The notes: generated from the sequence alone by a model not told the origin. Shown: positions 1 through 64,000, numbered from the stretch's first letter. The stretch is 64,000 bases of DNA from Pseudomonadota bacterium (GCA_021842465.1 JAKBZN010000001.1:1-64000); one strand, 5' to 3'. Translations and numbers: made by a program.

Positions 1-90
1 AGGGTTGCCCCCGTGCTGCCGTTCGACTTGCATGTGTAAAGCATGCCGCCAGCGTTCAATCTGAGCCAGGATCAAACTCTTCAGTTCAAA
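1..90 (-). rRNA. rrs: 16S ribosomal RNA, 5' end (truncated by window edge)
   Basis: Reverse complement reads TGAACTGAAGAGTTTGATCCTGGCTCAGATTGAACGCTGGCGGCATGCTTTACACATGCAAGTCGAACGGCAGCACGGGGGCAACCCT, the canonical bacterial 16S 5' end. Confidence 0.97.
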
Positions 91-262
91 TCCTTAGCAA
101 ACATACTTACGTACGTCCGCTTTCTATGCTCGCGGAATTGATCGTTACTTCAATCCGTGAGCTACTCTTTGAGTTGAGACAATCCGCCAACGAACCCGAA
201 ACCGGGACCGTCGTGCGGTTGCGCCTACCCATCAAGCGCCCACGCTTATCGGTTGTTTCTCT

Positions 263-273
263 TGTTAAAGAAC
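263..273 (-). promoter_or_regulatory. rrn leader boxA antitermination element
   Basis: Minus strand GTTCTTTAACA, matching boxA TGCTCTTTAACA, between the promoter and 16S. Confidence 0.7.
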
Positions 274-339
274 ACCGCCACCGGCCAGGCAAGTACCAGG
301 GGCACTTGCGTTTTGCAGCGCGAGCAGCAGAGAAACGAG

Positions 340-368
340 ATTATGGGGATGAGAAAGAGTCCTGTCAA
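340..368 (-). promoter_or_regulatory. sigma70-type rrn promoter
   Basis: Minus strand TTGACA (363-368), 17-bp spacer, CATAAT (340-345), upstream of the 16S leader. Confidence 0.7.
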
Positions 369-479
369 ATTCAAAAAACCCCCTCTCTGAGAGCGATCGC
401 AACCGATTGATATAAAAGGCTAAAAAATCGGCATTTTGCGTGACGCGGCAGGCCCTCGTGGCGGAAGAAGGAGGCGGCC

Positions 480-3155
480 CTAGGCGATCAGCCCCTCGAT
501 CTCGGCCGCCGACATCGGCCGGGCGAACAGGTTTCCCTGGGCATAGGCGCACCCTTGGGCATGGAGATAGCCGGCCTGTTCCTCCCGCTCCACCCCCTCG
601 GCCACCACGGCGAGGCGGAAATGGCGCGCAACGGCAAGCAACGCATGCACGATGGCGCAGCCGTCCGGGTCGTGCGGCAGGCCCTCCACGAACATCCGAT
701 CGATCTTGATCGCCCGGATGGGCAGGCGGCGGAGATAGCCGAGGGTCGAATAGCCGGTCCCGAAGTCGTCCAGCACCAGGCCGACGCCCAGCGCCCGCAA
801 CTCCCCAATGACGTCGTTGTCGGCCTCGCCGTCGCGGATGACCGTGCGTTCGGTGACCTCCAGGTTGATCATTCGGGGATCGACGTTGAAGCGCGCCAAG
901 GCGGAGCGCACCAACGCGGGCAAGGCATTGGAGCCGAACTCCCGCCCGGCGACATTGACCGAGATCGGGATGTCGAACTGAGGGTGGGCCTGGCGCCACC
1001 GTACGATCTGGGCGCAGGCCTCCTGCACGACCCAGAACGTGATCCGCTCGGACAGCCTGCCGGTTTCGGCCGCGTCGATGAACCGATCTGGCATCAAGAC
1101 CCCCCGAACCGGGTGGCGCCAGCGGACCAGCGCCTCCAGGCCGACGACCCGGCGCGTGGTCATGTCGACCTGCGGCTGATACTCGAGGAATAGCTGGGGC
1201 GAGTCCGCCTGCACCGCGCGCGCCAACTCCACGCCGAGACGCAACTCCTGCGCCTCGCGCTCGTAGCGGATGGGATTGAAGAAGTGCACCTGATTTCCGC
1301 CGTCGCGCTTGGCCTGATACATGGCGGCATCGGCGTACTTGAGCAGAGTTCCGATTTCCCGTCCGTGCTCGGGGTACAAGGCCACGCCGATCGAAGCCGA
1401 CACCTGCGCCATGACGTTCGGAACGAAATCACTGCGATGAAGGGCCCCGGCAACCTGAGCGGCAAGGTGGGCCACCTCCTGGCGGTGGGAAAAACCGTCA
1501 TAGACCACGACAAACTCGTCCCCACCCAGGCGCGCCACCCCTTCTCCGCCGACAACCTGGCGCAGCGTGTCCGCAACCGACTTGATCAGGGAGTCGCCGA
1601 CCAGATGACCGAGCGTGTCATTGACGTCCTTGAACCGATCGAGGTCGATGAGCAGCACGCCGACCCGGGTCTTGCTTTCGGCGGCCGACGACAAGGCGTC
1701 GCGCAACGACTCCCGGAGCAGGTTGCGGTTCGGCAATCCGGTCAACGCGTCATACCAAGCCAGTTGTTCGACCCGGCCCTCGACTTCGGCACGCTGGGCA
1801 GCCGCCAGGGTCAGCGAGACCATGAGCCCCGCGCTCGCGATGAAACCCACCTCCTCGTCGGTCCAGCGCCGCGGCACCGTATCGGCCGCGGCGATGACCC
1901 CGGCCGGTTCGCCCTCGATCAGGACGGGCGCGGACAGGAATGCGCGGATCCCGCGCCATCGCGCCCCCCTCCGGCCCGCGTCGTCGCGCCCGAGGTCTCC
2001 AAGAGCGAGGGGCGCGCGATCGTGCAGGCGCGCCATCGGTTCGACGACGCCGTTCTCCGGAAACGGCATTCCGACCCAGTCGCGCAGCAATCGTTGCTCC
2101 GGCCGCGAGTACACCGCCTCGCACACCAGCTTTCCGGACGCCCGATCCGTCCGCCAGAACCCGACGATCGACGTCCGCAGGGCATCCGCGCTCGATTGCA
2201 GGACCCCCGCGAGCGACTGCAGGAAATCCGCGTGGGACTGAACCGTCATCTGCATGAGGCGGTCCCCCAGGCGGTTCGCCGGCGCCTGCGCGCCGCCCTC
2301 GTCCCCCGCGTCGCGCACCTGCACGAGGATCCCGTCAACTCCCACAACCCCGACGAAATTCGTCACCGTCAGCGCGATGCGCCGCGCCGCCGCACCCTCG
2401 GCAATATTGCGCACCATTCCCGAAAGGGTGACCTCGGTACGGATCGGGCGCGACGGCAGTCCATCGACCGCGAGGAGGAACTCCCGCGCCGTCGCCTCGT
2501 CCAGCAGGTATTCGAACGGGACGCCTTGGGCCTCCGCGGCGCGTACGCCCAGAAACCCGCTGATCCGCCCTGCCGCCGTCAAGACTCGCCGATCCGGAGC
2601 CAACAACACCGTCGCCGCCACCGCCGGGTCGGCGTAGGCAGCCGCCTGCGCCGACCCCAAGCGCACCGCGGCATCCATGCCCGACTCGCGAATCAGCAAA
2701 ATGGCGATCAACTCGCCGTCGCTGCGCGGCATGGATGCGGAGATATGAAGCGTCAGCCGCTTCCCGCGCAGCGCCCCCCCGCGGACACGCAGGGTCATCG
2801 ATCTGCGCTCCAGCAAGCGGATCCAGAACCGGGACCAGCGCCGCGGGAACGCCCGCGGGCGCGCCACGACCGGCAATTCGGCGAGATTGCTGCCGACGAG
2901 ACCACCCTCGGCGGCTCCGACCATCCGGGCGAAGGCGCGGTTGGCGGCGAGAATCTGCGCCGCAGCGTTCAGACAGACGCAGGCCAGAGGAAGATGTTCG
3001 AACGCTTCCTGCTGAAGCGTCGATTCCAGCGCGGACTGACGAAGTGGGATAACGGCAAAACCCAACGCGCCTCCGATCTGGCCCGATCCCCGGAGCACCC
3101 CTGGGAACCGCGTTCCGGCTCGGACCGGAGAAGGATTCTGCCATGTCCTGGGCAA
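480..3155 (-). CDS. PAS/GAF-GGDEF-EAL diguanylate cyclase/phosphodiesterase
   Basis: Single long ORF; motifs ARLGGDEFVVVYDG and LEALVRWRHP; C-terminal IDRMFVEGLPHDPDGCAIVHALLAVARHFRLAVVAEGVE; N-terminus uncertain (TTG start in track). Confidence 0.93.
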   Translation of the reverse strand: MPRTWQNPSPVRAGTRFPGVLRGSGQIGGALGFAVIPLRQSALESTLQQEAFEHLPLACVCLNAAAQILAANRAFARMVGAAEGGLVGSNLAELPVVARPRAFPRRWSRFWIRLLERRSMTLRVRGGALRGKRLTLHISASMPRSDGELIAILLIRESGMDAAVRLGSAQAAAYADPAVAATVLLAPDRRVLTAAGRISGFLGVRAAEAQGVPFEYLLDEATAREFLLAVDGLPSRPIRTEVTLSGMVRNIAEGAAARRIALTVTNFVGVVGVDGILVQVRDAGDEGGAQAPANRLGDRLMQMTVQSHADFLQSLAGVLQSSADALRTSIVGFWRTDRASGKLVCEAVYSRPEQRLLRDWVGMPFPENGVVEPMARLHDRAPLALGDLGRDDAGRRGARWRGIRAFLSAPVLIEGEPAGVIAAADTVPRRWTDEEVGFIASAGLMVSLTLAAAQRAEVEGRVEQLAWYDALTGLPNRNLLRESLRDALSSAAESKTRVGVLLIDLDRFKDVNDTLGHLVGDSLIKSVADTLRQVVGGEGVARLGGDEFVVVYDGFSHRQEVAHLAAQVAGALHRSDFVPNVMAQVSASIGVALYPEHGREIGTLLKYADAAMYQAKRDGGNQVHFFNPIRYEREAQELRLGVELARAVQADSPQLFLEYQPQVDMTTRRVVGLEALVRWRHPVRGVLMPDRFIDAAETGRLSERITFWVVQEACAQIVRWRQAHPQFDIPISVNVAGREFGSNALPALVRSALARFNVDPRMINLEVTERTVIRDGEADNDVIGELRALGVGLVLDDFGTGYSTLGYLRRLPIRAIKIDRMFVEGLPHDPDGCAIVHALLAVARHFRLAVVAEGVEREEQAGYLHAQGCAYAQGNLFARPMSAAEIEGLIA

Positions 3156-3196
3156 AAAAATCCAGTATTTTTCAATAGTTCCGTAATATTGCTGCC

Positions 3197-5017
3197 ATGA
3201 CTACGCATTACACAATCCGCCCCGTCGATCTCGGTAGCCACACGTTCCACGTCACCGTCCAAATCGATGATCCGGACCCGCAAGGACAGCGGTTTTTCCT
3301 CCCGGCCTGGATCCCCGGCAGTTACATGATCCGCGACTTCGCACGCCACGTCCTGCGCGTGCGCGCGCGCGATGGGCGGGGACGGCCGGTGCCGATCGAG
3401 AAGGTAGACAAACACACTTGGCGCTGCGCGCCGACCGCGGCGGGGGCCCGCCGCCGGACCCCCGCACGCCCGGCATCCATCACCCTCGCATACGAGGTCT
3501 ATGCCCACGATCTTTCGGTGCGCGGGGCCCACCTCGACACCACGCACGGCTTTTTCAATGGCTCGAGCGTGTTCCTGCTCCCTCTGGGCCGAGAATGGGA
3601 CGCGTGCGAGGTGGAGATTCTCGCCCCCGAGGATTCGGCGGCCCACGACTGGCGTCTGACCACCGCGCTCGAGCCCTGCGCAGGAACCGCACGGGGCGGA
3701 TTCGGCCGCTATCGCGCCCAAGACTACGACGAACTGATCGATGCGCCGGTGGAAATGGGCCGCTTCGCTTCGCTGCGCTTCGAAGTCCACGGCGTGCCGC
3801 ATGAAATCGCCGTCACGGGCGCCGGCCCCCACCTCGATTCTGCGCGATTGGCATCGGATCTTGCGCAGGTCTGCGCCACGCACGCGCGCATGTTCGAGCC
3901 GCGCTCCCGCGTGCCGCCATTCGCGCGCTACGCCTTCCTGACCTTTGCCGTCGACGACGGCTACGGTGGCCTGGAACACCGCGCCAGCACGGCGCTGCTA
4001 TGCCGACGCGACGATCTTCCCTATGCCGGGATGCAGGCCAGCACCGAGGGATATCGCCGCTTCCTCGGCCTTGCGAGCCACGAATACTTTCACGCCTGGC
4101 ACGTCAAGCGGATCCGCCCCGCCGCCTTCATTCCCTACGACCTCGCGCGCGAGAACCACACCACGCTGCTCTGGGTGTTCGAAGGGTTCACGTCCTATTA
4201 CGACGACCTCGCCTTGGTGCGCTGCGGCCTGCTCCGCCCGGAGCAGTATCTCGACGTCCTCGCGCGGACGATGGCAACCGTCCTGCAACACAGCGGACGG
4301 CGCAAACAAAGTCTCGCCGAAAGCTCGTTCGACGCCTGGATCAAGTACTACAAGCCCGACGAGAACACCCCGAACGCCGTCGTGAGCTACTACCAGAAGG
4401 GCGCCCTGGTCGCGCTCGCCCTGGACCTGTCGATCCGTCGCGAAACGGCGGGGCGGCGATCGCTCGATGACGTAATGCGCCATCTTTGGCGACGCTACAA
4501 GCAAGCCGGAGCGGACTACGCCGGCGTTGCGGAGGACGAAATCGCCGCGATCGTCCAGGAGGCAACCGGGGTCGATGCCAGCCGATCGATCACCGCCTGG
4601 ACTCGAGAAACCGCCGATCCCGACCTGGCGGAGCAACTGCTCGATTTCGGGGTGCGGGTCGAGGCCGGACCAACCCTCGATCCCCCGCATTTCGCCCGCC
4701 TGGGGTGCCGGGTCGATCCGGCGGACGGCCGGATCCGTCTTGCCTTCGATGGCGGACCGGCCCAACGCGCGGGATTGTCGGCAGGCGACCAGATCGTTGC
4801 CGTCGAGGGATGGCGCGCAGGCAACAACCGACTGGATGCCCTGCTCGCGCGGATCCCGCCCGGCAGAACCGTCGAAATCCTGGCATTCCGTCGGGACGAA
4901 CTGCTGCGCTTTCCGGTGCGGATCGCAACGCAGCCTCCGGTTTCCTGGAAGTTGTCCCTCGACCCGCGACCGACCTCGTCCATCCGGCGACTGCGGACGG
5001 GGTGGATCGGGTCATGA
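3197..5017 (+). CDS. M61 family metallopeptidase with C-terminal PDZ domain
   Basis: ORF MTTHYTIRPVDLGSHTFHVTVQI; HEYFHAWHVKRIRP zinc motif; PDZ-like C-terminus. Confidence 0.9.
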   Translation: MTTHYTIRPVDLGSHTFHVTVQIDDPDPQGQRFFLPAWIPGSYMIRDFARHVLRVRARDGRGRPVPIEKVDKHTWRCAPTAAGARRRTPARPASITLAYEVYAHDLSVRGAHLDTTHGFFNGSSVFLLPLGREWDACEVEILAPEDSAAHDWRLTTALEPCAGTARGGFGRYRAQDYDELIDAPVEMGRFASLRFEVHGVPHEIAVTGAGPHLDSARLASDLAQVCATHARMFEPRSRVPPFARYAFLTFAVDDGYGGLEHRASTALLCRRDDLPYAGMQASTEGYRRFLGLASHEYFHAWHVKRIRPAAFIPYDLARENHTTLLWVFEGFTSYYDDLALVRCGLLRPEQYLDVLARTMATVLQHSGRRKQSLAESSFDAWIKYYKPDENTPNAVVSYYQKGALVALALDLSIRRETAGRRSLDDVMRHLWRRYKQAGADYAGVAEDEIAAIVQEATGVDASRSITAWTRETADPDLAEQLLDFGVRVEAGPTLDPPHFARLGCRVDPADGRIRLAFDGGPAQRAGLSAGDQIVAVEGWRAGNNRLDALLARIPPGRTVEILAFRRDELLRFPVRIATQPPVSWKLSLDPRPTSSIRRLRTGWIGS

Positions 5018-5293
5018 CTGCGGGCCACGACGGGAACGATCATGCCCCTTGGCCCCTCGCACGGCCCCTGCTCTCGGCACAATCCCGTCCCGCGTTGCCC
5101 CGTCGGGCGAGGCCTGCGCGCCCCGCAGGGACGCCCCCGCGCTCCGGGGCCCAAGAATCCAGTTCCAATGCGGTCGAATTGCCGAAAAATTAGCCACTAG
5201 CAGATACGCTGGCGCGGCCAGGCAAACCACGAGCAAGGCTGCTCGGACCGCATATCCAACAAATCTCGTCCCCGCCTGCATTGCACGTTTCAC
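5012..5293 (-). CDS. small single-TM hypothetical protein, translationally coupled to the upstream GT2
   Basis: GTG start overlaps the GT2 stop codon (GTGA); hydrophobic stretch FVGYAVRAALLVVCLAAPAYLLVANF. Confidence 0.45.
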   Translation of the reverse strand: MKRAMQAGTRFVGYAVRAALLVVCLAAPAYLLVANFSAIRPHWNWILGPRSAGASLRGAQASPDGATRDGIVPRAGAVRGAKGHDRSRRGPQS

Positions 5294-6696
5294 CGACTGG
5301 ACTCCACCCGGTGGCGCCGAATCTCGCCCCATCGGTCTCTCGACAACTGAAAGGTTCCAATCATCCGCTCGATCGCCACCAATTGCCGAAAGCCGACGAA
5401 CTCAAGCGATCCCCAAAATGCCACCTTGAGCGTATCGCGCAACCGCATGTATCGATGGACGACAAGGTTATCGATCAGAACACCGGCTGCGTTCAGCCAC
5501 ATTCCCCATAAAACCGCGAAGAGGAAAAACAAGGTCGCAAACGGCACGTTGACCCAACCCAGAAGCGCGAACAGGGCAAACCCTATGTACCCCAGGAACT
5601 CCACCAATGGGCCCAACAATTCAAAAAAGAAAAAATATGGAAAGCCGATGAGCCCAACCTTGCCATAGCGCGGATTCATAAACATATCGCGGTTGTGCCA
5701 TAGGCAATCCACCAAGCCGCGCTGCCAACGGTTTCTTTGCTGAAGCAGGGAGCGGATGTCCGAAGGCACTTGCGTCCAACATACCGGCTCCGGGACAAAG
5801 CCGACGTCATAGGCGATCCCGTGATCTACGCAATGCCGATGTAAACGGATAACGACATCCATGTCCTCCCCGACCGTCTTTCGGTAACCACCCACCGCAG
5901 TCATCAAGTCCTTGCGAAATACGCCGAACGCGCCGGAAATGATCAACAGACTATCGACTCGATGCCAACCCATCCGCCCCACAAAAAAACCGCGCATGTA
6001 TTCGGCTGCCTGCATACATTCGATCAGACGCGCTGGCGCGCGGACTTCCCGGACTTGGGCATTTTCTACCCGGCATCCGTTCAGAACCCGCACCGCCCCT
6101 CCTACGGCAACCAACCGCTTGTTGAGGAGAAACTTCTGCCCCAAACGCAACAGCGAATCCTCTTCCAGGATTGAATCGGCATCGATCGTGCAAACCAATG
6201 GAAAGCGCGCGTATTCCATGCCGGCGTTGAGCGCATCGGCCTTTCCGCCATTTTCCTTGGCGAGAATCCAAAGATTTGGGTGGACGCTGGACAGATAGAG
6301 CTGCTTGATCGGCTGGTGCGGGAAAACTTTCCGAACGGGCCGCTCAACCGGATATGCCTTATAGGCGTCCAGTAAGGTCGCCAGGGTTTCATCGAGGGAT
6401 CCGTCGTCGACAACGACGACTTCGTGCTCCGGATACTCGGCATTTAGGATCGACGTGACCGTAGACGTAATGGTTGCGTGCTCGTTGAACGCCGGGACTA
6501 TTACCGAGATCGGCCGTACATTGGCATCCCGCATTCTCCTGCGCAGGGCATCCAGATCGCCGACCGCCGATGCACCCGCCTCGACCTCTCGGAATGCATA
6601 CGACGTCACCATCGTATATCCAATATTTAGCACCAGAAAATAGACGAATACCGCAATCTGGAATGCCAACAAAAGAACGGCGACCGCTTCAAGCAT
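5290..6696 (-). CDS. family 2 processive glycosyltransferase, membrane (PgaC/IcaA-like)
   Basis: VDDGSLDET, TIDADS, GEDMD and QQRNRWQRG motifs plus C-terminal TM segments; ATG at 6696 (MLEAVAVLLL). Confidence 0.88.
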   Translation of the reverse strand: MLEAVAVLLLAFQIAVFVYFLVLNIGYTMVTSYAFREVEAGASAVGDLDALRRRMRDANVRPISVIVPAFNEHATITSTVTSILNAEYPEHEVVVVDDGSLDETLATLLDAYKAYPVERPVRKVFPHQPIKQLYLSSVHPNLWILAKENGGKADALNAGMEYARFPLVCTIDADSILEEDSLLRLGQKFLLNKRLVAVGGAVRVLNGCRVENAQVREVRAPARLIECMQAAEYMRGFFVGRMGWHRVDSLLIISGAFGVFRKDLMTAVGGYRKTVGEDMDVVIRLHRHCVDHGIAYDVGFVPEPVCWTQVPSDIRSLLQQRNRWQRGLVDCLWHNRDMFMNPRYGKVGLIGFPYFFFFELLGPLVEFLGYIGFALFALLGWVNVPFATLFFLFAVLWGMWLNAAGVLIDNLVVHRYMRLRDTLKVAFWGSLEFVGFRQLVAIERMIGTFQLSRDRWGEIRRHRVESSR

Positions 6697-7792
6697 AGGC
6701 GGGCTGCGGCATGTGCAATGCATACCGACTGATGTCGCGGGCGAATCGGTCCGGGTACTCCAAAGCCCGCTCCAGGGCCTCGCGCCCCGCCTCGCCAAGG
6801 GCCGCAAGTGTTACCGCGGCGTTGAACCGCACATAGAACGCTGGCGCAGTCAGGCAATCGGAGAGCGCAGCGACCACGTCGGGGGCCGTGCCGCGCAAGT
6901 ATTTCGCGCCGACCGCGCGAATTTCCCATTCCGGGTCACTCAAGGCTCGCAGCAATACAGCATGCGTCGGCTGAATCAGTCCGACCGCACGCACGCACGC
7001 AATGCGGGCACCCTTCGGCGCATGTTCCCACCCATAACGCGCTGCCAATTCGGGAACCAGTGGGCTTAGCCCCGCCTTGCCGACCGCCGAGATAAAATCG
7101 AGTGTCAATGGATCCTGCAATGAGGTACCTGCGAAAAGCTCGCGAACCGCATCAACGGCCGCATCGGCGCCTCGGCGCTCTGTCAATGCAACGATCGCCG
7201 TCCGAAACAGCCATTCGTTGTAACTTCCTGACAGCGCCGGCCGCTCCTGCAGTCGGTCCCACAGGAATCGCAGTTCCGATGACTGATCGACAAATTGCGC
7301 CAAGCAACCCAAACCTGCCGCATATACTTCCGGATGGGCCTCATGGCACACGATGTCATCGACCATCGGGCGCTGCTCAATCGCTCCGAGCTTGCCGAGC
7401 AGTTCCAGTGCGACAACCCGGCTGCCCCACTTTCCTCGCGTGACTGATGATCCGAGGTGCCGGACCGCATCTCCATACCACGGCGCGGATCGCAAGCGTC
7501 CCAAAAGAGGGGGGGCGTCGTCGGCATCCAGCGCCCTCGCCAAGGCCTTCCGGTCCACACGACGTCGCAAGTCAACGGTCACGTCATCCGGCCAGACGTC
7601 GCTGGATATCGCCTTCCGGTAGAGATTGGTCGCGCGGTTGATCGCACGGGTCCGACGCTCCAGCACCAACTTCTGGACCACAAGAAAGGTAACCAATGCC
7701 GACAAGGAAATGCCGATGGCCAAGACGACAGCCTCCAGGACAACAAGCGACACAAGCGAGTTGACCAAACCAACGAGAGGAGGGGCCGTCAT
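6689..7792 (-). CDS. HEAT-repeat protein with N-terminal transmembrane segment
   Basis: MTAPPLVGLVNSLVSLVVLEAVVLAIGISLSALVTFLVV TM; repeated helical units such as LSDPEWEIRAVGAKYLRG; stop overlaps GT2 start. Confidence 0.75.
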   Translation of the reverse strand: MTAPPLVGLVNSLVSLVVLEAVVLAIGISLSALVTFLVVQKLVLERRTRAINRATNLYRKAISSDVWPDDVTVDLRRRVDRKALARALDADDAPPLLGRLRSAPWYGDAVRHLGSSVTRGKWGSRVVALELLGKLGAIEQRPMVDDIVCHEAHPEVYAAGLGCLAQFVDQSSELRFLWDRLQERPALSGSYNEWLFRTAIVALTERRGADAAVDAVRELFAGTSLQDPLTLDFISAVGKAGLSPLVPELAARYGWEHAPKGARIACVRAVGLIQPTHAVLLRALSDPEWEIRAVGAKYLRGTAPDVVAALSDCLTAPAFYVRFNAAVTLAALGEAGREALERALEYPDRFARDISRYALHMPQPAYA

Positions 7793-8208
7793 CCGCGCAA
7801 CACCCGAATTGCCATCACATGTACCAAGAACCGCCGTCCATCGGGAACATCCGAAATCGTCAGCACGCGACGACGCCTCCCCGCGGCGCATCATTACAAT
7901 GCCGGGGTTCCATTTCAGGATCGTCCCATGAGTTCTCCGAAGACAATGCCTTGAAAAACGACACTTCCTTATCCGGTCGGTGCATCACCAATGTTGATTT
8001 TATTTGCCAGCCGGGATCTTTCTGAAATTCCGCAGCGCATCTTTTGGGGCGAAAGCCGGTTCTGGCCTGAGACGCGCGCCAAAAAAGTGCGACATTTCGA
8101 ATGCTTTTTGGCCCAACCGAGGCGCCGGTGGCGACGCACAATGGCCGATCGACTGTCGTTCTTGCCCCGGGGCGGGGAAACCCGAATGCGCCATTTCCTG
8201 AGGGATAG

Positions 8209-9504
8209 ATGCGCCCATATGTGGTAGCGGTGTACCGTATCGTAGCGTTGTTTTGCACCGGAATCGCCGTTGCCTGGTCTGCGCCAGCACTTGGCGGTCC
8301 GATAGGGTTCGACCAACAATTCCAGGAAGCTCGCGATCTCGCGCTCCATGGGCACCGGAAAGCGGCGATCGCCGCGTACACCAGGCTACTCGAACGCTCC
8401 CCAAACAACTCGGATGTGCTGCTTGGTCGGGGCCGCGTTTATTCCTGGATGGGAAACTGGCCGGCCGCGGAAACAGACCTCCAGGCCGCGATCAAGGCCT
8501 CGCCCCATTATGCAGATGCATGGTCGGCGCTGGGAGACATGTATCTGTGGTCAGATCGCCCGAAATTGGCGGCAAAGGCGTACGGCCGCTGGGCGGCCCT
8601 TGCCCCCGACGACCCGAGGCCGCTGCTACAGCGCGGACGGGCCGAGCGCAACGCCGGCGACAGGAAATCGGCACGAGCCGACTTCCTGCAGGCATCGAAA
8701 CTAGGCGCGCCCCCCGCGGAAGTCAGCGCATATCTCGCCTCGCTCCAGCCTATCCTGGGCATCAGCACTCGGCCGCCCGATGCCGTAAGCCGCAACGGAT
8801 TTCCGTGGTCCGCCAGCTTTGGGGTCGACTACACCGCGTTCCCGTCCGGCGGACTGCACTGGTTCGACACGACCACCACGATCCGTCGCCACTTCGCGTC
8901 GGGATCGCTGGGCTTTGAAGAACTTACCGCACATGCATTTCACGTCAACGATCGCGCGTGGGCAATCGACGACTACACCGACCTCTGGCACCGTGCGTAC
9001 ATCAACCTGCGCTACCAGCAGGGTACTGACATTCTGTTCCCCCGCACCCGCTACCGGGCCGAACTGTTTCAAGGCGTCGGACACGGATGGGAATTTTCCG
9101 GTAGCTACGACCGTCTAAATTTCCCGACGCCGATCGAACTGATCGGCATCAGTGCGGCAAAATATCTCGGAGACTGGTACATTCGGTGGCGACATCTCTA
9201 CGTTCCAGGAACACCCGGAAATCCCTCATACAGCAATAGCGACCAAGTAATGGTGCGCGATTACTATCGCGGCGATGCGGACAACTACATTCAAGTGACC
9301 GCATCGTATGGGCTGATCGAGGAACCAACAGGGTTCATCCTGGGGCCCGCGTATGCCCAGCACAGTTGGGCAGCCAGCGCATCCATCGTACGATTTGTAA
9401 CCCCCCACGTCGGGTTCGGATTCGGATTGGATGGCGGGTACGGCGTCGAAGACGAGCCGTATAGCAGCATTGGTGCCTTCACGACCCTGTATTACCGATG
9501 GTAA
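8209..9504 (+). CDS. TPR-containing YaiO-like outer-membrane beta-barrel protein
   Basis: Signal peptide, TPR units (AIAAYTRLLERSPNNSDVLLGRGRVYSWMGNWPAAETDLQAAI), C-terminal barrel ending in YYRW. Confidence 0.78.
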   Translation: MRPYVVAVYRIVALFCTGIAVAWSAPALGGPIGFDQQFQEARDLALHGHRKAAIAAYTRLLERSPNNSDVLLGRGRVYSWMGNWPAAETDLQAAIKASPHYADAWSALGDMYLWSDRPKLAAKAYGRWAALAPDDPRPLLQRGRAERNAGDRKSARADFLQASKLGAPPAEVSAYLASLQPILGISTRPPDAVSRNGFPWSASFGVDYTAFPSGGLHWFDTTTTIRRHFASGSLGFEELTAHAFHVNDRAWAIDDYTDLWHRAYINLRYQQGTDILFPRTRYRAELFQGVGHGWEFSGSYDRLNFPTPIELIGISAAKYLGDWYIRWRHLYVPGTPGNPSYSNSDQVMVRDYYRGDADNYIQVTASYGLIEEPTGFILGPAYAQHSWAASASIVRFVTPHVGFGFGLDGGYGVEDEPYSSIGAFTTLYYRW

Positions 9505-11912
9505 GCGTCAAGGCCGACGATCCGGCCCCAGCCACCTCACAGGGAAAACGTTCCTGGATCGTCCTTCCAGCACGGCGCTTTCTTGCAGCCCTCCCGGCGC
9601 TCATAGTGGGATTCGCAGTGCTTCGACTGGGGGGGCTGACCGAAGGTTGGCCGCCCGGCGGCAGCGGCCATGGCGTGTCACTGGTCGCGGGCGCGTTTGC
9701 GGATGATCTACTGGCGCTTGGCCGGTATCTTCCTGCGCTGTTTCTGGTCTCCTGGCCGATCCTCGCGCTGCCCTCGAAACGCGCCCGGCTCATGGCCATC
9801 GGCAGCCTATGGTCGGTGCTCACCATGGCGCAATTCGGATTGACAGGCTATTTTCTGATCACCCGCGTTCCACTGGGAGCGGACCTTTTCCGATACTCCT
9901 GGAGCGAGATCAAAACCTCCGCAGCCGGCGGATACCACCCAGAGCCCGTACTCGTCTTGACGGAGGTAGTCGCTTTAGCCTTGATTTGGCTTGTGCTGAG
10001 ATGGCGCATCGGCCATAGAGAACACCTGCCATCCAGTCGCGCGACGGCAGCAACCCTCACGCTGAGCGTCGCCTTGTTTTTTCTTGCCCCTCACGAACTC
10101 CCGCTGGCAGCGGAAACAGAGTACGTCCATGACTTGCGGCTGTCAAAACTCGCGGCGTTCCTCGACAGCAACCGCGGCGCTCTCGCTGCGGATCTCTTCT
10201 CCGGCCCGCCCACCGGCAACTCGGGCAAGGGCATAGGCCGTGGCGGCCCGATACTGGGTTTTCGTTACCTGGATCCCCACTATCCGTTCCTCCATGCAGA
10301 GCAGACGCCCGATGTGCTCGGCGCGGAGTTCGCCGGCAGTAGGAATGTGCCGCCAAACTTTGTTTTCCTGATCGTGGAAGGGTTGGGCCGCTCTTTCTCT
10401 GGCACCGGCGCAACTTTGGGCAGTTTCACGCCATTCCTGGACAGCCTTGCCGCCCACAGCCTCTATTTCGAGAATTTCCTGTCCGGACAAGGGCGAACCT
10501 TTGCAGTACTGCCAACGATATTCGGATCGTTGCCATATGGGAAGGAAGGGTTCTCCGCCTTGGGGAACAGGATGCCCGATCAGCCCACTTTGCTGAGCAT
10601 CCTGAAAGAGCAGGGGTATCGGACAAGATTTTTTTGCGGATGGGACCCGAACTTCGACAACGAGACCGGGTTTCTGCAACGACAACTCGTCGATGAGATA
10701 TATGGCGTGCACGACTTCGGCCGCAATCCTCCCCCCCAAAGTTATTGGGGTTTCGAGGATAACGATCTCGTGTCGTTTGTACTTGCCCACGAAGCCCATG
10801 CGATTTCCAAGCCGTTCGTGGACATCATTCAAACGATCACGATGCACACACCCTACTGGTTCCAGGGCCAGAAACATTACTATCCGCAACTGGAACGGAG
10901 ACTGGACGAACTTGGCATTCCGGCAGACCAACGGAGCCGCTATCGCAACCAGCGCGCAATCTACACTTCGATTCTGTACACCGACGACGCCCTGCGACGC
11001 TACTTCCATGAAGCAGCGAAACAACCCTGGTTCCGGAACACGATATTCCTCATCACCGGCGATCACCGTCTCCCGGAAATTCCGGAGGGGGAGTGGATCG
11101 ACCGCTATCATGTTCCTCTGATTGTCTACTCGCCCATGCTAACGAAGCCGCGGCGCGTCAAAGCCATTTCATCCCAATTCGACATCGCGCCCAGCGTCCT
11201 GGCGTTTTTGTCCAAAAACTACGGCCTGAACAGTCCGCCGCGCGTCACCTGGGTCGGATCGGGACTCGATCTCGGAATGACCTTTCGCGATGTCCATGAG
11301 ATTCCGCTCATGCAGACCAAGGCGACCTTCAACTCCTTTGTGCATGGCCTCTGGGCAGTAAGCCGGAACGCGCTATATCGGCTTCATGACGGGATGGACG
11401 CCGAACCGGCGCAGAATCCCGCAATGCTGACGGAAGTGGAGGCGCGATTCCGCGCGTTCCGCGCGGCAAACGACGAATTTTTGCGCACTGACCGATTAAT
11501 GCCGCGAAGCGCGGCCACCCAGTTGGCTTCCTATGCGGAGGTAAAACGCGCGTCGGTCGTCTCGGTGAAGGCCAAGGCGGGGCCGACCTTGGCAATCAGC
11601 GAAGTTCGGATCGCGACGAGCCGCCGGAGGCAACTCGCTGTTGACATGACGGCCACGAACTCAGGCCAACGGGATAGTCCGGCACTGGTGCCGATCGCCG
11701 TGATCGAGACGGATCGCGGGAAGGAACTGCTGGAGTCTTATGGGATACCTCTACCCATTCCGCGCCACGGAAAAATGCACCAGCGTATCGCGCTCAATAC
11801 CGAACACGTACCAGCGGGCCATTACTACCTAGCCGTGATCCTTGCCGACCCGAACAAGGGTGGTCGCGTCGGCGACGGGCGATTCCACATCCCCATCACC
11901 ATCGCGCCATGA
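9498..11912 (+). CDS. LTA synthase-like / alkaline phosphatase superfamily membrane enzyme
   Basis: N-terminal TM helices; NFVFLIVEGLGRSFSG, GQGRTFAVLPTIFGSLP, FLITGDHRLPE motifs; overlaps upstream gene. Confidence 0.82.
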   Translation: MVSVKADDPAPATSQGKRSWIVLPARRFLAALPALIVGFAVLRLGGLTEGWPPGGSGHGVSLVAGAFADDLLALGRYLPALFLVSWPILALPSKRARLMAIGSLWSVLTMAQFGLTGYFLITRVPLGADLFRYSWSEIKTSAAGGYHPEPVLVLTEVVALALIWLVLRWRIGHREHLPSSRATAATLTLSVALFFLAPHELPLAAETEYVHDLRLSKLAAFLDSNRGALAADLFSGPPTGNSGKGIGRGGPILGFRYLDPHYPFLHAEQTPDVLGAEFAGSRNVPPNFVFLIVEGLGRSFSGTGATLGSFTPFLDSLAAHSLYFENFLSGQGRTFAVLPTIFGSLPYGKEGFSALGNRMPDQPTLLSILKEQGYRTRFFCGWDPNFDNETGFLQRQLVDEIYGVHDFGRNPPPQSYWGFEDNDLVSFVLAHEAHAISKPFVDIIQTITMHTPYWFQGQKHYYPQLERRLDELGIPADQRSRYRNQRAIYTSILYTDDALRRYFHEAAKQPWFRNTIFLITGDHRLPEIPEGEWIDRYHVPLIVYSPMLTKPRRVKAISSQFDIAPSVLAFLSKNYGLNSPPRVTWVGSGLDLGMTFRDVHEIPLMQTKATFNSFVHGLWAVSRNALYRLHDGMDAEPAQNPAMLTEVEARFRAFRAANDEFLRTDRLMPRSAATQLASYAEVKRASVVSVKAKAGPTLAISEVRIATSRRRQLAVDMTATNSGQRDSPALVPIAVIETDRGKELLESYGIPLPIPRHGKMHQRIALNTEHVPAGHYYLAVILADPNKGGRVGDGRFHIPITIAP

Positions 11913-12823
11913 CGACCGCCAGGCAGGCTGCCGCTTTGCTGGTCTGGATGGCGCTGATGATATCTCCCGCCATGGCTGCCGACCGCGCCACCTGGATCTG
12001 GGAGGCGGATGCACTCCACCTTATCGAGCATCCATCGGATGAGCGGCAAGCGCTATCGCTGCTGCGGCGCCGGCACATCACCACACTTTACCTTTACGCC
12101 GACGCGGTTCACGACCGTGGCCTGCTAGTCCGTCGAGCGGCCGATTACCGGTACTTCGTCAAGCGCGCTCATGAGGCGGGCCTGCGCGTCTTCGCTCTCC
12201 TCGGCCCCGACTGGCGGACCAGGGCCACGACGATGTTCCAGCGGGTTTTGGACTACAACCGTTCATCCTCCCCATCTGGGCGATTCGATGGGGTGAACCT
12301 GGACATCGAACCATACAACATCAACGGGTGGAGACGAAACGAACGTGAACTGCTCCGTCAATACCTGGATTTGGGCAGCGCTCTTATGGATTTGAAGCGC
12401 GCTTCACGCCAAACAATCCTGGTCGGACCTGCGATTCCGTTCTGGTTTGCGGATATCTCGGTACGATGGCGTGGCGTTTCCGGCAGCGTCACCCGACACG
12501 TACTCGCAATGTTCGACTATGCGGTCGTGATGGATTACCGCAACCAAGCGGCAGGGGGGGATGGAATTATCGAGCATGCCGCTGCATCCCTGGCAATTGC
12601 CCGGCACCAAGGCAAACCAGTCTTGCTCGGCATCGACGTGGAGCCGGGCGGGCTGGGAAAGACCTCGTTCTGGGGACGGACAGAAGGCGACATGCATTAC
12701 GCGCTCTCCGAAACAAAACGAGCCTTCCAAGCCAACCCAGCCTTCACCGGCTTTTCGATTGAAGACTTTGGTGCGTATCGCGCCTGGCTGACTCGCCAAG
12801 CGCGCGGGATCGGCGGCAAATAA
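11909..12823 (+). CDS. secreted TIM-barrel glycosidase-like protein
   Basis: Signal peptide; FDGVNLDIEPY resembling DxxxDxE of GH18-type barrels; ATGA overlap with upstream gene. Confidence 0.6.
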   Translation: MTTARQAAALLVWMALMISPAMAADRATWIWEADALHLIEHPSDERQALSLLRRRHITTLYLYADAVHDRGLLVRRAADYRYFVKRAHEAGLRVFALLGPDWRTRATTMFQRVLDYNRSSSPSGRFDGVNLDIEPYNINGWRRNERELLRQYLDLGSALMDLKRASRQTILVGPAIPFWFADISVRWRGVSGSVTRHVLAMFDYAVVMDYRNQAAGGDGIIEHAAASLAIARHQGKPVLLGIDVEPGGLGKTSFWGRTEGDMHYALSETKRAFQANPAFTGFSIEDFGAYRAWLTRQARGIGGK

Positions 12824-12826
12824 GAA

Positions 12827-13546
12827 TCACCACGCCACCGGCGTTCGCCCCATCGCGACCAGGAACTGGTTCGCCTTGGAGAAATGCCCGCAGCCCAGGA
12901 ATGGCACCGGGGGCCGCCGCGCGGACAGCGGCGAAGGATGATTGGCGGCCAGGACGCAGTGTCGCCCTTCGGCCACGGCGTCGATCCGGCCGCGGCGCGC
13001 CTGGGCGTGCCCTCCCCAGAGCAGGAAGACCTTGGGAGCGGGATCGCGCGCCACGGCGTCGAGTACGGCGTCCGTGATCGCCTCCCACCCCTTCCCGGCG
13101 TGGCTGTTGGCCCGGCCGTCCTCCACCGTCAGGACCGCGTTCCACAGCAGGACTCCCTGGCGCGCCCAGGAAGCGAGATTGCCCGTGGACGGAATCTGCG
13201 CGCAGAACCCTTCGCGCTGGAGTTCGCAGAAAATGTTGCGCAGGCTGGGCGGTAGCCGCACGCCCTCGGGAACGGAAAACGCCAGTCCGTGGGCCTGGCC
13301 GGGGCCATGATACGGATCCTGCCCGAGGATCACGACGCGAACGTTGCCGGGATCGCACCCCTCCAGCGCGGCGAAGGGATTGGACGGATAGACTCGCGCT
13401 CCCGCTGCGATCCGCGCATCGAGAAAGGCGGTCAGCCGGCGAACCGCCGCACCGTCGAGGGCTTCCTGGAGCGGCGCGCGCCAGCCTGCGGGGATGGCGT
13501 CGAACTGCGCTTGTACCGGAGCATGGAGACCTGGATTGGAATTCAT
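12827..13546 (-). CDS. ung: uracil-DNA glycosylase
   Basis: VVILGQDPYHGPGQAHGLAFSV and VLAANHPSPLSA motifs. Confidence 0.96.
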   Translation of the reverse strand: MNSNPGLHAPVQAQFDAIPAGWRAPLQEALDGAAVRRLTAFLDARIAAGARVYPSNPFAALEGCDPGNVRVVILGQDPYHGPGQAHGLAFSVPEGVRLPPSLRNIFCELQREGFCAQIPSTGNLASWARQGVLLWNAVLTVEDGRANSHAGKGWEAITDAVLDAVARDPAPKVFLLWGGHAQARRGRIDAVAEGRHCVLAANHPSPLSARRPPVPFLGCGHFSKANQFLVAMGRTPVAW

Positions 13547-13574
13547 AGGCGTAAGGGAAAGCACAGCGGGATCC

Positions 13575-13592
13575 CCCCTACCCGACTAGGGG
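13575..13592. promoter_or_regulatory. palindrome CCCCTAcccgacTAGGGG upstream of sulfur cluster
   Basis: 6-bp perfect arms, 6-bp spacer, about 100 bp upstream of the DsrE-like gene. Confidence 0.4.
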
Positions 13593-13692
13593 ATGGTTTC
13601 TCCAGAATGGGGGGATCCAGAATCGTCGGGAGAGTCCCTCCGGCGCGTCCCGCCGTCCACAACACAACGAAACCCAAGGGAGACGATACCCG

Positions 13693-14085
13693 ATGAGTTC
13701 CTCCAAGCTCAGCATTCTGGTCGTCAGCGGCAGCATCGAGCGCCTGCAGATGGCCGCGATGGTCGCATCGGTCGGCGCGGTGAGCGGAACGGCCGTCACC
13801 GTCCTGCTTTCGATGAATTCGCTGCAGTATTTCCTGCGCGACAATCCATCGCACCCGGTTCCGGAGGGAAGCTTCGGTCAGATCATGGCCGGCAAGAAGA
13901 TTCCGCCATTCAAGGAACTGTTTGAAAATGCCATCGATCTCGGCGACGCGAAAGTGCATCCCTGCTCGATGGCGATGGACGTCCTCGGCGTCAAGGCCGC
14001 GGATCTCGACGGATTTCTTGCATCTCCCCTGGGCCTGACGAAGTTCTTGACCGACAGCACGGGCGGGCAGATGCTTACGTTTTGA
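13693..14085 (+). CDS. DsrE family (DsrE2/peroxiredoxin-like) protein
   Basis: SILVVSGSIERLQMAAMVASVGAVSGTAVTVLLSMNSLQYF with downstream KVHPCSMAMDVLG. Confidence 0.8.
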   Translation: MSSSKLSILVVSGSIERLQMAAMVASVGAVSGTAVTVLLSMNSLQYFLRDNPSHPVPEGSFGQIMAGKKIPPFKELFENAIDLGDAKVHPCSMAMDVLGVKAADLDGFLASPLGLTKFLTDSTGGQMLTF

Positions 14086-14114
14086 ATCCGAGAACAAGAA
14101 GAAGGAGAGGCGCG

Positions 14115-14345
14115 ATGGCGAAGCGACATACGATCGACGCGCGGGGAACGTTCTGCCCCGGGCCGCTGATGGAACTGATCGCCGGAATCAAATTGGCGGA
14201 CGTCGGCGACGAACTCGAGGTGCTCTCGTCGGACGAGGGATCCTCGGCGGACATCCCGGAATGGATCCGCAAGGTCGGCCACGAAATGGTTTCCACATCC
14301 CAGGAGTCGGGGGTGTGGCACGTCGTGGTCCGCAAGATGAAGTAA
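14115..14345 (+). CDS. TusA family sulfurtransferase/carrier
   Basis: IDARGTFCPGPLMELIAGI (CPxP motif). Confidence 0.87.
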   Translation: MAKRHTIDARGTFCPGPLMELIAGIKLADVGDELEVLSSDEGSSADIPEWIRKVGHEMVSTSQESGVWHVVVRKMK

Positions 14346-14372
14346 TCCGGACGACAAGGGAGGAGACGAAAA

Positions 14373-15506
14373 ATGAAAATTTTGATCGTAGGCGGCGGGA
14401 TGGGCGGCACGATCCTGGCCAACAACCTGGCCCGGCGGCTGTCGCATGAGATGAAGACCAAGAAGGTACGCCTGACGATGCTCTCCGCATCGGACCGGCA
14501 CATGTATCAACCCGGGCTGCTGTACGTCGCGCTGGGGCGCGCCTCCACCGATGAACTCTATCGGGATCAGGCGAGCCTGCTCGAGCCGGGAATCGAGTTC
14601 CACGTCGACCCCGTGGAGGAGTTCGATCTCGACAAGAACCGGGTGAAGACCAAAAGCGGCCGCAGCTTCGATTACGACCTCATCGCCATCGCCACGGGTT
14701 CGCGCGCAGTGCCGGAAGAGATCCCCGGGTTGGCGGAGCATTCAATCAACGTCTACACCGAGGAAGCGGCGCTGAAGTTCTGGAAGACGATCAATGCGTT
14801 CCGCGGCGGGCGCATCGTGATCTCGGCGGGCGTGCCGCACAAGTGTCCGATGATCCCGCCCGAACTCACCTTCACGCTCTACGATTTCTTCCGCGATCGC
14901 GGCCTGGCCGACAAGGTCTCGATCCACTACACCTACCCGATCGGCCGCCTGCACAGTCTGGAGCCGGTCGGAAAATGGATGCAGGGTGAGTTCGACCAGC
15001 GCGGCATCACCAGCGAAACGCTGTTCAACATGAAGGAAGTGGACGGCGAGAAGAAGGTGATCCGCAGCATCGAAGGGGCGGAGACACCGTTCGATCTCCT
15101 GGTGGCGGTTCCCGGCCACAAAGGGATGGAAGTCATCGAGAAGAACAACCTCGGCAAGGGCGGCTGGATCCCGGTAAACCGCAACCGACTCAACATCGAG
15201 GGCCGTGAAAATGCGTTCGCCCTCGGCGACACCACCAACCTGCCGATCAGCAAGGCGGGGTCGACCGCCCACTTCGAGGCCGAAGCGCTGGCGGAGAACC
15301 TCGCGGCGATCGTGAAGATCGGTTCCCCCGTGCGGGACTACGACGGCAAGGTGTTCTGCTTCATCGAGGCGGGCAAAGACAAGGCCACCTACGCGATGTT
15401 CAACTACACCACACCCCCGGACCCGAAGCCGCCGACCAAGTCCATCCACTGGTTCAAGATGGCCTACAACCAGTTGTACTGGGCCAGCGCCCGCGGACTT
15501 TTGTAG
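14373..15506 (+). CDS. SQR-like NAD(P)/FAD-dependent oxidoreductase
   Basis: N-terminal KILIVGGGMGGTILANNL; two cysteines in SQR-like contexts (PHKCPMIPPE, KVFCFIEAGKD); FALGDTTNLPISKAGSTAHFEAE. Confidence 0.85.
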   Translation: MKILIVGGGMGGTILANNLARRLSHEMKTKKVRLTMLSASDRHMYQPGLLYVALGRASTDELYRDQASLLEPGIEFHVDPVEEFDLDKNRVKTKSGRSFDYDLIAIATGSRAVPEEIPGLAEHSINVYTEEAALKFWKTINAFRGGRIVISAGVPHKCPMIPPELTFTLYDFFRDRGLADKVSIHYTYPIGRLHSLEPVGKWMQGEFDQRGITSETLFNMKEVDGEKKVIRSIEGAETPFDLLVAVPGHKGMEVIEKNNLGKGGWIPVNRNRLNIEGRENAFALGDTTNLPISKAGSTAHFEAEALAENLAAIVKIGSPVRDYDGKVFCFIEAGKDKATYAMFNYTTPPDPKPPTKSIHWFKMAYNQLYWASARGLL

Positions 15507-15515
15507 GGAGCCGCC

Positions 15516-16268
15516 ATGAGCCAGGGACAAACGGACCCGGCCGCCGCAAACGCGGTGGTGGCGGGAGAATTGGAGCGCCTGCTTGCAGGAGCTCGCGATG
15601 CGCTGACGGACGACACCGTCACGCGCCTTTCGGCGACGGTCGGCAACGGGCTCGATGCACTGGACCGGGCCAACCGCAGCGGCGTATGGGACGCGCTTCC
15701 GACCGTTTCGGCGCTGGTCCAGAGCGGCGATCTGCAACGGGTTGCCGACCTCGCCCGCCTGATCGGCGCCGCCGAGGACAGCCTGTCGGACGACATCGTC
15801 GGCCGCCTGTCGGGCGCCGCGGCGGGCGGCCTCGACCTGCTCGACCGGATCAACCGCAGCGGCATCATGCAGGCCCTGCCGACGATCACCCGGATGGTCG
15901 AAAGCGGCGATCTGGATCGCCTTGCGGGTCTGGCCCGGCTGGTGGGCTCAATGGAAGACTCGCTGTCGGACGACATCGTCAACCGACTCGCACTCGTCGC
16001 CACCCAACTTGCGGCGCTCGTCGACAAGCTGGCGCGCAACGACGGGTTCCTGCGCCTGATCGACGTGCTGGGACGCGAGGAAGTGCAGAACGGACTGATC
16101 GATCTTGCCGATGCCGCCTGCGCGGCGAAGGCTGCGGTAGCCCGGGAACCGGCGCCTTCGGGCGGGCTGTTCGGACTGCTGCACGTCGCCGGGAACCCCG
16201 ACACGCTGCGTGCATTGCGGTTTGTCGCGCTGACGTCGGCGAATCTGCAAAAGGGAACCAAGGGCTGA
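15516..16268 (+). CDS. DUF1641-like repeat protein associated with SQR-like flavoprotein
   Basis: Three internal repeats of about 60 aa (SDDIVGRLSG...LDLLDRINRSGIMQALPTITRMVESGDLDRLAGLARLVG...). Confidence 0.7.
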   Translation: MSQGQTDPAAANAVVAGELERLLAGARDALTDDTVTRLSATVGNGLDALDRANRSGVWDALPTVSALVQSGDLQRVADLARLIGAAEDSLSDDIVGRLSGAAAGGLDLLDRINRSGIMQALPTITRMVESGDLDRLAGLARLVGSMEDSLSDDIVNRLALVATQLAALVDKLARNDGFLRLIDVLGREEVQNGLIDLADAACAAKAAVAREPAPSGGLFGLLHVAGNPDTLRALRFVALTSANLQKGTKG

Positions 16269-16280
16269 TTGCCTCGCCCC

Positions 16281-16310
16281 CGCCCCCTCTCGCCTCGGCG
16301 GGAGGGGGCG
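16281..16310. terminator. bidirectional terminator-like GC hairpin
   Basis: CGCCCCCTCTCGCC / GGCGGGAGGGGGCG stem between convergent genes. Confidence 0.45.
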
Positions 16311-16343
16311 CACGGGCGGCACCATGCCGCCGCCGAGAAAAAC

Positions 16344-17240
16344 CTACGCCACCCGCAACGAAAAATCGATCGCGCGCACGTCCTTGGTAAGGCCCCCGAT
16401 CGAAATCCGGTCCACGCCCGTCGCCGCGATCGCGCGCACGGTGTCCAGCCGTACCCCACCCGAAGCCTCCAGCGCCGCCGGCTCGGTCCCGGCATCCCGG
16501 GCAAAGGCGCGTGCCAGCGCCACCGCCTCCCGCATGGTCTCCGGCACGAAGTTGTCGAGCAGAATCGACCGCGCACCGGCCGCCAGCGCTTCCTGCAACT
16601 GCGCAAGCGTCTCGACTTCGATCTGTACCGGCACGCCCCGTCCCGCAGCCGCCCGCAGCGCGGGGGCGACGCCCCCCGCCGCGGCGATGTGGTTCTCCTT
16701 GATCAGGATCGCATCGTAGAGTCCCATGCGATGATTGACGCCCCCGCCGACCCGCACGGCGTACTTCTGCGCCACACGCAGGCCGGGAATCGTCTTGCGC
16801 GTATCGAGGATGCGCGCTCGGCTCCCCGGCACCTCGGCAACCGCATCGACGTAGCGGCGCGTCGCGGTAGCGACCGCCGACAGGGTTTGCAGAAAGTCGA
16901 TCGCCGCGCGTTCACCGGTCAGGATGGCGCGCACCGGACCGTGCAGCCGGCAGACCACCGAATCCGCGGCCATCTGCGCGCCCTCGTCGTATGCCCATTC
17001 GATCGTGACCCGGGGATCGAGCCGACCGAACACCGCCTCCGCCCAGGGGATACCGCACAAGACCGCCGGCTCGCGAACCAGCAGACGGGCCTCGACCATG
17101 GCCGAAGCCGGTAACAGTTCCGCCGTGCAATCGCCGGGCCCGACATCCTCGGCCAAGGCGGCCGCCACATTGGCCGCCACGGCCGCCTCGACCACCGGGA
17201 TCTGCCCCGGATCGGCAAATCGCCAGCGCGCAGACGTCAC
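16344..17240 (-). CDS. nadC: nicotinate-nucleotide diphosphorylase (carboxylating)
   Basis: [46 protein letters not shown] start overlapping nadA stop. Confidence 0.95.
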
Positions 17241-18310
17241 GCAGGCCCCATGCCTTGGGAGCCCGCCTGAAGAAATGGTGCCGGCGCCGAGGTTCCCGCG
17301 GCCTTGCGCGCCGCGGCAAACGCCAACATGCGCTCGATCGGAACCAGTGCGCGGGCCGCCAACTGCCGATCGACATCGATTTCCTGGGAACGATCGCCCC
17401 GCACGGCGGCATCCAGCGTGTCCGCCAGACGATCGACTTCGTTCATCGCCATCCAGGGGCAATGTGCACAGCTCTTGCAGGTTGCGCCGCGGCCCGCGGT
17501 CGGCGCCTCGAAAAACACCTTGTCGGGCTGGGCCTGCCGCATCTTGTGCAGGATGCCGTTGTCCGTTGCGACGATGTATTCCGGCGCCCCCAGGGCCTCG
17601 GCGGCGCGCAGCAACTGGGTGGTGGAGCCGACGACGTCGGCCTGGGCAACGACGGCGGCCGGGGATTCCGGGTGGACGAGCACCTTGGCCCGGGGATGCT
17701 CCTTGCGCATCGCCTCCAGTTCCGCCGCCTTGAACTCGTCATGGACGATGCAGCTGGCATTCCACAACAGCATGTCCGCGCCGGTCTGTTCCTGCAGGTA
17801 TTGGCCGAGATGGATGTCCGGCGCCCAGAGAATCTTCTTTCCCTGCGCGTGCAGGTGGCGCACGATGTCGAGGCCCGTGCTCGACGTCGCCACCCAGTCG
17901 GCACGCGCCTTGACCGCAGCGCTCGTGTTGGCATAGACGACGACCACCCGGTCGGGATGTTGGTTGCAGAACGCGTCGAACCGATCGATCGGGCACCCCA
18001 GGTCGAGGGAGCAGGTCGCCTCGACGGCCGGCATCAGGACCCGTTTGTCGGGGCTCAGGATCTTTGCCGTCTCGCCCATGAAGCGCACCCCCGCGACGAC
18101 CAGCGTGCGGGCGGGATGGTCGCGCCCGAACCGGGCCATTTCCAGCGAATCCCCCACGCAACCGCCGGTCGCATCGGCAAGGTCCTGCACCGCGCCGTCG
18201 ACGTAGTAATGCGCGACGAGCACGGCGTCGAGCGCGCGCAACGCTTCGCGGATGCGCGCGGTCAGGGCCGCCGAAAGCGGCGGCGGGGAATCGGGTCGAA
18301 GATCGTCCAT
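17237..18310 (-). CDS. nadA: quinolinate synthase
   Basis: [57 protein letters not shown]. Confidence 0.96.
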
Positions 18311-18397
18311 AGGAAGATGGTTAATTATAATGACCCCTCTTCCTTTTCCCTTGCCGGCGCGCAAAGCGCCGCCGCCCCAGGCAAACCACGAGCGAAC

Positions 18398-19678
18398 ATG
18401 TCCGTGCCAGCCCACTCCATTCCACCCGCACCGACCCGCCGGGATCGGCGGGACCGTGTCGCCCACCCGGAAACGGTGGCCGTGGTCGGGACCGGGGTCG
18501 TAGGGCTGGCCGTTGCCCTGGGCTGCGCACAGCGCGGCCTGCACGTCCGCCTGATCGGCCCGACGCCGCGCCTTTTCGAGGCCGGAATGGAGGCTCCCGC
18601 CGCGATCGGCGGTGGCCAGCCGGCCCGATTCGATCCCCGCGTCTATGCGATCTCGGAAGGGTCGCGCCGGTTGCTCGCAGATTGCAAGGTCTGGGGCCAG
18701 ATCGACTCGACGCGCGTCTGCCCGGTATCCCGCATGCAGGTGGCCGGAGATGCGGGCGGAACTCTGCGGTTCGACGCCTACGCGTCGTGCGCCGAGCGCC
18801 TCGCGACGATCGGCGAGGAAAGCGCCCTGTTGCGCGCCCTATGGCTCGGCTGCGCGATGACGCCGGGGATCGAACACATTCCGCTGCAGTTCCACGCCGC
18901 GACGTTCGATGACGGGGGGGCGCCCCGCATCCACCTCACGGACGGAACGGGCGGCAACGGCACGCGGATGGATTGCGACTTGCTGATCGGCGCGGACGGG
19001 AAGAATTCCTCGGTCCGGGCCGCGGCCGGCATCGGCGCCCAAGTGAAGCCGTATGGCCACATTGCATTCGTGGCCAATTTCTCCTGCGAACACCCGCATG
19101 ACGGCGTCGCCTATCAGTGGTTCACACCCGACGAAGGCATCGTTGCGCTGTTGCCGCTGCCCGGCAACCACGTATCGCTGGTCTGGTCGGCACCGGACGC
19201 GCTGGCGCCGCAACTGGAATCGCTGCCGCTGCCGGAATTCCAGCAACGGGTTACCGAGCGCAGCGGCGGCGTCCTCGGCGCACTGAAAATCCTTGGCGAC
19301 CGGCACGCCTTCCCGCTGCGCCGGCTCGTCGTCGACCGACTGGTGCGGCCCGGGCTGGCGCTGATGGGCGACGCCGCCCATGTCGTGCACCCGCTTGCAG
19401 GACAAGGCCTGAACCTCGGCCTGCAAGACGTCGCCGACCTGCTGCTCCGCCTCGACATGCGCGAATCCTGGCGCGACATCGGCGACCTCGTGCTGCTGCG
19501 TCGATACGAACGGGCGCGCGCGGAGCCGATCGCCCTCATGCGCGGCACGGTCGGCGCGCTGGCCACGCTCTTCTCGGCGCCGGACACGGCAACCCGCCGG
19601 CTGCGCAACGCCGGCATGTCGCTGATCGACGCGCTGCCGCCGGTCAAGAATGCGCTGGTGCGCCACGCCATGGGATGA
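18398..19678 (+). CDS. UbiH/COQ6 family FAD-dependent ubiquinone hydroxylase
   Basis: [53 protein letters not shown]. Confidence 0.88.
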
Positions 19679-19738
19679 CGGTCCCTTGGCGCGCACCCCC
19701 GTCCCATCGAAATCGTCTTCTTCCTGCTGGAGCTGATC

Positions 19739-20566
19739 GTGATTCGTCGTCAATGGATTTCGACTGTCGTCAGCGCGCTTGCGCTGTTCCTGGCCGGCTG
19801 CAGCACCGCCACGCTGGCGGCGGCATCGCCCCCGATGCTCTCCTCCTGCCCGCAAACGGTGGCGGGGCGGGCGGTCGCGCCGGTTCCGGCCGCAATCGCG
19901 GGATCGATCCGCGCCCGCGTCGAGCAGCGGATCGGCGGCACCGTTCATTCGGTGTGCCGGATGCCGTTCGGACTGTACGAGGTCGTCGATGACATGGACG
20001 TCGTCTACGTCGACGCCCGCGTCGACTACCTGCTCGTCGGGCGGGCGTTCGACCTCCGGGGACAGGAGGCGCGGGACCTCACGACGCCGCGCGAGGAGGC
20101 GGTCCGCCGCGTCGACATCCGGGCACTGCCGCTGGCAGACGCCATCAAGACCGTGCGCGGCAACGGATCGCGGCTGCTGGTCGAATTCGAGGACCCCAAC
20201 TGCCCCTACTGCAAGCACTTCGAGCGCGAGATCGCCGGCCTGAAAGACGTCACGATCTACACCTTCCTGTATCCGATCCTTTCGCGCGATCGGAACGACC
20301 CGGCGGATTCCTACGCCAAGGCGCGGGCGGTATGGTGTTCGGCGGACCGCGCGCGGGCATGGGATGCCATCATGGTGCAAGGCGAACGCCTGCCGCCGGC
20401 CCCGGCCTCCTGCAATGCGCCCCTCGAGCGGAATCTGGCGCTCGGGCACAAACTGAAGATCGAGGGGACGCCGACGATCCTGTTCGCCGACGGGCGGCGC
20501 GCGCCCGGAATGGTTCCCCTCGCAACGGTCGAACGTTTGATGCGGGAGGCCGGGCAGGGCCGCTGA
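19739..20566 (+). CDS. DsbC-like thiol:disulfide interchange protein
   Basis: Signal peptide; [34 protein letters not shown]. Confidence 0.87.
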
Positions 20567-20654
20567 TTCCGCCGCGCGGGAACGGGGATGGGCACGTCGA
20601 ATCCCCTACAATCGCAGGTTTCCAGTCATTCGCACTTCCGAGAGGTTGTTCCCC

Positions 20655-21350
20655 ATGAGCGCTCCGTTCCGTATCGCCCCGTCCATCCTGTCTGCCGATT
20701 TCTCCCGCCTGGGAGAAGAGGTGCGTGCCGTCGTCGATGCGGGCGCGGAATGGATCCATTTCGACGTCATGGACAACCACTACGTCCCCAACCTGACCAT
20801 CGGACCCCTGGTCTGCGAAGCGATCCGCCCGCACATCCAGGCCCCCATCGACGTGCATCTGATGGTCGAACCGGTCGATTCCCTGGTGCCGATGTTCGCG
20901 AAAGCGGGCGCCAACATCATCACGTTCCACCCGGAAGCCTCCCGCCACGTCGACCGTACCCTGGCGATGATCCGTGACCACGGCTGCCAGGCCGGACTGG
21001 TCTTCAATCCGGCGACGCCCCTCGACTACATGGCGCACGTGATGGACAAGCTCGACGTGGTGCTGCTCATGTCGGTCAACCCCGGATTCGGCGGCCAGAG
21101 CTTCATCCCCGAGACGCTCAACAAGCTCAAGGCCGCGCGTGCCCGGATCGACGCGTGGAAGGAACAGACCGGCAAAACCATCCTGCTGGAAATCGACGGC
21201 GGCGTGAAGGTCGACAACATCGGCGCGATCGCGGCGGCCGGCGCGGACACGTTCGTGGCCGGTTCGGCGATTTTCGGGTCGAAGGACTACAAGGGCACGA
21301 TCGCCGCGATGAAGCGGGCAGTGGAAGCGGCGCAGGCCAAACGCGGATAA
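20655..21350 (+). CDS. rpe: ribulose-phosphate 3-epimerase
   Basis: [45 protein letters not shown]. Confidence 0.97.
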
Positions 21351-21365
21351 GCGACGACCCCGGAC

Positions 21366-22088
21366 ATGAACACGGCCCCTCCCCACGGCGCGCTCCGCGC
21401 CGCGCTGATCGACCTCGACGGCACGCTGATGGACACCGCGCCGGACATTGCCGCGGCGACGAATCGTCTGCGCGAAGACTTCGGCATGGCGACCTTGCCG
21501 GAAGCGCGCATCGCCCAGTTCGTCGGCAAAGGGGTCGACGTGCTGATCCATCGCGCGCTCACCGACGACATCGACGGCCAGGTCGACGCGGAGCGTTTTG
21601 CGCAGGCACGGGAATCCTTCCGCCGGCATTATTCCGCGATCAACGGCAGCCTCGCGGTGGTTTTCGACCCTGTGCCGATCGGGCTTGCAAAGTTGCGGGA
21701 AGCCGGACTGCGCGTCGGCTGCGTGACCAACAAGCACAGCGAGTTCACCACGCCGCTGCTCGCGCGCGCCGGATTGCGGGATCTGCTCGACGTCGTCGTG
21801 ACCGCGGATGAAGTGGCACACGGCAAGCCGCACCCGGACGTGATCTTCGAGGCGTGCCGCCGGCTCGGCGTCACCACGCAGGAAACGGTCCTCATCGGCG
21901 ATTCGGCCAATGACGTCCAGGCCGCGCATGCCGCCGGCAGCCGCTGCGTGCTGGTGGAAACCGGCTACAACGAGGGCGAACCGGTACACACCCTGCTGGA
22001 AGGGGAAGGCGGCGCCGACGCGCTGTTCCCGGACTTCGCGGGCGCGGCGCAATGGGCGCTGCAGGCCGCACGGACCGGTATGACATGA
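21366..22088 (+). CDS. gph: phosphoglycolate phosphatase
   Basis: HAD motif ALIDLDGTLMDTAPDIAAA; VLIGDSANDVQAAHAAG. Confidence 0.93.
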   Translation: MNTAPPHGALRAALIDLDGTLMDTAPDIAAATNRLREDFGMATLPEARIAQFVGKGVDVLIHRALTDDIDGQVDAERFAQARESFRRHYSAINGSLAVVFDPVPIGLAKLREAGLRVGCVTNKHSEFTTPLLARAGLRDLLDVVVTADEVAHGKPHPDVIFEACRRLGVTTQETVLIGDSANDVQAAHAAGSRCVLVETGYNEGEPVHTLLEGEGGADALFPDFAGAAQWALQAARTGMT

Positions 22089-22183
22089 CATTCGGGGGCC
22101 GGGCGCCGCCCGGCCCCCGCACGCGCCTTGCGCCGTTTCCCGGACGGACGGCCCAGGGGCAAGGAAACGGGAACGGTGTGCAA

Positions 22184-23692
22184 ATGACGGAAAGTGAATT
22201 CCAGGCTCTGGCGACGCAGGGATACAACCGGGTCGCGCTGATCGCCGAAACCCTCTCCGACCTCGACACCCCGCTGTCGCTGTACCTGAAGCTGGTGCGG
22301 AGCCAGCCCAACCCCGCGAACTCCTACCTGCTCGAATCGGTGGTCGGCGGGGAGCGTTTCGGGCGCTACTCGGTCATCGGCCTGCCCGCGCGCACGGCAA
22401 TCCGCAGTTTCATCGGCACCAACGATCGACATCGTACGGAAGTGCTCACCGACGGCGCCGTGACGGCGACGGACGAAGGCGATCCCCTGCGCTTCGTCGA
22501 AAACTTCCTGGCGCGCTTCCGGGTAGCCCTGCGGCCGGGCATGCCGCGTTTCTGCGGCGGACTGGCCGGCTATTTCGGCTACGACACCGTGCGGCTCATC
22601 GAGCGGAAACTTCGCCGCACGCCGCCGGACGACCTCGGCCTGCCGGACATCCATCTGCTGCTGACGGAGGAACTCGCCGTCGTCGACAATCTGAGCGGAC
22701 GGGTCTATCTGATCGTCTATGCCGATCCCCGGGACCCCGACGGCTACGCCCGCGGGCGCGCGCGCCTGCGCGAACTGAAATCCCGGCTGCATCGATCGGT
22801 CGAGGCCCCGCATGCCCACGCGACCCCCCGCCACCCCGAGCACCGCGAGTTCCCGAAGGACGCCTACCTCGCCGCCGTGGCGCGCGCCAAGGAGTACATC
22901 ACCGCGGGCGACATTTTCCAGGTGCAGATCGGGCAGCGGATCCGCAAACCCTATACTGCCCCGCCGCTGTCGCTCTACCGCGCGCTGCGCACGCTCAACC
23001 CCTCTCCGTACATGTATTACTACGACTTCGGGGAAACGCAGGTGGTGGGCGCCTCGCCGGAGATCCTGGTGCGTTCTGAGGCGCGCGACGGGGAACGCTC
23101 GGTGGCGATCCGTCCGCTGGCGGGAACCCGCCCGCGGGGCGCGACGCCGGAACAGGATGCGACCCTCGCCGCGGAACTGCTCGCCGACCCCAAGGAGCGG
23201 GCCGAACACCTGATGCTGATCGATCTCGCGCGCAACGATATCGGCCGTATCGCGAAAATCGGCAGCGTCCATGTGACGGAACAGATGGTCATCGAGCGCT
23301 ACTCGCACGTGATGCACCTGGTAAGCCACGTCGAGGGCATCCTGAAGTCGGACCTCACCAATTTCGACGTGCTGCGGGCAACCTTTCCGGCGGGGACGCT
23401 GTCGGGGACACCCAAGGTCCGCGCCATGGAAATCATCGATGAGTTGGAGCCCGTCAAACGCGGCATCTACGGCGGCGCGGTAGGGTATCTCAGCTTCGCG
23501 GGCGACATGGACCTCGCGATCGCGATCCGCACCGGCATCATCAAGGACCGCACGCTGTATGCGCAGGCGGCCGCCGGCATCGTCGCCGACTCGGTTCCCG
23601 AGTCCGAGTGGAAGGAAACGGAAGCCAAGGCGCGCGCCGTGCTGCGCGCGGCGGAACAGGTCGAAGACGGGTTCGACCTCGAGACGGATTGA
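22184..23692 (+). CDS. trpE: anthranilate synthase component I
   Basis: SYLLESVVGGERFGRYSVIGL; SPYMYYYDFGETQVVGASPEILV; TFPAGTLSGTPKVRAMEIID. Confidence 0.97.
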   Translation: MTESEFQALATQGYNRVALIAETLSDLDTPLSLYLKLVRSQPNPANSYLLESVVGGERFGRYSVIGLPARTAIRSFIGTNDRHRTEVLTDGAVTATDEGDPLRFVENFLARFRVALRPGMPRFCGGLAGYFGYDTVRLIERKLRRTPPDDLGLPDIHLLLTEELAVVDNLSGRVYLIVYADPRDPDGYARGRARLRELKSRLHRSVEAPHAHATPRHPEHREFPKDAYLAAVARAKEYITAGDIFQVQIGQRIRKPYTAPPLSLYRALRTLNPSPYMYYYDFGETQVVGASPEILVRSEARDGERSVAIRPLAGTRPRGATPEQDATLAAELLADPKERAEHLMLIDLARNDIGRIAKIGSVHVTEQMVIERYSHVMHLVSHVEGILKSDLTNFDVLRATFPAGTLSGTPKVRAMEIIDELEPVKRGIYGGAVGYLSFAGDMDLAIAIRTGIIKDRTLYAQAAAGIVADSVPESEWKETEAKARAVLRAAEQVEDGFDLETD

Positions 23693-23792
23693 CGGCGGCG
23701 GAACTCCGAAATCGCCTGCGGGGTACCCATCCCGCCCTCGGACCGGGGCCCAACTTGCTCCTTGCGGTGCAAACGCGCAAAATCCACGAATC

Positions 23793-24530
23793 ATGACCCA
23801 CTGCATCGACGTGGACATTGGCTCCGTTCTGTCGCCGGAGGCCCGGGATCCGGAATCGGATCGTGCGCGCATGATCGACGACGAGGTCCACGCGCGCGTC
23901 GAGCAGGAGCGGCAGATGCTCGCCAACGAAGTCCACGACTCGGTTGCGCAGAGCATCACCTCGGTGCGGATGCGCATGACGATGCTGCGCGACGCCATCG
24001 CCCGCGGCGACACGGCGCGGGCCGGTGCGCTCGCAACCGACATCGACACCGCCATCGCGGGCGTGCAGTCGGGGTTACGCGAAATCATCACGCACTTCCG
24101 CAGTGCAATGGCGGCGCCGGATCTCGTCTCCGCGCTGGAGATCGCCATCGACGAACTGCGTGTCGTGAGCGAGGTCGAAATCGACTTCACCAATCTGCTC
24201 GGCGACGCCAAGCTGTCGGCATACGAAGAGCACCAGATGTTCTACGTCGCCCGCGAGGCGATCACCAATGCGCTGAAGTATGCGCATGCGAATTGCGTCG
24301 GCGTGCTGCTGATCCAGGAGCAGGGCCACATCGAACTGATGGTCACGGACAACGGCATCGGCCTGGAGCAGGCGAACGTCCGGCAACAAGGACATTTCGG
24401 GTTGCGGATCATGCAGGAACGGGCGCGGCGACTCGGCGGCACGCTTGCGGTCGAACCCTGTCCCTGCGGCGGGACGCGCGTCCGACTCGTGATCCCGTGC
24501 TGCCCGCCCATTTGCGGAGAAGACGCATGA
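23793..24530 (+). CDS. NarX/LiaS-type cytoplasmic sensor histidine kinase
   Basis: MLANEVHDSVAQSITSVRMRM H-box; FYVAREAITNALKYAHA; no TM segment. Confidence 0.88.
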   Translation: MTHCIDVDIGSVLSPEARDPESDRARMIDDEVHARVEQERQMLANEVHDSVAQSITSVRMRMTMLRDAIARGDTARAGALATDIDTAIAGVQSGLREIITHFRSAMAAPDLVSALEIAIDELRVVSEVEIDFTNLLGDAKLSAYEEHQMFYVAREAITNALKYAHANCVGVLLIQEQGHIELMVTDNGIGLEQANVRQQGHFGLRIMQERARRLGGTLAVEPCPCGGTRVRLVIPCCPPICGEDA

Positions 24531-25198
24531 TCCCCAACACGATCGACGTCGCCTTGGTCGACGACCACCGGTTGTGCCAAAGCGGCCTGGCGGAACTGCT
24601 CGAACACAGCGGGGGGTTCCGCGTGGTCGGCAAGGCGGGAACGCCCGCCCAGGCGCGCGTCATCATCCAGGACGCCAACCCTGCGCTGGTCATCATGGAC
24701 CTGCGCATGCCGCAGATGGACGGCGTCAGCCTGTTGCGGGAACTGCGCATGGAAGGGATCGACGTTCCCACCGTGATCCTGACCATGAGCGACTCGAAGG
24801 ACGATCTCGCCAACGCATTGAGCGCCGGCGCCCGCGGCTATCTGCTCAAGGACATGGAGCCGACCGACATCGTCGAGTCGGTGCGGCGCGCGGCGCGCGG
24901 CGAATTGGTGGTGGCGCCGGCGATGGCGAGCAAGCTCGCCCACCTGCTGCAGACCGGAACGGCCGGTCAACGCACGGAAAAGGCGGTGAAACTCACCGAA
25001 CGGGAGCGGGAAATCCTCAATCACGTCGCGGCGGGAAAGAGCAACAAGGCCATCGCCAAAGCGCTCAACATCAGCCACGACACGGTCAAGCTGCACGTGC
25101 GGCACATCCTGGCCAAGCTCAAGCTCACGTCGCGGGTCGAAGCGGCCGTCTTCGCCGTCGAACACCGACACAGCGGCTCTTCCCATTCGGTGCTATAG
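24527..25198 (+). CDS. NarL/FixJ-type LuxR-HTH response regulator
   Basis: VALVDDHRLCQSGLAELL; VIMDLRMPQMDG; LTEREREILNHVAAGKSNKAIAKALNISHDTVKLHVRHILAKL; ATGA overlap with kinase. Confidence 0.95.
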   Translation: MIPNTIDVALVDDHRLCQSGLAELLEHSGGFRVVGKAGTPAQARVIIQDANPALVIMDLRMPQMDGVSLLRELRMEGIDVPTVILTMSDSKDDLANALSAGARGYLLKDMEPTDIVESVRRAARGELVVAPAMASKLAHLLQTGTAGQRTEKAVKLTEREREILNHVAAGKSNKAIAKALNISHDTVKLHVRHILAKLKLTSRVEAAVFAVEHRHSGSSHSVL

Positions 25199-25233
25199 CG
25201 ATCCTGCGCGGAACGGCGCACAATCGCGGCACC

Positions 25234-26322
25234 ATGCTGCTACGCCCGAACGCCCGCGAACCCGGAATCGCAGCCGTCGCGCACCTTGCGGCCGCAGTGC
25301 AGGACAACTGCGACGTCGCCGACGCCCAGCACGCCCGCGAGCTGGGCATGTGCGTCTACCTGCTCGGAATGCGCGAGTACTTCCGCTGGATGAGCGACTA
25401 TCCACTCGGCATTGCCCCGCCCAGCGAACGCGTGCGGGAGTGGATCACCTGCCAGGAATCGCGATGGGACAACGTGTTCGAGGGGATGGACGCCTTCGCC
25501 GGCATTCCGTTTCCCGACGGAGACCCCGTCGATGCCTTCGATGAGGCAGAGGTCAACCGCCGGATCGGCGCGATGGGACTGCCGGAGCGGATTTTGTATG
25601 GCGCCGGCCTCGGTCGATTCGGTGTCCCGATATTTTTCCTCGCCGAAACCGTGCGGGAGGAGGTCCGCGACGGAATCCGGGTCACGATCGTGGATCGCGA
25701 ATGGGCGCGGGGTTTCTCGGCGCCCCCGGCCACCAGTCGGAATGGAGCCATCCAGATCCGCCGCGACGCCTTCCGGCGCTGGCTGTGGACCCGCGCGGAG
25801 CAGCACGGCCTGCGCCCGGGTGCCGTTCCGCGTCCCGGACCGAGCCAGGGAGGAAAGGTCGGATCGGCGGCCGCCTGCACGGAGCAGATCGAACACATCG
25901 TGGAGCGGGAAACCGAAACGCTGATCCTCCACGAACTCGGCGAGGTTCGCGCGGGTGCCGTCCTGGGATCGGACTGGGAACGGATGCTGGTACAGATCGA
26001 CGACCGGAGAACCGAGGTGATTCTGCGCGCCGTGCGCGATCTCCTCGCCGACTGCCTGGTCACCCTGCCGGAACTCGTCGCGCGGGGCGCGAGCGAATCG
26101 CTGGCATTCTGGCGCTCGAACTTCGACGGAATGCGGAAAACCCTTGCGCCGGACCTGGCGACCATCGGCGGGGCGGATGATATCCGGCTCGATGCGATCC
26201 GTGCGACGGCCGCCGCCGGCGCCGGTCGATGGGAAGCCTGTGCGCGGACCTTGCTGACGTGCTGGCGCGACCTGGGCCGCGATGGGGTGATCGGCGCCGC
26301 ACAAGCACTCGTGCTGAACTGA
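25234..26322 (+). CDS. conserved hypothetical protein adjacent to the two-component system
   Basis: 363-codon ORF MLLRPNAREPGIAAVAHLAAAVQDNCDVADAQHARELGMCVYLLGMREYFRW. Confidence 0.7.
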   Translation: MLLRPNAREPGIAAVAHLAAAVQDNCDVADAQHARELGMCVYLLGMREYFRWMSDYPLGIAPPSERVREWITCQESRWDNVFEGMDAFAGIPFPDGDPVDAFDEAEVNRRIGAMGLPERILYGAGLGRFGVPIFFLAETVREEVRDGIRVTIVDREWARGFSAPPATSRNGAIQIRRDAFRRWLWTRAEQHGLRPGAVPRPGPSQGGKVGSAAACTEQIEHIVERETETLILHELGEVRAGAVLGSDWERMLVQIDDRRTEVILRAVRDLLADCLVTLPELVARGASESLAFWRSNFDGMRKTLAPDLATIGGADDIRLDAIRATAAAGAGRWEACARTLLTCWRDLGRDGVIGAAQALVLN

Positions 26323-26394
26323 TCTCCCCGCTGGCGACAACGCTTCTCGCCGCCATGGCATGACGTGCGTCCCCGAAAGCGGAAGCGTCGGCCC

Positions 26395-26550
26395 TCATGG
26401 CAAGGGCCCGCAACCCGCCAGCCTCGTCATGGCAAGGGCCAGCACCTCGTCGTCGCGAGGCCCGCAACCTCGTCGTCGCGAGGCCCGCAGGGCCGTGGCG
26501 ATCCAGAAAACCGCTGGATTGCTTCGGGCGTTGCCCTCGCAATGACGATG
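26395..26550. repeat. dispersed intergenic repeat (CGTCATTGCGAGG...CGAAGCAATCCAG family) with local duplications
   Basis: Contains ccagaaaaccgctggattgcttcgggcgttgccctcgcaatgacg and two copies of cctcgtcgtcgcgaggcccgca. Confidence 0.6.
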
Positions 26551-26556
26551 GTTCTT

Positions 26557-26638
26557 CGTCAACTTCGGCTTTGTCCTCGCGCTGACGATCGTTCCCCGTC
26601 AACTTCGGCTTCGTCCTCGCGCTGACGATCGTTCCCCG
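26557..26638. repeat. 41-bp tandem repeat, two near-identical copies plus a degenerate upstream copy
   Basis: CGTCAACTTCGGCTT(T/C)GTCCTCGCGCTGACGATCGTTCCCC x2. Confidence 0.85.
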
Positions 26639-26650
26639 TTAACGGGGAAC
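26631..26650. repeat. perfect 20-bp palindrome overlapping the cobA stop codon
   Basis: GTTCCCCGTTAACGGGGAAC. Confidence 0.8.
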
Positions 26651-27472
26651 CGCTCCCGCCAGCGCATGCTCGGCCGGCTCATTCCCGATTTCATCCAAGC
26701 CCCGGATCGCACAGCCTGCGACCTCTCCCACGAGGACGACTGTCGGCGCCTTGATGCCTTCCTCCGCCGCACGATCCGCGAGCGTCTGCAGCGTCGCGAC
26801 GAGCACGCGCTGTCCCGGTTGTGTCGCCTGCTGCACGATGGCCGCGGGCGTATCGGGCGCACGGCCGTGGCCGATCAGTTGCGCGCAGAGCGCGGCAAGA
26901 CCATGCAGGCCCATGTAGATGACCAGCGTCTGGCGCGGTCGGGCCAGCGCCGGCCAGTCGAGATCGATGCTGCCATCCTGCAGGTGGCCGGTGACGAAGG
27001 TGACGGCCTGTGCGTGCCCGCGGTGGGTCAGCGGGATCGCGGCGGCGGCCGATGCGCCGATCGCGGCGGTGATGCCCGGCACGACTTCGCAGGGGATCCC
27101 CGCGGCCGTCAGGGCTTCCAACTCTTCCCCGCCCCGGCCGAAGATGAACGGATCACCGGACTTCAGCCGCAGCACGCGGCGGCCGGCGCGCGCCAGCGAC
27201 ACCATCAGCGCGTTGATCTCCTCCTGGCGCATGGCATGCTGGTTGCGGCGCTTGCCGACGTAGATCCGCTCGGCACGCTCGGGCAGCAGATCCAGGATTG
27301 CCGGGGAAACCAGGTTGTCGTAGAGCACGACGTCGGCGCGTTCGATCCGACGCAACGCGCGCACGGTCAACAGTTCCGGATCGCCGGGGCCGGCGCCGAC
27401 CAGCGCCACGCAGCCCCCGTCCGGGGCCGCCGTCGACTCCGGCGCCAGGGTGCGGGAGGAGTGCATCTCCAT
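26639..27472 (-). CDS. cobA: uroporphyrinogen-III C-methyltransferase (SUMT), siroheme pathway
   Basis: [51 protein letters not shown]. Confidence 0.93.
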
Positions 27473-27476
27473 GATT

Positions 27477-28982
27477 TCACGCGGCATGGACAGGCTCCGC
27501 CGCGCGCTCCGGGCACGCTGCGGTCGTGTGGACCACGAAGTCGACGAACTGCCTCGCCCACTCCGCTCCGGCAATGCTGCGCAGGTGGCTGTACGAGGCG
27601 ACGAGATTGCCGATCACGATGCCGTCGTTCTCGCCGTCCACGCCATAGCCGCGCCGAACGCGGTAGGCATAGCGCGTGTCGGGCGGCAGGCCGGCGATCG
27701 CGGAATAGTGGAACTCGTGCGCGCGGAACACCGCTCCGCCAACCCGGCCCGGGCCGTGCGGCGCGTGCCCGGTCCCCTCCAGTTCGACATAGCCGGAGCC
27801 GACCGGACGCCGCTGCATGTGGACGTCGCCGGGGATCGCGCCGACCATTTCGTGACGGCGACCGTCCACGATCAGGCTGCGCGCCAGATACATCAGGCCG
27901 CCGCACTCCGCATATGCCGGCAGGCCGCGCGCCACGGCTGCCGCAATCTGCGTCCGCAGGCTGGCGTTCGCGGCGAGCTCGGCGGCGCAGCTCTCCGGGA
28001 AACCGCCGCCGATGAACAGGGCGTCGACCTCGGGCAGATCGCGGTCGCGCAGCGTGTCGAACGGCACGATTTCCGCGCCGGCCCGGCGAAGTTCCTCCAA
28101 GTCGTCGGCGTAATAGAACCCGAACGCCCGGTCCATCGCAACGCCGATCCGTGCACGGGAAGATCCCGTCCCGCCCAACGGACCCGCTTCCGGCACGTCG
28201 GCGCCCACCGGCCGAGCGCCGCCGCGCAGGTCGGCGGACCGGGCGACTGCGAGAACCCGATCGAGATCCACCTGTTCCGCGACCTGCGCGCCGATCCGGT
28301 CGATCTGCTCCCGGGCCGACGCCGCTTCATTGGTCGGCACCAGGCCGAGGTGACGCTCGGTCATCCCCACCGCGGGCTCGTCGCGCACCGCGCCCAACAC
28401 CGGAATGTCGGTGTAATGCTCGATCACCGCGCGCAGCTTCGCCTCGTGCCGGGCGCTGCCCACGCGATTGAGCACCACCCCACCGATCCGCACCGTGCGG
28501 TCGAACGCCTGATATCCGAGCAGGATCGGGGCAACGCCGCGGTTCATGCCGCGCGCATCGATTACCAGCACGACCGGCATGCCGAGCATCGCAGCCAACG
28601 CCGCACTGCTATTGGAGCCATCGAGCGCAACGCCGTCGAACAGGCCTTGATTGCCTTCCACCAGCGCCACGTCGGCATCGGCCGCCTTGGCGGCGAACAT
28701 CGCGCCGATTGCGTCTCCGGTCATGAGATACGGATCGAGGTTGTAGCAACCGCGGCCCGCCGCACGACCGAGCCACATCGGATCGATGTAGTCCGGTCCC
28801 TTCTTGAAGGGTTGCACCGCCAATCCGCGCGCTCGTAAAGCGGCCGCCAGGCCAAGCGTGATCGTCGTCTTCCCGGAGGAGCGATGCGCTCCGGAGATCA
28901 GGATGCGGGGCACCGCGCAGACCCCCGCCGTCGCGGCGGCGGTCACCGCGGACTCCCGGAACATGCGGTCGGCGTCGGCCAT
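27477..28982 (-). CDS. dsrN: DsrN, cobyrinate a,c-diamide synthase-like siroheme amidase
   Basis: [51 protein letters not shown]; position in dsr operon. Confidence 0.92.
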
Positions 28983-28986
28983 GGCG

Positions 28987-30216
28987 TCACTCGTCGCGGG
29001 CCATGCCGTCGTGCGGCAGGAAGTCCAGGACCCGGACACCGATGACGGTCAGCGTATAGGCGACGCCGATCCCGCCGATCGCCAGGCCGATCTCCGGCAG
29101 GCTGGGCGTGTAGCGGGCCACCTGTCCGTCCCAGAAGGTGCTTTGCGCGACGAAACCGGGAAAGATGTCGAGGGGGAAGGCTTGCCCCCCGATGATGAAC
29201 ACGTAGAGTTCGGCCAGCGCCCCCCCCAGGACCAGCAACGCCGCGGCGATGGCGATGCAGGGCGTCGCCGTTGCCGGGCGGAACACCATCAGCAAGGGCA
29301 GAAAGCTGCCGAGGAACACGAACCCGACCCAGAACAGCATGGCGTACGGCGACCCGTAGACGAGGATGAATCGCTCGAAACCGGTCTGGCGCGCGTAGTA
29401 CAGGTTCGTCAGGTGATAGACGAGCATGAAATACAGCACGCCGACGAGGAAGATGCCGAGCAGCCGCGTCATGCGCCGCTGCATGTCTTCCGGAACCTTT
29501 CTGCCGTTCCACGAAAACATCGTCTGCTGCACCACCAGAAACGCCGCCAACCCCCAGGCGAAGGACATGACGATGAACATGGGGGCGATGACCGCCGACT
29601 GATAGGCCTGCCGCGCCACCAGGAAGCCGAATATCGACCCGGTTCCGGTCGTCAGCACGAACCGCCACACGAACGTGACCATGCCGACCGCGTGCGAAAG
29701 CGGATTCATCCGCCGCTCCATCAGGGTCCAGAGGTATACCGCCACCACCGCGAACAAGCCCGAATACAGGAACACGTTCCACGCGAATACCGAGCGGAAG
29801 TTGAAATGGGTGATCGCAACCATCAGGCGATCCGGCCGGCCGAGATCGAGCACCAGCACGCTCAATCCGCCGGCAAGCATCGCAATCGACAGCAGGCCGG
29901 CAAGGCGGGCGCGCTCCTTGTATTCGTGGCGTCCGAACACGGAGCCGATCGACGCGACATTGAGCACCCCCGACGCCGCCACGATCAGGAAGATCGCGAA
30001 AACGTGCGGCAAGCCCCAGACCACCTGGTTGCTCATGCCGGTGATCACATGGCCGTAGCGTTCGAGCTGCATCGCCGAGTAGAGACCGATCGCGACCGCC
30101 ACCAGGCCGACTCCGAGCAGCGCCGCAAACACGCGGCCTTCGCGCTGGCGATCGCCGCCGAACGGGAGCCTTGCGAACGGGGCGAGGACGGCGATGGGTT
30201 CGGGAACGGCGGCCAT
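28987..30216 (-). CDS. dsrP: DsrP, NrfD-type integral membrane subunit
   Basis: About ten TM segments; NrfD-family features; follows dsrO. Confidence 0.93.
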   Translation of the reverse strand: MAAVPEPIAVLAPFARLPFGGDRQREGRVFAALLGVGLVAVAIGLYSAMQLERYGHVITGMSNQVVWGLPHVFAIFLIVAASGVLNVASIGSVFGRHEYKERARLAGLLSIAMLAGGLSVLVLDLGRPDRLMVAITHFNFRSVFAWNVFLYSGLFAVVAVYLWTLMERRMNPLSHAVGMVTFVWRFVLTTGTGSIFGFLVARQAYQSAVIAPMFIVMSFAWGLAAFLVVQQTMFSWNGRKVPEDMQRRMTRLLGIFLVGVLYFMLVYHLTNLYYARQTGFERFILVYGSPYAMLFWVGFVFLGSFLPLLMVFRPATATPCIAIAAALLVLGGALAELYVFIIGGQAFPLDIFPGFVAQSTFWDGQVARYTPSLPEIGLAIGGIGVAYTLTVIGVRVLDFLPHDGMARDE

Positions 30217-30217
30217 G

Positions 30218-31015
30218 TCAAATCCCCTGATACCGTACACCGGGATCCAGATCGAGGTCGGCACGCACCGCCTGCGTCGGGGTTTCCCGGATCCGGCGGG
30301 CGATCGCGCTCGTCGGATCGTTGAGGTCGCCGAACAGCATTGCCCCCTGCCCCTCGTGGGTGCAGGCCTCCACGCAGGCAGGCTGCTCCCCGCGGTCGAT
30401 GCGCTGGACGCACATCGTGCAGCTCTCCACGCAGCCCTTGCCGCGCGGCACGCCGGGCTTCTGGTCGTGTATCGGCTCGTGGACGAAGGAACGGGCCTTG
30501 TATGGACACGCCATCATGCAATAGCGGCAGCCGATGCATCGGTGCCGGTCGACGAGCACCAGCCCATCGGCGCGCTGGAATGACGCCCCGGTCGGACACA
30601 CGTCGACGCAGGGGGGCTCGGCGCAATGCTGGCACATCATCGGCAGGGACACCTTCCGCCCGGTTCCGATCTCCTTCAGATCGACCTTGCGGATCCATTG
30701 CGGGCGCTGTGCGAGGTCGATCCCGGAGGTGAACCCGTTCTCGCGTGCGCAGGCATCGACGCAGGCGTTGCAATTGGATGCGCAGCGCGTCGTGTCGATG
30801 AGCAGACCCCAGCGGTTTTTCGACGATGCAGGTTCTCCCGCGGCCCGGGCCTGCGCCAGGGAAATCAGGCGCAGGCCGGGCGCAAGAGTCATCGCGCCCA
30901 ATGCCGCCGCGCCCATCCCCAGCGCATCCCGGCGCGCCGGACTTTTCGGCGGCGCCGAATCGCCGCGGTCCGCGCCTTCGCGGTCCATCGTCTGGTGCGG
31001 TTCCACGCGACTCAT
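30218..31015 (-). CDS. dsrO: DsrO, periplasmic iron-sulfur protein
   Basis: Ferredoxin cysteine clusters CNACVDAC, CQHCAEPPCVDVCP, CIGCRYCMMACPY; twin-arginine-like N-terminus. Confidence 0.94.
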   Translation of the reverse strand: MSRVEPHQTMDREGADRGDSAPPKSPARRDALGMGAAALGAMTLAPGLRLISLAQARAAGEPASSKNRWGLLIDTTRCASNCNACVDACARENGFTSGIDLAQRPQWIRKVDLKEIGTGRKVSLPMMCQHCAEPPCVDVCPTGASFQRADGLVLVDRHRCIGCRYCMMACPYKARSFVHEPIHDQKPGVPRGKGCVESCTMCVQRIDRGEQPACVEACTHEGQGAMLFGDLNDPTSAIARRIRETPTQAVRADLDLDPGVRYQGI

Positions 31016-31476
31016 GGCATCCTCGCAGGCTTGGCACTCGCCGTCGAGAGGTGGATGTTCTGCGCGCCGGGGGGCGCGTCCCCCGTGCGCGGATTGTGGC
31101 ATTCGAAACAGTCGATGCGCACGGCGACGAACGCGTGGCAGGCCTGGCAGAAATTGCGGTCGCTGCCCAGGACCGAATGGGTTTCCCGGCTTGCGTGGCA
31201 TGCGATGCACTCGCGCAGTTGCACGCGGGCTCCCCGCACCCCCTGCCGCACCGTGATCTCGCGCTGGTGCAGCAGCAGTGCAAAATGGTTGCGGCGCATG
31301 TACTCCGTGGGTGCGATGCAGTGGCCGGGATGGGCGATCACGATATCGGGCCGCGGAACGCGGTCATCCGCGCGGGCCGGCGTCACCAGTCCGGCCAATC
31401 CCAGGCCGGCGAGCGTGAACCATCCCGCGACGATGCAGACGACGGCGGACCGCGCCGCAGCCCGAAACACGATCAT
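31012..31476 (-). CDS. dsrJ: DsrJ, triheme c-type cytochrome
   Basis: Three CXXCH motifs (CIACH, CQACH, CFECH); signal peptide; ATGA overlaps on both sides. Confidence 0.94.
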   Translation of the reverse strand: MIVFRAAARSAVVCIVAGWFTLAGLGLAGLVTPARADDRVPRPDIVIAHPGHCIAPTEYMRRNHFALLLHQREITVRQGVRGARVQLRECIACHASRETHSVLGSDRNFCQACHAFVAVRIDCFECHNPRTGDAPPGAQNIHLSTASAKPARMP

Positions 31477-33434
31477 TCTCCCAGGCCCATCTGGATGTAC
31501 CCCGTCGGACACACGTCGTGGCAGATATGGCACCCGATACAGCGGGTGTAGTCGGTTCCGACATACCGCCCCAGCGTCGACTCTTTCTTGGCCACCCGAT
31601 ACACCGCATGCTGAGGGCAGTAGACGACGCAGTTGTCACACTCGAAGCACATGCCGCAACTCATGCAGCGCTTGGCTTCGGCAACCGCCTCGGCCTCGGA
31701 TAGCCCCTCCAGGCGTTCCTGGAAATTCCCGAGCGCCGAATCCCGACTCAGCGTCGTGACCTTGCGCCGGTTGCGGTCGACGTACTGGAAATGCCCCAGG
31801 AACATCTCGGTCGCCGGGATTACATAACGATTGGCGCGGTTTTCGAAGTTGTGGATTCCGACATGCGTGTCGCTGCCGCGCAGCGGCTCCTCGGCAGGAT
31901 TGACCTGCAAGCCGGCCTCGATCATCTTGCGCGAAAGATCGAAGGCGTGCACGTCGATCTTCGGCCGCTTTTCGAGTTCGATGCCGCGCAGGACCGCATC
32001 GATCCCGTCCGCCGCGATCGCACCGTGGCCGATCGCCGTCGTGAGCAGGTGCGGGCGGATGACGTCGCCGCCGGCAAACACGTTCTCCGTGCCCGTCACG
32101 CGGTAGTTCTTGTCGGCGTTGACCGCCCCGCGACCGTTGTCAAACTCCTCGATTCCGGTGAAATCCACCGCCTGCCCGATGGCCGAGACGATCAGATCGG
32201 CCGGGATGTCCTCCTCGCTGCCCTCGACCTTCTGAATGTCGAGTTTTCCGCCGGCCACCTTCGCGGTGCACTGCGCCACGCGCAAGGCCGTCGCCCGGCC
32301 GTCGGCGCCGCGGACGATCCCGATCGGCACATATCCGCCGCGGATGGCGATCCCTTCGGCCCGGGCCTGCTCAACTTCATGCTTGCTGGCCTGCATCTTG
32401 TCGACCGGGAAGACCGAAGTCAGCGTCACCTCGCAGCCTTGCCGCGCGGAGACGGCCGCCGCGTCGTGGGCGAGACGCCCCGCAATCGCGGATTCGATGT
32501 CGGTCGGCCGGGCGTTCTGGATATGCCCCAGGCGGCGGGCAACCGTCGCGACGTCGATGGAGGTGTCACCACCGCCGACGACCACCACGCGCTTGCCGAC
32601 GTGCTGCAAGCGACCGTCGTTGAACGCCCGCAGGAACGCCGTCGCCGTGACGACGTTGGGCGCCTCGCAATCGGCGAGCGGAAGCGCCCGGCCGGATTGC
32701 GCACCCATCGCGAGGAATACCGCGTCGTACCCGGCACGGATCTCGTCCATGGTGACGTCGCGGCCGATCCGGCAATTCAGGCGCGCCTCGACCCCAAGAT
32801 CGAGGATGCGCTGGATTTCGGCGTCCAGCAGATCACGCGGGGTCCGAAATCCGGGAATGCCATAGCGCATCATTCCGCCCAGGTGCTCATGCTCGTCGAA
32901 GATCGTGACGCCATGCCCTTTGCGGGCGAGCTGGAAAGCGCAGGAAAGGCCCGCGGGCCCGCCGCCGATGACCGCCACCTTCTTGCCGGTTTGCTCCGCC
33001 GGCGCATCGAACGACAGCCCTTCCCGAATGGCGAAGTCGCCGAGAAAGTGTTCGACCGAGTTGATGCCGACGTGGTCCTCGACATCGTTGCGGTTGCACC
33101 CCGACTCGCACGGCGCCGGACAGACCCGGCCCATCACTGCCGGGAAGGGGTTCGCATTGGCAAGCTTGCGCCAGGCATATTCCTGCCAACGCATGCCCTT
33201 CGGCGGCTTTTCCGTTCCGCGCACCACCGCAAGATAGCCGCGGATGTCTTCGCCAGCCGGGCAGCTGCCCTGGCAAGGCGGCGTGGACTGCACGTAGGTC
33301 GGGCACTTGTGCGTATGATCGCCATCGAAGATCCACTCGCGCCAGGATTCCTGCTCGTGGTCCCCGTCGCGGTATCGCCGGAACGTGAGCGCGGTCTCCT
33401 TCCCTGCTGAAACTTGCTCCAGATCTGCCGACAT
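31473..33434 (-). CDS. dsrL: DsrL, GltD-like iron-sulfur flavoprotein with C-terminal ferredoxin domain
   Basis: VAVIGGGPAGLSCAFQLARKGHGVTIFDE; CIGCHICHDVCPTGYIQMG C-terminus. Confidence 0.95.
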   Translation of the reverse strand: MSADLEQVSAGKETALTFRRYRDGDHEQESWREWIFDGDHTHKCPTYVQSTPPCQGSCPAGEDIRGYLAVVRGTEKPPKGMRWQEYAWRKLANANPFPAVMGRVCPAPCESGCNRNDVEDHVGINSVEHFLGDFAIREGLSFDAPAEQTGKKVAVIGGGPAGLSCAFQLARKGHGVTIFDEHEHLGGMMRYGIPGFRTPRDLLDAEIQRILDLGVEARLNCRIGRDVTMDEIRAGYDAVFLAMGAQSGRALPLADCEAPNVVTATAFLRAFNDGRLQHVGKRVVVVGGGDTSIDVATVARRLGHIQNARPTDIESAIAGRLAHDAAAVSARQGCEVTLTSVFPVDKMQASKHEVEQARAEGIAIRGGYVPIGIVRGADGRATALRVAQCTAKVAGGKLDIQKVEGSEEDIPADLIVSAIGQAVDFTGIEEFDNGRGAVNADKNYRVTGTENVFAGGDVIRPHLLTTAIGHGAIAADGIDAVLRGIELEKRPKIDVHAFDLSRKMIEAGLQVNPAEEPLRGSDTHVGIHNFENRANRYVIPATEMFLGHFQYVDRNRRKVTTLSRDSALGNFQERLEGLSEAEAVAEAKRCMSCGMCFECDNCVVYCPQHAVYRVAKKESTLGRYVGTDYTRCIGCHICHDVCPTGYIQMGLGE

Positions 33435-33457
33435 CGAATGTCTCCCCTGCCTTGGTC

Positions 33458-34981
33458 CTATTTCAATCGGATCGCCGTGCTGACGAGCTGGTGCACACCG
33501 CCCACCATGCTCATCTTGAACTTGTAGTACGGCAGCACCTTCGTGAACTGCGCCTTGCAAATCGCGCAGATGGTCGCCATGAAATTGACGCCGTGCTCGT
33601 CGACCACCTGCTGCAGCGCCTCCATGCGCGGCAGCGCACCCTTGACGCGTACGTCGAGGAGATCGTCGGTGAGAATGCCGCCGCCGCCGCCGCAACAGAA
33701 CGTGCGCTCGTAGATCGTCTCCGGCGCCATGTCGTAGAAATGATTGGCGACCGAACGGATGATGTTGCGCGGAATCTCGAACTGCCCGTACGGCGTATCC
33801 CCCATTCCCGAACCGCGTGCGACGTTGCACGAATCGTGAAACGTGATGATGCGATGGTCATTTGCCTCCTTGTCGAACCGGAGGGCGCCGCGCTGGATCA
33901 GATCCCAGGTGTATTCGCAGATGTGGGTCGGCTGCTTCACTTTGGGGTCCAGCATCTTCTGGAACTCCACCGCGTACGGATCGGTCGCGCCCGCGCCGAT
34001 TCCGACCAAGGTATTCCAGAAACTGTACGCGACCCGCCAAGCGTGGCCGCACTCCCCGACGATGATCCGCTTGACGCCGAGTTCCAGCGCCGTCTCGCGG
34101 ATCCGCAGCGCGATCTTCCGCAGCTGCTCGTAGCTACCGATGAACATGCCGAAATTCGCCGCCTCGGAGGCGAACGACGCAAGCGTCCACGAAACGCCGG
34201 CGGCATGAAACACCTTGCCGTATCCGATCAGACTTTCCACGTGCGGTTCGGCGAAGAAGTCGGCCGACGGGGTGATCAGCAAGACCTCCGCTCCCTTTTG
34301 GTTCAACGGATAGCGAACCGGAACGCCGGTGTCGGCCAGTACGTCCTCTTCCAGCCCCTGCAGGGTGTCGGCCAGCGCCGCTTCCGGCAGGCCGAGGTTG
34401 TTCCCGATCCGGTGAACTTTGCCGATGATCTCGTTGGTGTACTTCTGCCCGTAGCCCACGGCATCGAGAATTTCCCGTCCCGCCATCGTGATTTCGGCGG
34501 TATCGATGCCGTATGGGCAGAACACCGAGCAACGGCGGCACTCCGAACACTGGTAGTAATACGAATACCACTGGTCGAGCGTCTCCCGCGTCAAGTCGCG
34601 CGCGCCGACCAGCTTCGGAAACACGCGCCCTGCCACCGTGAAATAGCGCCGATAGACGCTGCGCATCAGGTCCTGGCGCGCGACCGGCATATTGAGCGGA
34701 TCGTGGGTGCCGAGGAAATAGTGGCACTTGTCGGTGCATGCGCCGCAGTGCACGCACGAATCGAGGAACACCTGCAGCGAACGCTGCTTCCCCAGAAGCT
34801 CGCGCATCTTGTCGAGCGCGACATCCTTCCAGTTCTCCACCAGGGTGCCGGGAAAGCCGAGATCGTTCTGGATTTTCTCGTTGGCCAGAAACGACTTGGT
34901 TCCCGCCATCGCGCCGGGCTCGAGCGCCGGCACGATCGGAATGGTGCGATATGGCGGGGCGGTGACTTCGACGTGGGCCAT
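33458..34981 (-). CDS. dsrK: DsrK, HdrD-like iron-sulfur subunit
   Basis: CVHCGACTDKCHYFLGTHDPLN; CSECRRCSVFCPYGIDTAE; CCGGGGGILTDD. Confidence 0.96.
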   Translation of the reverse strand: MAHVEVTAPPYRTIPIVPALEPGAMAGTKSFLANEKIQNDLGFPGTLVENWKDVALDKMRELLGKQRSLQVFLDSCVHCGACTDKCHYFLGTHDPLNMPVARQDLMRSVYRRYFTVAGRVFPKLVGARDLTRETLDQWYSYYYQCSECRRCSVFCPYGIDTAEITMAGREILDAVGYGQKYTNEIIGKVHRIGNNLGLPEAALADTLQGLEEDVLADTGVPVRYPLNQKGAEVLLITPSADFFAEPHVESLIGYGKVFHAAGVSWTLASFASEAANFGMFIGSYEQLRKIALRIRETALELGVKRIIVGECGHAWRVAYSFWNTLVGIGAGATDPYAVEFQKMLDPKVKQPTHICEYTWDLIQRGALRFDKEANDHRIITFHDSCNVARGSGMGDTPYGQFEIPRNIIRSVANHFYDMAPETIYERTFCCGGGGGILTDDLLDVRVKGALPRMEALQQVVDEHGVNFMATICAICKAQFTKVLPYYKFKMSMVGGVHQLVSTAIRLK

Positions 34982-34983
34982 GA

Positions 34984-35718
34984 TCAGCGATCCACTTCCA
35001 TGCGCGCCGCCCATGGTGCCAGGTGTCGGTGCTCCCGCGGGTTGTCCCGCTGGTTGCGCGTCGGCGAGAAGAACACGCCGGGCGCGTGGAGCAGCTTGCT
35101 GAACGGGAAGACGATCATCAGCATTGCAACCAGGAATAGATGGGCATAGAGCAGCGGGTCGGAGGGCAGCGGCTGCGGATCGAAGCGCTCGAGCCCAAGG
35201 ATGAAAATCTTCACCGAAACGATGTCGGTATGAATGCCGAATTTCATTCCAAGCCCGGTTCCGGCGATCGCGATCAGCAAGGCGAGCATCAGATGATCGG
35301 ACGCGGTCGAGATGTAGCGCACCCGCTCGACCAGGATGCGACGCGCCCACAGCGCAGCGAGCGCAACGGGCATGGCCAACCCGGCGAGGATTCCGAACGG
35401 CTGGATCGGCACCACCCAGATCCACACGGGCTGCGTGAAATAGCGCAGATGGCGCAACAGCACCAGCGCCAGTGCGGCGTGAAACGGCCAGCCGAACAGC
35501 CAGGTCCAGAGGTTGGAACGAAACAGGCTCTCGAACAGCGTCACCTCGCGCGCCATTCGCAATACGACCCCCGGGAGCGTCTTGGGCGCGGGCGTGGTCG
35601 GGATTTTCAGCGGCGCCGGTGTCCGCGCATACAAGGCGATCCGGCGGACCACCCCGACCACGAACACCAAGGTGGCGAAATAAAGCAATCCGGCGAAGAA
35701 AATGCTGGCGGCATCCAT
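34984..35718 (-). CDS. dsrM: DsrM, NarI-like membrane cytochrome b subunit
   Basis: Membrane protein MDAASIFFAGLLYFATLVFVVGVV; precedes dsrK. Confidence 0.92.
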   Translation of the reverse strand: MDAASIFFAGLLYFATLVFVVGVVRRIALYARTPAPLKIPTTPAPKTLPGVVLRMAREVTLFESLFRSNLWTWLFGWPFHAALALVLLRHLRYFTQPVWIWVVPIQPFGILAGLAMPVALAALWARRILVERVRYISTASDHLMLALLIAIAGTGLGMKFGIHTDIVSVKIFILGLERFDPQPLPSDPLLYAHLFLVAMLMIVFPFSKLLHAPGVFFSPTRNQRDNPREHRHLAPWAARMEVDR

Positions 35719-35747
35719 GAGCGGGGACAGCAAAGTAACCTGTTCAG

Positions 35748-35790
35748 ACCCTCACCCCAACCCTCTCCCGCAAGCGAGAGAGGGGCTTTC
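35748..35790 (-). terminator. intercistronic hairpin repeat between dsrC and dsrM
   Basis: Minus strand CCCTCTCTCGC TT GCGGGAGAGGG stem; plus-strand ccctcaccccaaccctctcccgcaagcgagagagggg. Confidence 0.6.
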
Positions 35791-35805
35791 CCACATTCGC
35801 GCGAA

Positions 35806-36141
35806 TCAGACGCAACCGGTCGGCTTGGGCAACCCGGCGATCTTGCAGGCCTGCTTCGCCGGACCATACGGAAACAGTTCGTAGAGATACTGGCTGTTCC
35901 CCTTCTCCGGCCCCAGGGCCTTGCCGATCGCCTTGGTGAGGACTCGCACCGCCGGGGCGATCTGGTATTCCTCGTAATACTTGCGAAGGAAGTTGATCAC
36001 CTCCCAATGGTTGTCGCTCAGATCGATGCCCTCGGCCTCCGAAATGTTCCTGGCGACGTCCTCATTCCAGTCGGCGAGGTTGACCAGATAGCCTTCCTCG
36101 TCAGTCTCGAAGGATTTGTCGCCGATCGTGATCGTCCCCAT
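35806..36141 (-). CDS. dsrC: DsrC sulfur carrier
   Basis: Complete DsrC with C-terminal KQACKIAGLPKPTGCV (two cysteines 10 residues apart). Confidence 0.97.
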   Translation of the reverse strand: MGTITIGDKSFETDEEGYLVNLADWNEDVARNISEAEGIDLSDNHWEVINFLRKYYEEYQIAPAVRVLTKAIGKALGPEKGNSQYLYELFPYGPAKQACKIAGLPKPTGCV

Positions 36142-36197
36142 TTCATGGCTCCTTATCTCGTAGTTATGTCATCCCGTTCCCGACGGAACGAGGATTC

Positions 36198-37298
36198 TCA
36201 GAATCGAATGTGCGTGGACGCGTTCAGGTTCGCCCGTGCGCCGCGCCAATCGTCGATCAGGTACTTGGTGAACGGCAGGCCGGTGCGCTCGAAGAATCGC
36301 GGCCAGCCGATGCGGTCGATCCAGTCGGCAAGGCGCTCCCAGGGGCGTGCGTCGGCCTTGTAGGTGTAGAGGATCTTCTTGACGATCTCCGACACCTCCG
36401 GCCAACGCGGCGGATTGTTCGGGATGCCAGACGCCACCATCTTCATGAACGTCGGCTTGCCACGCGCATTGGAGTTCTTGCCGCCAACCCAGATCGCGAA
36501 CTTCGAGTACTCCGGGTCGTTGATCTGCATCGGCGGGCACGGCGGATAGCAGGCTCCGCAGCAGACGCACTTCTTCTCATCGACCTCGAGCGACGGCTTG
36601 CCGTTGACCAGTGCCGGACGGATCGCGGCAACCGGACACCGCGCAACCACCGCCGGACGTTCGCAGACGTTGGCCACCAGATCGTGGTTGATCTTGGGCG
36701 GCTTGGTGTGCTGGATGATGATGGCAATGTCCGCCTGGCCGCCACAATTGATCTCGCAGCAACTCGTCGACAGGTGGACGCGGTTTGGCATCTCTTCGCG
36801 GCGGAACTCCTCGTACAACTCGTCCATCAACGCCTTGACGGCGCCGGATGCATCGGTTCCCGGAATGTCGCAATGCAGCCATCCCTGGGTATGCGCGATC
36901 ATCGACACGGAATTTCCGGTACCACCAACCGGGAACCCCTCGGCCTCCAGCTTCGCGACGAGCGGTGCGACCTTCTCGGGCTTCGACACCATGAATTCGA
37001 TGTTCGAGCGGATGGTGAACCGCACGTGCCCCTCGGCATACTGGTCGGCGATGTCGCACAGTTTGCGGATGGTGTAGACGTCCATCTGCCGCTGCGTGCC
37101 GGCGCGCACCGACCACACCTCGTCGCCGCTGCGCGCGACGTGGTGCAGGACCCCGGGGCGCGGACGGTCGTGATATTTCCAGGCGCCGTAATTTTTCTTC
37201 AGCAGCGGGTGCAAGTATTGCTGGTTGTCCGGAACGCCGCTTTCGATCGCGCGGCGGGGCTTGGCCGGCGGCGCCGCGACTGTTTGTACTTGCGTCAT
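36198..37298 (-). CDS. dsrB: DsrB, reverse-type dissimilatory sulfite reductase beta subunit
   Basis: TSCCEINCGGQADIAII siroheme/Fe-S ligands; ferredoxin CVCCGACYPPCPP. Confidence 0.97.
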   Translation of the reverse strand: MTQVQTVAAPPAKPRRAIESGVPDNQQYLHPLLKKNYGAWKYHDRPRPGVLHHVARSGDEVWSVRAGTQRQMDVYTIRKLCDIADQYAEGHVRFTIRSNIEFMVSKPEKVAPLVAKLEAEGFPVGGTGNSVSMIAHTQGWLHCDIPGTDASGAVKALMDELYEEFRREEMPNRVHLSTSCCEINCGGQADIAIIIQHTKPPKINHDLVANVCERPAVVARCPVAAIRPALVNGKPSLEVDEKKCVCCGACYPPCPPMQINDPEYSKFAIWVGGKNSNARGKPTFMKMVASGIPNNPPRWPEVSEIVKKILYTYKADARPWERLADWIDRIGWPRFFERTGLPFTKYLIDDWRGARANLNASTHIRF

Positions 37299-37338
37299 CT
37301 TTTCGTGTCTCCTGTCGTGGCCTCGCCGACCCGCCGCC

Positions 37339-38634
37339 TTACGCGGCCTGCTTCTTCGCTTCGAGGCGTGCGACTTCCTCGTCCCAACCGTCGGTACGGA
37401 CATACGGGTTCGTACGGGGCGCCGAAACCATGTTCGGATCCGCGTCGATTCCCATCGCATCGAGGAAGTTCATCAGCCCGATGCGCTCGATCATTTCCCC
37501 CGTCCGCTCGTGCTCGAGCGCGTTCTCGGCAAAGAAGTCGATGATCTTCTGCGCCATTTCGACCAACTTCTCGCGGTCCTCGTCGGTGTCGAGCTTCATG
37601 AACGGGACGATCACCGTCCCCATCAGGTCGCCGATCTTGAGTGCCCGCTTGCCCCCCACGAGGATCGCCGCGCCACGATCCTTCCCCGGAGCCAATCCAC
37701 CGGTGATGACGTTGATGCAATGCATGCACCGGACGCAGTCGCTGTTTTCGATCTGGATCGCGTGCTTGTCGTCGACCTTCACGCTGCTGATCGTCGGGCC
37801 CTGCTTGACCGCGTCGGCATCGACGACCTGGATCGCCCTGCTCGGGCAGCGCGCGACCACGTCGTTCACCAGCGCGCTCATGCCGTGCTGCGCGAAATAG
37901 CGGCGGGCGAGGGTCTCGTCGGTCTGGATGTTGTCCCGCCAGATCCCGATCACCGCCATATCGGCGCGCTGAATCGAGTTCATGCAATCGTTCGGGCACC
38001 CCGAGAACTTGAACTTGAACTTGTACGGCAGCGACGGGCGATGGATGTCATCGAGGAAATTGTTGATGATCGCCCGGTGCGCGCGCGCCTCGTCGAAGCA
38101 CGACTGCTCGCAGCGCGCCGCGCCGACGCACGACATGGAGGTGCGCACCGCAGGGCCGGCGCCCCCGAGATCGAAGCCCAGTTCGTTGATCTCGTCGAAC
38201 GCCTTCTGCACGTTCTCGGTCGTCGCGCCCTGGAACATGATGTCGCCGGACTGGCCGTGGAAGGCGATGAGACCCGTTCCGTGTTTTTCCCAGACGTCAC
38301 AGAGCTTGCGCAGAATGTCGGTCGTGTAATGCATGCCCGGAGGCGGCATGACACGCAGCGTATGGAACTCGGCCGCGTCCTTGTATACCGGCTTGTCGTT
38401 GTCGTCCTTGAGTTCGGTGAAACGGGGGATCACTCCGCCGCCGTAGCCGAACACGCCGACCGTACCGCCCTTCCAGTACCCCTTGCGGGTGCGATACGAG
38501 GTCTCGAGCTGACCCAGGACGTCGACGACGTAATCCTTGTCCTGCGCCAAGCGCTTCAATCCGGTTACGAAGCTTGGCCACGGTCCACTCTCGAGTTCGT
38601 CGAGCATCGGCGTGGGGTGCAACGGTTTCGCCAT
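37339..38634 (-). CDS. dsrA: DsrA, reverse-type dissimilatory sulfite reductase alpha subunit
   Basis: SMSCVGAARCEQSC (CX5C) and FSGCPNDC (CX3C) ligands; MAKPLHPTPMLDELESGPWPSFVTGLKRL. Confidence 0.98.
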   Translation of the reverse strand: MAKPLHPTPMLDELESGPWPSFVTGLKRLAQDKDYVVDVLGQLETSYRTRKGYWKGGTVGVFGYGGGVIPRFTELKDDNDKPVYKDAAEFHTLRVMPPPGMHYTTDILRKLCDVWEKHGTGLIAFHGQSGDIMFQGATTENVQKAFDEINELGFDLGGAGPAVRTSMSCVGAARCEQSCFDEARAHRAIINNFLDDIHRPSLPYKFKFKFSGCPNDCMNSIQRADMAVIGIWRDNIQTDETLARRYFAQHGMSALVNDVVARCPSRAIQVVDADAVKQGPTISSVKVDDKHAIQIENSDCVRCMHCINVITGGLAPGKDRGAAILVGGKRALKIGDLMGTVIVPFMKLDTDEDREKLVEMAQKIIDFFAENALEHERTGEMIERIGLMNFLDAMGIDADPNMVSAPRTNPYVRTDGWDEEVARLEAKKQAA

Positions 38635-38830
38635 GATCGGGTCTCCTTTTCCCGGTTGCGTGCGGGTGGTGTGCGCATTTGCGTGTTTTCGGCCGCACGG
38701 CCGATCCGCGGTGCCTCCCATCTGACGGCCCGCAGCCATGTTGTGATAACGACCATCCTAGTGGGCGACTTCCGCCGGCGCCATTGCTCCGGGTGATAAG
38801 TCGCACACTTCCCTTCCGGGATCCCCCGAA

Positions 38831-38847
38831 CTACCCGTAGGGAGTAG
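38831..38847. promoter_or_regulatory. imperfect palindrome CTACCCGTAGGGAGTAG in divergent dsr control region
   Basis: Located between dsrA (-) and the divergent operon (+); shares CTACCCG(N0-2)TAGGG with 13579-13591. Confidence 0.35.
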
Positions 38848-38911
38848 GCGTGGCGCCTCGCAACGGCTATAGACATCCACCGGCTCCCCGCGACGACAAT
38901 ACGCTCCGTCA

Positions 38912-38929
38912 TTACGCCTTCTAGCGTAA
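38912..38929. promoter_or_regulatory. inverted repeat TTACGC-N6-GCGTAA in divergent dsr control region
   Basis: Perfect 6-bp arms about 60 bp upstream of the plus-strand operon. Confidence 0.4.
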
Positions 38930-38987
38930 GGGATTACGAGGATTCGACAACCGCGCCGCGTCAAACGGTTGCACGGAAGAGGATGCG

Positions 38988-39269
38988 ATGGACTCGGCCA
39001 CGACGCTGTTCCGCTGCACGGTCCCTTGGGGCCGGCAGGAAATCGAACTCCAGGAGCTGCGCTTCGATGCGGGCGGCGCGCCCCTGCTGCGCCTGCGGAT
39101 CCGGGAAGCGAAGCGTTTTACGATTTTCGACATCGATGCCGCAACCGCCGCGCGCTGGGGCGAGGCGATGGCCGAATGGGGACGCGGCCAGCTGGCCGAT
39201 GGCCATGGCCACGCTGGGGCGCCGGCAGAGGCGCCGCACCCGGAGGAGAGCGGCCATGCGGGTGCGTAG
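38988..39269 (+). CDS. small uncharacterised protein, first gene of divergent sulfur operon
   Basis: MDSATTLFRCTVPWGRQEIELQELRFDAGGAPLLRLRIREAKRFTIFDIDAATAARWGEAM; overlaps next gene. Confidence 0.7.
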   Translation: MDSATTLFRCTVPWGRQEIELQELRFDAGGAPLLRLRIREAKRFTIFDIDAATAARWGEAMAEWGRGQLADGHGHAGAPAEAPHPEESGHAGA

Positions 39270-39873
39270 CCATTGGTTCCGGGATGACCATGCGCGCGGT
39301 ACCGGGGAGGTCGCCGGAGCTGTCGCATTCAACGTCTGGCGCATCGCGCAACAGATTCTCCGCGACATGCGTCGCGCCGATTTCGAGATTGCGCCCGGGC
39401 CGCGCTATTTCGACTTCCTTTCCGAATGGCTGATGTTCCTGATTCACGTTGCCGATCGCAACGCATATGAACGGTTGGGTGACGCCCGCACCGAGTTCAC
39501 CACCGCGCTCGCCAATCGCACAGGGGAAATCCTCGCCGACAACCAGGTCGAGTTGCTGGGGGAAGGAACGGCGGCGGAGCACAAGGCCCGGTTCATCGAA
39601 TTGCTCAACCTTCATCTTCCCGAATATTCGGATTTTCCGGAACTGGATGCGGACTGCCGTCGCTATCTCGCGGCCCGGATCTCGGTCGCGCTCGGGCCCC
39701 GCGATCAAGTGTGGGTTCACGACCAAGTGATGGAGATCGAAGCGCCGCAGGCGATCGAGACCGTCGGACGGGTGTTCGAAAACCTGTTCCGGCTGGCGCC
39801 GCCCGACGACGCGGCAAACCGCGGGCGCGCAAGCCGCCGGGAGGGACGGCCGCCGGCGATGACGGGGGAGTAA
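39256..39873 (+). CDS. uncharacterised protein in divergent sulfur operon
   Basis: MRVRSHWFRDDHARGTGEVAGAVAFNVWRIAQQILRDMRRADFEIAPGPRYFDFLSEWLMF; overlaps neighbours. Confidence 0.75.
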   Translation: MRVRSHWFRDDHARGTGEVAGAVAFNVWRIAQQILRDMRRADFEIAPGPRYFDFLSEWLMFLIHVADRNAYERLGDARTEFTTALANRTGEILADNQVELLGEGTAAEHKARFIELLNLHLPEYSDFPELDADCRRYLAARISVALGPRDQVWVHDQVMEIEAPQAIETVGRVFENLFRLAPPDDAANRGRASRREGRPPAMTGE

Positions 39874-40754
39874 TGGCGATGCACCCGCCGGCAGCCGACC
39901 CATTCGACCTCCTCGACGACCGCGCCTACACGGCATGGCGGGGGGAAAAACTGCGCAATGCGCCGGCGTCGGTCGACGACTTGATCGTCGACGTCGGGGA
40001 CGTCGCAGACCTGCGCCCGCAGGAGCGCGCAGCGATCGCGGACCGGCTGCGCCGCGGCAACGTGGCGGTGTACCGCTGCGCCGCACCGGTCGATCGCGAG
40101 GCGCTACGGGCTCTGGGCCAACAGTTCGGCCTGGTTCGCCTCGATCGCAACGAGTTGGCCGACGACGACGGCATCAGCAGCATCCAGGTCGGACCCGACG
40201 CCCTACACCGCGAGTTCATCCCCTATACCGACCGCCCGATCCGGTGGCACACCGACGGCTACTACAACCCACCGGCCCGGCGCATTCACGCGATGATCCT
40301 GCATTGCGTCCGGAACGCGGCTTCGGGCGGCGCCAACACCCTCTTCGATCACGAGCTGGCATACATTGCGCTGCGTGACCGGGACCCCCGCCACATCGAA
40401 GCGCTGAGTCGTCCCGACGCGATGACCATCCCGGCCCGGTCCGACGAATCGGGGGTGGCGCGCGGCGTGCAGGCGGGCCCGGTGTTCGAGGTTGACGCCG
40501 GCCGGCTCTTCATGCGCTACACCGCGCGCACCACCAGCATCGGGTGGCGCGAGGACGCCATGACGCGGGCGGCCGTGCAAGCCCTGGAATCGGTGCTTGC
40601 CGCGCCGGAGGCACGGCAGTTCACGCTGACCCTCCTCCCTGGCATGGGGATCCTGTCCGCCAACGTGCTGCACAGCCGCTCCGGATTTTTCAACGACCCG
40701 CAACGCCCGCGGCTACTGCTGCGGGCGCGGTATCACGAACCGATCACGCTGTGA
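39873..40754 (+). CDS. TauD/TfdA-family Fe(II)/2-oxoglutarate-type dioxygenase
   Basis: HTDGYYNPPARRIHAMILHCVRNAASGGANTLFDHELAY; C-terminal NVLHSRSGFFNDPQRPRLLLRARY (HxD...H...R layout); TAATG junction with upstream gene. Confidence 0.8.
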   Translation: MAMHPPAADPFDLLDDRAYTAWRGEKLRNAPASVDDLIVDVGDVADLRPQERAAIADRLRRGNVAVYRCAAPVDREALRALGQQFGLVRLDRNELADDDGISSIQVGPDALHREFIPYTDRPIRWHTDGYYNPPARRIHAMILHCVRNAASGGANTLFDHELAYIALRDRDPRHIEALSRPDAMTIPARSDESGVARGVQAGPVFEVDAGRLFMRYTARTTSIGWREDAMTRAAVQALESVLAAPEARQFTLTLLPGMGILSANVLHSRSGFFNDPQRPRLLLRARYHEPITL

Positions 40755-40781
40755 TCGCACAACAACGCAAGGAGATGCTTC

Positions 40782-41006
40782 ATGAATTTCGACAAGGAAC
40801 TTGACGCACGCGGACTCGCCTGCCCGATGCCGATCGTCAAGACAAAAAAGACGCTCGCGTCGATGGAGTCCGGCCAGATCCTCAAGGTCGTTTCGACCGA
40901 CCCGGGGTCGGTCGCGGACATGAAGGCGTTTGCCGAAGCCACCGGGCATGACCTGCTGTCCCAGGAGGCGCAGGGAAGCGAATACTGCTTCTACCTGAAG
41001 AACTGA
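40782..41006 (+). CDS. tusA: TusA sulfur carrier
   Basis: LDARGLACPMPIVKTKKTLASMESGQILKVVSTDPGSVADM. Confidence 0.93.
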   Translation: MNFDKELDARGLACPMPIVKTKKTLASMESGQILKVVSTDPGSVADMKAFAEATGHDLLSQEAQGSEYCFYLKN

Positions 41007-41016
41007 AGGGGTCGTC

Positions 41017-41637
41017 ATGGGAAACATGGAGTTGCCGGCTGGGCTCGACCCGGCCTTGGCGCAGCGCATCGAGGAACTCATCGACCGCAAGGTCGAGGAG
41101 CGCATGGCCGCGCTGCTGCCAAAAAAGAAGCCGCCGTCGATGACGATCATCGCCACGAAAGGCACGCTCGACTGGGCCTACCCGCCCTTCATTCTCGCCT
41201 CGACGGCAGCCTCGCTCGGCTGGGACGTGACGATCTTCTTCACGTTCTACGGCCTCAACCTCCTGCGCAAGGATCTTTCCACGCTCAAGGTGAGCCCGCT
41301 GGGCAACCCCGGCATGCCGATGAAGATGCCGTTCGGGCCGAAATGGTTCCGCGCCATCAACTGGAACATCCCCAACGCGGTGCAGGCGGTCATTCCGGGA
41401 TTCGAATCCCTGGCGACGAGCCTGATGAAGCAGACGATCAAGAACAACGGGGTTGCCGACATCGCCGACCTGCGCCAGGTCTGCATCGAGACCGACGTCA
41501 AGATGGTGGGCTGCCAGATGACGGTGGACCTGTTCGGCTTCACGCACGACGATTTCATTCCGGAGATCGCCGAGTACTGCGGTGCGACGAGTTTCCTGCC
41601 GACGGCGCAGAAGGCCGACGTCAGCCTGTTCATTTGA
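41017..41637 (+). CDS. dsrE2: DsrE2 (DsrE2A-type) sulfurtransferase-associated protein
   Basis: MTIIATKGTLDWAYPPFILASTAASLGWDVTIFFTFYGLNLL; VGCQMTVDLFG; directly after tusA. Confidence 0.9.
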   Translation: MGNMELPAGLDPALAQRIEELIDRKVEERMAALLPKKKPPSMTIIATKGTLDWAYPPFILASTAASLGWDVTIFFTFYGLNLLRKDLSTLKVSPLGNPGMPMKMPFGPKWFRAINWNIPNAVQAVIPGFESLATSLMKQTIKNNGVADIADLRQVCIETDVKMVGCQMTVDLFGFTHDDFIPEIAEYCGATSFLPTAQKADVSLFI

Positions 41638-41801
41638 CCGCCTTTCCCAAGAAAGGCAGGAGGATGCGAATCACCCGATGCACCGCCGGGAGCATAAGCG
41701 GCGCAGAAACACACGAAATGCCTTCGCGTCACAAAAATCGAAGTTGGTAGCACCCGGGACCTTGCCCGGGGCATCACCGGCAGCACAAGGAGAGCCGCAA
41801 A

Positions 41802-43136
41802 GTGAAGAGTCAGCGTTGTGATGTTTCGGTTCGCGCGCGCCGCGCGCGTTCCTCCGTACTTGCCCTGGGCGTCGCAGGCTTGCTTGCGCCGCTCACCGCG
41901 CAAGCCACAGACGGGTATTTCTCCCACGGCTACGGGATGAAATCCCTGGGCATGGGCGGCGCGAGCGTCGCCCGCACCGACGACACCTTCGGCGGAGCGA
42001 ACAACCCGGCACAAATGGTCTGGGTCGGGAACCGCATGGACGTCGGGGTCAGCTTCTTCGGCCCGGACCGGTCGGCGCAGCGGACCGGCGGATCGAATCC
42101 CGGCATGAACGGGACGACCAGCAGCAACAGCGACAGCTTCTACATCCCGGAGTTCGGATTCAACCATCTGTATCGTCCCGACCTGTCCTTCGGCGTCTCG
42201 GTCTATGGCAACGGCGGCATGAACACCAATTATCCGCAGGGCAATTTCAACTGCGGCCGGGGGCCCTCGAACATCCTGTGCGGTTCCGGCGGCGTCGGCG
42301 TCGACCTGCAACAGTTGATCGTCGCGCCCACGATTTCCTGGAAAATCACGCCCAGCCAAAGCATCGGCATCTCGCCGCTACTGGCCGAGCAGCGGTTCAA
42401 GGCATGGGGACTCGACGCCTTCAGCCAGATGAGCACCAACCCCGCGGCATTGACCGGCACCGGCTACAACTATTCCTTCGGCGTCGGCGTGCGGGTCGGC
42501 TACCTCTGGGAGGTTTCCCCGATGTTCGCCGTCGGGGCGACCTACGCGTCCAAGATCAGCGCGGTCAGTTTCCACAACTACTCGGGGCTGTTCGCGGGCG
42601 CGGGCTCGTTCGACATTCCGGCCAACTACAGCATCGGAATCCGCGTCACCCCGGTTCGGCAGTGGAGCATCCTCGCGGACGCCGAGCGGATCCAGTACGC
42701 CGACGTCGCGTCGATCGCCAACCCCAGCGCCAACATCCTGCAATGCGCCGGAGGCAACGCGTCGTACTGCCTCGGCGGCCCGAACGGCGCAGGATTCGGA
42801 TGGAACAACATCACCGTCCTGAAGATCGGCGTCGAATTCACCGCCACACCGAACCTCATCCTGCGCGCGGGCTACAACCACAGCCAGAACCCGATCAGCC
42901 CGTCAGACGTGACGTTCAACATCCTCGCTCCCGGCGTCGTGCAGAATCAGTACACCATCGGTGCGACGTACGACGTCGACAAGTCGAACGAGATCACGTT
43001 CGCGGCGGCCTATATGCCCCGCAACACCGTGACCGGACCATCCCTGTTCAACTCGTTCGGATACACCTCGGGAGCCAACGAAACCATCGGCCTCTCCGAG
43101 AAGGTATTCGGCGTCGCCTGGGGGAAGAAGTTCTAA
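41802..43136 (+). CDS. OmpP1/FadL-family outer-membrane transporter
   Basis: Signal peptide, ATDGYFSHGYGMKSLGMGGASVARTDDTFGGANNPAQMVW, C-terminal GVAWGKKF. Confidence 0.88.
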   Translation: MKSQRCDVSVRARRARSSVLALGVAGLLAPLTAQATDGYFSHGYGMKSLGMGGASVARTDDTFGGANNPAQMVWVGNRMDVGVSFFGPDRSAQRTGGSNPGMNGTTSSNSDSFYIPEFGFNHLYRPDLSFGVSVYGNGGMNTNYPQGNFNCGRGPSNILCGSGGVGVDLQQLIVAPTISWKITPSQSIGISPLLAEQRFKAWGLDAFSQMSTNPAALTGTGYNYSFGVGVRVGYLWEVSPMFAVGATYASKISAVSFHNYSGLFAGAGSFDIPANYSIGIRVTPVRQWSILADAERIQYADVASIANPSANILQCAGGNASYCLGGPNGAGFGWNNITVLKIGVEFTATPNLILRAGYNHSQNPISPSDVTFNILAPGVVQNQYTIGATYDVDKSNEITFAAAYMPRNTVTGPSLFNSFGYTSGANETIGLSEKVFGVAWGKKF

Positions 43137-43320
43137 CAAGGTCTCGAACCATGCTTGGCATCCGCCCCGCCCCCCTGCCCAGATCCCTACCGGGAGCGGG
43201 GCGCGCCAAGTACTTTCCCCCGCTCGTCGGGGACATGGAGTCTCCCTGCTTCCCCGCGGGAAAACGGGGCCGGGGCGACGGAGACGCCGTCACCACCACT
43301 TTCTCTTGAGCACACCAACC

Positions 43321-43680
43321 ATGCAGATCGGCATCCTCATCAACGCCGGCCCGTATACGTACCAGGCCAATGACAGTGCCTATCAGTTCGCCAAGGCGGC
43401 ACTGGCAAAAGGACACACCATCCAGCGCGTGTTCTTCTACCACGACGGCGTAAACACGGCCAACCGGCTTACCGAGCCGCCACAGGACGAACGCAACGTC
43501 GCGACCCGGTGGGCGAAACTCGCCGAAGAACACAAGATCGATCTCGTCGTCTGCGTGGCCGCGGCGCTGCGCCGCGGCATCAAGGCCGACATCCTGGCAC
43601 CCGGGTTCCGCATCTCGGGCCTGGGACAACTGGTGGAGTCGGGCATGAAGTCCGACCGTCTCGTGGTATTCGGCGACTGA
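43321..43680 (+). CDS. dsrE: DsrE
   Basis: MQIGILINAGPYTYQANDSAYQFAKAAL; catalytic-type Cys in LVVCVAAALRRGI. Confidence 0.95.
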   Translation: MQIGILINAGPYTYQANDSAYQFAKAALAKGHTIQRVFFYHDGVNTANRLTEPPQDERNVATRWAKLAEEHKIDLVVCVAAALRRGIKADILAPGFRISGLGQLVESGMKSDRLVVFGD

Positions 43681-43696
43681 GGAAAGGAAACCTGCG

Positions 43697-44062
43697 ATGA
43701 GCGCACCCAAGAAATTCATGCTGGTGAACCGCAAGGCGCCACACGGAACCATCTACGCCCTCGAAGCCCTGGAAGTCGTCCTGATCACGGCGACGTTCGA
43801 CCAGGACGTCAGCCTGGTTTTCGCCGACGACGGCGTGTATCCCCTCATGAAGGGCCAGCAGACCGGCGGCATCGAACTGAAGAACTTCTCGAACACCTTC
43901 CGGGCGCTCGAGGACTACGACATCACCAAGCTCTATGTCGAGGCCGAGTCGCTGCAAGCGCGCGGACTGAGCGCCGACGACCTGATCGTCCCGGTCGAAA
44001 TCCTCGACGCGGCCCGCATCGGCGAAATGATGGCGCAACAGGACGTCGTCCTGAGCTTCTGA
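43697..44062 (+). CDS. dsrF: DsrF
   Basis: KKFMLVNRKAPHGTIYALEALEVVLITATFDQDVSLVFADDGVY. Confidence 0.95.
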   Translation: MSAPKKFMLVNRKAPHGTIYALEALEVVLITATFDQDVSLVFADDGVYPLMKGQQTGGIELKNFSNTFRALEDYDITKLYVEAESLQARGLSADDLIVPVEILDAARIGEMMAQQDVVLSF

Positions 44063-44078
44063 TTCCAAGGAAACCGAC

Positions 44079-44378
44079 ATGCTTCACATCGTCAATCGCT
44101 CGCCGTTCGAACGCAACAGCCTGGAAACGTGTCTGCGCATGGTGCAGACCGGGTCGGCGATCCTGCTGATCGAAGACGGCGTCATCGCCGCGACGAAGGG
44201 AACGCCGTTCGCCGACCGCCTGGCGGGACTCCACGACCGCGTGGCGGTCTACGCGCTCGGCCCCGACCTCGACGCGCGGGGGCTGCGCGAGCGCACCGCC
44301 GCCGGAATCCGCATCGTCGATTACGGCGGGTTCGTCGATCTGGTGACCGAGAACAGCACGGTCCAGTCCTGGCTTTGA
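44079..44378 (+). CDS. dsrH: DsrH
   Basis: [35 protein letters not shown]; conserved Cys near position 18. Confidence 0.94.
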
Positions 44379-44553
44379 CCCGGACTCCCCGGCATTCGAC
44401 CAGCCAGGTGTTCCCTCCCCGTCGGCGACCGTTCCCTGCCCGGGGAGTTCGCGGCCGGGCCGCTCCTGCGGCTCCGGCCGTTTTTCCATAGTCCGTGCGC
44501 AGCCCGGCAAATCGGGTACAGTTTCTCCAGGATCGCAACCTGCGAGGGGAAGC

Positions 44554-44961
44554 ATGAGCATTGCATCGGAGTTCAAGGAATTCGCCATGCGAGGCAACGT
44601 CATCGACCTCGCGGTCGGTGTCGTGGTCGGCGGCGCATTTGGGAAAATCGTCTCGTCGCTGGTGGGCGATCTGATCATGCCGGTGGTCGGCGTGCTGACC
44701 GGAGGCGTGAACTTCGCCGACTTCGCGCTGCGCATCGGCACCGATCCCAAGGGAGCGCCAGTATTGTTGAAATACGGCGACTTCGTGCAGACGATCCTCG
44801 ACTTCCTCATCATCGCGCTGGCGATCTTCCTGGCCGTACGCACCATCAACAAGCTCAAGCGACCGGTTCCCGCGGCGGCGCCCGCGGAGCCCCCGCCGCC
44901 GCCGCGCAGCGAGGTGCTGCTGGAAGAGATCCGCGACCTGCTGTCCAAGCGCGGCGACTGA
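44554..44961 (+). CDS. mscL: large-conductance mechanosensitive channel
   Basis: [38 protein letters not shown]. Confidence 0.97.
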
Positions 44962-45197
44962 CGGATCCTGCCGACTCGAGTCGCGGTCTCGTGCGGGACG
45001 GCGTTACGACGCGCCGCGACCTGCACGGAGCGATTGCGGCGCAAACGAAATGAAGCAGTAAACTAGCGGATTCGGGCTGGGCCCGGGGACGTTCGACGCC
45101 GGTCGGCATTCGCCCACGCGGCCCTCCGTTCCCGGAACCGCCTGGATCGTGCGCGGGGCGAACTGCTCCTGCGTACGGGCTTGTCAAGGAATCCCGC

Positions 45198-45764
45198 ATG
45201 CTGCTGATGATCGACAACTACGACAGCTTCACCTACAACCTCGTGCAGTACTTCGGGGAACTCGGCGAAGACGTGCGCGTATATCGCAACGACGAAATTG
45301 CGCTCGACCAGATCGCGGCGCTCGCCCCGGATCGCATCTGCCTTTCCCCCGGCCCCTGCACGCCCAACGAAGCGGGAGTCACGCTAGGGGTGATCGAGCG
45401 GTTCGGTGGACGCATTCCGCTGCTCGGCGTCTGCCTGGGGCATCAGGCGATCGGCCAGGCCTACGGCGGCAAGGTGGTCCGCGCGAAGGAACTCATGCAC
45501 GGCAAGACCTCGCCCATCGACCACATCGACGGCGGCGTCTTTGCCGGACTGCCCCAGCATCTCATCGCCACCCGGTATCACTCCCTCGCAGTGCAGCGGG
45601 AGAGCCTGCCGGAGTGCCTGGAGATCACCGCCTGGACGGCCGACGGCGAGATCATGGGGCTGCGGCACAAGACCCTGGCGGTCGAAGGCGTGCAGTTCCA
45701 CCCCGAATCGATCGCGACGGAACATGGACATGAAATGCTGCGCAATTTCCTGACCCAGCATTGA
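45198..45764 (+). CDS. trpG: anthranilate synthase component II
   Basis: [49 protein letters not shown]. Confidence 0.97.
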
Positions 45765-45778
45765 CGGGAAGGCGCACC

Positions 45779-46813
45779 GTGCCCATCACCCCCAGCGAAG
45801 CGATCGCCCGCTGCATCGAACACCGGGAAATCTTCCACGACGAGATGCTGTCGCTGTGGCGGCGACTGATGCGCGGCGAACTCACGCCGGTGCAGATCGC
45901 CGCGCTGCTCATCGGCCTGCGTGTGAAGAAGGAGACCGTCGGGGAGATTGCCGCGGCGGCCCAGATCATGCGCGAGTTCGCGACCCCGGTCCCGGTCGCC
46001 GACCGCACCCGCCTCGTCGACATCGTGGGAACCGGTGGCGATGGAGCGCACACCTTCAACATTTCCACCGCCGCGATGTTCGTCGCCGCGGCAGCCGGCG
46101 CGCGCGTCGCAAAGCATGGCAACCGCAGCGTGTCCTCGCGTTCGGGCAGCGCCGACGTGCTCGAATCGCTGGGCGCCCGGATCACGCTTGCGCCGGACCA
46201 GGTCGCGACCTGCCTGGACCGCACCGGCATCGGGTTCATGTTCGCCCCCGGCCACCACGCCGCCATGCGCCATGCCGCGCCGGTGCGCAAGGAACTGGGC
46301 GTGCGCACGATCTTCAACATCCTGGGGCCGCTCACCAACCCGGCCGGCGCGGAAAACCAGGTGATGGGCGTGTTCCACCCGGACCTGGTCGGAATCCAGG
46401 TTCGCGTCCTGCAGCGATTGGGGAGCCGGCACGTGCTCGTCGTGCATGGCCGGGACGGCATGGACGAGGTGTCCCTGGGTGCGGCGACGATGGTCGGCGA
46501 ACTCCGGGACGGAGAAGTGCGCGAATACGACATCCACCCGGAAGACTTCGGCATTCCGATGGCGTCGAGCCGCCGGTTGCGGGTCGCGGATGCCGACGAG
46601 TCGCGCGCAATGCTGCTCGAGGCGATCAGCGGCGTGCCGGGGCCGGCGGCGGACATCGTCGTTCTCAACGCCGGCGTGGCGCTGTATGCCTCGGATACGG
46701 CAGCCTCGATCGCCGAAGGAATCGATCTGGCGCGCGCCGCGGTGGCGAGCGGGGCGGCGCGCAGAAAGCTCGATGAGTTCGTTGCCGTGACGCAGGAATT
46801 CGCGAGTCCCTAG
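45779..46813 (+). CDS. trpD: anthranilate phosphoribosyltransferase
   Basis: [51 protein letters not shown]. Confidence 0.97.
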
Positions 46814-46865
46814 CAACCACCCTCGCCCCGCCCTCTCCCACAAGCGGGGGGAAGGGGAAAAGCAT

Positions 46866-47669
46866 ATGTCCGACATCCTGCAAAGAATCCTTGCCGTGAA
46901 GGGAGAAGAAATCGCCACGGCGCGCGCGGCCGAACCGCTGTCGGCGTTGCGCGCTCGCGCCGAGGCGCGGCGCGACGTGCGCGATTTCGCCGGCGCGATC
47001 GAACGTCGCATCGCCACCGGGGGTGCCGGCGTGATCGCGGAAATCAAGAAAGCGTCGCCGTCCAAGGGCGTGCTGCGCGATCCGTTCGATCCGCCCGCCA
47101 TCGCCCGAAGCTACGCACGACACGGCGCGGCCTGCCTTTCCGTGCTGACCGACGTGCAGTTTTTCCAGGGCGCTCTGGACTATGTCGACGCCGTGCGCAA
47201 CGTCGTTGATCTGCCGGTGCTGCGCAAGGATTTCCTGGTGGACGAGTATCAGGTCTACGAAGCGCGGGCCGCCGGCGCGGACTGCATCCTGCTGATCGCC
47301 GCGGCCCTCGACGACGCCCGCATGCAAGCGCTGGAGGACTGCGCGACGGAACTGGGGATGGCGGTCCTGGTCGAGGTGCACGACGCCCGGGAATGCGACC
47401 GCGCACAGCGGCTGCGCACCCCCTTGCTGGGGGTCAACAACCGGAATCTGCGCAGTTTCACGGTGTCGCTGCAAACCACGATCGACCTGCTGCCCAGAAT
47501 CGACGCGGGTCGGCGCGTGGTCACCGAAAGCGGAATCCTTGCGCCCGACGACGTGCGCCGCATGCGCGAGGTCGGCGTGGATGCATTCCTGGTCGGCGAA
47601 GCCTTCATGCGAGCGCCCGATCCGGGGGCGGAATTGGCGCGCCTGTTCGCCGCCGGCTCGCCGCAATAG
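46866..47669 (+). CDS. trpC: indole-3-glycerol phosphate synthase
   Basis: [52 protein letters not shown]. Confidence 0.97.
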
Positions 47670-47688
47670 CGGCCGCCGGCCGACGCGA

Positions 47689-49371
47689 TCACCACATCCC
47701 GCGGGGGGACTGGGGGATCGCCGGGGAGGCGGGTCCGCGCCGTGATGCGCGGGGGGCGAGGACGGTCGGCGCGGGATTCCCCGCCGTCTGCGGAAAATCC
47801 CGGGAATAGTGCAAGCCCCGGCTCTCCCGCCGGGCCAGCGCGCTGGCCACGATGAGCGCGGCGACGTCGACGAGATTGCGCAGTTCGAGCAGGTCTCGCG
47901 TCACATGGAACTGGGCGTAGTAGTCATGGATCTCCTCGCGCAGCATGCCGATGCGGCGCTGGGCCCGCTCCAGTCGCTTGGTACTGCGCACGATCCCGAC
48001 GTAGTTCCACATGCAGCGGCGCAACTCGTCCCAGTTGTGCGAGATCACCACCTCTTCGTCGCTGTCGCGCACCCGCGTGTCGTCCCATTCCGGCACCGCG
48101 ACCACCGCCGGCGGGGCCTGCGTCAGGATGTCGGCGGCAAGCGCGCGGCCGACCACGACGCATTCGAGCAGGGAATTGGAAGCCAACCGGTTGGCGCCGT
48201 GCAAACCCGTGCAGGCGACCTCGCCCACCGCATAAAGGCCGGGGACGTCGGTATGCCCGGAGACGTCCGTGACCACGCCCCCGCAGGTGTAGTGCGCCGC
48301 AGGAACGACCGGGATCGGCTCCCGGGCGATGTCGATGCCCAGTTCCAGGCAGCGGGCATGGATCATCGGAAAATGCTCCAGGAGGAAATCTCCCCCCAGG
48401 TGCGTGACGTCCAGGTGCACGTAGTCGATGCCCAAGCGCTTCATCTCGTAGTCGATGCTGCGCGCGACGATGTCGCGCGGCGCGAGTTCCGCCCGCGCAT
48501 CGTGGTCCGGCATGAAGCGCCGCCCCGCCTCCTCGCCGGCCGAAGGCGGCAACCGGAGGATTCCGCCCTCCCCTCGGACCGCCTCGCTGATCAGGAAGGA
48601 TTTGGCGTACGGGTGATACAGGCAGGTTGGATGGAACTGGATGAACTCCATGTTGGCAATCCGGCAGCCCGCGCGCCAGGCCATGGCGATCCCGTCGCCG
48701 GTTGCGCAATCCGGATTGGTCGTATACAGGTAGACCTTGCCCGCCCCCCCGTTCGCCAGGACGACGAAGCGGGCGGCCAGCGCGCGTACCATCCCGGCGG
48801 GGACCTCCTGCACGTACACGCCGACGCAGCGGCCGTCGCGGACGATCAGATCGACCGCCATCTGCCGCTCCCACACGACGATATTGGGGTGAGCGCGCAC
48901 TTTCGCGATAAGCGTCGACTGAACTGTGTGCCCGGTCGAATCTGCCACGTGGAAAATGCGCCGGCAGCTATGTCCGCCCTCGCGCCCCAGGTGATACTCA
49001 TGACCGTGCGCGCGATCGGCGGTGAACGGCACCCCCTGCGCGATCAACCACCGGACCGCTTCACCGCCCCGTTCGAGGATGAACCGGGTCGCCACCTCGT
49101 CGCAGAGTCCGGCGCCGGCGATCAGCGTGTCGCGAACGTGGGACTCCACGCCCTGCGGATCAAGCGACGCGGCAATCCCGCCTTGCGCCTTGTCGCTCGC
49201 TCCGGCTCCCAACTCCTGCTTGTCGAGCAGCAGCACGCGACGGTGGTCGGCCAGTTCCAACGCCGTCGTCAGGCCGGCCAACCCCGTCCCGATGACGATG
49301 ACGTCGACGTCGACGTCCGGCAGGCACACGGCATCGGTACCCGGGGGTTCCGTAGGGGGGTTCATGCTCAC
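47689..49371 (-). CDS. nadB: L-aspartate oxidase
   Basis: VIVIGTGLAGLTTALELADHRRVLLLDK; FIQFHPTCLYHP; VVPAAHYTCGGVVTDVSGHTDVPGLYAVGEVACTGLHGANRLASNSLLE. Confidence 0.95.
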   Translation of the reverse strand: MSMNPPTEPPGTDAVCLPDVDVDVIVIGTGLAGLTTALELADHRRVLLLDKQELGAGASDKAQGGIAASLDPQGVESHVRDTLIAGAGLCDEVATRFILERGGEAVRWLIAQGVPFTADRAHGHEYHLGREGGHSCRRIFHVADSTGHTVQSTLIAKVRAHPNIVVWERQMAVDLIVRDGRCVGVYVQEVPAGMVRALAARFVVLANGGAGKVYLYTTNPDCATGDGIAMAWRAGCRIANMEFIQFHPTCLYHPYAKSFLISEAVRGEGGILRLPPSAGEEAGRRFMPDHDARAELAPRDIVARSIDYEMKRLGIDYVHLDVTHLGGDFLLEHFPMIHARCLELGIDIAREPIPVVPAAHYTCGGVVTDVSGHTDVPGLYAVGEVACTGLHGANRLASNSLLECVVVGRALAADILTQAPPAVVAVPEWDDTRVRDSDEEVVISHNWDELRRCMWNYVGIVRSTKRLERAQRRIGMLREEIHDYYAQFHVTRDLLELRNLVDVAALIVASALARRESRGLHYSRDFPQTAGNPAPTVLAPRASRRGPASPAIPQSPRGMW

Positions 49372-49468
49372 CGATTGTATCGGGTGCCCGGAAACGATGC
49401 CCGTATTTTCCGGCTGAGATATAATATTGGGCTTCGCTCGTCACCGGTCCCCCGGATGGAACGCGACG

Positions 49469-49524
49469 ACGGTGGCAGTACAGAGGTAAGGCCAAGTAGC
49501 TCAGTTGGTAGAGCAGAGGACTGA
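49469..49524 (+). repeat. 56-nt direct repeat copy 1: upstream flank plus tRNA-Phe 5' half (positions 1-35), truncated
   Basis: Identical to 49627-49682; tRNA sequence breaks inside the anticodon. Confidence 0.92.
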
Positions 49525-49626
49525 CAACCTGGCCGTAGGACAGGTTGCGGCGAGGCTAACCTCGCGCAGCGAGGTTAAGCGGGCGGCGAACGCCGACCGC
49601 GGCCGGAGCCAAAATCCGTTTTGGCA
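49525..49626 (+). other. hairpin-dense 102-nt spacer between tRNA-Phe half and intact tRNA-Phe (possible structured RNA or miniature element)
   Basis: Consecutive inverted repeats: CAACCTG/CAGGTTG, TAACCTCGC/GCGAGGTTA, GCGGGCGGCG/CGCCGACCGC, GCCAAAA/TTTTGGC. Confidence 0.6.
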
Positions 49627-49647
49627 ACGGTGGCAGTACAGAGGTAA

Positions 49648-49723
<76 letters not shown>

Positions 49724-49875
49724 TCCCCCCATCCCGCCGGAACCAGAGATCCGGAACCCACTCGAACCGCAAGGCGCGTCCTCGGGACGCCGAATCGGGG
49801 ATACCCGACGCACCGGCCATCCGGAAACGCCGCGAAGGATGCCATCGGGATTCCTTGGGACGACACGGAGGCCGC

Positions 49876-50469
49876 ATGACGATGCAACCCAACAGCGCGA
49901 ACCCCAAACCCTGCAGCACCGATGCTGCCGACCTGCTCGATGCCGTGATGTTTGCCGCGGATCGCCACCGGAACCAGCGCCGCAAGGATGCCGAGGCATC
50001 ACCGTACATCAACCATCCCCTCGCGCTCGCCCACCTGCTGGCGACGACCGGCGGCGTCACGGACATGGACGTGCTCCGGGCCGCGATTCTCCACGACACG
50101 ATCGAGGACACCGAGACCACGGAAGCCGAATTGCGCAACCGCTTCGGGGATGCCGTCGCGTCGATGGTCATGGAAGTCACGGACGACAAAACCCTCCCCA
50201 AGCAGCGTCGCAAGGAGCTGCAGATCGAGCAAGCACCCCACGTCAGCAGCGGCGCCGCGCTCGTGAAGCTTGCCGACAAGACCTGCAATCTCCGGGACGT
50301 CGCGAATGCGCCGCCGGTCGGTTGGCCTCTGGCGCGCCGGCAGGAGTACTTCGAATGGGCCAAGCGCGTCGTTGACCGCCTTCCCCCGGTCAACGAGGCC
50401 CTGCTCGGCGCATTCGCGGATGCCTACGCCGACAAACCGGGCGACGAGGAATCCCGCGACGAAGCCTGA
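49876..50469 (+). CDS. HD-domain phosphohydrolase, MESH1/SpoT-hydrolase-like
   Basis: YINHPLALAHLLATTGGVTDMDVLRAAILHDTIEDTETTEAEL; LVKLADKTCNLRD. Confidence 0.85.
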   Translation: MTMQPNSANPKPCSTDAADLLDAVMFAADRHRNQRRKDAEASPYINHPLALAHLLATTGGVTDMDVLRAAILHDTIEDTETTEAELRNRFGDAVASMVMEVTDDKTLPKQRRKELQIEQAPHVSSGAALVKLADKTCNLRDVANAPPVGWPLARRQEYFEWAKRVVDRLPPVNEALLGAFADAYADKPGDEESRDEA

Positions 50470-50597
50470 GTCCATGGGCGACATCGCATCGGGCTCCGCA
50501 TGGGGCCGGATCGCTGGGCTCCCGATGCGCCTGCGCTACGATATGAACCTTGGCCGATCGCAGCGCCTTTGTCTTTCCTTTCTGTGAGACTGACCCG

Positions 50598-50915
50598 ATG
50601 AATTCCGGAAAAACCCGCGGCGCCGAGCCGTATGTCGGCTTCCACCAAGACAAGCACGGACTGACGCAACTGGGGCGGGTCGTGCTCGACGCCTGGATCT
50701 TCGGATTCCTCCCGGAAGACGAGGACTGCCGGGACTGGGATCTCGGCCGCATGCAGGCGCTGATGGATCGAGTCGACACGGAGTGGGACCGCTACGGCAA
50801 CCTGCCGAGCCGGCTTCCCGAGGCGCTGCGCAGCCGGCACGCGGAAATCTACGACAAGGCTCGTGCGGAAGCACGCGCCAAGGGGTGGGACCCGGAACTC
50901 GGCGACGACGACTGA
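50598..50915 (+). CDS. conserved hypothetical protein
   Basis: MNSGKTRGAEPYVGFHQDKHGLTQLGRVVLDAWIFGFLPEDEDCRDWDLGRMQALMDRV; RBS-like GAGACTGACCCG upstream. Confidence 0.6.
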   Translation: MNSGKTRGAEPYVGFHQDKHGLTQLGRVVLDAWIFGFLPEDEDCRDWDLGRMQALMDRVDTEWDRYGNLPSRLPEALRSRHAEIYDKARAEARAKGWDPELGDDD

Positions 50916-50931
50916 GCCGGAGCGAAGCCCG

Positions 50932-51351
50932 TCAGTACGTCGCCCCCCCTTTGCGCGGGGGGAAATCGAGGACCCGCGCCGGGTGATCCCCGGCCGGCGC
51001 CTTGGCGGCCAGGGCGGTCAGCGCCGAGGCGAACTCGGCCTGCAACCGCCGCATCAACGTTGGCCCGTCCTCCCGGTAATAGATCGCCTGATACGGCACC
51101 GCGGCATCGAGCGCGCTGCGCTGGCCGGGCCGGAAATCGCGCCACGCGACGGCCGCCCAATTTTTCCGGAGATGATCGACGAATACGATTTCCTCGGTAT
51201 CGACGATCGCGAGAAACTGCATGCTGCGGATCGGCACGAACACGGCGCCTGGCGCCTTCCGGAGCAAGGTTCGCATCCGGTTGTAGGTTGCCGCAGGGAG
51301 TTGACGCGACTCGCTCATCCAGGGCGCATCGCGTTCGACACGGATCTCCAT
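50932..51351 (-). CDS. hypothetical protein
   Basis: MEIRVERDAPWMSESRQLPAATYNRMRTLLRKAPGAVFVPIRSMQFLAIVDTEEIVFVDH. Confidence 0.6.
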   Translation of the reverse strand: MEIRVERDAPWMSESRQLPAATYNRMRTLLRKAPGAVFVPIRSMQFLAIVDTEEIVFVDHLRKNWAAVAWRDFRPGQRSALDAAVPYQAIYYREDGPTLMRRLQAEFASALTALAAKAPAGDHPARVLDFPPRKGGATY

Positions 51352-51511
51352 CGCAGTTTCCTCGAAAGGTCGGTGCCGGTCCGCCGACGACGTCGCAGGC
51401 ATGACTGCCGCCCACAACCACCGCCGCAACCGCGGACCCAGACAATACTTTACGCCGGAATCGACCTCGGCGCGGCAACCATGACGGTCCGCCCGGCTAC
51501 GACACCCTCCG

Positions 51512-52714
51512 TCATCCGTTTGCCACGATCATGGCGGCAATCGCACTGCACACCACCACCACAACCGGCGGCGCCTTCCAGACCGTCAGCAGCACGAACC
51601 CGGCAAGCGCAATGGCGAAATCGCCCGGACCGCGGATGGACGTCGTCCAGATCGGGTCGTAGAGCGCGGCCGCAAGCAGGCCGACCACCGCCGCGTTGAT
51701 CCCACGCATCGCCGCCTGTGCGGCGATGCGTTCCCGCAGGCGGCCCCAGAACGGCAATGCGCCGACCAGCACCAGGACGCCGGGGAGGAAAATCCCCAGC
51801 AGGCCGAGGGCAGCCCCGGACAGACGATGCTGCGGACTGACGAGAAATCCCAAATAGGCGGCGAAGGTGAACAGCGGCCCGGGGACCGCCTGCGCCGCGC
51901 CATACCCGGCGAGAAACGCCCGATCATCCACCCAACCCCGCGATACGAACGCGCCGTGGAGCAGCGGCAGCACCACGTGGCCGCCGCCGAACACCAGTGC
52001 CCCCGCGCGATAGAACGCCTCGAAATGCGCGAGCCCCGATCCGTCCGCCAGGCTCCGCCAAACCGGAACGCCGGCCAGGATGCCGAAGAACGCCGCCAAC
52101 GCCACCGCGCCGGCGGTGCGCGAAACCGGGAATGCAAGCGTGGATGGCGCGGGCCGCGGGGCGGCGCCGCGGACGAACAACAACCCCGCCACCGCACCCA
52201 GCAGGATCGCGGCAATCTGCGCGGCGGACGACGACGCCGACACGACGATCAGCGCAGCGGCCAAGCCGATCGACGCCCGGACGCGGTCGGGACACAAACT
52301 GCGGGCCATGCCGAGAACGGCTTGCGCGACGACGGCCACGGCAACCAGCTTCAGTCCATGCAGCAGCGCCGCGCCGCTGGGGCCGGCAAACGCCCCCAGC
52401 GTGCCGGCAAACAGGACCAGCGCGACCGCCGACGGCAGCGTGAAGCCGCACCACGCCGCGATGCCGCCGCAATACCCAGCCCGGAGCAGGCCGATCGCAA
52501 ACCCGATCTGGCTGCTCGCGGGGCCGGGCAGGAACTGGCAGAGTCCAACCAGGTCCGCAAAGCCATGTTCGTCGATCCAGCGCCGCCGCACGACGAATTC
52601 GTCGCGGAAATAACCGATGTGCGCAACCGGGCCGCCAAAACAACGCAGGCCCAGCACCAGAAAGACACGCAGGACCTCCCAGGACGAACCGGCGGAATTG
52701 ATCGAACGGGCCAT
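51512..52714 (-). CDS. chrA: chromate transporter, ChrA family
   Basis: LGLRCFGGPVAHIGYFRDEFVVRRRWIDEHGFADLVGLCQFLPGPASSQ; second half FGGGHVVLPLLHGAFV. Confidence 0.93.
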   Translation of the reverse strand: MARSINSAGSSWEVLRVFLVLGLRCFGGPVAHIGYFRDEFVVRRRWIDEHGFADLVGLCQFLPGPASSQIGFAIGLLRAGYCGGIAAWCGFTLPSAVALVLFAGTLGAFAGPSGAALLHGLKLVAVAVVAQAVLGMARSLCPDRVRASIGLAAALIVVSASSSAAQIAAILLGAVAGLLFVRGAAPRPAPSTLAFPVSRTAGAVALAAFFGILAGVPVWRSLADGSGLAHFEAFYRAGALVFGGGHVVLPLLHGAFVSRGWVDDRAFLAGYGAAQAVPGPLFTFAAYLGFLVSPQHRLSGAALGLLGIFLPGVLVLVGALPFWGRLRERIAAQAAMRGINAAVVGLLAAALYDPIWTTSIRGPGDFAIALAGFVLLTVWKAPPVVVVVCSAIAAMIVANG

Positions 52715-52793
52715 ATCGCGCAGTATCATCTCACGCCGCATCGGCGTCCCGGCTTGCGCCGGCATGCCCATCCGGCATCAAAAGGATTCCGCG

Positions 52794-53219
52794 ATGCCCA
52801 TGGCCTTCCTCGTTCTGCTCGGATTTCAACTGCTCGGTGAAATCATCCGCAGCGCGACCCATATCCCGCTTCCGGGTCCGGTCATCGGCATGTTCCTGCT
52901 GACGGTCGCACTCGTCTTCCGCGGGCAGGACGACCGGGGGGAAACCCTGCAAGCCCAGTTGTCGAACGCTGCCGACGGACTGATCCGCAATATGGGCTTG
53001 CTCTTCGTGCCGGCCGGCGTGGGAATCATGGCCGAGGCGTCCATGCTGCACCGGGAGTGGGCACCGATCCTGGCCGGCGTGGTCGGCTCGACGATCCTGG
53101 GCGTCATCGCGACGGGAACCGTGATGCACCGCGCGACCCGGACGACCGCAAATGGCGCGGCGTTCGCGGAGCCCGGATCGGAACCGCAGCCGTCCCCGGC
53201 CGCCGGCGAGGACGCGTGA
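52794..53219 (+). CDS. CidA/LrgA family protein
   Basis: FQLLGEIIRSATHIPLPGPVIGMFLL; LLFVPAGVGIM. Confidence 0.9.
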   Translation: MPMAFLVLLGFQLLGEIIRSATHIPLPGPVIGMFLLTVALVFRGQDDRGETLQAQLSNAADGLIRNMGLLFVPAGVGIMAEASMLHREWAPILAGVVGSTILGVIATGTVMHRATRTTANGAAFAEPGSEPQPSPAAGEDA

Positions 53220-53938
53220 TGCGCGATCTCGTCGCAGCCGTGTGGACGCCGCTGCAGCCCAGTCCCCTGCTCTGGTTGACGCTGACGATCGGCGCATACG
53301 TGCTCGGACTGCGGATCCAGCGCCGCTGCAACGACTCGCCGTTGGCCAATCCGGTGCTGATCGCGATCCTCGTAATCATCCCGATCCTGCGCCTGACGCA
53401 CACGACGTACGCAAACTACTTTTCCGGCGCACGCTTCATCCATATGCTGCTCGGTCCGGCAACCGTGGCGCTCGCCGTTCCGCTGGCGCGGCACCTGCCG
53501 CAGGTGCGCCGCATTCCGATGGGGGTCGCGCTGTCCCTGCTTGCGGGATCGCTGACGTCGATCGTCAGCGGCATCGCCATCGTCCGGCTTTTCGGCGGCA
53601 CGCGGGACGTGATGCTCTCGATTGCCCCCAAGGCGGCGACCACGCCGATCGCGATGCCGATTGCGGGCGAAATCGGCGGCATCCCGGCGCTGACGGCGAC
53701 GATGGCGATCGCCGGCGGCATCGTCGCCGCAATCTGCGTCCAGGCGACCCTGCGGCGCCTGCGCATCGACGACTGGCGTATCCAGGGGTTCGCGGCCGGC
53801 GTCTCCGGCAGCGGCCTGGCGGCGGCGCGGGTCGCCCCCCTCCACAGTCTTGCCGCGGCGTTCGCGGCACTGGGGATCGGCTTGAACGGCCTGCTAACGG
53901 CGATGATCGTGCCGCTCGTCGTGCGCATCTGGGCCTGA
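53219..53938 (+). CDS. LrgB family protein
   Basis: LLGPATVALAVPLARHLP; APKAATTPIAMPIAGEIGGIPALTA; overlaps LrgA stop. Confidence 0.92.
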   Translation: MRDLVAAVWTPLQPSPLLWLTLTIGAYVLGLRIQRRCNDSPLANPVLIAILVIIPILRLTHTTYANYFSGARFIHMLLGPATVALAVPLARHLPQVRRIPMGVALSLLAGSLTSIVSGIAIVRLFGGTRDVMLSIAPKAATTPIAMPIAGEIGGIPALTATMAIAGGIVAAICVQATLRRLRIDDWRIQGFAAGVSGSGLAAARVAPLHSLAAAFAALGIGLNGLLTAMIVPLVVRIWA

Positions 53939-53964
53939 GACGCCAAGATCGGGTCATCCATCGC

Positions 53965-56900
53965 ATGAACCTTCCTTTGGCGGTGCTGGGAACCTCGGCC
54001 GGACTTCTGGCGTTCCTGTTGGGACAACTGCGCAAGCGGAACCGCGAACTCCTCCGGACCTCGACCCTGCTCACCCGCACGGGAGACCTTCAGGCATTCG
54101 TGGCACACGTCAACCAAGCGGCCGCCCTGCTCGACGACGAAGCGGCCTTTCTGGACACGGCATGCACGCTCGCGATCCGGGAAGGCAAGCTCGCGCTCGC
54201 GATCATCGGCCGGCCGAGCGATCCCGACGGGCGTTTCGTCTTTCCCGCCGCGGCAGGGGAAACCCGGTATCTCGAAGGCCTGGAGATTTCCGCCCGACCC
54301 GACGTTCCCGAAGGACAAGGCACGGCCGGTCGGGCATGGCGCGAGGACCAGGCCTTCTTCAACACCGACTTCCAGGTCGACTTCCTGGCACCCTGGCGCG
54401 CCCGCGCAGTGGCCTTGGGGCTGATGGCCAGCGCCACGCTGCCGATCCATCGCGGCGGGAAAACCTGGGCGATCCTGCTGCTCTACCGGGGCGACGACAT
54501 CGCATTCGACCCGCCGATGCAGCGCCTGTTGCGTCAAGTGGCCGACGACATCGGGCACGGACTCGACCACATCGCCCGCAATCGGCAGTTGAAAAATGCC
54601 CAAGGGGTGTATCAGGCGCTGGTTGCGGCCGGGGACTCCCTGCTGCAAAGCACCACCGAGGCGGCGATGATCGCGCGGCTATGTCAAAGCCTGATCGACG
54701 GCACCGAATTCTCGGCCGTCTGGCTGGCGCGCCCCGACGACCGCGGGGTGTTCCGCGCGCTGGGACGGTCCGGCGAACGCATGGCGGACCGGGAATTCAT
54801 CGACGGGTTGTGCATCACGACCGAGAACCCTGACATGGCAGTTGCCGCCGCATGGCGTACGCAAGCCGTGGCGATCGGCGAGATCGACGCCCCGGCACGG
54901 AGCGAGTCCGACGGCACTGCGCCGGCGCCGCGGCAATCCGCGGCGATCCTTGCCGCCCCGGTCCGGCGGGCCGGAACCATCTGGGGTGTGCTGGCATTGA
55001 TCGGGAAGCGGGCAGAGTTGTTCGATGCGGTCACCCGCAGCGCCTGCGAGCGCGTCGCGGCGCTGCTCGGACACGGCCTGGACGAACTGGACCGCAAAGC
55101 CGACCTGCAAACCCTGCAGGACACCGAAAGCCGGCGCGCGCGCACCGATCCGCTCACCGATCTGCCCAACCGCCTGGCGCTCGGGGAGTACCTCCCGACC
55201 GCCCTGGCGCGCGCCGAGCGACGGCAGACGATCGTCGCCGTCGGCATGCTCGACATCGACGACTTCAAGCCGGTCAACGACCACTTCGGCCACGCCGCTG
55301 GAGACGTCCTACTGCAAAAACTCGCCCAGGCGCTGCGCGCGCGCGTACGGCAAACCAGCTTCCTGGCGCGGCTGGGGGGCGACGAGTTCGTCATCGTGTT
55401 CGAAGACCTGGAGCCCGACCAGGTTCTCGGCCAACTGGAAACGGCATTGAACCGCCTGCATGCCGCGGTGGAAGCACCGTTCGACCTCGGCAATGGCCAC
55501 AGTGCACAGGTCGGAATGACCATGGGCGTGGCCCTGTATCCGCACGACGCGGCCGAAGCGGACACCTTGCTGCGCATGGCCGATGCGGCGATGTACGCGT
55601 GCAAGGTCCGCAAGCTCGATCGCATCCGCTGGTGGTGCCTGGATACGGCGGGAACCAGCAGCACCCAGGAACGCAGCCGCGAACTCATCCTCGACGTGTT
55701 CGGCCGCGAATCCTCGGTCCTCCTCGCATCGCTGGATGCCGAGGTCTTCGACCCCGTCGCCCGGGGATTTGCCGCGGCATTCTACGAGGAACTGAGCCAG
55801 GACCCCGATCAGGCACCCATCCTGCGATGCCTCACCGAAGAAGAACTTCAACGTCTGAAACGAGCGCAGGCGGAACATCTGCTCTTTCTGCTCCAGCCCG
55901 ATACGACGCGCCAGGCGATCGAAGACAAGGCCCGGGGCCTGGGCCGGATCCATGCCCTGGTGGGGGTTGCGAGCGCCAGCATGGAGCGGGCCTTCGCGCA
56001 ATACGAGGCGTTGCTGCGCGGGCAACTCGAGGCAAGCCTGATTTCTTCGCGGGAACGCTACCTCATCATGCGCGTGGCCACGGCGCGATTGCGGTTGGAC
56101 GTCCAGATCCAGTTGCTTGCCATGGACCAGACCCTTGCCCACTATTTCGCGATCCTGAAGGATCCGATCAAGGCCAATGCGCGATGGGTCGATGCCCTGC
56201 CGATCACGCTCGACACCCTCAGCGATCTACCGGGCATCCGGCATGCGATGGTGTTTCGACCGGACGAAACCGGAACCTTGCGCATCGAGACGGGCACGGG
56301 AGCCGATTTCCCCCTGCTCTGGGATGCGCTCCATGATCCGGACCTGTCCCCGGATCTCAACGTCGGTCTCGGGCTCGAACGGGGCCCCATGTCCATGGCA
56401 TGGTTCACGCGGGAAGTGCAGGTGGTCGACGCCTGCCTCCTCGATCCCCGCCTGGCGAACTGGCATGCCATGGCGCGCCGATTCCACTGGCGCAGCGCGG
56501 CGACCATCCCCATCGCGGGCACCAACGACACCGACAGCGTGCTCGTGCTGTTCGGCGAATACACGCACCAGTTTTCCTCGGGTTGGGCGCGATCCTGGCT
56601 CGAATTGCTGCGCAACCGGCTTGCCACCCTGTTCTCGACGACGGCCCGCGGCCACCGCCCGATCGATCGCCAACGCGTTCGTGCGCTGCGCGACCTGCTG
56701 TACGGACGGGGCCTGAACATGTGGGTACAGCCCATCGTCGACCTGCAGACGGGGGCAGTCCCCCGGGTCGAGGCCCTGGCGCGATTGCACGACCCGAACG
56801 GCGGCGTGTTCTCGCCCGAGAAGTTCCTTCCCGCCTTTGGCGAACAGGAAATTCACGCCCTGTTCCGCCACGGCATGCACCAGGCGCTCGACCTGGCGCA

Positions 56901-57741
56901 TGGATGGCGCGAGGCGGGGCTGGAGGTGGATATTTCGGTCAACCTGCCGCCGGTGACCCTGAGCCACCCCGACTGCGTGTTCTGGGTCGCGGAAGCGCTG
57001 CGCAGCGCCCAGATCGCCCCCCGTCACCTCACGTTGGAAATCCTGGAGAGCGCCGAACTGGATCATGCGCGCAGCGGCGAAGCGATGCAGGCCATCGATG
57101 CGCTCGGCGTGCGCCTGGCACTCGACGACCTCGGCTCAGGCTACAACAGCCTGGCGCGCCTGGCTTCGCTCCCGATCGACACCGTGAAGATCGATCAGGC
57201 CCTGATCCGTGAACTGCCGCGAGATCCGATCAAAACCGTCCGCCTGCTGGCGACCCTGATTCACGTCGGCCGGGAGTTCGTCCGCAAGACCGTGGTCGAG
57301 GGGCTCGAAGACGAGGGGTTCGTCGAGGTGGCGCGCCTGCTCGGCGCCCGCCACGGTCAGGGGTTCGCGCTCGCGCGGCCGATGCCCGCCGAGGAATTCC
57401 CCGCCTGGATCCGGTCCCACTCAGCGACGGCAGGCGGCACCGCGCTGCGCACCTGGCCTGGCGCTCTGGCGTATCACTGGGTCGCCGGACACGATCGCGT
57501 CCGCGCCCAACAAACACGGAAGGACTTCGCCACCTGCCCCCTCTCGGAATTCCTGCGCACGCAAGGCGTCGAAACCCCCGAGGTCCTGCACTGGCACGAA
57601 ACGGCGCACATCGGCGCCACCAGTCCGGAGCGCAAGGAGGCGTCCGAAGCCTTGCTTCGGTGGTTGGGGCAACAGGTGAGCCTGGCGTACGTACCGCAGA
57701 CGCCCTCGGCGCCCCGCGGCGAGCGGGACGGGCGTCAGTAG
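53965..57741 (+). CDS. GAF-GGDEF-globin-like sensor-GAF-EAL c-di-GMP turnover protein
   Basis: ARLGGDEFVIVFEDLE; FYEELSQDPDQAPILRCLTEEELQRLKRAQAEHLLFLL globin-coupled-sensor-like segment; VEALARLHDPNGGVF; LALDDLGSGYNSL. Confidence 0.88.
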   Translation: MNLPLAVLGTSAGLLAFLLGQLRKRNRELLRTSTLLTRTGDLQAFVAHVNQAAALLDDEAAFLDTACTLAIREGKLALAIIGRPSDPDGRFVFPAAAGETRYLEGLEISARPDVPEGQGTAGRAWREDQAFFNTDFQVDFLAPWRARAVALGLMASATLPIHRGGKTWAILLLYRGDDIAFDPPMQRLLRQVADDIGHGLDHIARNRQLKNAQGVYQALVAAGDSLLQSTTEAAMIARLCQSLIDGTEFSAVWLARPDDRGVFRALGRSGERMADREFIDGLCITTENPDMAVAAAWRTQAVAIGEIDAPARSESDGTAPAPRQSAAILAAPVRRAGTIWGVLALIGKRAELFDAVTRSACERVAALLGHGLDELDRKADLQTLQDTESRRARTDPLTDLPNRLALGEYLPTALARAERRQTIVAVGMLDIDDFKPVNDHFGHAAGDVLLQKLAQALRARVRQTSFLARLGGDEFVIVFEDLEPDQVLGQLETALNRLHAAVEAPFDLGNGHSAQVGMTMGVALYPHDAAEADTLLRMADAAMYACKVRKLDRIRWWCLDTAGTSSTQERSRELILDVFGRESSVLLASLDAEVFDPVARGFAAAFYEELSQDPDQAPILRCLTEEELQRLKRAQAEHLLFLLQPDTTRQAIEDKARGLGRIHALVGVASASMERAFAQYEALLRGQLEASLISSRERYLIMRVATARLRLDVQIQLLAMDQTLAHYFAILKDPIKANARWVDALPITLDTLSDLPGIRHAMVFRPDETGTLRIETGTGADFPLLWDALHDPDLSPDLNVGLGLERGPMSMAWFTREVQVVDACLLDPRLANWHAMARRFHWRSAATIPIAGTNDTDSVLVLFGEYTHQFSSGWARSWLELLRNRLATLFSTTARGHRPIDRQRVRALRDLLYGRGLNMWVQPIVDLQTGAVPRVEALARLHDPNGGVFSPEKFLPAFGEQEIHALFRHGMHQALDLAHGWREAGLEVDISVNLPPVTLSHPDCVFWVAEALRSAQIAPRHLTLEILESAELDHARSGEAMQAIDALGVRLALDDLGSGYNSLARLASLPIDTVKIDQALIRELPRDPIKTVRLLATLIHVGREFVRKTVVEGLEDEGFVEVARLLGARHGQGFALARPMPAEEFPAWIRSHSATAGGTALRTWPGALAYHWVAGHDRVRAQQTRKDFATCPLSEFLRTQGVETPEVLHWHETAHIGATSPERKEASEALLRWLGQQVSLAYVPQTPSAPRGERDGRQ

Positions 57742-58277
57742 CCTTCGCCGCCGTATCCCGGCGGTGGCGGGGGCGGCGGGGGAAGGTTGCCCTGCGACTG
57801 GGGGGGTGGAGGCGGCGGGAGATTGCGCATGCGATAACTGGGCACCGCCATCCCGGGGACGATGTTTCCCTTCGCGTACATGCATTGCATGTACGCGATG
57901 TTGTACTGCCGCTGCAGGGTGTAACTGCTGCTCGAGCCTTGGCCGGCACCCATCGCCGTGCCGGCGATCAAGCCGACGCCGGCCCCCGCGGCGGCGGACT
58001 CGCTGTTGTTTCCCAGCAGCGCGCCCGCCACGGCGCCCAGCGCGGTCGCCGCGACCGTGCCAGCCACCTGCGAACCAGCAGTCGCGGATTTGCCGCCCTC
58101 GATCGCCTGCGACGCGTAGGCCTTGCAGACCTGATCTTCGCCTGCGAATACGTCGAAGGGCTTCCCGGGCGCCGGCATGACCTGCACGGTCGGGCCGGTC
58201 GGCATGGTCTGACAACCGGTCAACCCCAGGATGCCGACACCGGCGACAACTCCGAGTCCCCAGGAAAAAGGACGCAT
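57735..58277 (-). CDS. glycine-zipper lipoprotein-like protein with proline-rich tail
   Basis: LTGCQTMP lipobox-like; TVAATALGAVAGALLGNNSESAAAGAGVGLIAGTAMGAG; NLPPPPPPQSQGNLPPPPPPPPGYGGEGY. Confidence 0.8.
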   Translation of the reverse strand: MRPFSWGLGVVAGVGILGLTGCQTMPTGPTVQVMPAPGKPFDVFAGEDQVCKAYASQAIEGGKSATAGSQVAGTVAATALGAVAGALLGNNSESAAAGAGVGLIAGTAMGAGQGSSSSYTLQRQYNIAYMQCMYAKGNIVPGMAVPSYRMRNLPPPPPPQSQGNLPPPPPPPPGYGGEGY

Positions 58278-58411
58278 GACAAATCTCCCCGCAAAGAATT
58301 CCGGATGGCCGGCGAATGCCGCAATGCGGAAACCCCGCAATGGCAAGCCGGACAATTGTAGATCGGTCGGGCGAGCACGCTCCCGGACCAACGCCAGAAG
58401 AGCGTAACAGT

Positions 58412-59005
58412 TCATGTCCCGGAACCGCCTTCCGAGGGCGCCACGCCGCGCCAGCGAGGCGCGAGTTGGTGCTCCACAGCGATCAGATCGAGCACGCGCG
58501 CGAGCGTCTGGTCGACGATCTCCTCGATTGAGCTGGGGCGGTGATAGAACGCGGGCACGGGCGGAAAGACGATGCCGCCCATCTGGGTCACTTCCTGCAT
58601 GTTGCGCAGATGCGCCGCATGCAGGGGCGCCTCGCGAACGAGCAGAACCAGGCGCCGCCGCTCCTTGAGCGTGACGTCGGCAGCGCGGGCGATCAGGTTG
58701 TCGGCGAAACCGCAGGAAATCGCAGCCAGCGTCTTCCCGGAGCACGGCGCGATCACCATCGATTCCCAAGCGAACGACCCGGAGGCAATGGCCGCGCCGA
58801 TATCCGAGACGCCGTGGGCAACATCGGCCAGCGCCTCAATGCCGGCACGCTTGATCCCGAGTTCCTGGCTCGCGGTCAACGCACCGGCATGCGAGACCAC
58901 GACGTGGGTCTCCACCCCGCCCGCCGCGCGCAGGTGCTGAAGCAGCCGCACGCCGTAGACGGCACCCGATGCACCGGTGACGGCGACGATGACACGCCGC
59001 GGCAT
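58412..59005 (-). CDS. ubiX: flavin prenyltransferase
   Basis: RRVIVAVTGASGAVYGVRLLQHL; MVIAPCSGKTLAAISCGFADNLIARAADVTLKERRRLVLLVREAPLH. Confidence 0.95.
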   Translation of the reverse strand: MPRRVIVAVTGASGAVYGVRLLQHLRAAGGVETHVVVSHAGALTASQELGIKRAGIEALADVAHGVSDIGAAIASGSFAWESMVIAPCSGKTLAAISCGFADNLIARAADVTLKERRRLVLLVREAPLHAAHLRNMQEVTQMGGIVFPPVPAFYHRPSSIEEIVDQTLARVLDLIAVEHQLAPRWRGVAPSEGGSGT

Positions 59006-59319
59006 CACTGCGTGGCGTTGAGCAGGTTCTGCAACTCCCCGCTTTCGTACATTTCCGACATGATGTCGGAGCCGCCGACGAACTGCCCGTTTACGTAGAG
59101 CTGCGGGATCGTCGGCCAACTGGCGTAGTCCTTGATCGCCTGGCGGATGACGTCGTCCTGGAGCACGTCGACGATGACGATGTTCTTGACGCCGCAAGCC
59201 TTGAGAATCTGCACGGCGCGACCCGAAAACCCGCAACGCGGGAATTGCGCTGTGCCCTTCATGAACAGGACAACGGGATTTTCGGAGACGGTCTTCCGGA
59301 TGAACTCTTGCGCTTCCAT
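59005..59319 (-). CDS. grxD: monothiol glutaredoxin, Grx4 family
   Basis: VVLFMKGTAQFPRCGFSGRAVQIL; WPTIPQLYVNGQFVGGSDI. Confidence 0.96.
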   Translation of the reverse strand: MEAQEFIRKTVSENPVVLFMKGTAQFPRCGFSGRAVQILKACGVKNIVIVDVLQDDVIRQAIKDYASWPTIPQLYVNGQFVGGSDIMSEMYESGELQNLLNATQ

Positions 59320-59434
59320 GATGGGATTCCAGGAAAGAAACGGAACTCGAGTGAGATCCTACACGGATGAGACGGCGGATGCCGCCGGAAATTCCCCGTC
59401 CGGCACGTGGGGAAGGACGCGGCCAGGCGTGCGC

Positions 59435-60253
59435 TCACTGCCAGCGCGCCAGGCAAACGCGGTCCCGGCCCTCGAGATCCAGCAGGGTCTCGACCGCATG
59501 GAATCCCTGCTCCCGCGCGAGCGCATGGACCTGCGGCCCTTGGTCGTAGCCATGTTCGAGCAGCAGGATGCCGCCGGGGCGCAGGTGCTCCCCGGCGCTC
59601 GCGATGATGGCGCGCAGCGCGCTCAAGCCATCGGCGCCATCGGTAAGCGCGTGCCGGGGTTCATGGGTCAGGCTGGACAGGTGGGGGTCGCCCTCCGCCA
59701 CGTAGGGAGGATTGGAGACGATCAGATCGAACCGCGCGCCGCCCAGCGGCGCGAACCAGTCTGCGGCAACCAGCCCGACGCGCGCCTGCAACCGACGGCT
59801 GTTCCGGCGCGCGACCGCCAGCGCCTGCAGGCAGCGGTCGGTCGCGACGACCTGCCAGTACGGTTGCGCCAGCGCCAGGGTGATCGCGATGCAACCCGAG
59901 CCGGTCCCGAGTTCCAGCACGGAAACATCCGGCCGGGGCGGAAGGAGGCGGACTGCGGTATCGACCAGAAGCTCGGTTTCGGGCCGTGGAATGAGCACAG
60001 CGGGCGTGACCTCGAGGGCGTGGCCGTAGAACTCCTGGAATCCGGTCAGGTAGGCCATCGGTGTGCCGCCGCGCCGCCGCACGACCAAATCGGAGAACCG
60101 CCCTTGCGCGGCCGGATGCACGGCGATTTCCGGATGCGCGACCAGGTGCTCCGGCGATACCTCCAGCGATAGGGCGAGCAGCGCCCGCGCCTCCCGAAAC
60201 GGAAGCCGGGATTGCCGCAGAAGGACGCTCGCATTGACGTTCGGATCGGTCAT
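59435..60253 (-). CDS. prmC: peptide chain release factor N5-glutamine methyltransferase
   Basis: VLELGTGSGCIAITLAL; DLIVSNPPYVAEGDPHL. Confidence 0.95.
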   Translation of the reverse strand: MTDPNVNASVLLRQSRLPFREARALLALSLEVSPEHLVAHPEIAVHPAAQGRFSDLVVRRRGGTPMAYLTGFQEFYGHALEVTPAVLIPRPETELLVDTAVRLLPPRPDVSVLELGTGSGCIAITLALAQPYWQVVATDRCLQALAVARRNSRRLQARVGLVAADWFAPLGGARFDLIVSNPPYVAEGDPHLSSLTHEPRHALTDGADGLSALRAIIASAGEHLRPGGILLLEHGYDQGPQVHALAREQGFHAVETLLDLEGRDRVCLARWQ

Positions 60254-60383
60254 CGCGCAATCCGGCTCGAAATGGAAGGAGAGACTTCCCGGGGAGTACA
60301 AAGTTCCGCGCCCTTCATCCAAAGGATGACATTGCGCACGGCGCCCACTCCGGACGGACCGCGGTGCGCGCACCGGAAGCGCG

Positions 60384-61466
60384 CTACTCCGACTCGGCCA
60401 GCGCCGCAAGCTGATCGGCCTGATACTCTGCGGTGAGGGCATTGCTCAGTTCGTCGAGGTCGCCATCCATGATCTGGTCGATCTTGTACAACGTCAAGTT
60501 GATGCGGTGGTCGGTCACGCGCCCCTGCGGGAAGTTGTAGGTGCGGATCCGCTCTGAGCGATCCCCGGTGCCAACCAGCGAGCGCCGGGCCGACGCCTGG
60601 CTTTGCTGCTGCGCACGGACCTGCGCGTCCTTGACCCGCGCCGCAAGAATCTTCAGCGCGCGATCCTTGTTCTTGTGCTGTGACCGGTCGTCCTGGCACT
60701 CCGCGACCAGGCCGGTCGGCAGATGGGTGACCCGTACGGCCGATTCGGTCTTGTTGACATGCTGCCCCCCGGCGCCGGAGGCGCGGAAGACATCGATCCG
60801 CAACTCGCTCGGATCGAACTTTACGTCCTCGACCTCGTCCGCCTCGGGAAGCACGGCAACCGTGCACGCCGAGGTGTGGATGCGGCCCTGCGCCTCGGTT
60901 TCCGGAACCCGCTGCACGCGATGCACCCCGGACTCGAATTTGAGCCGGCTGTACGCCCCCAAACCGGCGATGCGGACGATTACCTCGCGATATCCGCCAA
61001 GATCCGAAGGACTCTCCGAAAGAAGTTCGGTCTGCCAGCGGCGGCGTTCGGCATACCGCATATACATGCGTAGCAGTGCCGCGGCAAACAACGCCGACTC
61101 CTCCCCTCCGGTGCCGGCCCGGATCTCCAGGAAAATGTTGCGCTCGTCGTTCGGGTCGGTGGGCAGCAGCAGCCGTTGCAACTCGTCCTCCAGCGCACCG
61201 ATCCGTGTCCGGGCGAGGCCCTCCTCCTCCTGACCGAGCGCCCGCAACGCCGGCTCGGCAATCATTTGCTGGGCGGTCTCCAGGTCCTGTTCGGCCGCCA
61301 GAAACTCGCGGAAGCGCGCGACCACCGGTTCGATCTCCGCGCGTTCCCGCGACAGGCGGCGGAACTGGTCGAGATCACGCGCCGCGTCCTCGCTCGCGAG
61401 CGCGCCATCGATTTCCGCAAGGCGATGCACCAACTGGGCCAGTTTGGCCCGCATGGATTCTTTCAT
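60384..61466 (-). CDS. prfA: peptide chain release factor 1
   Basis: [48 protein letters not shown]. Confidence 0.97.
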
Positions 61467-61583
61467 GGGAACAGGCATCCGCCCTGGGCGGGCGCTAAGG
61501 ACGTCGTGAAAAATGGATGACCGGCGCAGACGGATCCGCACCTTCGGATCGCGATGCCGGCAAGCGCGACACGTGCGATGTCA

Positions 61584-62879
61584 TTACTGATGGTTGGCCG
61601 GCTTGCGGTAGAACTGCGAGAGCATCCCGATCTGCCGCACCCGTTCATCGTCGGAAGCGCCTGCCGCCTCGTTGAGTACCGCGATCGGCGCATGCAGGAA
61701 CTTGTTGGTAAGCGCCCGCGAAAAACGCTCCAGCACCACCTCGACCGGTTCGCCGCGGGCAATCTGCCGCCGCGCGCGCTCGATTTCGTACATGCGCAGG
61801 CACTCCGCGCGCGCACGCATGTCGCGGATGACCGGAACGGTCTCGCGGCCGGCAAGCCAGCTCTCGAAATCGCGCACGCGGGTTTCGATGATCACCTCGG
61901 CCTGCGCGACCGCCGCTTGGCGGGCCTCCTGTCCGGTCTGCACCACCTGACCGAGATCATCGACGGTATAGACGAATACGTCATCGAGGCGGGAAACCTC
62001 GGGTTCGACGTCGCGGGGCACCGCAAGATCGACGACCAGCATCGGCCGATGGCGGCGGCTGCGGATCGCGCGCTCGACCATGCCCAGCCCAAGGATCGGC
62101 AGCGAACTCGCCGTGCAGGAAATCACGATGTCGAAGTGCGCCAGGGCGTCGGGAATGTCGGAAAGCGGAATCGCGCGGCCGTGCAAATGCGATGCCAGGT
62201 TGTGCGCGCGTTCGAGCGTCCGGTTGGCAACGGTGATCGTCTTGGGCCGCCGCGCGGCGAAATGCGTCGCCGTCAGTTCGATCATCTCGCCCGCGCCGAT
62301 GAACAGGACATGGCAATCGGCGATGTCGCCAAAGATCCGTTCAGCCATCTTTACCGCCGCTGCGGCCATCGACACCGACCGGGACCCGATCTCGGTCGAA
62401 CTGCGCACCTCCTTCGCAACCGCGAAGGTACGCTGGAACAGGTGGTTCAGCAGCAGACCGAGCCCGCCCGCCTCGCGCGCCAGCCGCTCCGCCTGCTTCA
62501 TCTGCCCGAGGATCTGCGGTTCCCCCAGGACCATCGAGTCGAGACCGCTCGCAACCCGGAATGCGTGGCGGACCGCGTCGGCCGCAGGCAGCGTATACGA
62601 GGAGCGCACGAAATCGCTGGCGACGACGCCCTTTTCTTCGGCAACGAATTCCGACAGGGCCGCCCCCGCCGGTTCCGGATCGTCCACCGCGCAATAGAAC
62701 TCCGTACGATTGCAGGTCGAGACGATCGCCGCTTCGGTCACGGTTCCTCGCGTCACACTCGCGAAGCGCTGCCGCAACCGCGCGATCGTTCCCTCGATTT
62801 CCTGCGGCAGAAACGCGACCCGCTCCCGCAAGGCGAGCGGCGCCGTTTGGTGATTCAATCCCAGGGTCAGCAGTTGCAT
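61584..62879 (-). CDS. hemA: glutamyl-tRNA reductase
   Basis: [47 protein letters not shown]. Confidence 0.96.
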
Positions 62880-63047
62880 CGTCTTCCGTCGGAACGCTCC
62901 GACATTTTCTCTGCGGGAATCCATCCCTACCGCAAGCAGCCGCAGATTATGACGGGAAAATGATGCATTTGAGAAGCAGGTCTGGTGCTTCGCGCCGTCT
63001 GCGGCGCCTTCACGGACCTGCACGCCCGATCAAGCCCTCTTGCCAAT

Positions 63048-63066
63048 CGAAATGAGAATCATTACC
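63048..63066. promoter_or_regulatory. candidate Fur box
   Basis: CGAAATGAGAATCATTACC matches GATAATGATAATCATTATC at 14/19 positions. Confidence 0.5.
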
Positions 63067-63145
63067 ATCTAGACGCTACCATCGGCAGCCAAGGGAAACG
63101 GCTCGCCCTATCCTTAACAAGTCTTCACAAAAGAGAGGGAATTTC

Positions 63146-63211
63146 ATGAAGAAGCCATACACGGCCTCGTCATCGCCAAGCCACCACGAATGCGGAGAGA
63201 CCGCGCGATGA
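63146..63211 (+). CDS. 21-aa leader ORF coupled to the downstream outer-membrane protein gene
   Basis: ATG with AGAGAGGGA RBS encodes MKKPYTASSSPSHHECGETAR; stop overlaps next start (ATGA). Below the ORF track size cutoff. Confidence 0.45.
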   Translation: MKKPYTASSSPSHHECGETAR

Positions 63212-64000
63212 AGCCCATGACCACCAGAGGTGGCGTGCCCCTCCGCTTGGATCGAGACCACGGATGGGTCCGGATCGCGGTAGCCTGCCTTTGTGCGCTC
63301 GCCGTCTGCCGTCCCGCGGAAGCCGACCCCGACGACTACGTTCAGGATCTCGACATTTCCGCCGGCCAAAAGGAAATCGCCGTCATCGCGGGCGCTGCGA
63401 CGGCGACGCCCAACGGCGCTCCCGCACTGGAAGCGACGGCGGTGCAATATGAAGTGGGGATCACCGACCACATCCTGTCGGAAACCTACCTCCAGTTCGC
63501 AAACTCGACCCCGGGGTCGAGCGGGGGCGGCGTGGATGGATTCACCGAGGAGGGCGTATTCCGGTTCACCGATCCTGGCAAGCACTGGGCGGATTTCGGC
63601 GCGATGATCGAGGTCGAGCACCCGCGCGTCTGGTCGCAAGGCTGGTACCTGACCCTGTCGCCAATGCTGCAGACCGACCTCGGTGCCCTCCAGGTGAACC
63701 TCGACCCGATGGTCACGAAAATCGTGGGCGGCCCCGCGTACGGTGCCGCCACCCAACTCGGATTCCAGTACCAGTTCAAGTACCGGACTTCCGGCCCTCT
63801 GGACTATGGCATCCAGGGGTTCGGGTATGGCAAAAGCTGGGCGGCCGAAAACATCGTATTCAACCGCTGGAACAATGTCGGGCCGGCCATCTTCGGCAGC
63901 ATCCCGCTCCGCTCGGGGCGATCGATCGACTTCGATGCCGGGCTGCTGTTCGGCACGACGAACGACGCCCCGAGCCGCACCGTGCGTGCGGAAGTGGTCT
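63208..64000 (+). CDS. outer-membrane beta-barrel/porin-like protein (truncated at window edge)
   Basis: Open frame to window end; signal-peptide-like N-terminus ending VCRPAEA; alternating strands (WYLTLSPMLQTDLGALQVNLDPMV, TQLGFQYQFKYR). Confidence 0.65.
   Translation, partial: MKPMTTRGGVPLRLDRDHGWVRIAVACLCALAVCRPAEADPDDYVQDLDISAGQKEIAVIAGAATATPNGAPALEATAVQYEVGITDHILSETYLQFANSTPGSSGGGVDGFTEEGVFRFTDPGKHWADFGAMIEVEHPRVWSQGWYLTLSPMLQTDLGALQVNLDPMVTKIVGGPAYGAATQLGFQYQFKYRTSGPLDYGIQGFGYGKSWAAENIVFNRWNNVGPAIFGSIPLRSGRSIDFDAGLLFGTTNDAPSRTVRAEVV

Follow-up and report, generated by a model that had tools for sequence, protein, structure and literature searches.

An exchangeable HEAT–GT2–YaiO gene block in a Pseudomonadota bacterium that probably encodes an unnamed class of synthase-dependent exopolysaccharide system

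The window analysed here is the whole stretch of 64,000 nucleotides from a Pseudomonadota bacterium (GCA_021842465.1 JAKBZN010000001.1:1-64000). Between nt 5012 and 12823 it carries two divergent operons of tightly overlapping genes, with the order HEAT–GT2–small transmembrane (TM) protein on the minus strand and YaiO–LtaS-like–TIM on the plus strand. The locus and its flanks are laid out as follows:

3197..5017, plus strand: M61 peptidase, left flank of the slot and outside the system (Pfam, conserved position)
5012..5293, minus strand: small single-TM protein, ~93 aa from GTG 5293; the open reading frame reaches ATG 5332
5290..6696, minus strand: GT2 processive-synthase-like membrane glycosyltransferase, 468 aa (motifs, TM segments, tree)
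6689..7792, minus strand: HEAT-repeat protein, 367 aa; one N-terminal TM segment, then a positive stretch, HEAT domain predicted cytosolic
7793..8208, no strand: divergent intergenic region between the operons, 416 bp
8209..9504, plus strand: YaiO-family outer-membrane beta-barrel with N-terminal periplasmic TPR domain, 431 aa (PF19413, TIGR04390)
9498..11912, plus strand: LtaS/OpgB-like membrane transferase of sulfatase fold, 804 aa (LtaS active-site positions)
11909..12823, plus strand: secreted TIM-barrel protein, glycosidase-like, 304 aa (invariant motifs)
5018..12826, no strand: the whole exchangeable block, absent from G005 and G006 and with pgaABCD in its place in G001
12827..13564, minus strand: uracil-DNA glycosylase (UDG), right flank of the slot and outside the system (named by sequence reading, conserved position)

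All six open reading frames that an earlier sequence-only reading had placed in this interval were found there, five of the six with independent support, and only their start codons needed slight correction. Reading the junctions from the sequence puts the HEAT start at ATG 7792 rather than 7894 and the GT2 start at ATG 6696, which gives an 8-nt overlap with the HEAT gene; for the small TM gene GTG 5293 is the likeliest start, which gives a 4-nt GTGA overlap with the GT2 gene. On the plus strand the overlaps are 7 nt (YaiO/LtaS-like) and 4 nt (LtaS-like/TIM), so that every junction inside each operon does overlap, as had been claimed. The intergenic region holds one weak sigma-70-like match, on the minus strand. 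Pfam recognizes the HEAT protein (PF13646, 2e-9), the GT2 (PF13641, 9e-28), the YaiO protein (PF19413, 2e-19, plus TPRs) and the sulfatase/LtaS-like protein (PF00884, 2e-35). The six genes are present in the same arrangement in two genus-mates, at 81–97% identity per gene in one (L007) and 71–95% in the other (L008), and a contig search with the HEAT protein matched only one genus-mate (L012). In L008, from genus-mate G002, a 3.6-kb transposon-like insert at 11337-14894, with transposase-like and AAA-ATPase-like genes, splits the GT2 gene, which argues that the system is dispensable in that genus-mate.

The flanking M61 and UDG genes define a slot whose content differs within the genus. In two genus-mates without the system the slot is empty, the two genes being separated by 17 bp (G005) and 42 bp (G006). 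In a third, G001, they are 6.6 kb apart and enclose a complete pgaABCD operon, four genes on one strand (nt 2599-9073 of L062, G001:C55:46000-59000). All four of its products pass the NCBIfam cut-offs (in bits, PgaA 392 against 367, PgaB 675 against 322, PgaC 580 against 422 and PgaD 70 against 31), Pfam agrees with the assignments, and no YaiO or HEAT match was found in G001. Aligned with G001, the window loses nucleotide homology at 5023 and regains it at 12828, where the two flanking genes end. Comparing the slot in G005, G006 and G001 thus reveals that the six genes move as a unit, a block that has been gained, lost and swapped as a whole, and that the same slot also accepts a bona fide PNAG operon. 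Because a sister species has pgaABCD at this very site in place of the whole block, the exopolysaccharide reading of the locus receives independent support, and we regard this exchange as the best single piece of evidence for that function and the strongest functional clue. A gene for a GAF-GGDEF-EAL protein (480-3155 in the window) adjoins the slot on the M61 side in the genus of the window, as it does in the genus-mate with pga, and possibly provides a c-di-GMP link to whichever exopolysaccharide operon fills the slot.

The comparison also bears on whether the two operons belong together at all. Their divergent transcription across a 416-bp gap, and the different arrangement or splitting of the gene sets in G211 and G422, could mean that they are unrelated neighbours brought together by chance in this genus. 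However, three genus-mates either lack the two operons jointly or have both replaced, and in L029, L049, L050 and L051 all five families lie in a single operon on one strand. The one-strand operons and the shared gain and loss largely refute a chance association, to which we attach almost no credence.

The co-occurrence of the families is wide. PF19413 (YaiO) is present in 21 of the 369 genomes sampled from the class, and most of its neighbourhoods there include HEAT and GT2 genes. A HEAT profile built from YaiO loci and run on the same 369 genomes gave 18 high-scoring, full-length matches, set apart from generic HEAT proteins by score and coverage; generic matches of 75 bits or less, most of which sit in larger, unrelated HEAT proteins, were put aside. 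A YaiO match was found in 17 of the 18 genomes with a full-length HEAT match and was adjacent in 16 (Fisher p 1e-24, over the 369 class genomes). Because the profile was derived from YaiO loci this test is partly circular, and two out-of-sample searches carry more weight. Searching the phylum with the HEAT protein produced six new loci, with a GT2 gene adjacent in all six and YaiO plus a response regulator adjacent in five, and searching another order with the TIM protein produced three, every one of them a one-strand HEAT–GT2–YaiO(TPR)–LtaS–TIM operon. Within the class sample, strong TIM matches occur only in four genomes, each with YaiO and HEAT genes, and no HEAT relative was found on plasmids. 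The genome samples are even draws and not censuses, and gene starts in the distant loci were assigned mechanically. A failure of the families to co-occur in other genomes, which would have refuted the sequence-only reading, was therefore not encountered.

Two architectures can be distinguished. In many Pseudomonadota genomes the YaiO, HEAT and GT2 genes follow one another in that order as a compact operon, frequently with a stand-alone CheY-like response regulator upstream, so that the core architecture is response regulator–YaiO–HEAT–GT2, in which neighbouring genes usually overlap slightly (L010, L032, L036–L038, L044, L052, L053, L055 and others). The regulator gene overlaps or precedes YaiO (or HEAT) at all nine of these loci and likewise at L042, L043, L056 and L057; its product belongs to PF00072 and, judged by eye, keeps the Asp, Thr/Ser and Lys positions. 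At L055 the gene following the regulator encodes a CHASE3 histidine kinase. The second architecture is the LtaS–TIM variant, a one-strand, five-gene HEAT–GT2–YaiO–LtaS–TIM operon in the four loci named above (four genomes of another order), divergent in the genus of the window and split over two contigs in G422 (L031/L043). The regulator is missing from the variant operon, and the locus in the window likewise has no counterpart of the regulator present in most relatives. Beside the regulator–YaiO–HEAT–GT2 operon, two relatives carry a convergent PgaC-like second GT2 with a TPR protein (L036:3174-6145 and L044:11535-14478), which places two synthase/exporter pairs together. Nucleotide-sugar epimerase/dehydrogenase genes adjoin four relatives, as would fit polysaccharide synthesis.

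The GT2 retains the D, DxD, GED and QRNRW motifs intact; of its hydrophobic segments, one lies towards the N terminus and about four towards the C terminus. Its best curated match is PgaC/IcaA (TIGR03937, 2.6e-38), and one could therefore propose that the locus is merely a divergent Pga/PNAG or Bcs-like system, the more so as it exchanges with pgaABCD at the same site. Against this, its PgaC score is only 132 bits, well below the cut-off of 422 and far from the 580 of the true PgaC of G001, and its CelA score is 37.6 bits against a cut-off of 699. Only glycosyltransferase Pfam matches were found in the protein, with no PilZ and no EpsE/MshEN-type N-terminal domain. In the GT2 tree the reference PgaC, BcsA and YaiP sequences separate from the HEAT-linked GT2s (support 87/96), YaiP lying outside them on a long branch; the placement of NfrB is unresolved owing to its long branch. 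Moreover, neither the PgaB deacetylase and GHL13 domains, PgaD or the PgaA barrel, nor PilZ or BcsB, could be found among the six proteins of the locus. We consider membership of these known systems very unlikely. In four relatives (L024, L025, L027, L030) the GT2 motifs are altered (AQD, FAYD, FSYD; QRNNW, QRNFW, QRNHW) and the genes adjoin NAD-dependent sugar epimerases. To judge from their motifs, this group of relatives may have changed or non-functional synthases, and activity cannot be assumed for every copy.

The HEAT protein shares with nearly all members of a set of 29 homologues one TM segment and, directly after it, an Arg/Lys-rich stretch of net positive charge. By the positive-inside rule the repeats are predicted to be cytosolic, on the same side as the catalytic domain of the GT2 and, where present, the regulator. 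The protein had been proposed as an unusual accessory subunit; it is indeed a constant partner of this GT2, while its mode of action remains an inference.

The YaiO protein passes both curated cut-offs (PF19413, 70.5 bits against 23.9; TIGR04390, 72.3 against 32). Its AlphaFold2 model has a pLDDT of 46, with the TPR region (31-178) confident and the barrel not modelled; the predictions for this protein and for the TIM protein were shallow, resting on two sequences. YaiO barrels are shorter than those of PgaA or BcsC. For both reasons its role as a conduit is unproven.

In the LtaS-like protein, E294, T334, H450, D522 and H523 occupy the LtaS active-site positions and are conserved; E294, T334, D522 and H523 align with LtaS, in keeping with the Glu, Thr nucleophile and Asp-His metal ligands of LtaS-type transferases. 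A sulfatase CxPxR-type motif is absent at the nucleophile. Profile comparison gives VP1736, LtaP, LtaS2 and LtaS as its best solved relatives; it recognizes OpgB weakly (1e-9) and has no detectable match to BcsG. The scores remain far below the curated LtaS and OpgB equivalog cut-offs (32.7 against 970 and 31.9 against 572). The enzyme thus shares with the LtaS and OpgB phosphoglycerol transferases the fold, the catalytic residues and the layout of a TM domain followed by an extracytoplasmic catalytic domain, and differs in falling below every curated equivalog cut-off and in its acceptor, presumably the polymer of its own locus. The proposal that the product receives a phosphoglycerol-type decoration is supported to the extent that the active-site residues are kept; phosphoglycerol as the transferred group is inferred.

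Searches of Pfam and NCBIfam gave no match for the TIM protein, and GH18 was not recognized by Pfam even with the threshold relaxed to E 10. One solved relative was found by profile, 10yv_A (1e-20), deposited as a putative glycosidase. The AlphaFold2 model is of low confidence (pLDDT 46) with strands placed as expected, and a Foldseek search with it returned no match at E ≤ 0.001. The motifs F-x-G-x3-D132-x-E134-P and M208-x-Y210-R211 recur in twelve sequences, Bacillota included, with F126, G128, D132, E134, M208 and Y210 invariant in the 12 relatives. In enzymes of GH18 and clan GH-K, strand 4 ends with F-D-G-x-x-x-D-x-E and strand 6 carries Met-x-Tyr. The resemblance to the GH18 active site would imply N-acetylhexosamine in the polymer, and we treat it as a lead only. 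Further members of the family were found in Bacillus, Priestia and Paenibacillus (L058–L061, on Bacillota plasmids), where one is annotated 'amidase'; one Paenibacillus relative is a secreted Ig-like/fn3 protein whose gene adjoins a sulfatase-like hydrolase gene and lies near one for a lytic polysaccharide monooxygenase.

The small TM protein has no Pfam match of its own. Over its membrane segment it aligns with the products of L034:5463-6020, a TM plus PTP-like protein (weak PF22785/PF22784) directly after the GT2, and L021:2869-4305, which sits between the LtaS-like and HEAT genes; both belong to YaiO–HEAT–GT2 loci. Because the segment matches these anchors, the protein is probably a remnant, the truncated anchor of a TM-DSP-phosphatase-like protein.

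The known class of synthase-dependent systems combines a GT2 synthase, a TPR protein coupled to an outer-membrane barrel and periplasmic modification enzymes (PMC7112194), and the locus unites this gene set. Where systems of this class have a c-di-GMP-binding domain or co-polymerase, no PilZ or PgaD-like subunit was found in the six proteins; the position is taken by the HEAT protein, joined in relatives by the regulator. Alternatively, the GT2 could make a glycolipid or short surface glycan, with YaiO as an envelope enzyme or scaffold and the LtaS-like protein adding phosphoglycerol as OpgB does to periplasmic glucans. The short YaiO barrel domain (PF19413 spans 173 positions, TIGR04390 230), the many YaiO proteins without TPR, and the weak resemblance to OpgB, behind VP1736, leave room for such a product. 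However, the GT2 has the QxxRW and DxD signature of processive synthases together with about five TM segments, synthase, TPR/outer-membrane barrel and modification enzymes make up the known layout just cited, and the whole block sits where a sister species has pgaABCD. On balance we regard a glycolipid or short glycan as unlikely.

Several known systems come close to the locus. Like pgaABCD of E. coli and G001, the locus has a GT2 synthase, a TPR/outer-membrane barrel and a periplasmic glycosidase, and it shares the slot of a sister species; unlike pgaABCD it lacks the PgaB deacetylase/hydrolase and PgaD, has the YaiO barrel instead of the PgaA barrel, and adds a HEAT subunit and an LtaS-like transferase. 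In the type II Bcs system of E. coli, the nascent chain receives its decoration from BcsG, with BcsZ responsible for trimming and BcsC for export (PMC11470070). By analogy this pEtN-cellulose system would be the nearest mechanistic counterpart, with a synthase, a TPR/barrel protein, a glycosidase (BcsZ) and a polymer-decorating membrane transferase of the alkaline-phosphatase superfamily, but the GT2 of the locus has no PilZ, BcsB is missing, HEAT stands in place of the BcsE/R/Q/F set, and the transferase is LtaS/OpgB-like without a detectable BcsG match. The parallel drawn earlier with E. coli yaiO and yaiP holds in part: the yaiS-yaiP-yaiX-yaiO cluster is related in combining a YaiO barrel with a GT2, but its arrangement differs, with no HEAT, LtaS-like or TIM gene, and the E. 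coli-type yaiO loci (L022, L023, L026, L028, L041) all have a different GT2 and no HEAT gene. In E. coli K-12 an IS2 element breaks the acyltransferase-like yaiX between yaiP and yaiO (L041:4845-6873), and the cluster may be non-functional in the laboratory strain. NfrA/NfrB (NGR glycan) and the Xanthomonas xagABCD/sfz clusters likewise join a GT2 to a cytosolic accessory or regulatory module, partners and a hydrolase. In Sfz2 the GT2 itself carries the accessory, as a fused EpsE-like domain at its N terminus (PMC8250860), whereas the locus encodes its HEAT accessory separately, as a membrane-anchored protein; on account of the domain fused to the sfz GT2, we rejected xagABCD and the sfz stalk cluster as known counterparts. 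By the sequence tests run, the locus is neither Pga, Bcs, Nfr/Xag nor yaiOP.

We therefore consider it likely that the block encodes, in full, a synthase-dependent exopolysaccharide secretion system whose class has no name in the literature searched. The pathway first suggested from the sequence is supported by co-occurrence and by the exchange with pgaABCD, the sugar polymer itself being inferred, without an observed polymer or a tested gene. In the mechanism we propose, the GT2, to judge from its motifs and TM layout, would polymerize a sugar and thread the chain across the inner membrane; the substrate is probably an amino sugar, supplied by a UDP donor. The membrane-anchored cytosolic HEAT protein is its constant partner, with an inferred regulatory or scaffolding role, and in most relatives probably couples the synthase to the stand-alone response regulator encoded upstream; their co-occurrence is observed and the coupling inferred. 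In the periplasm the LtaS-like enzyme may decorate the polymer with the head group of a phospholipid, for which phosphoglycerol is the likeliest candidate, donor and acceptor both being inferred; the TIM-barrel enzyme is inferred to trim or release the polymer; and the TPR/YaiO protein, going by family and position, may guide it through the outer membrane. A more general formulation, which we put forward tentatively and would not yet favour, is a widespread phospho-regulated machine running from the regulator through a membrane HEAT adaptor to the GT2 and replacing c-di-GMP sensors, with, in the present locus, a phosphoglycerol-decorated polymer and an unclassified glycoside hydrolase family.

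A survey of the field counts five synthase-dependent exopolysaccharide systems and names neither 'YaiO' nor 'HEAT' (PMC7112194). Our literature search found no paper joining HEAT repeats, YaiO and GT2, although subscription papers were not covered and absence is not proof; YaiO appears in the literature found mostly as a PCR detection marker for E. coli. A match to an already characterized polysaccharide system, which would have overturned the original suggestion, was not met with in the literature searched. Since the cassette recurs across Pseudomonadota, biofilm polymers have probably been missed in many genomes. The YaiO family gains a likely role, and the HEAT subunit and the response regulator become candidate controls on a polymer synthase. 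The slot between the M61 and UDG genes is a natural exchange site, filled by the new system in one sister species and by pgaABCD in another.
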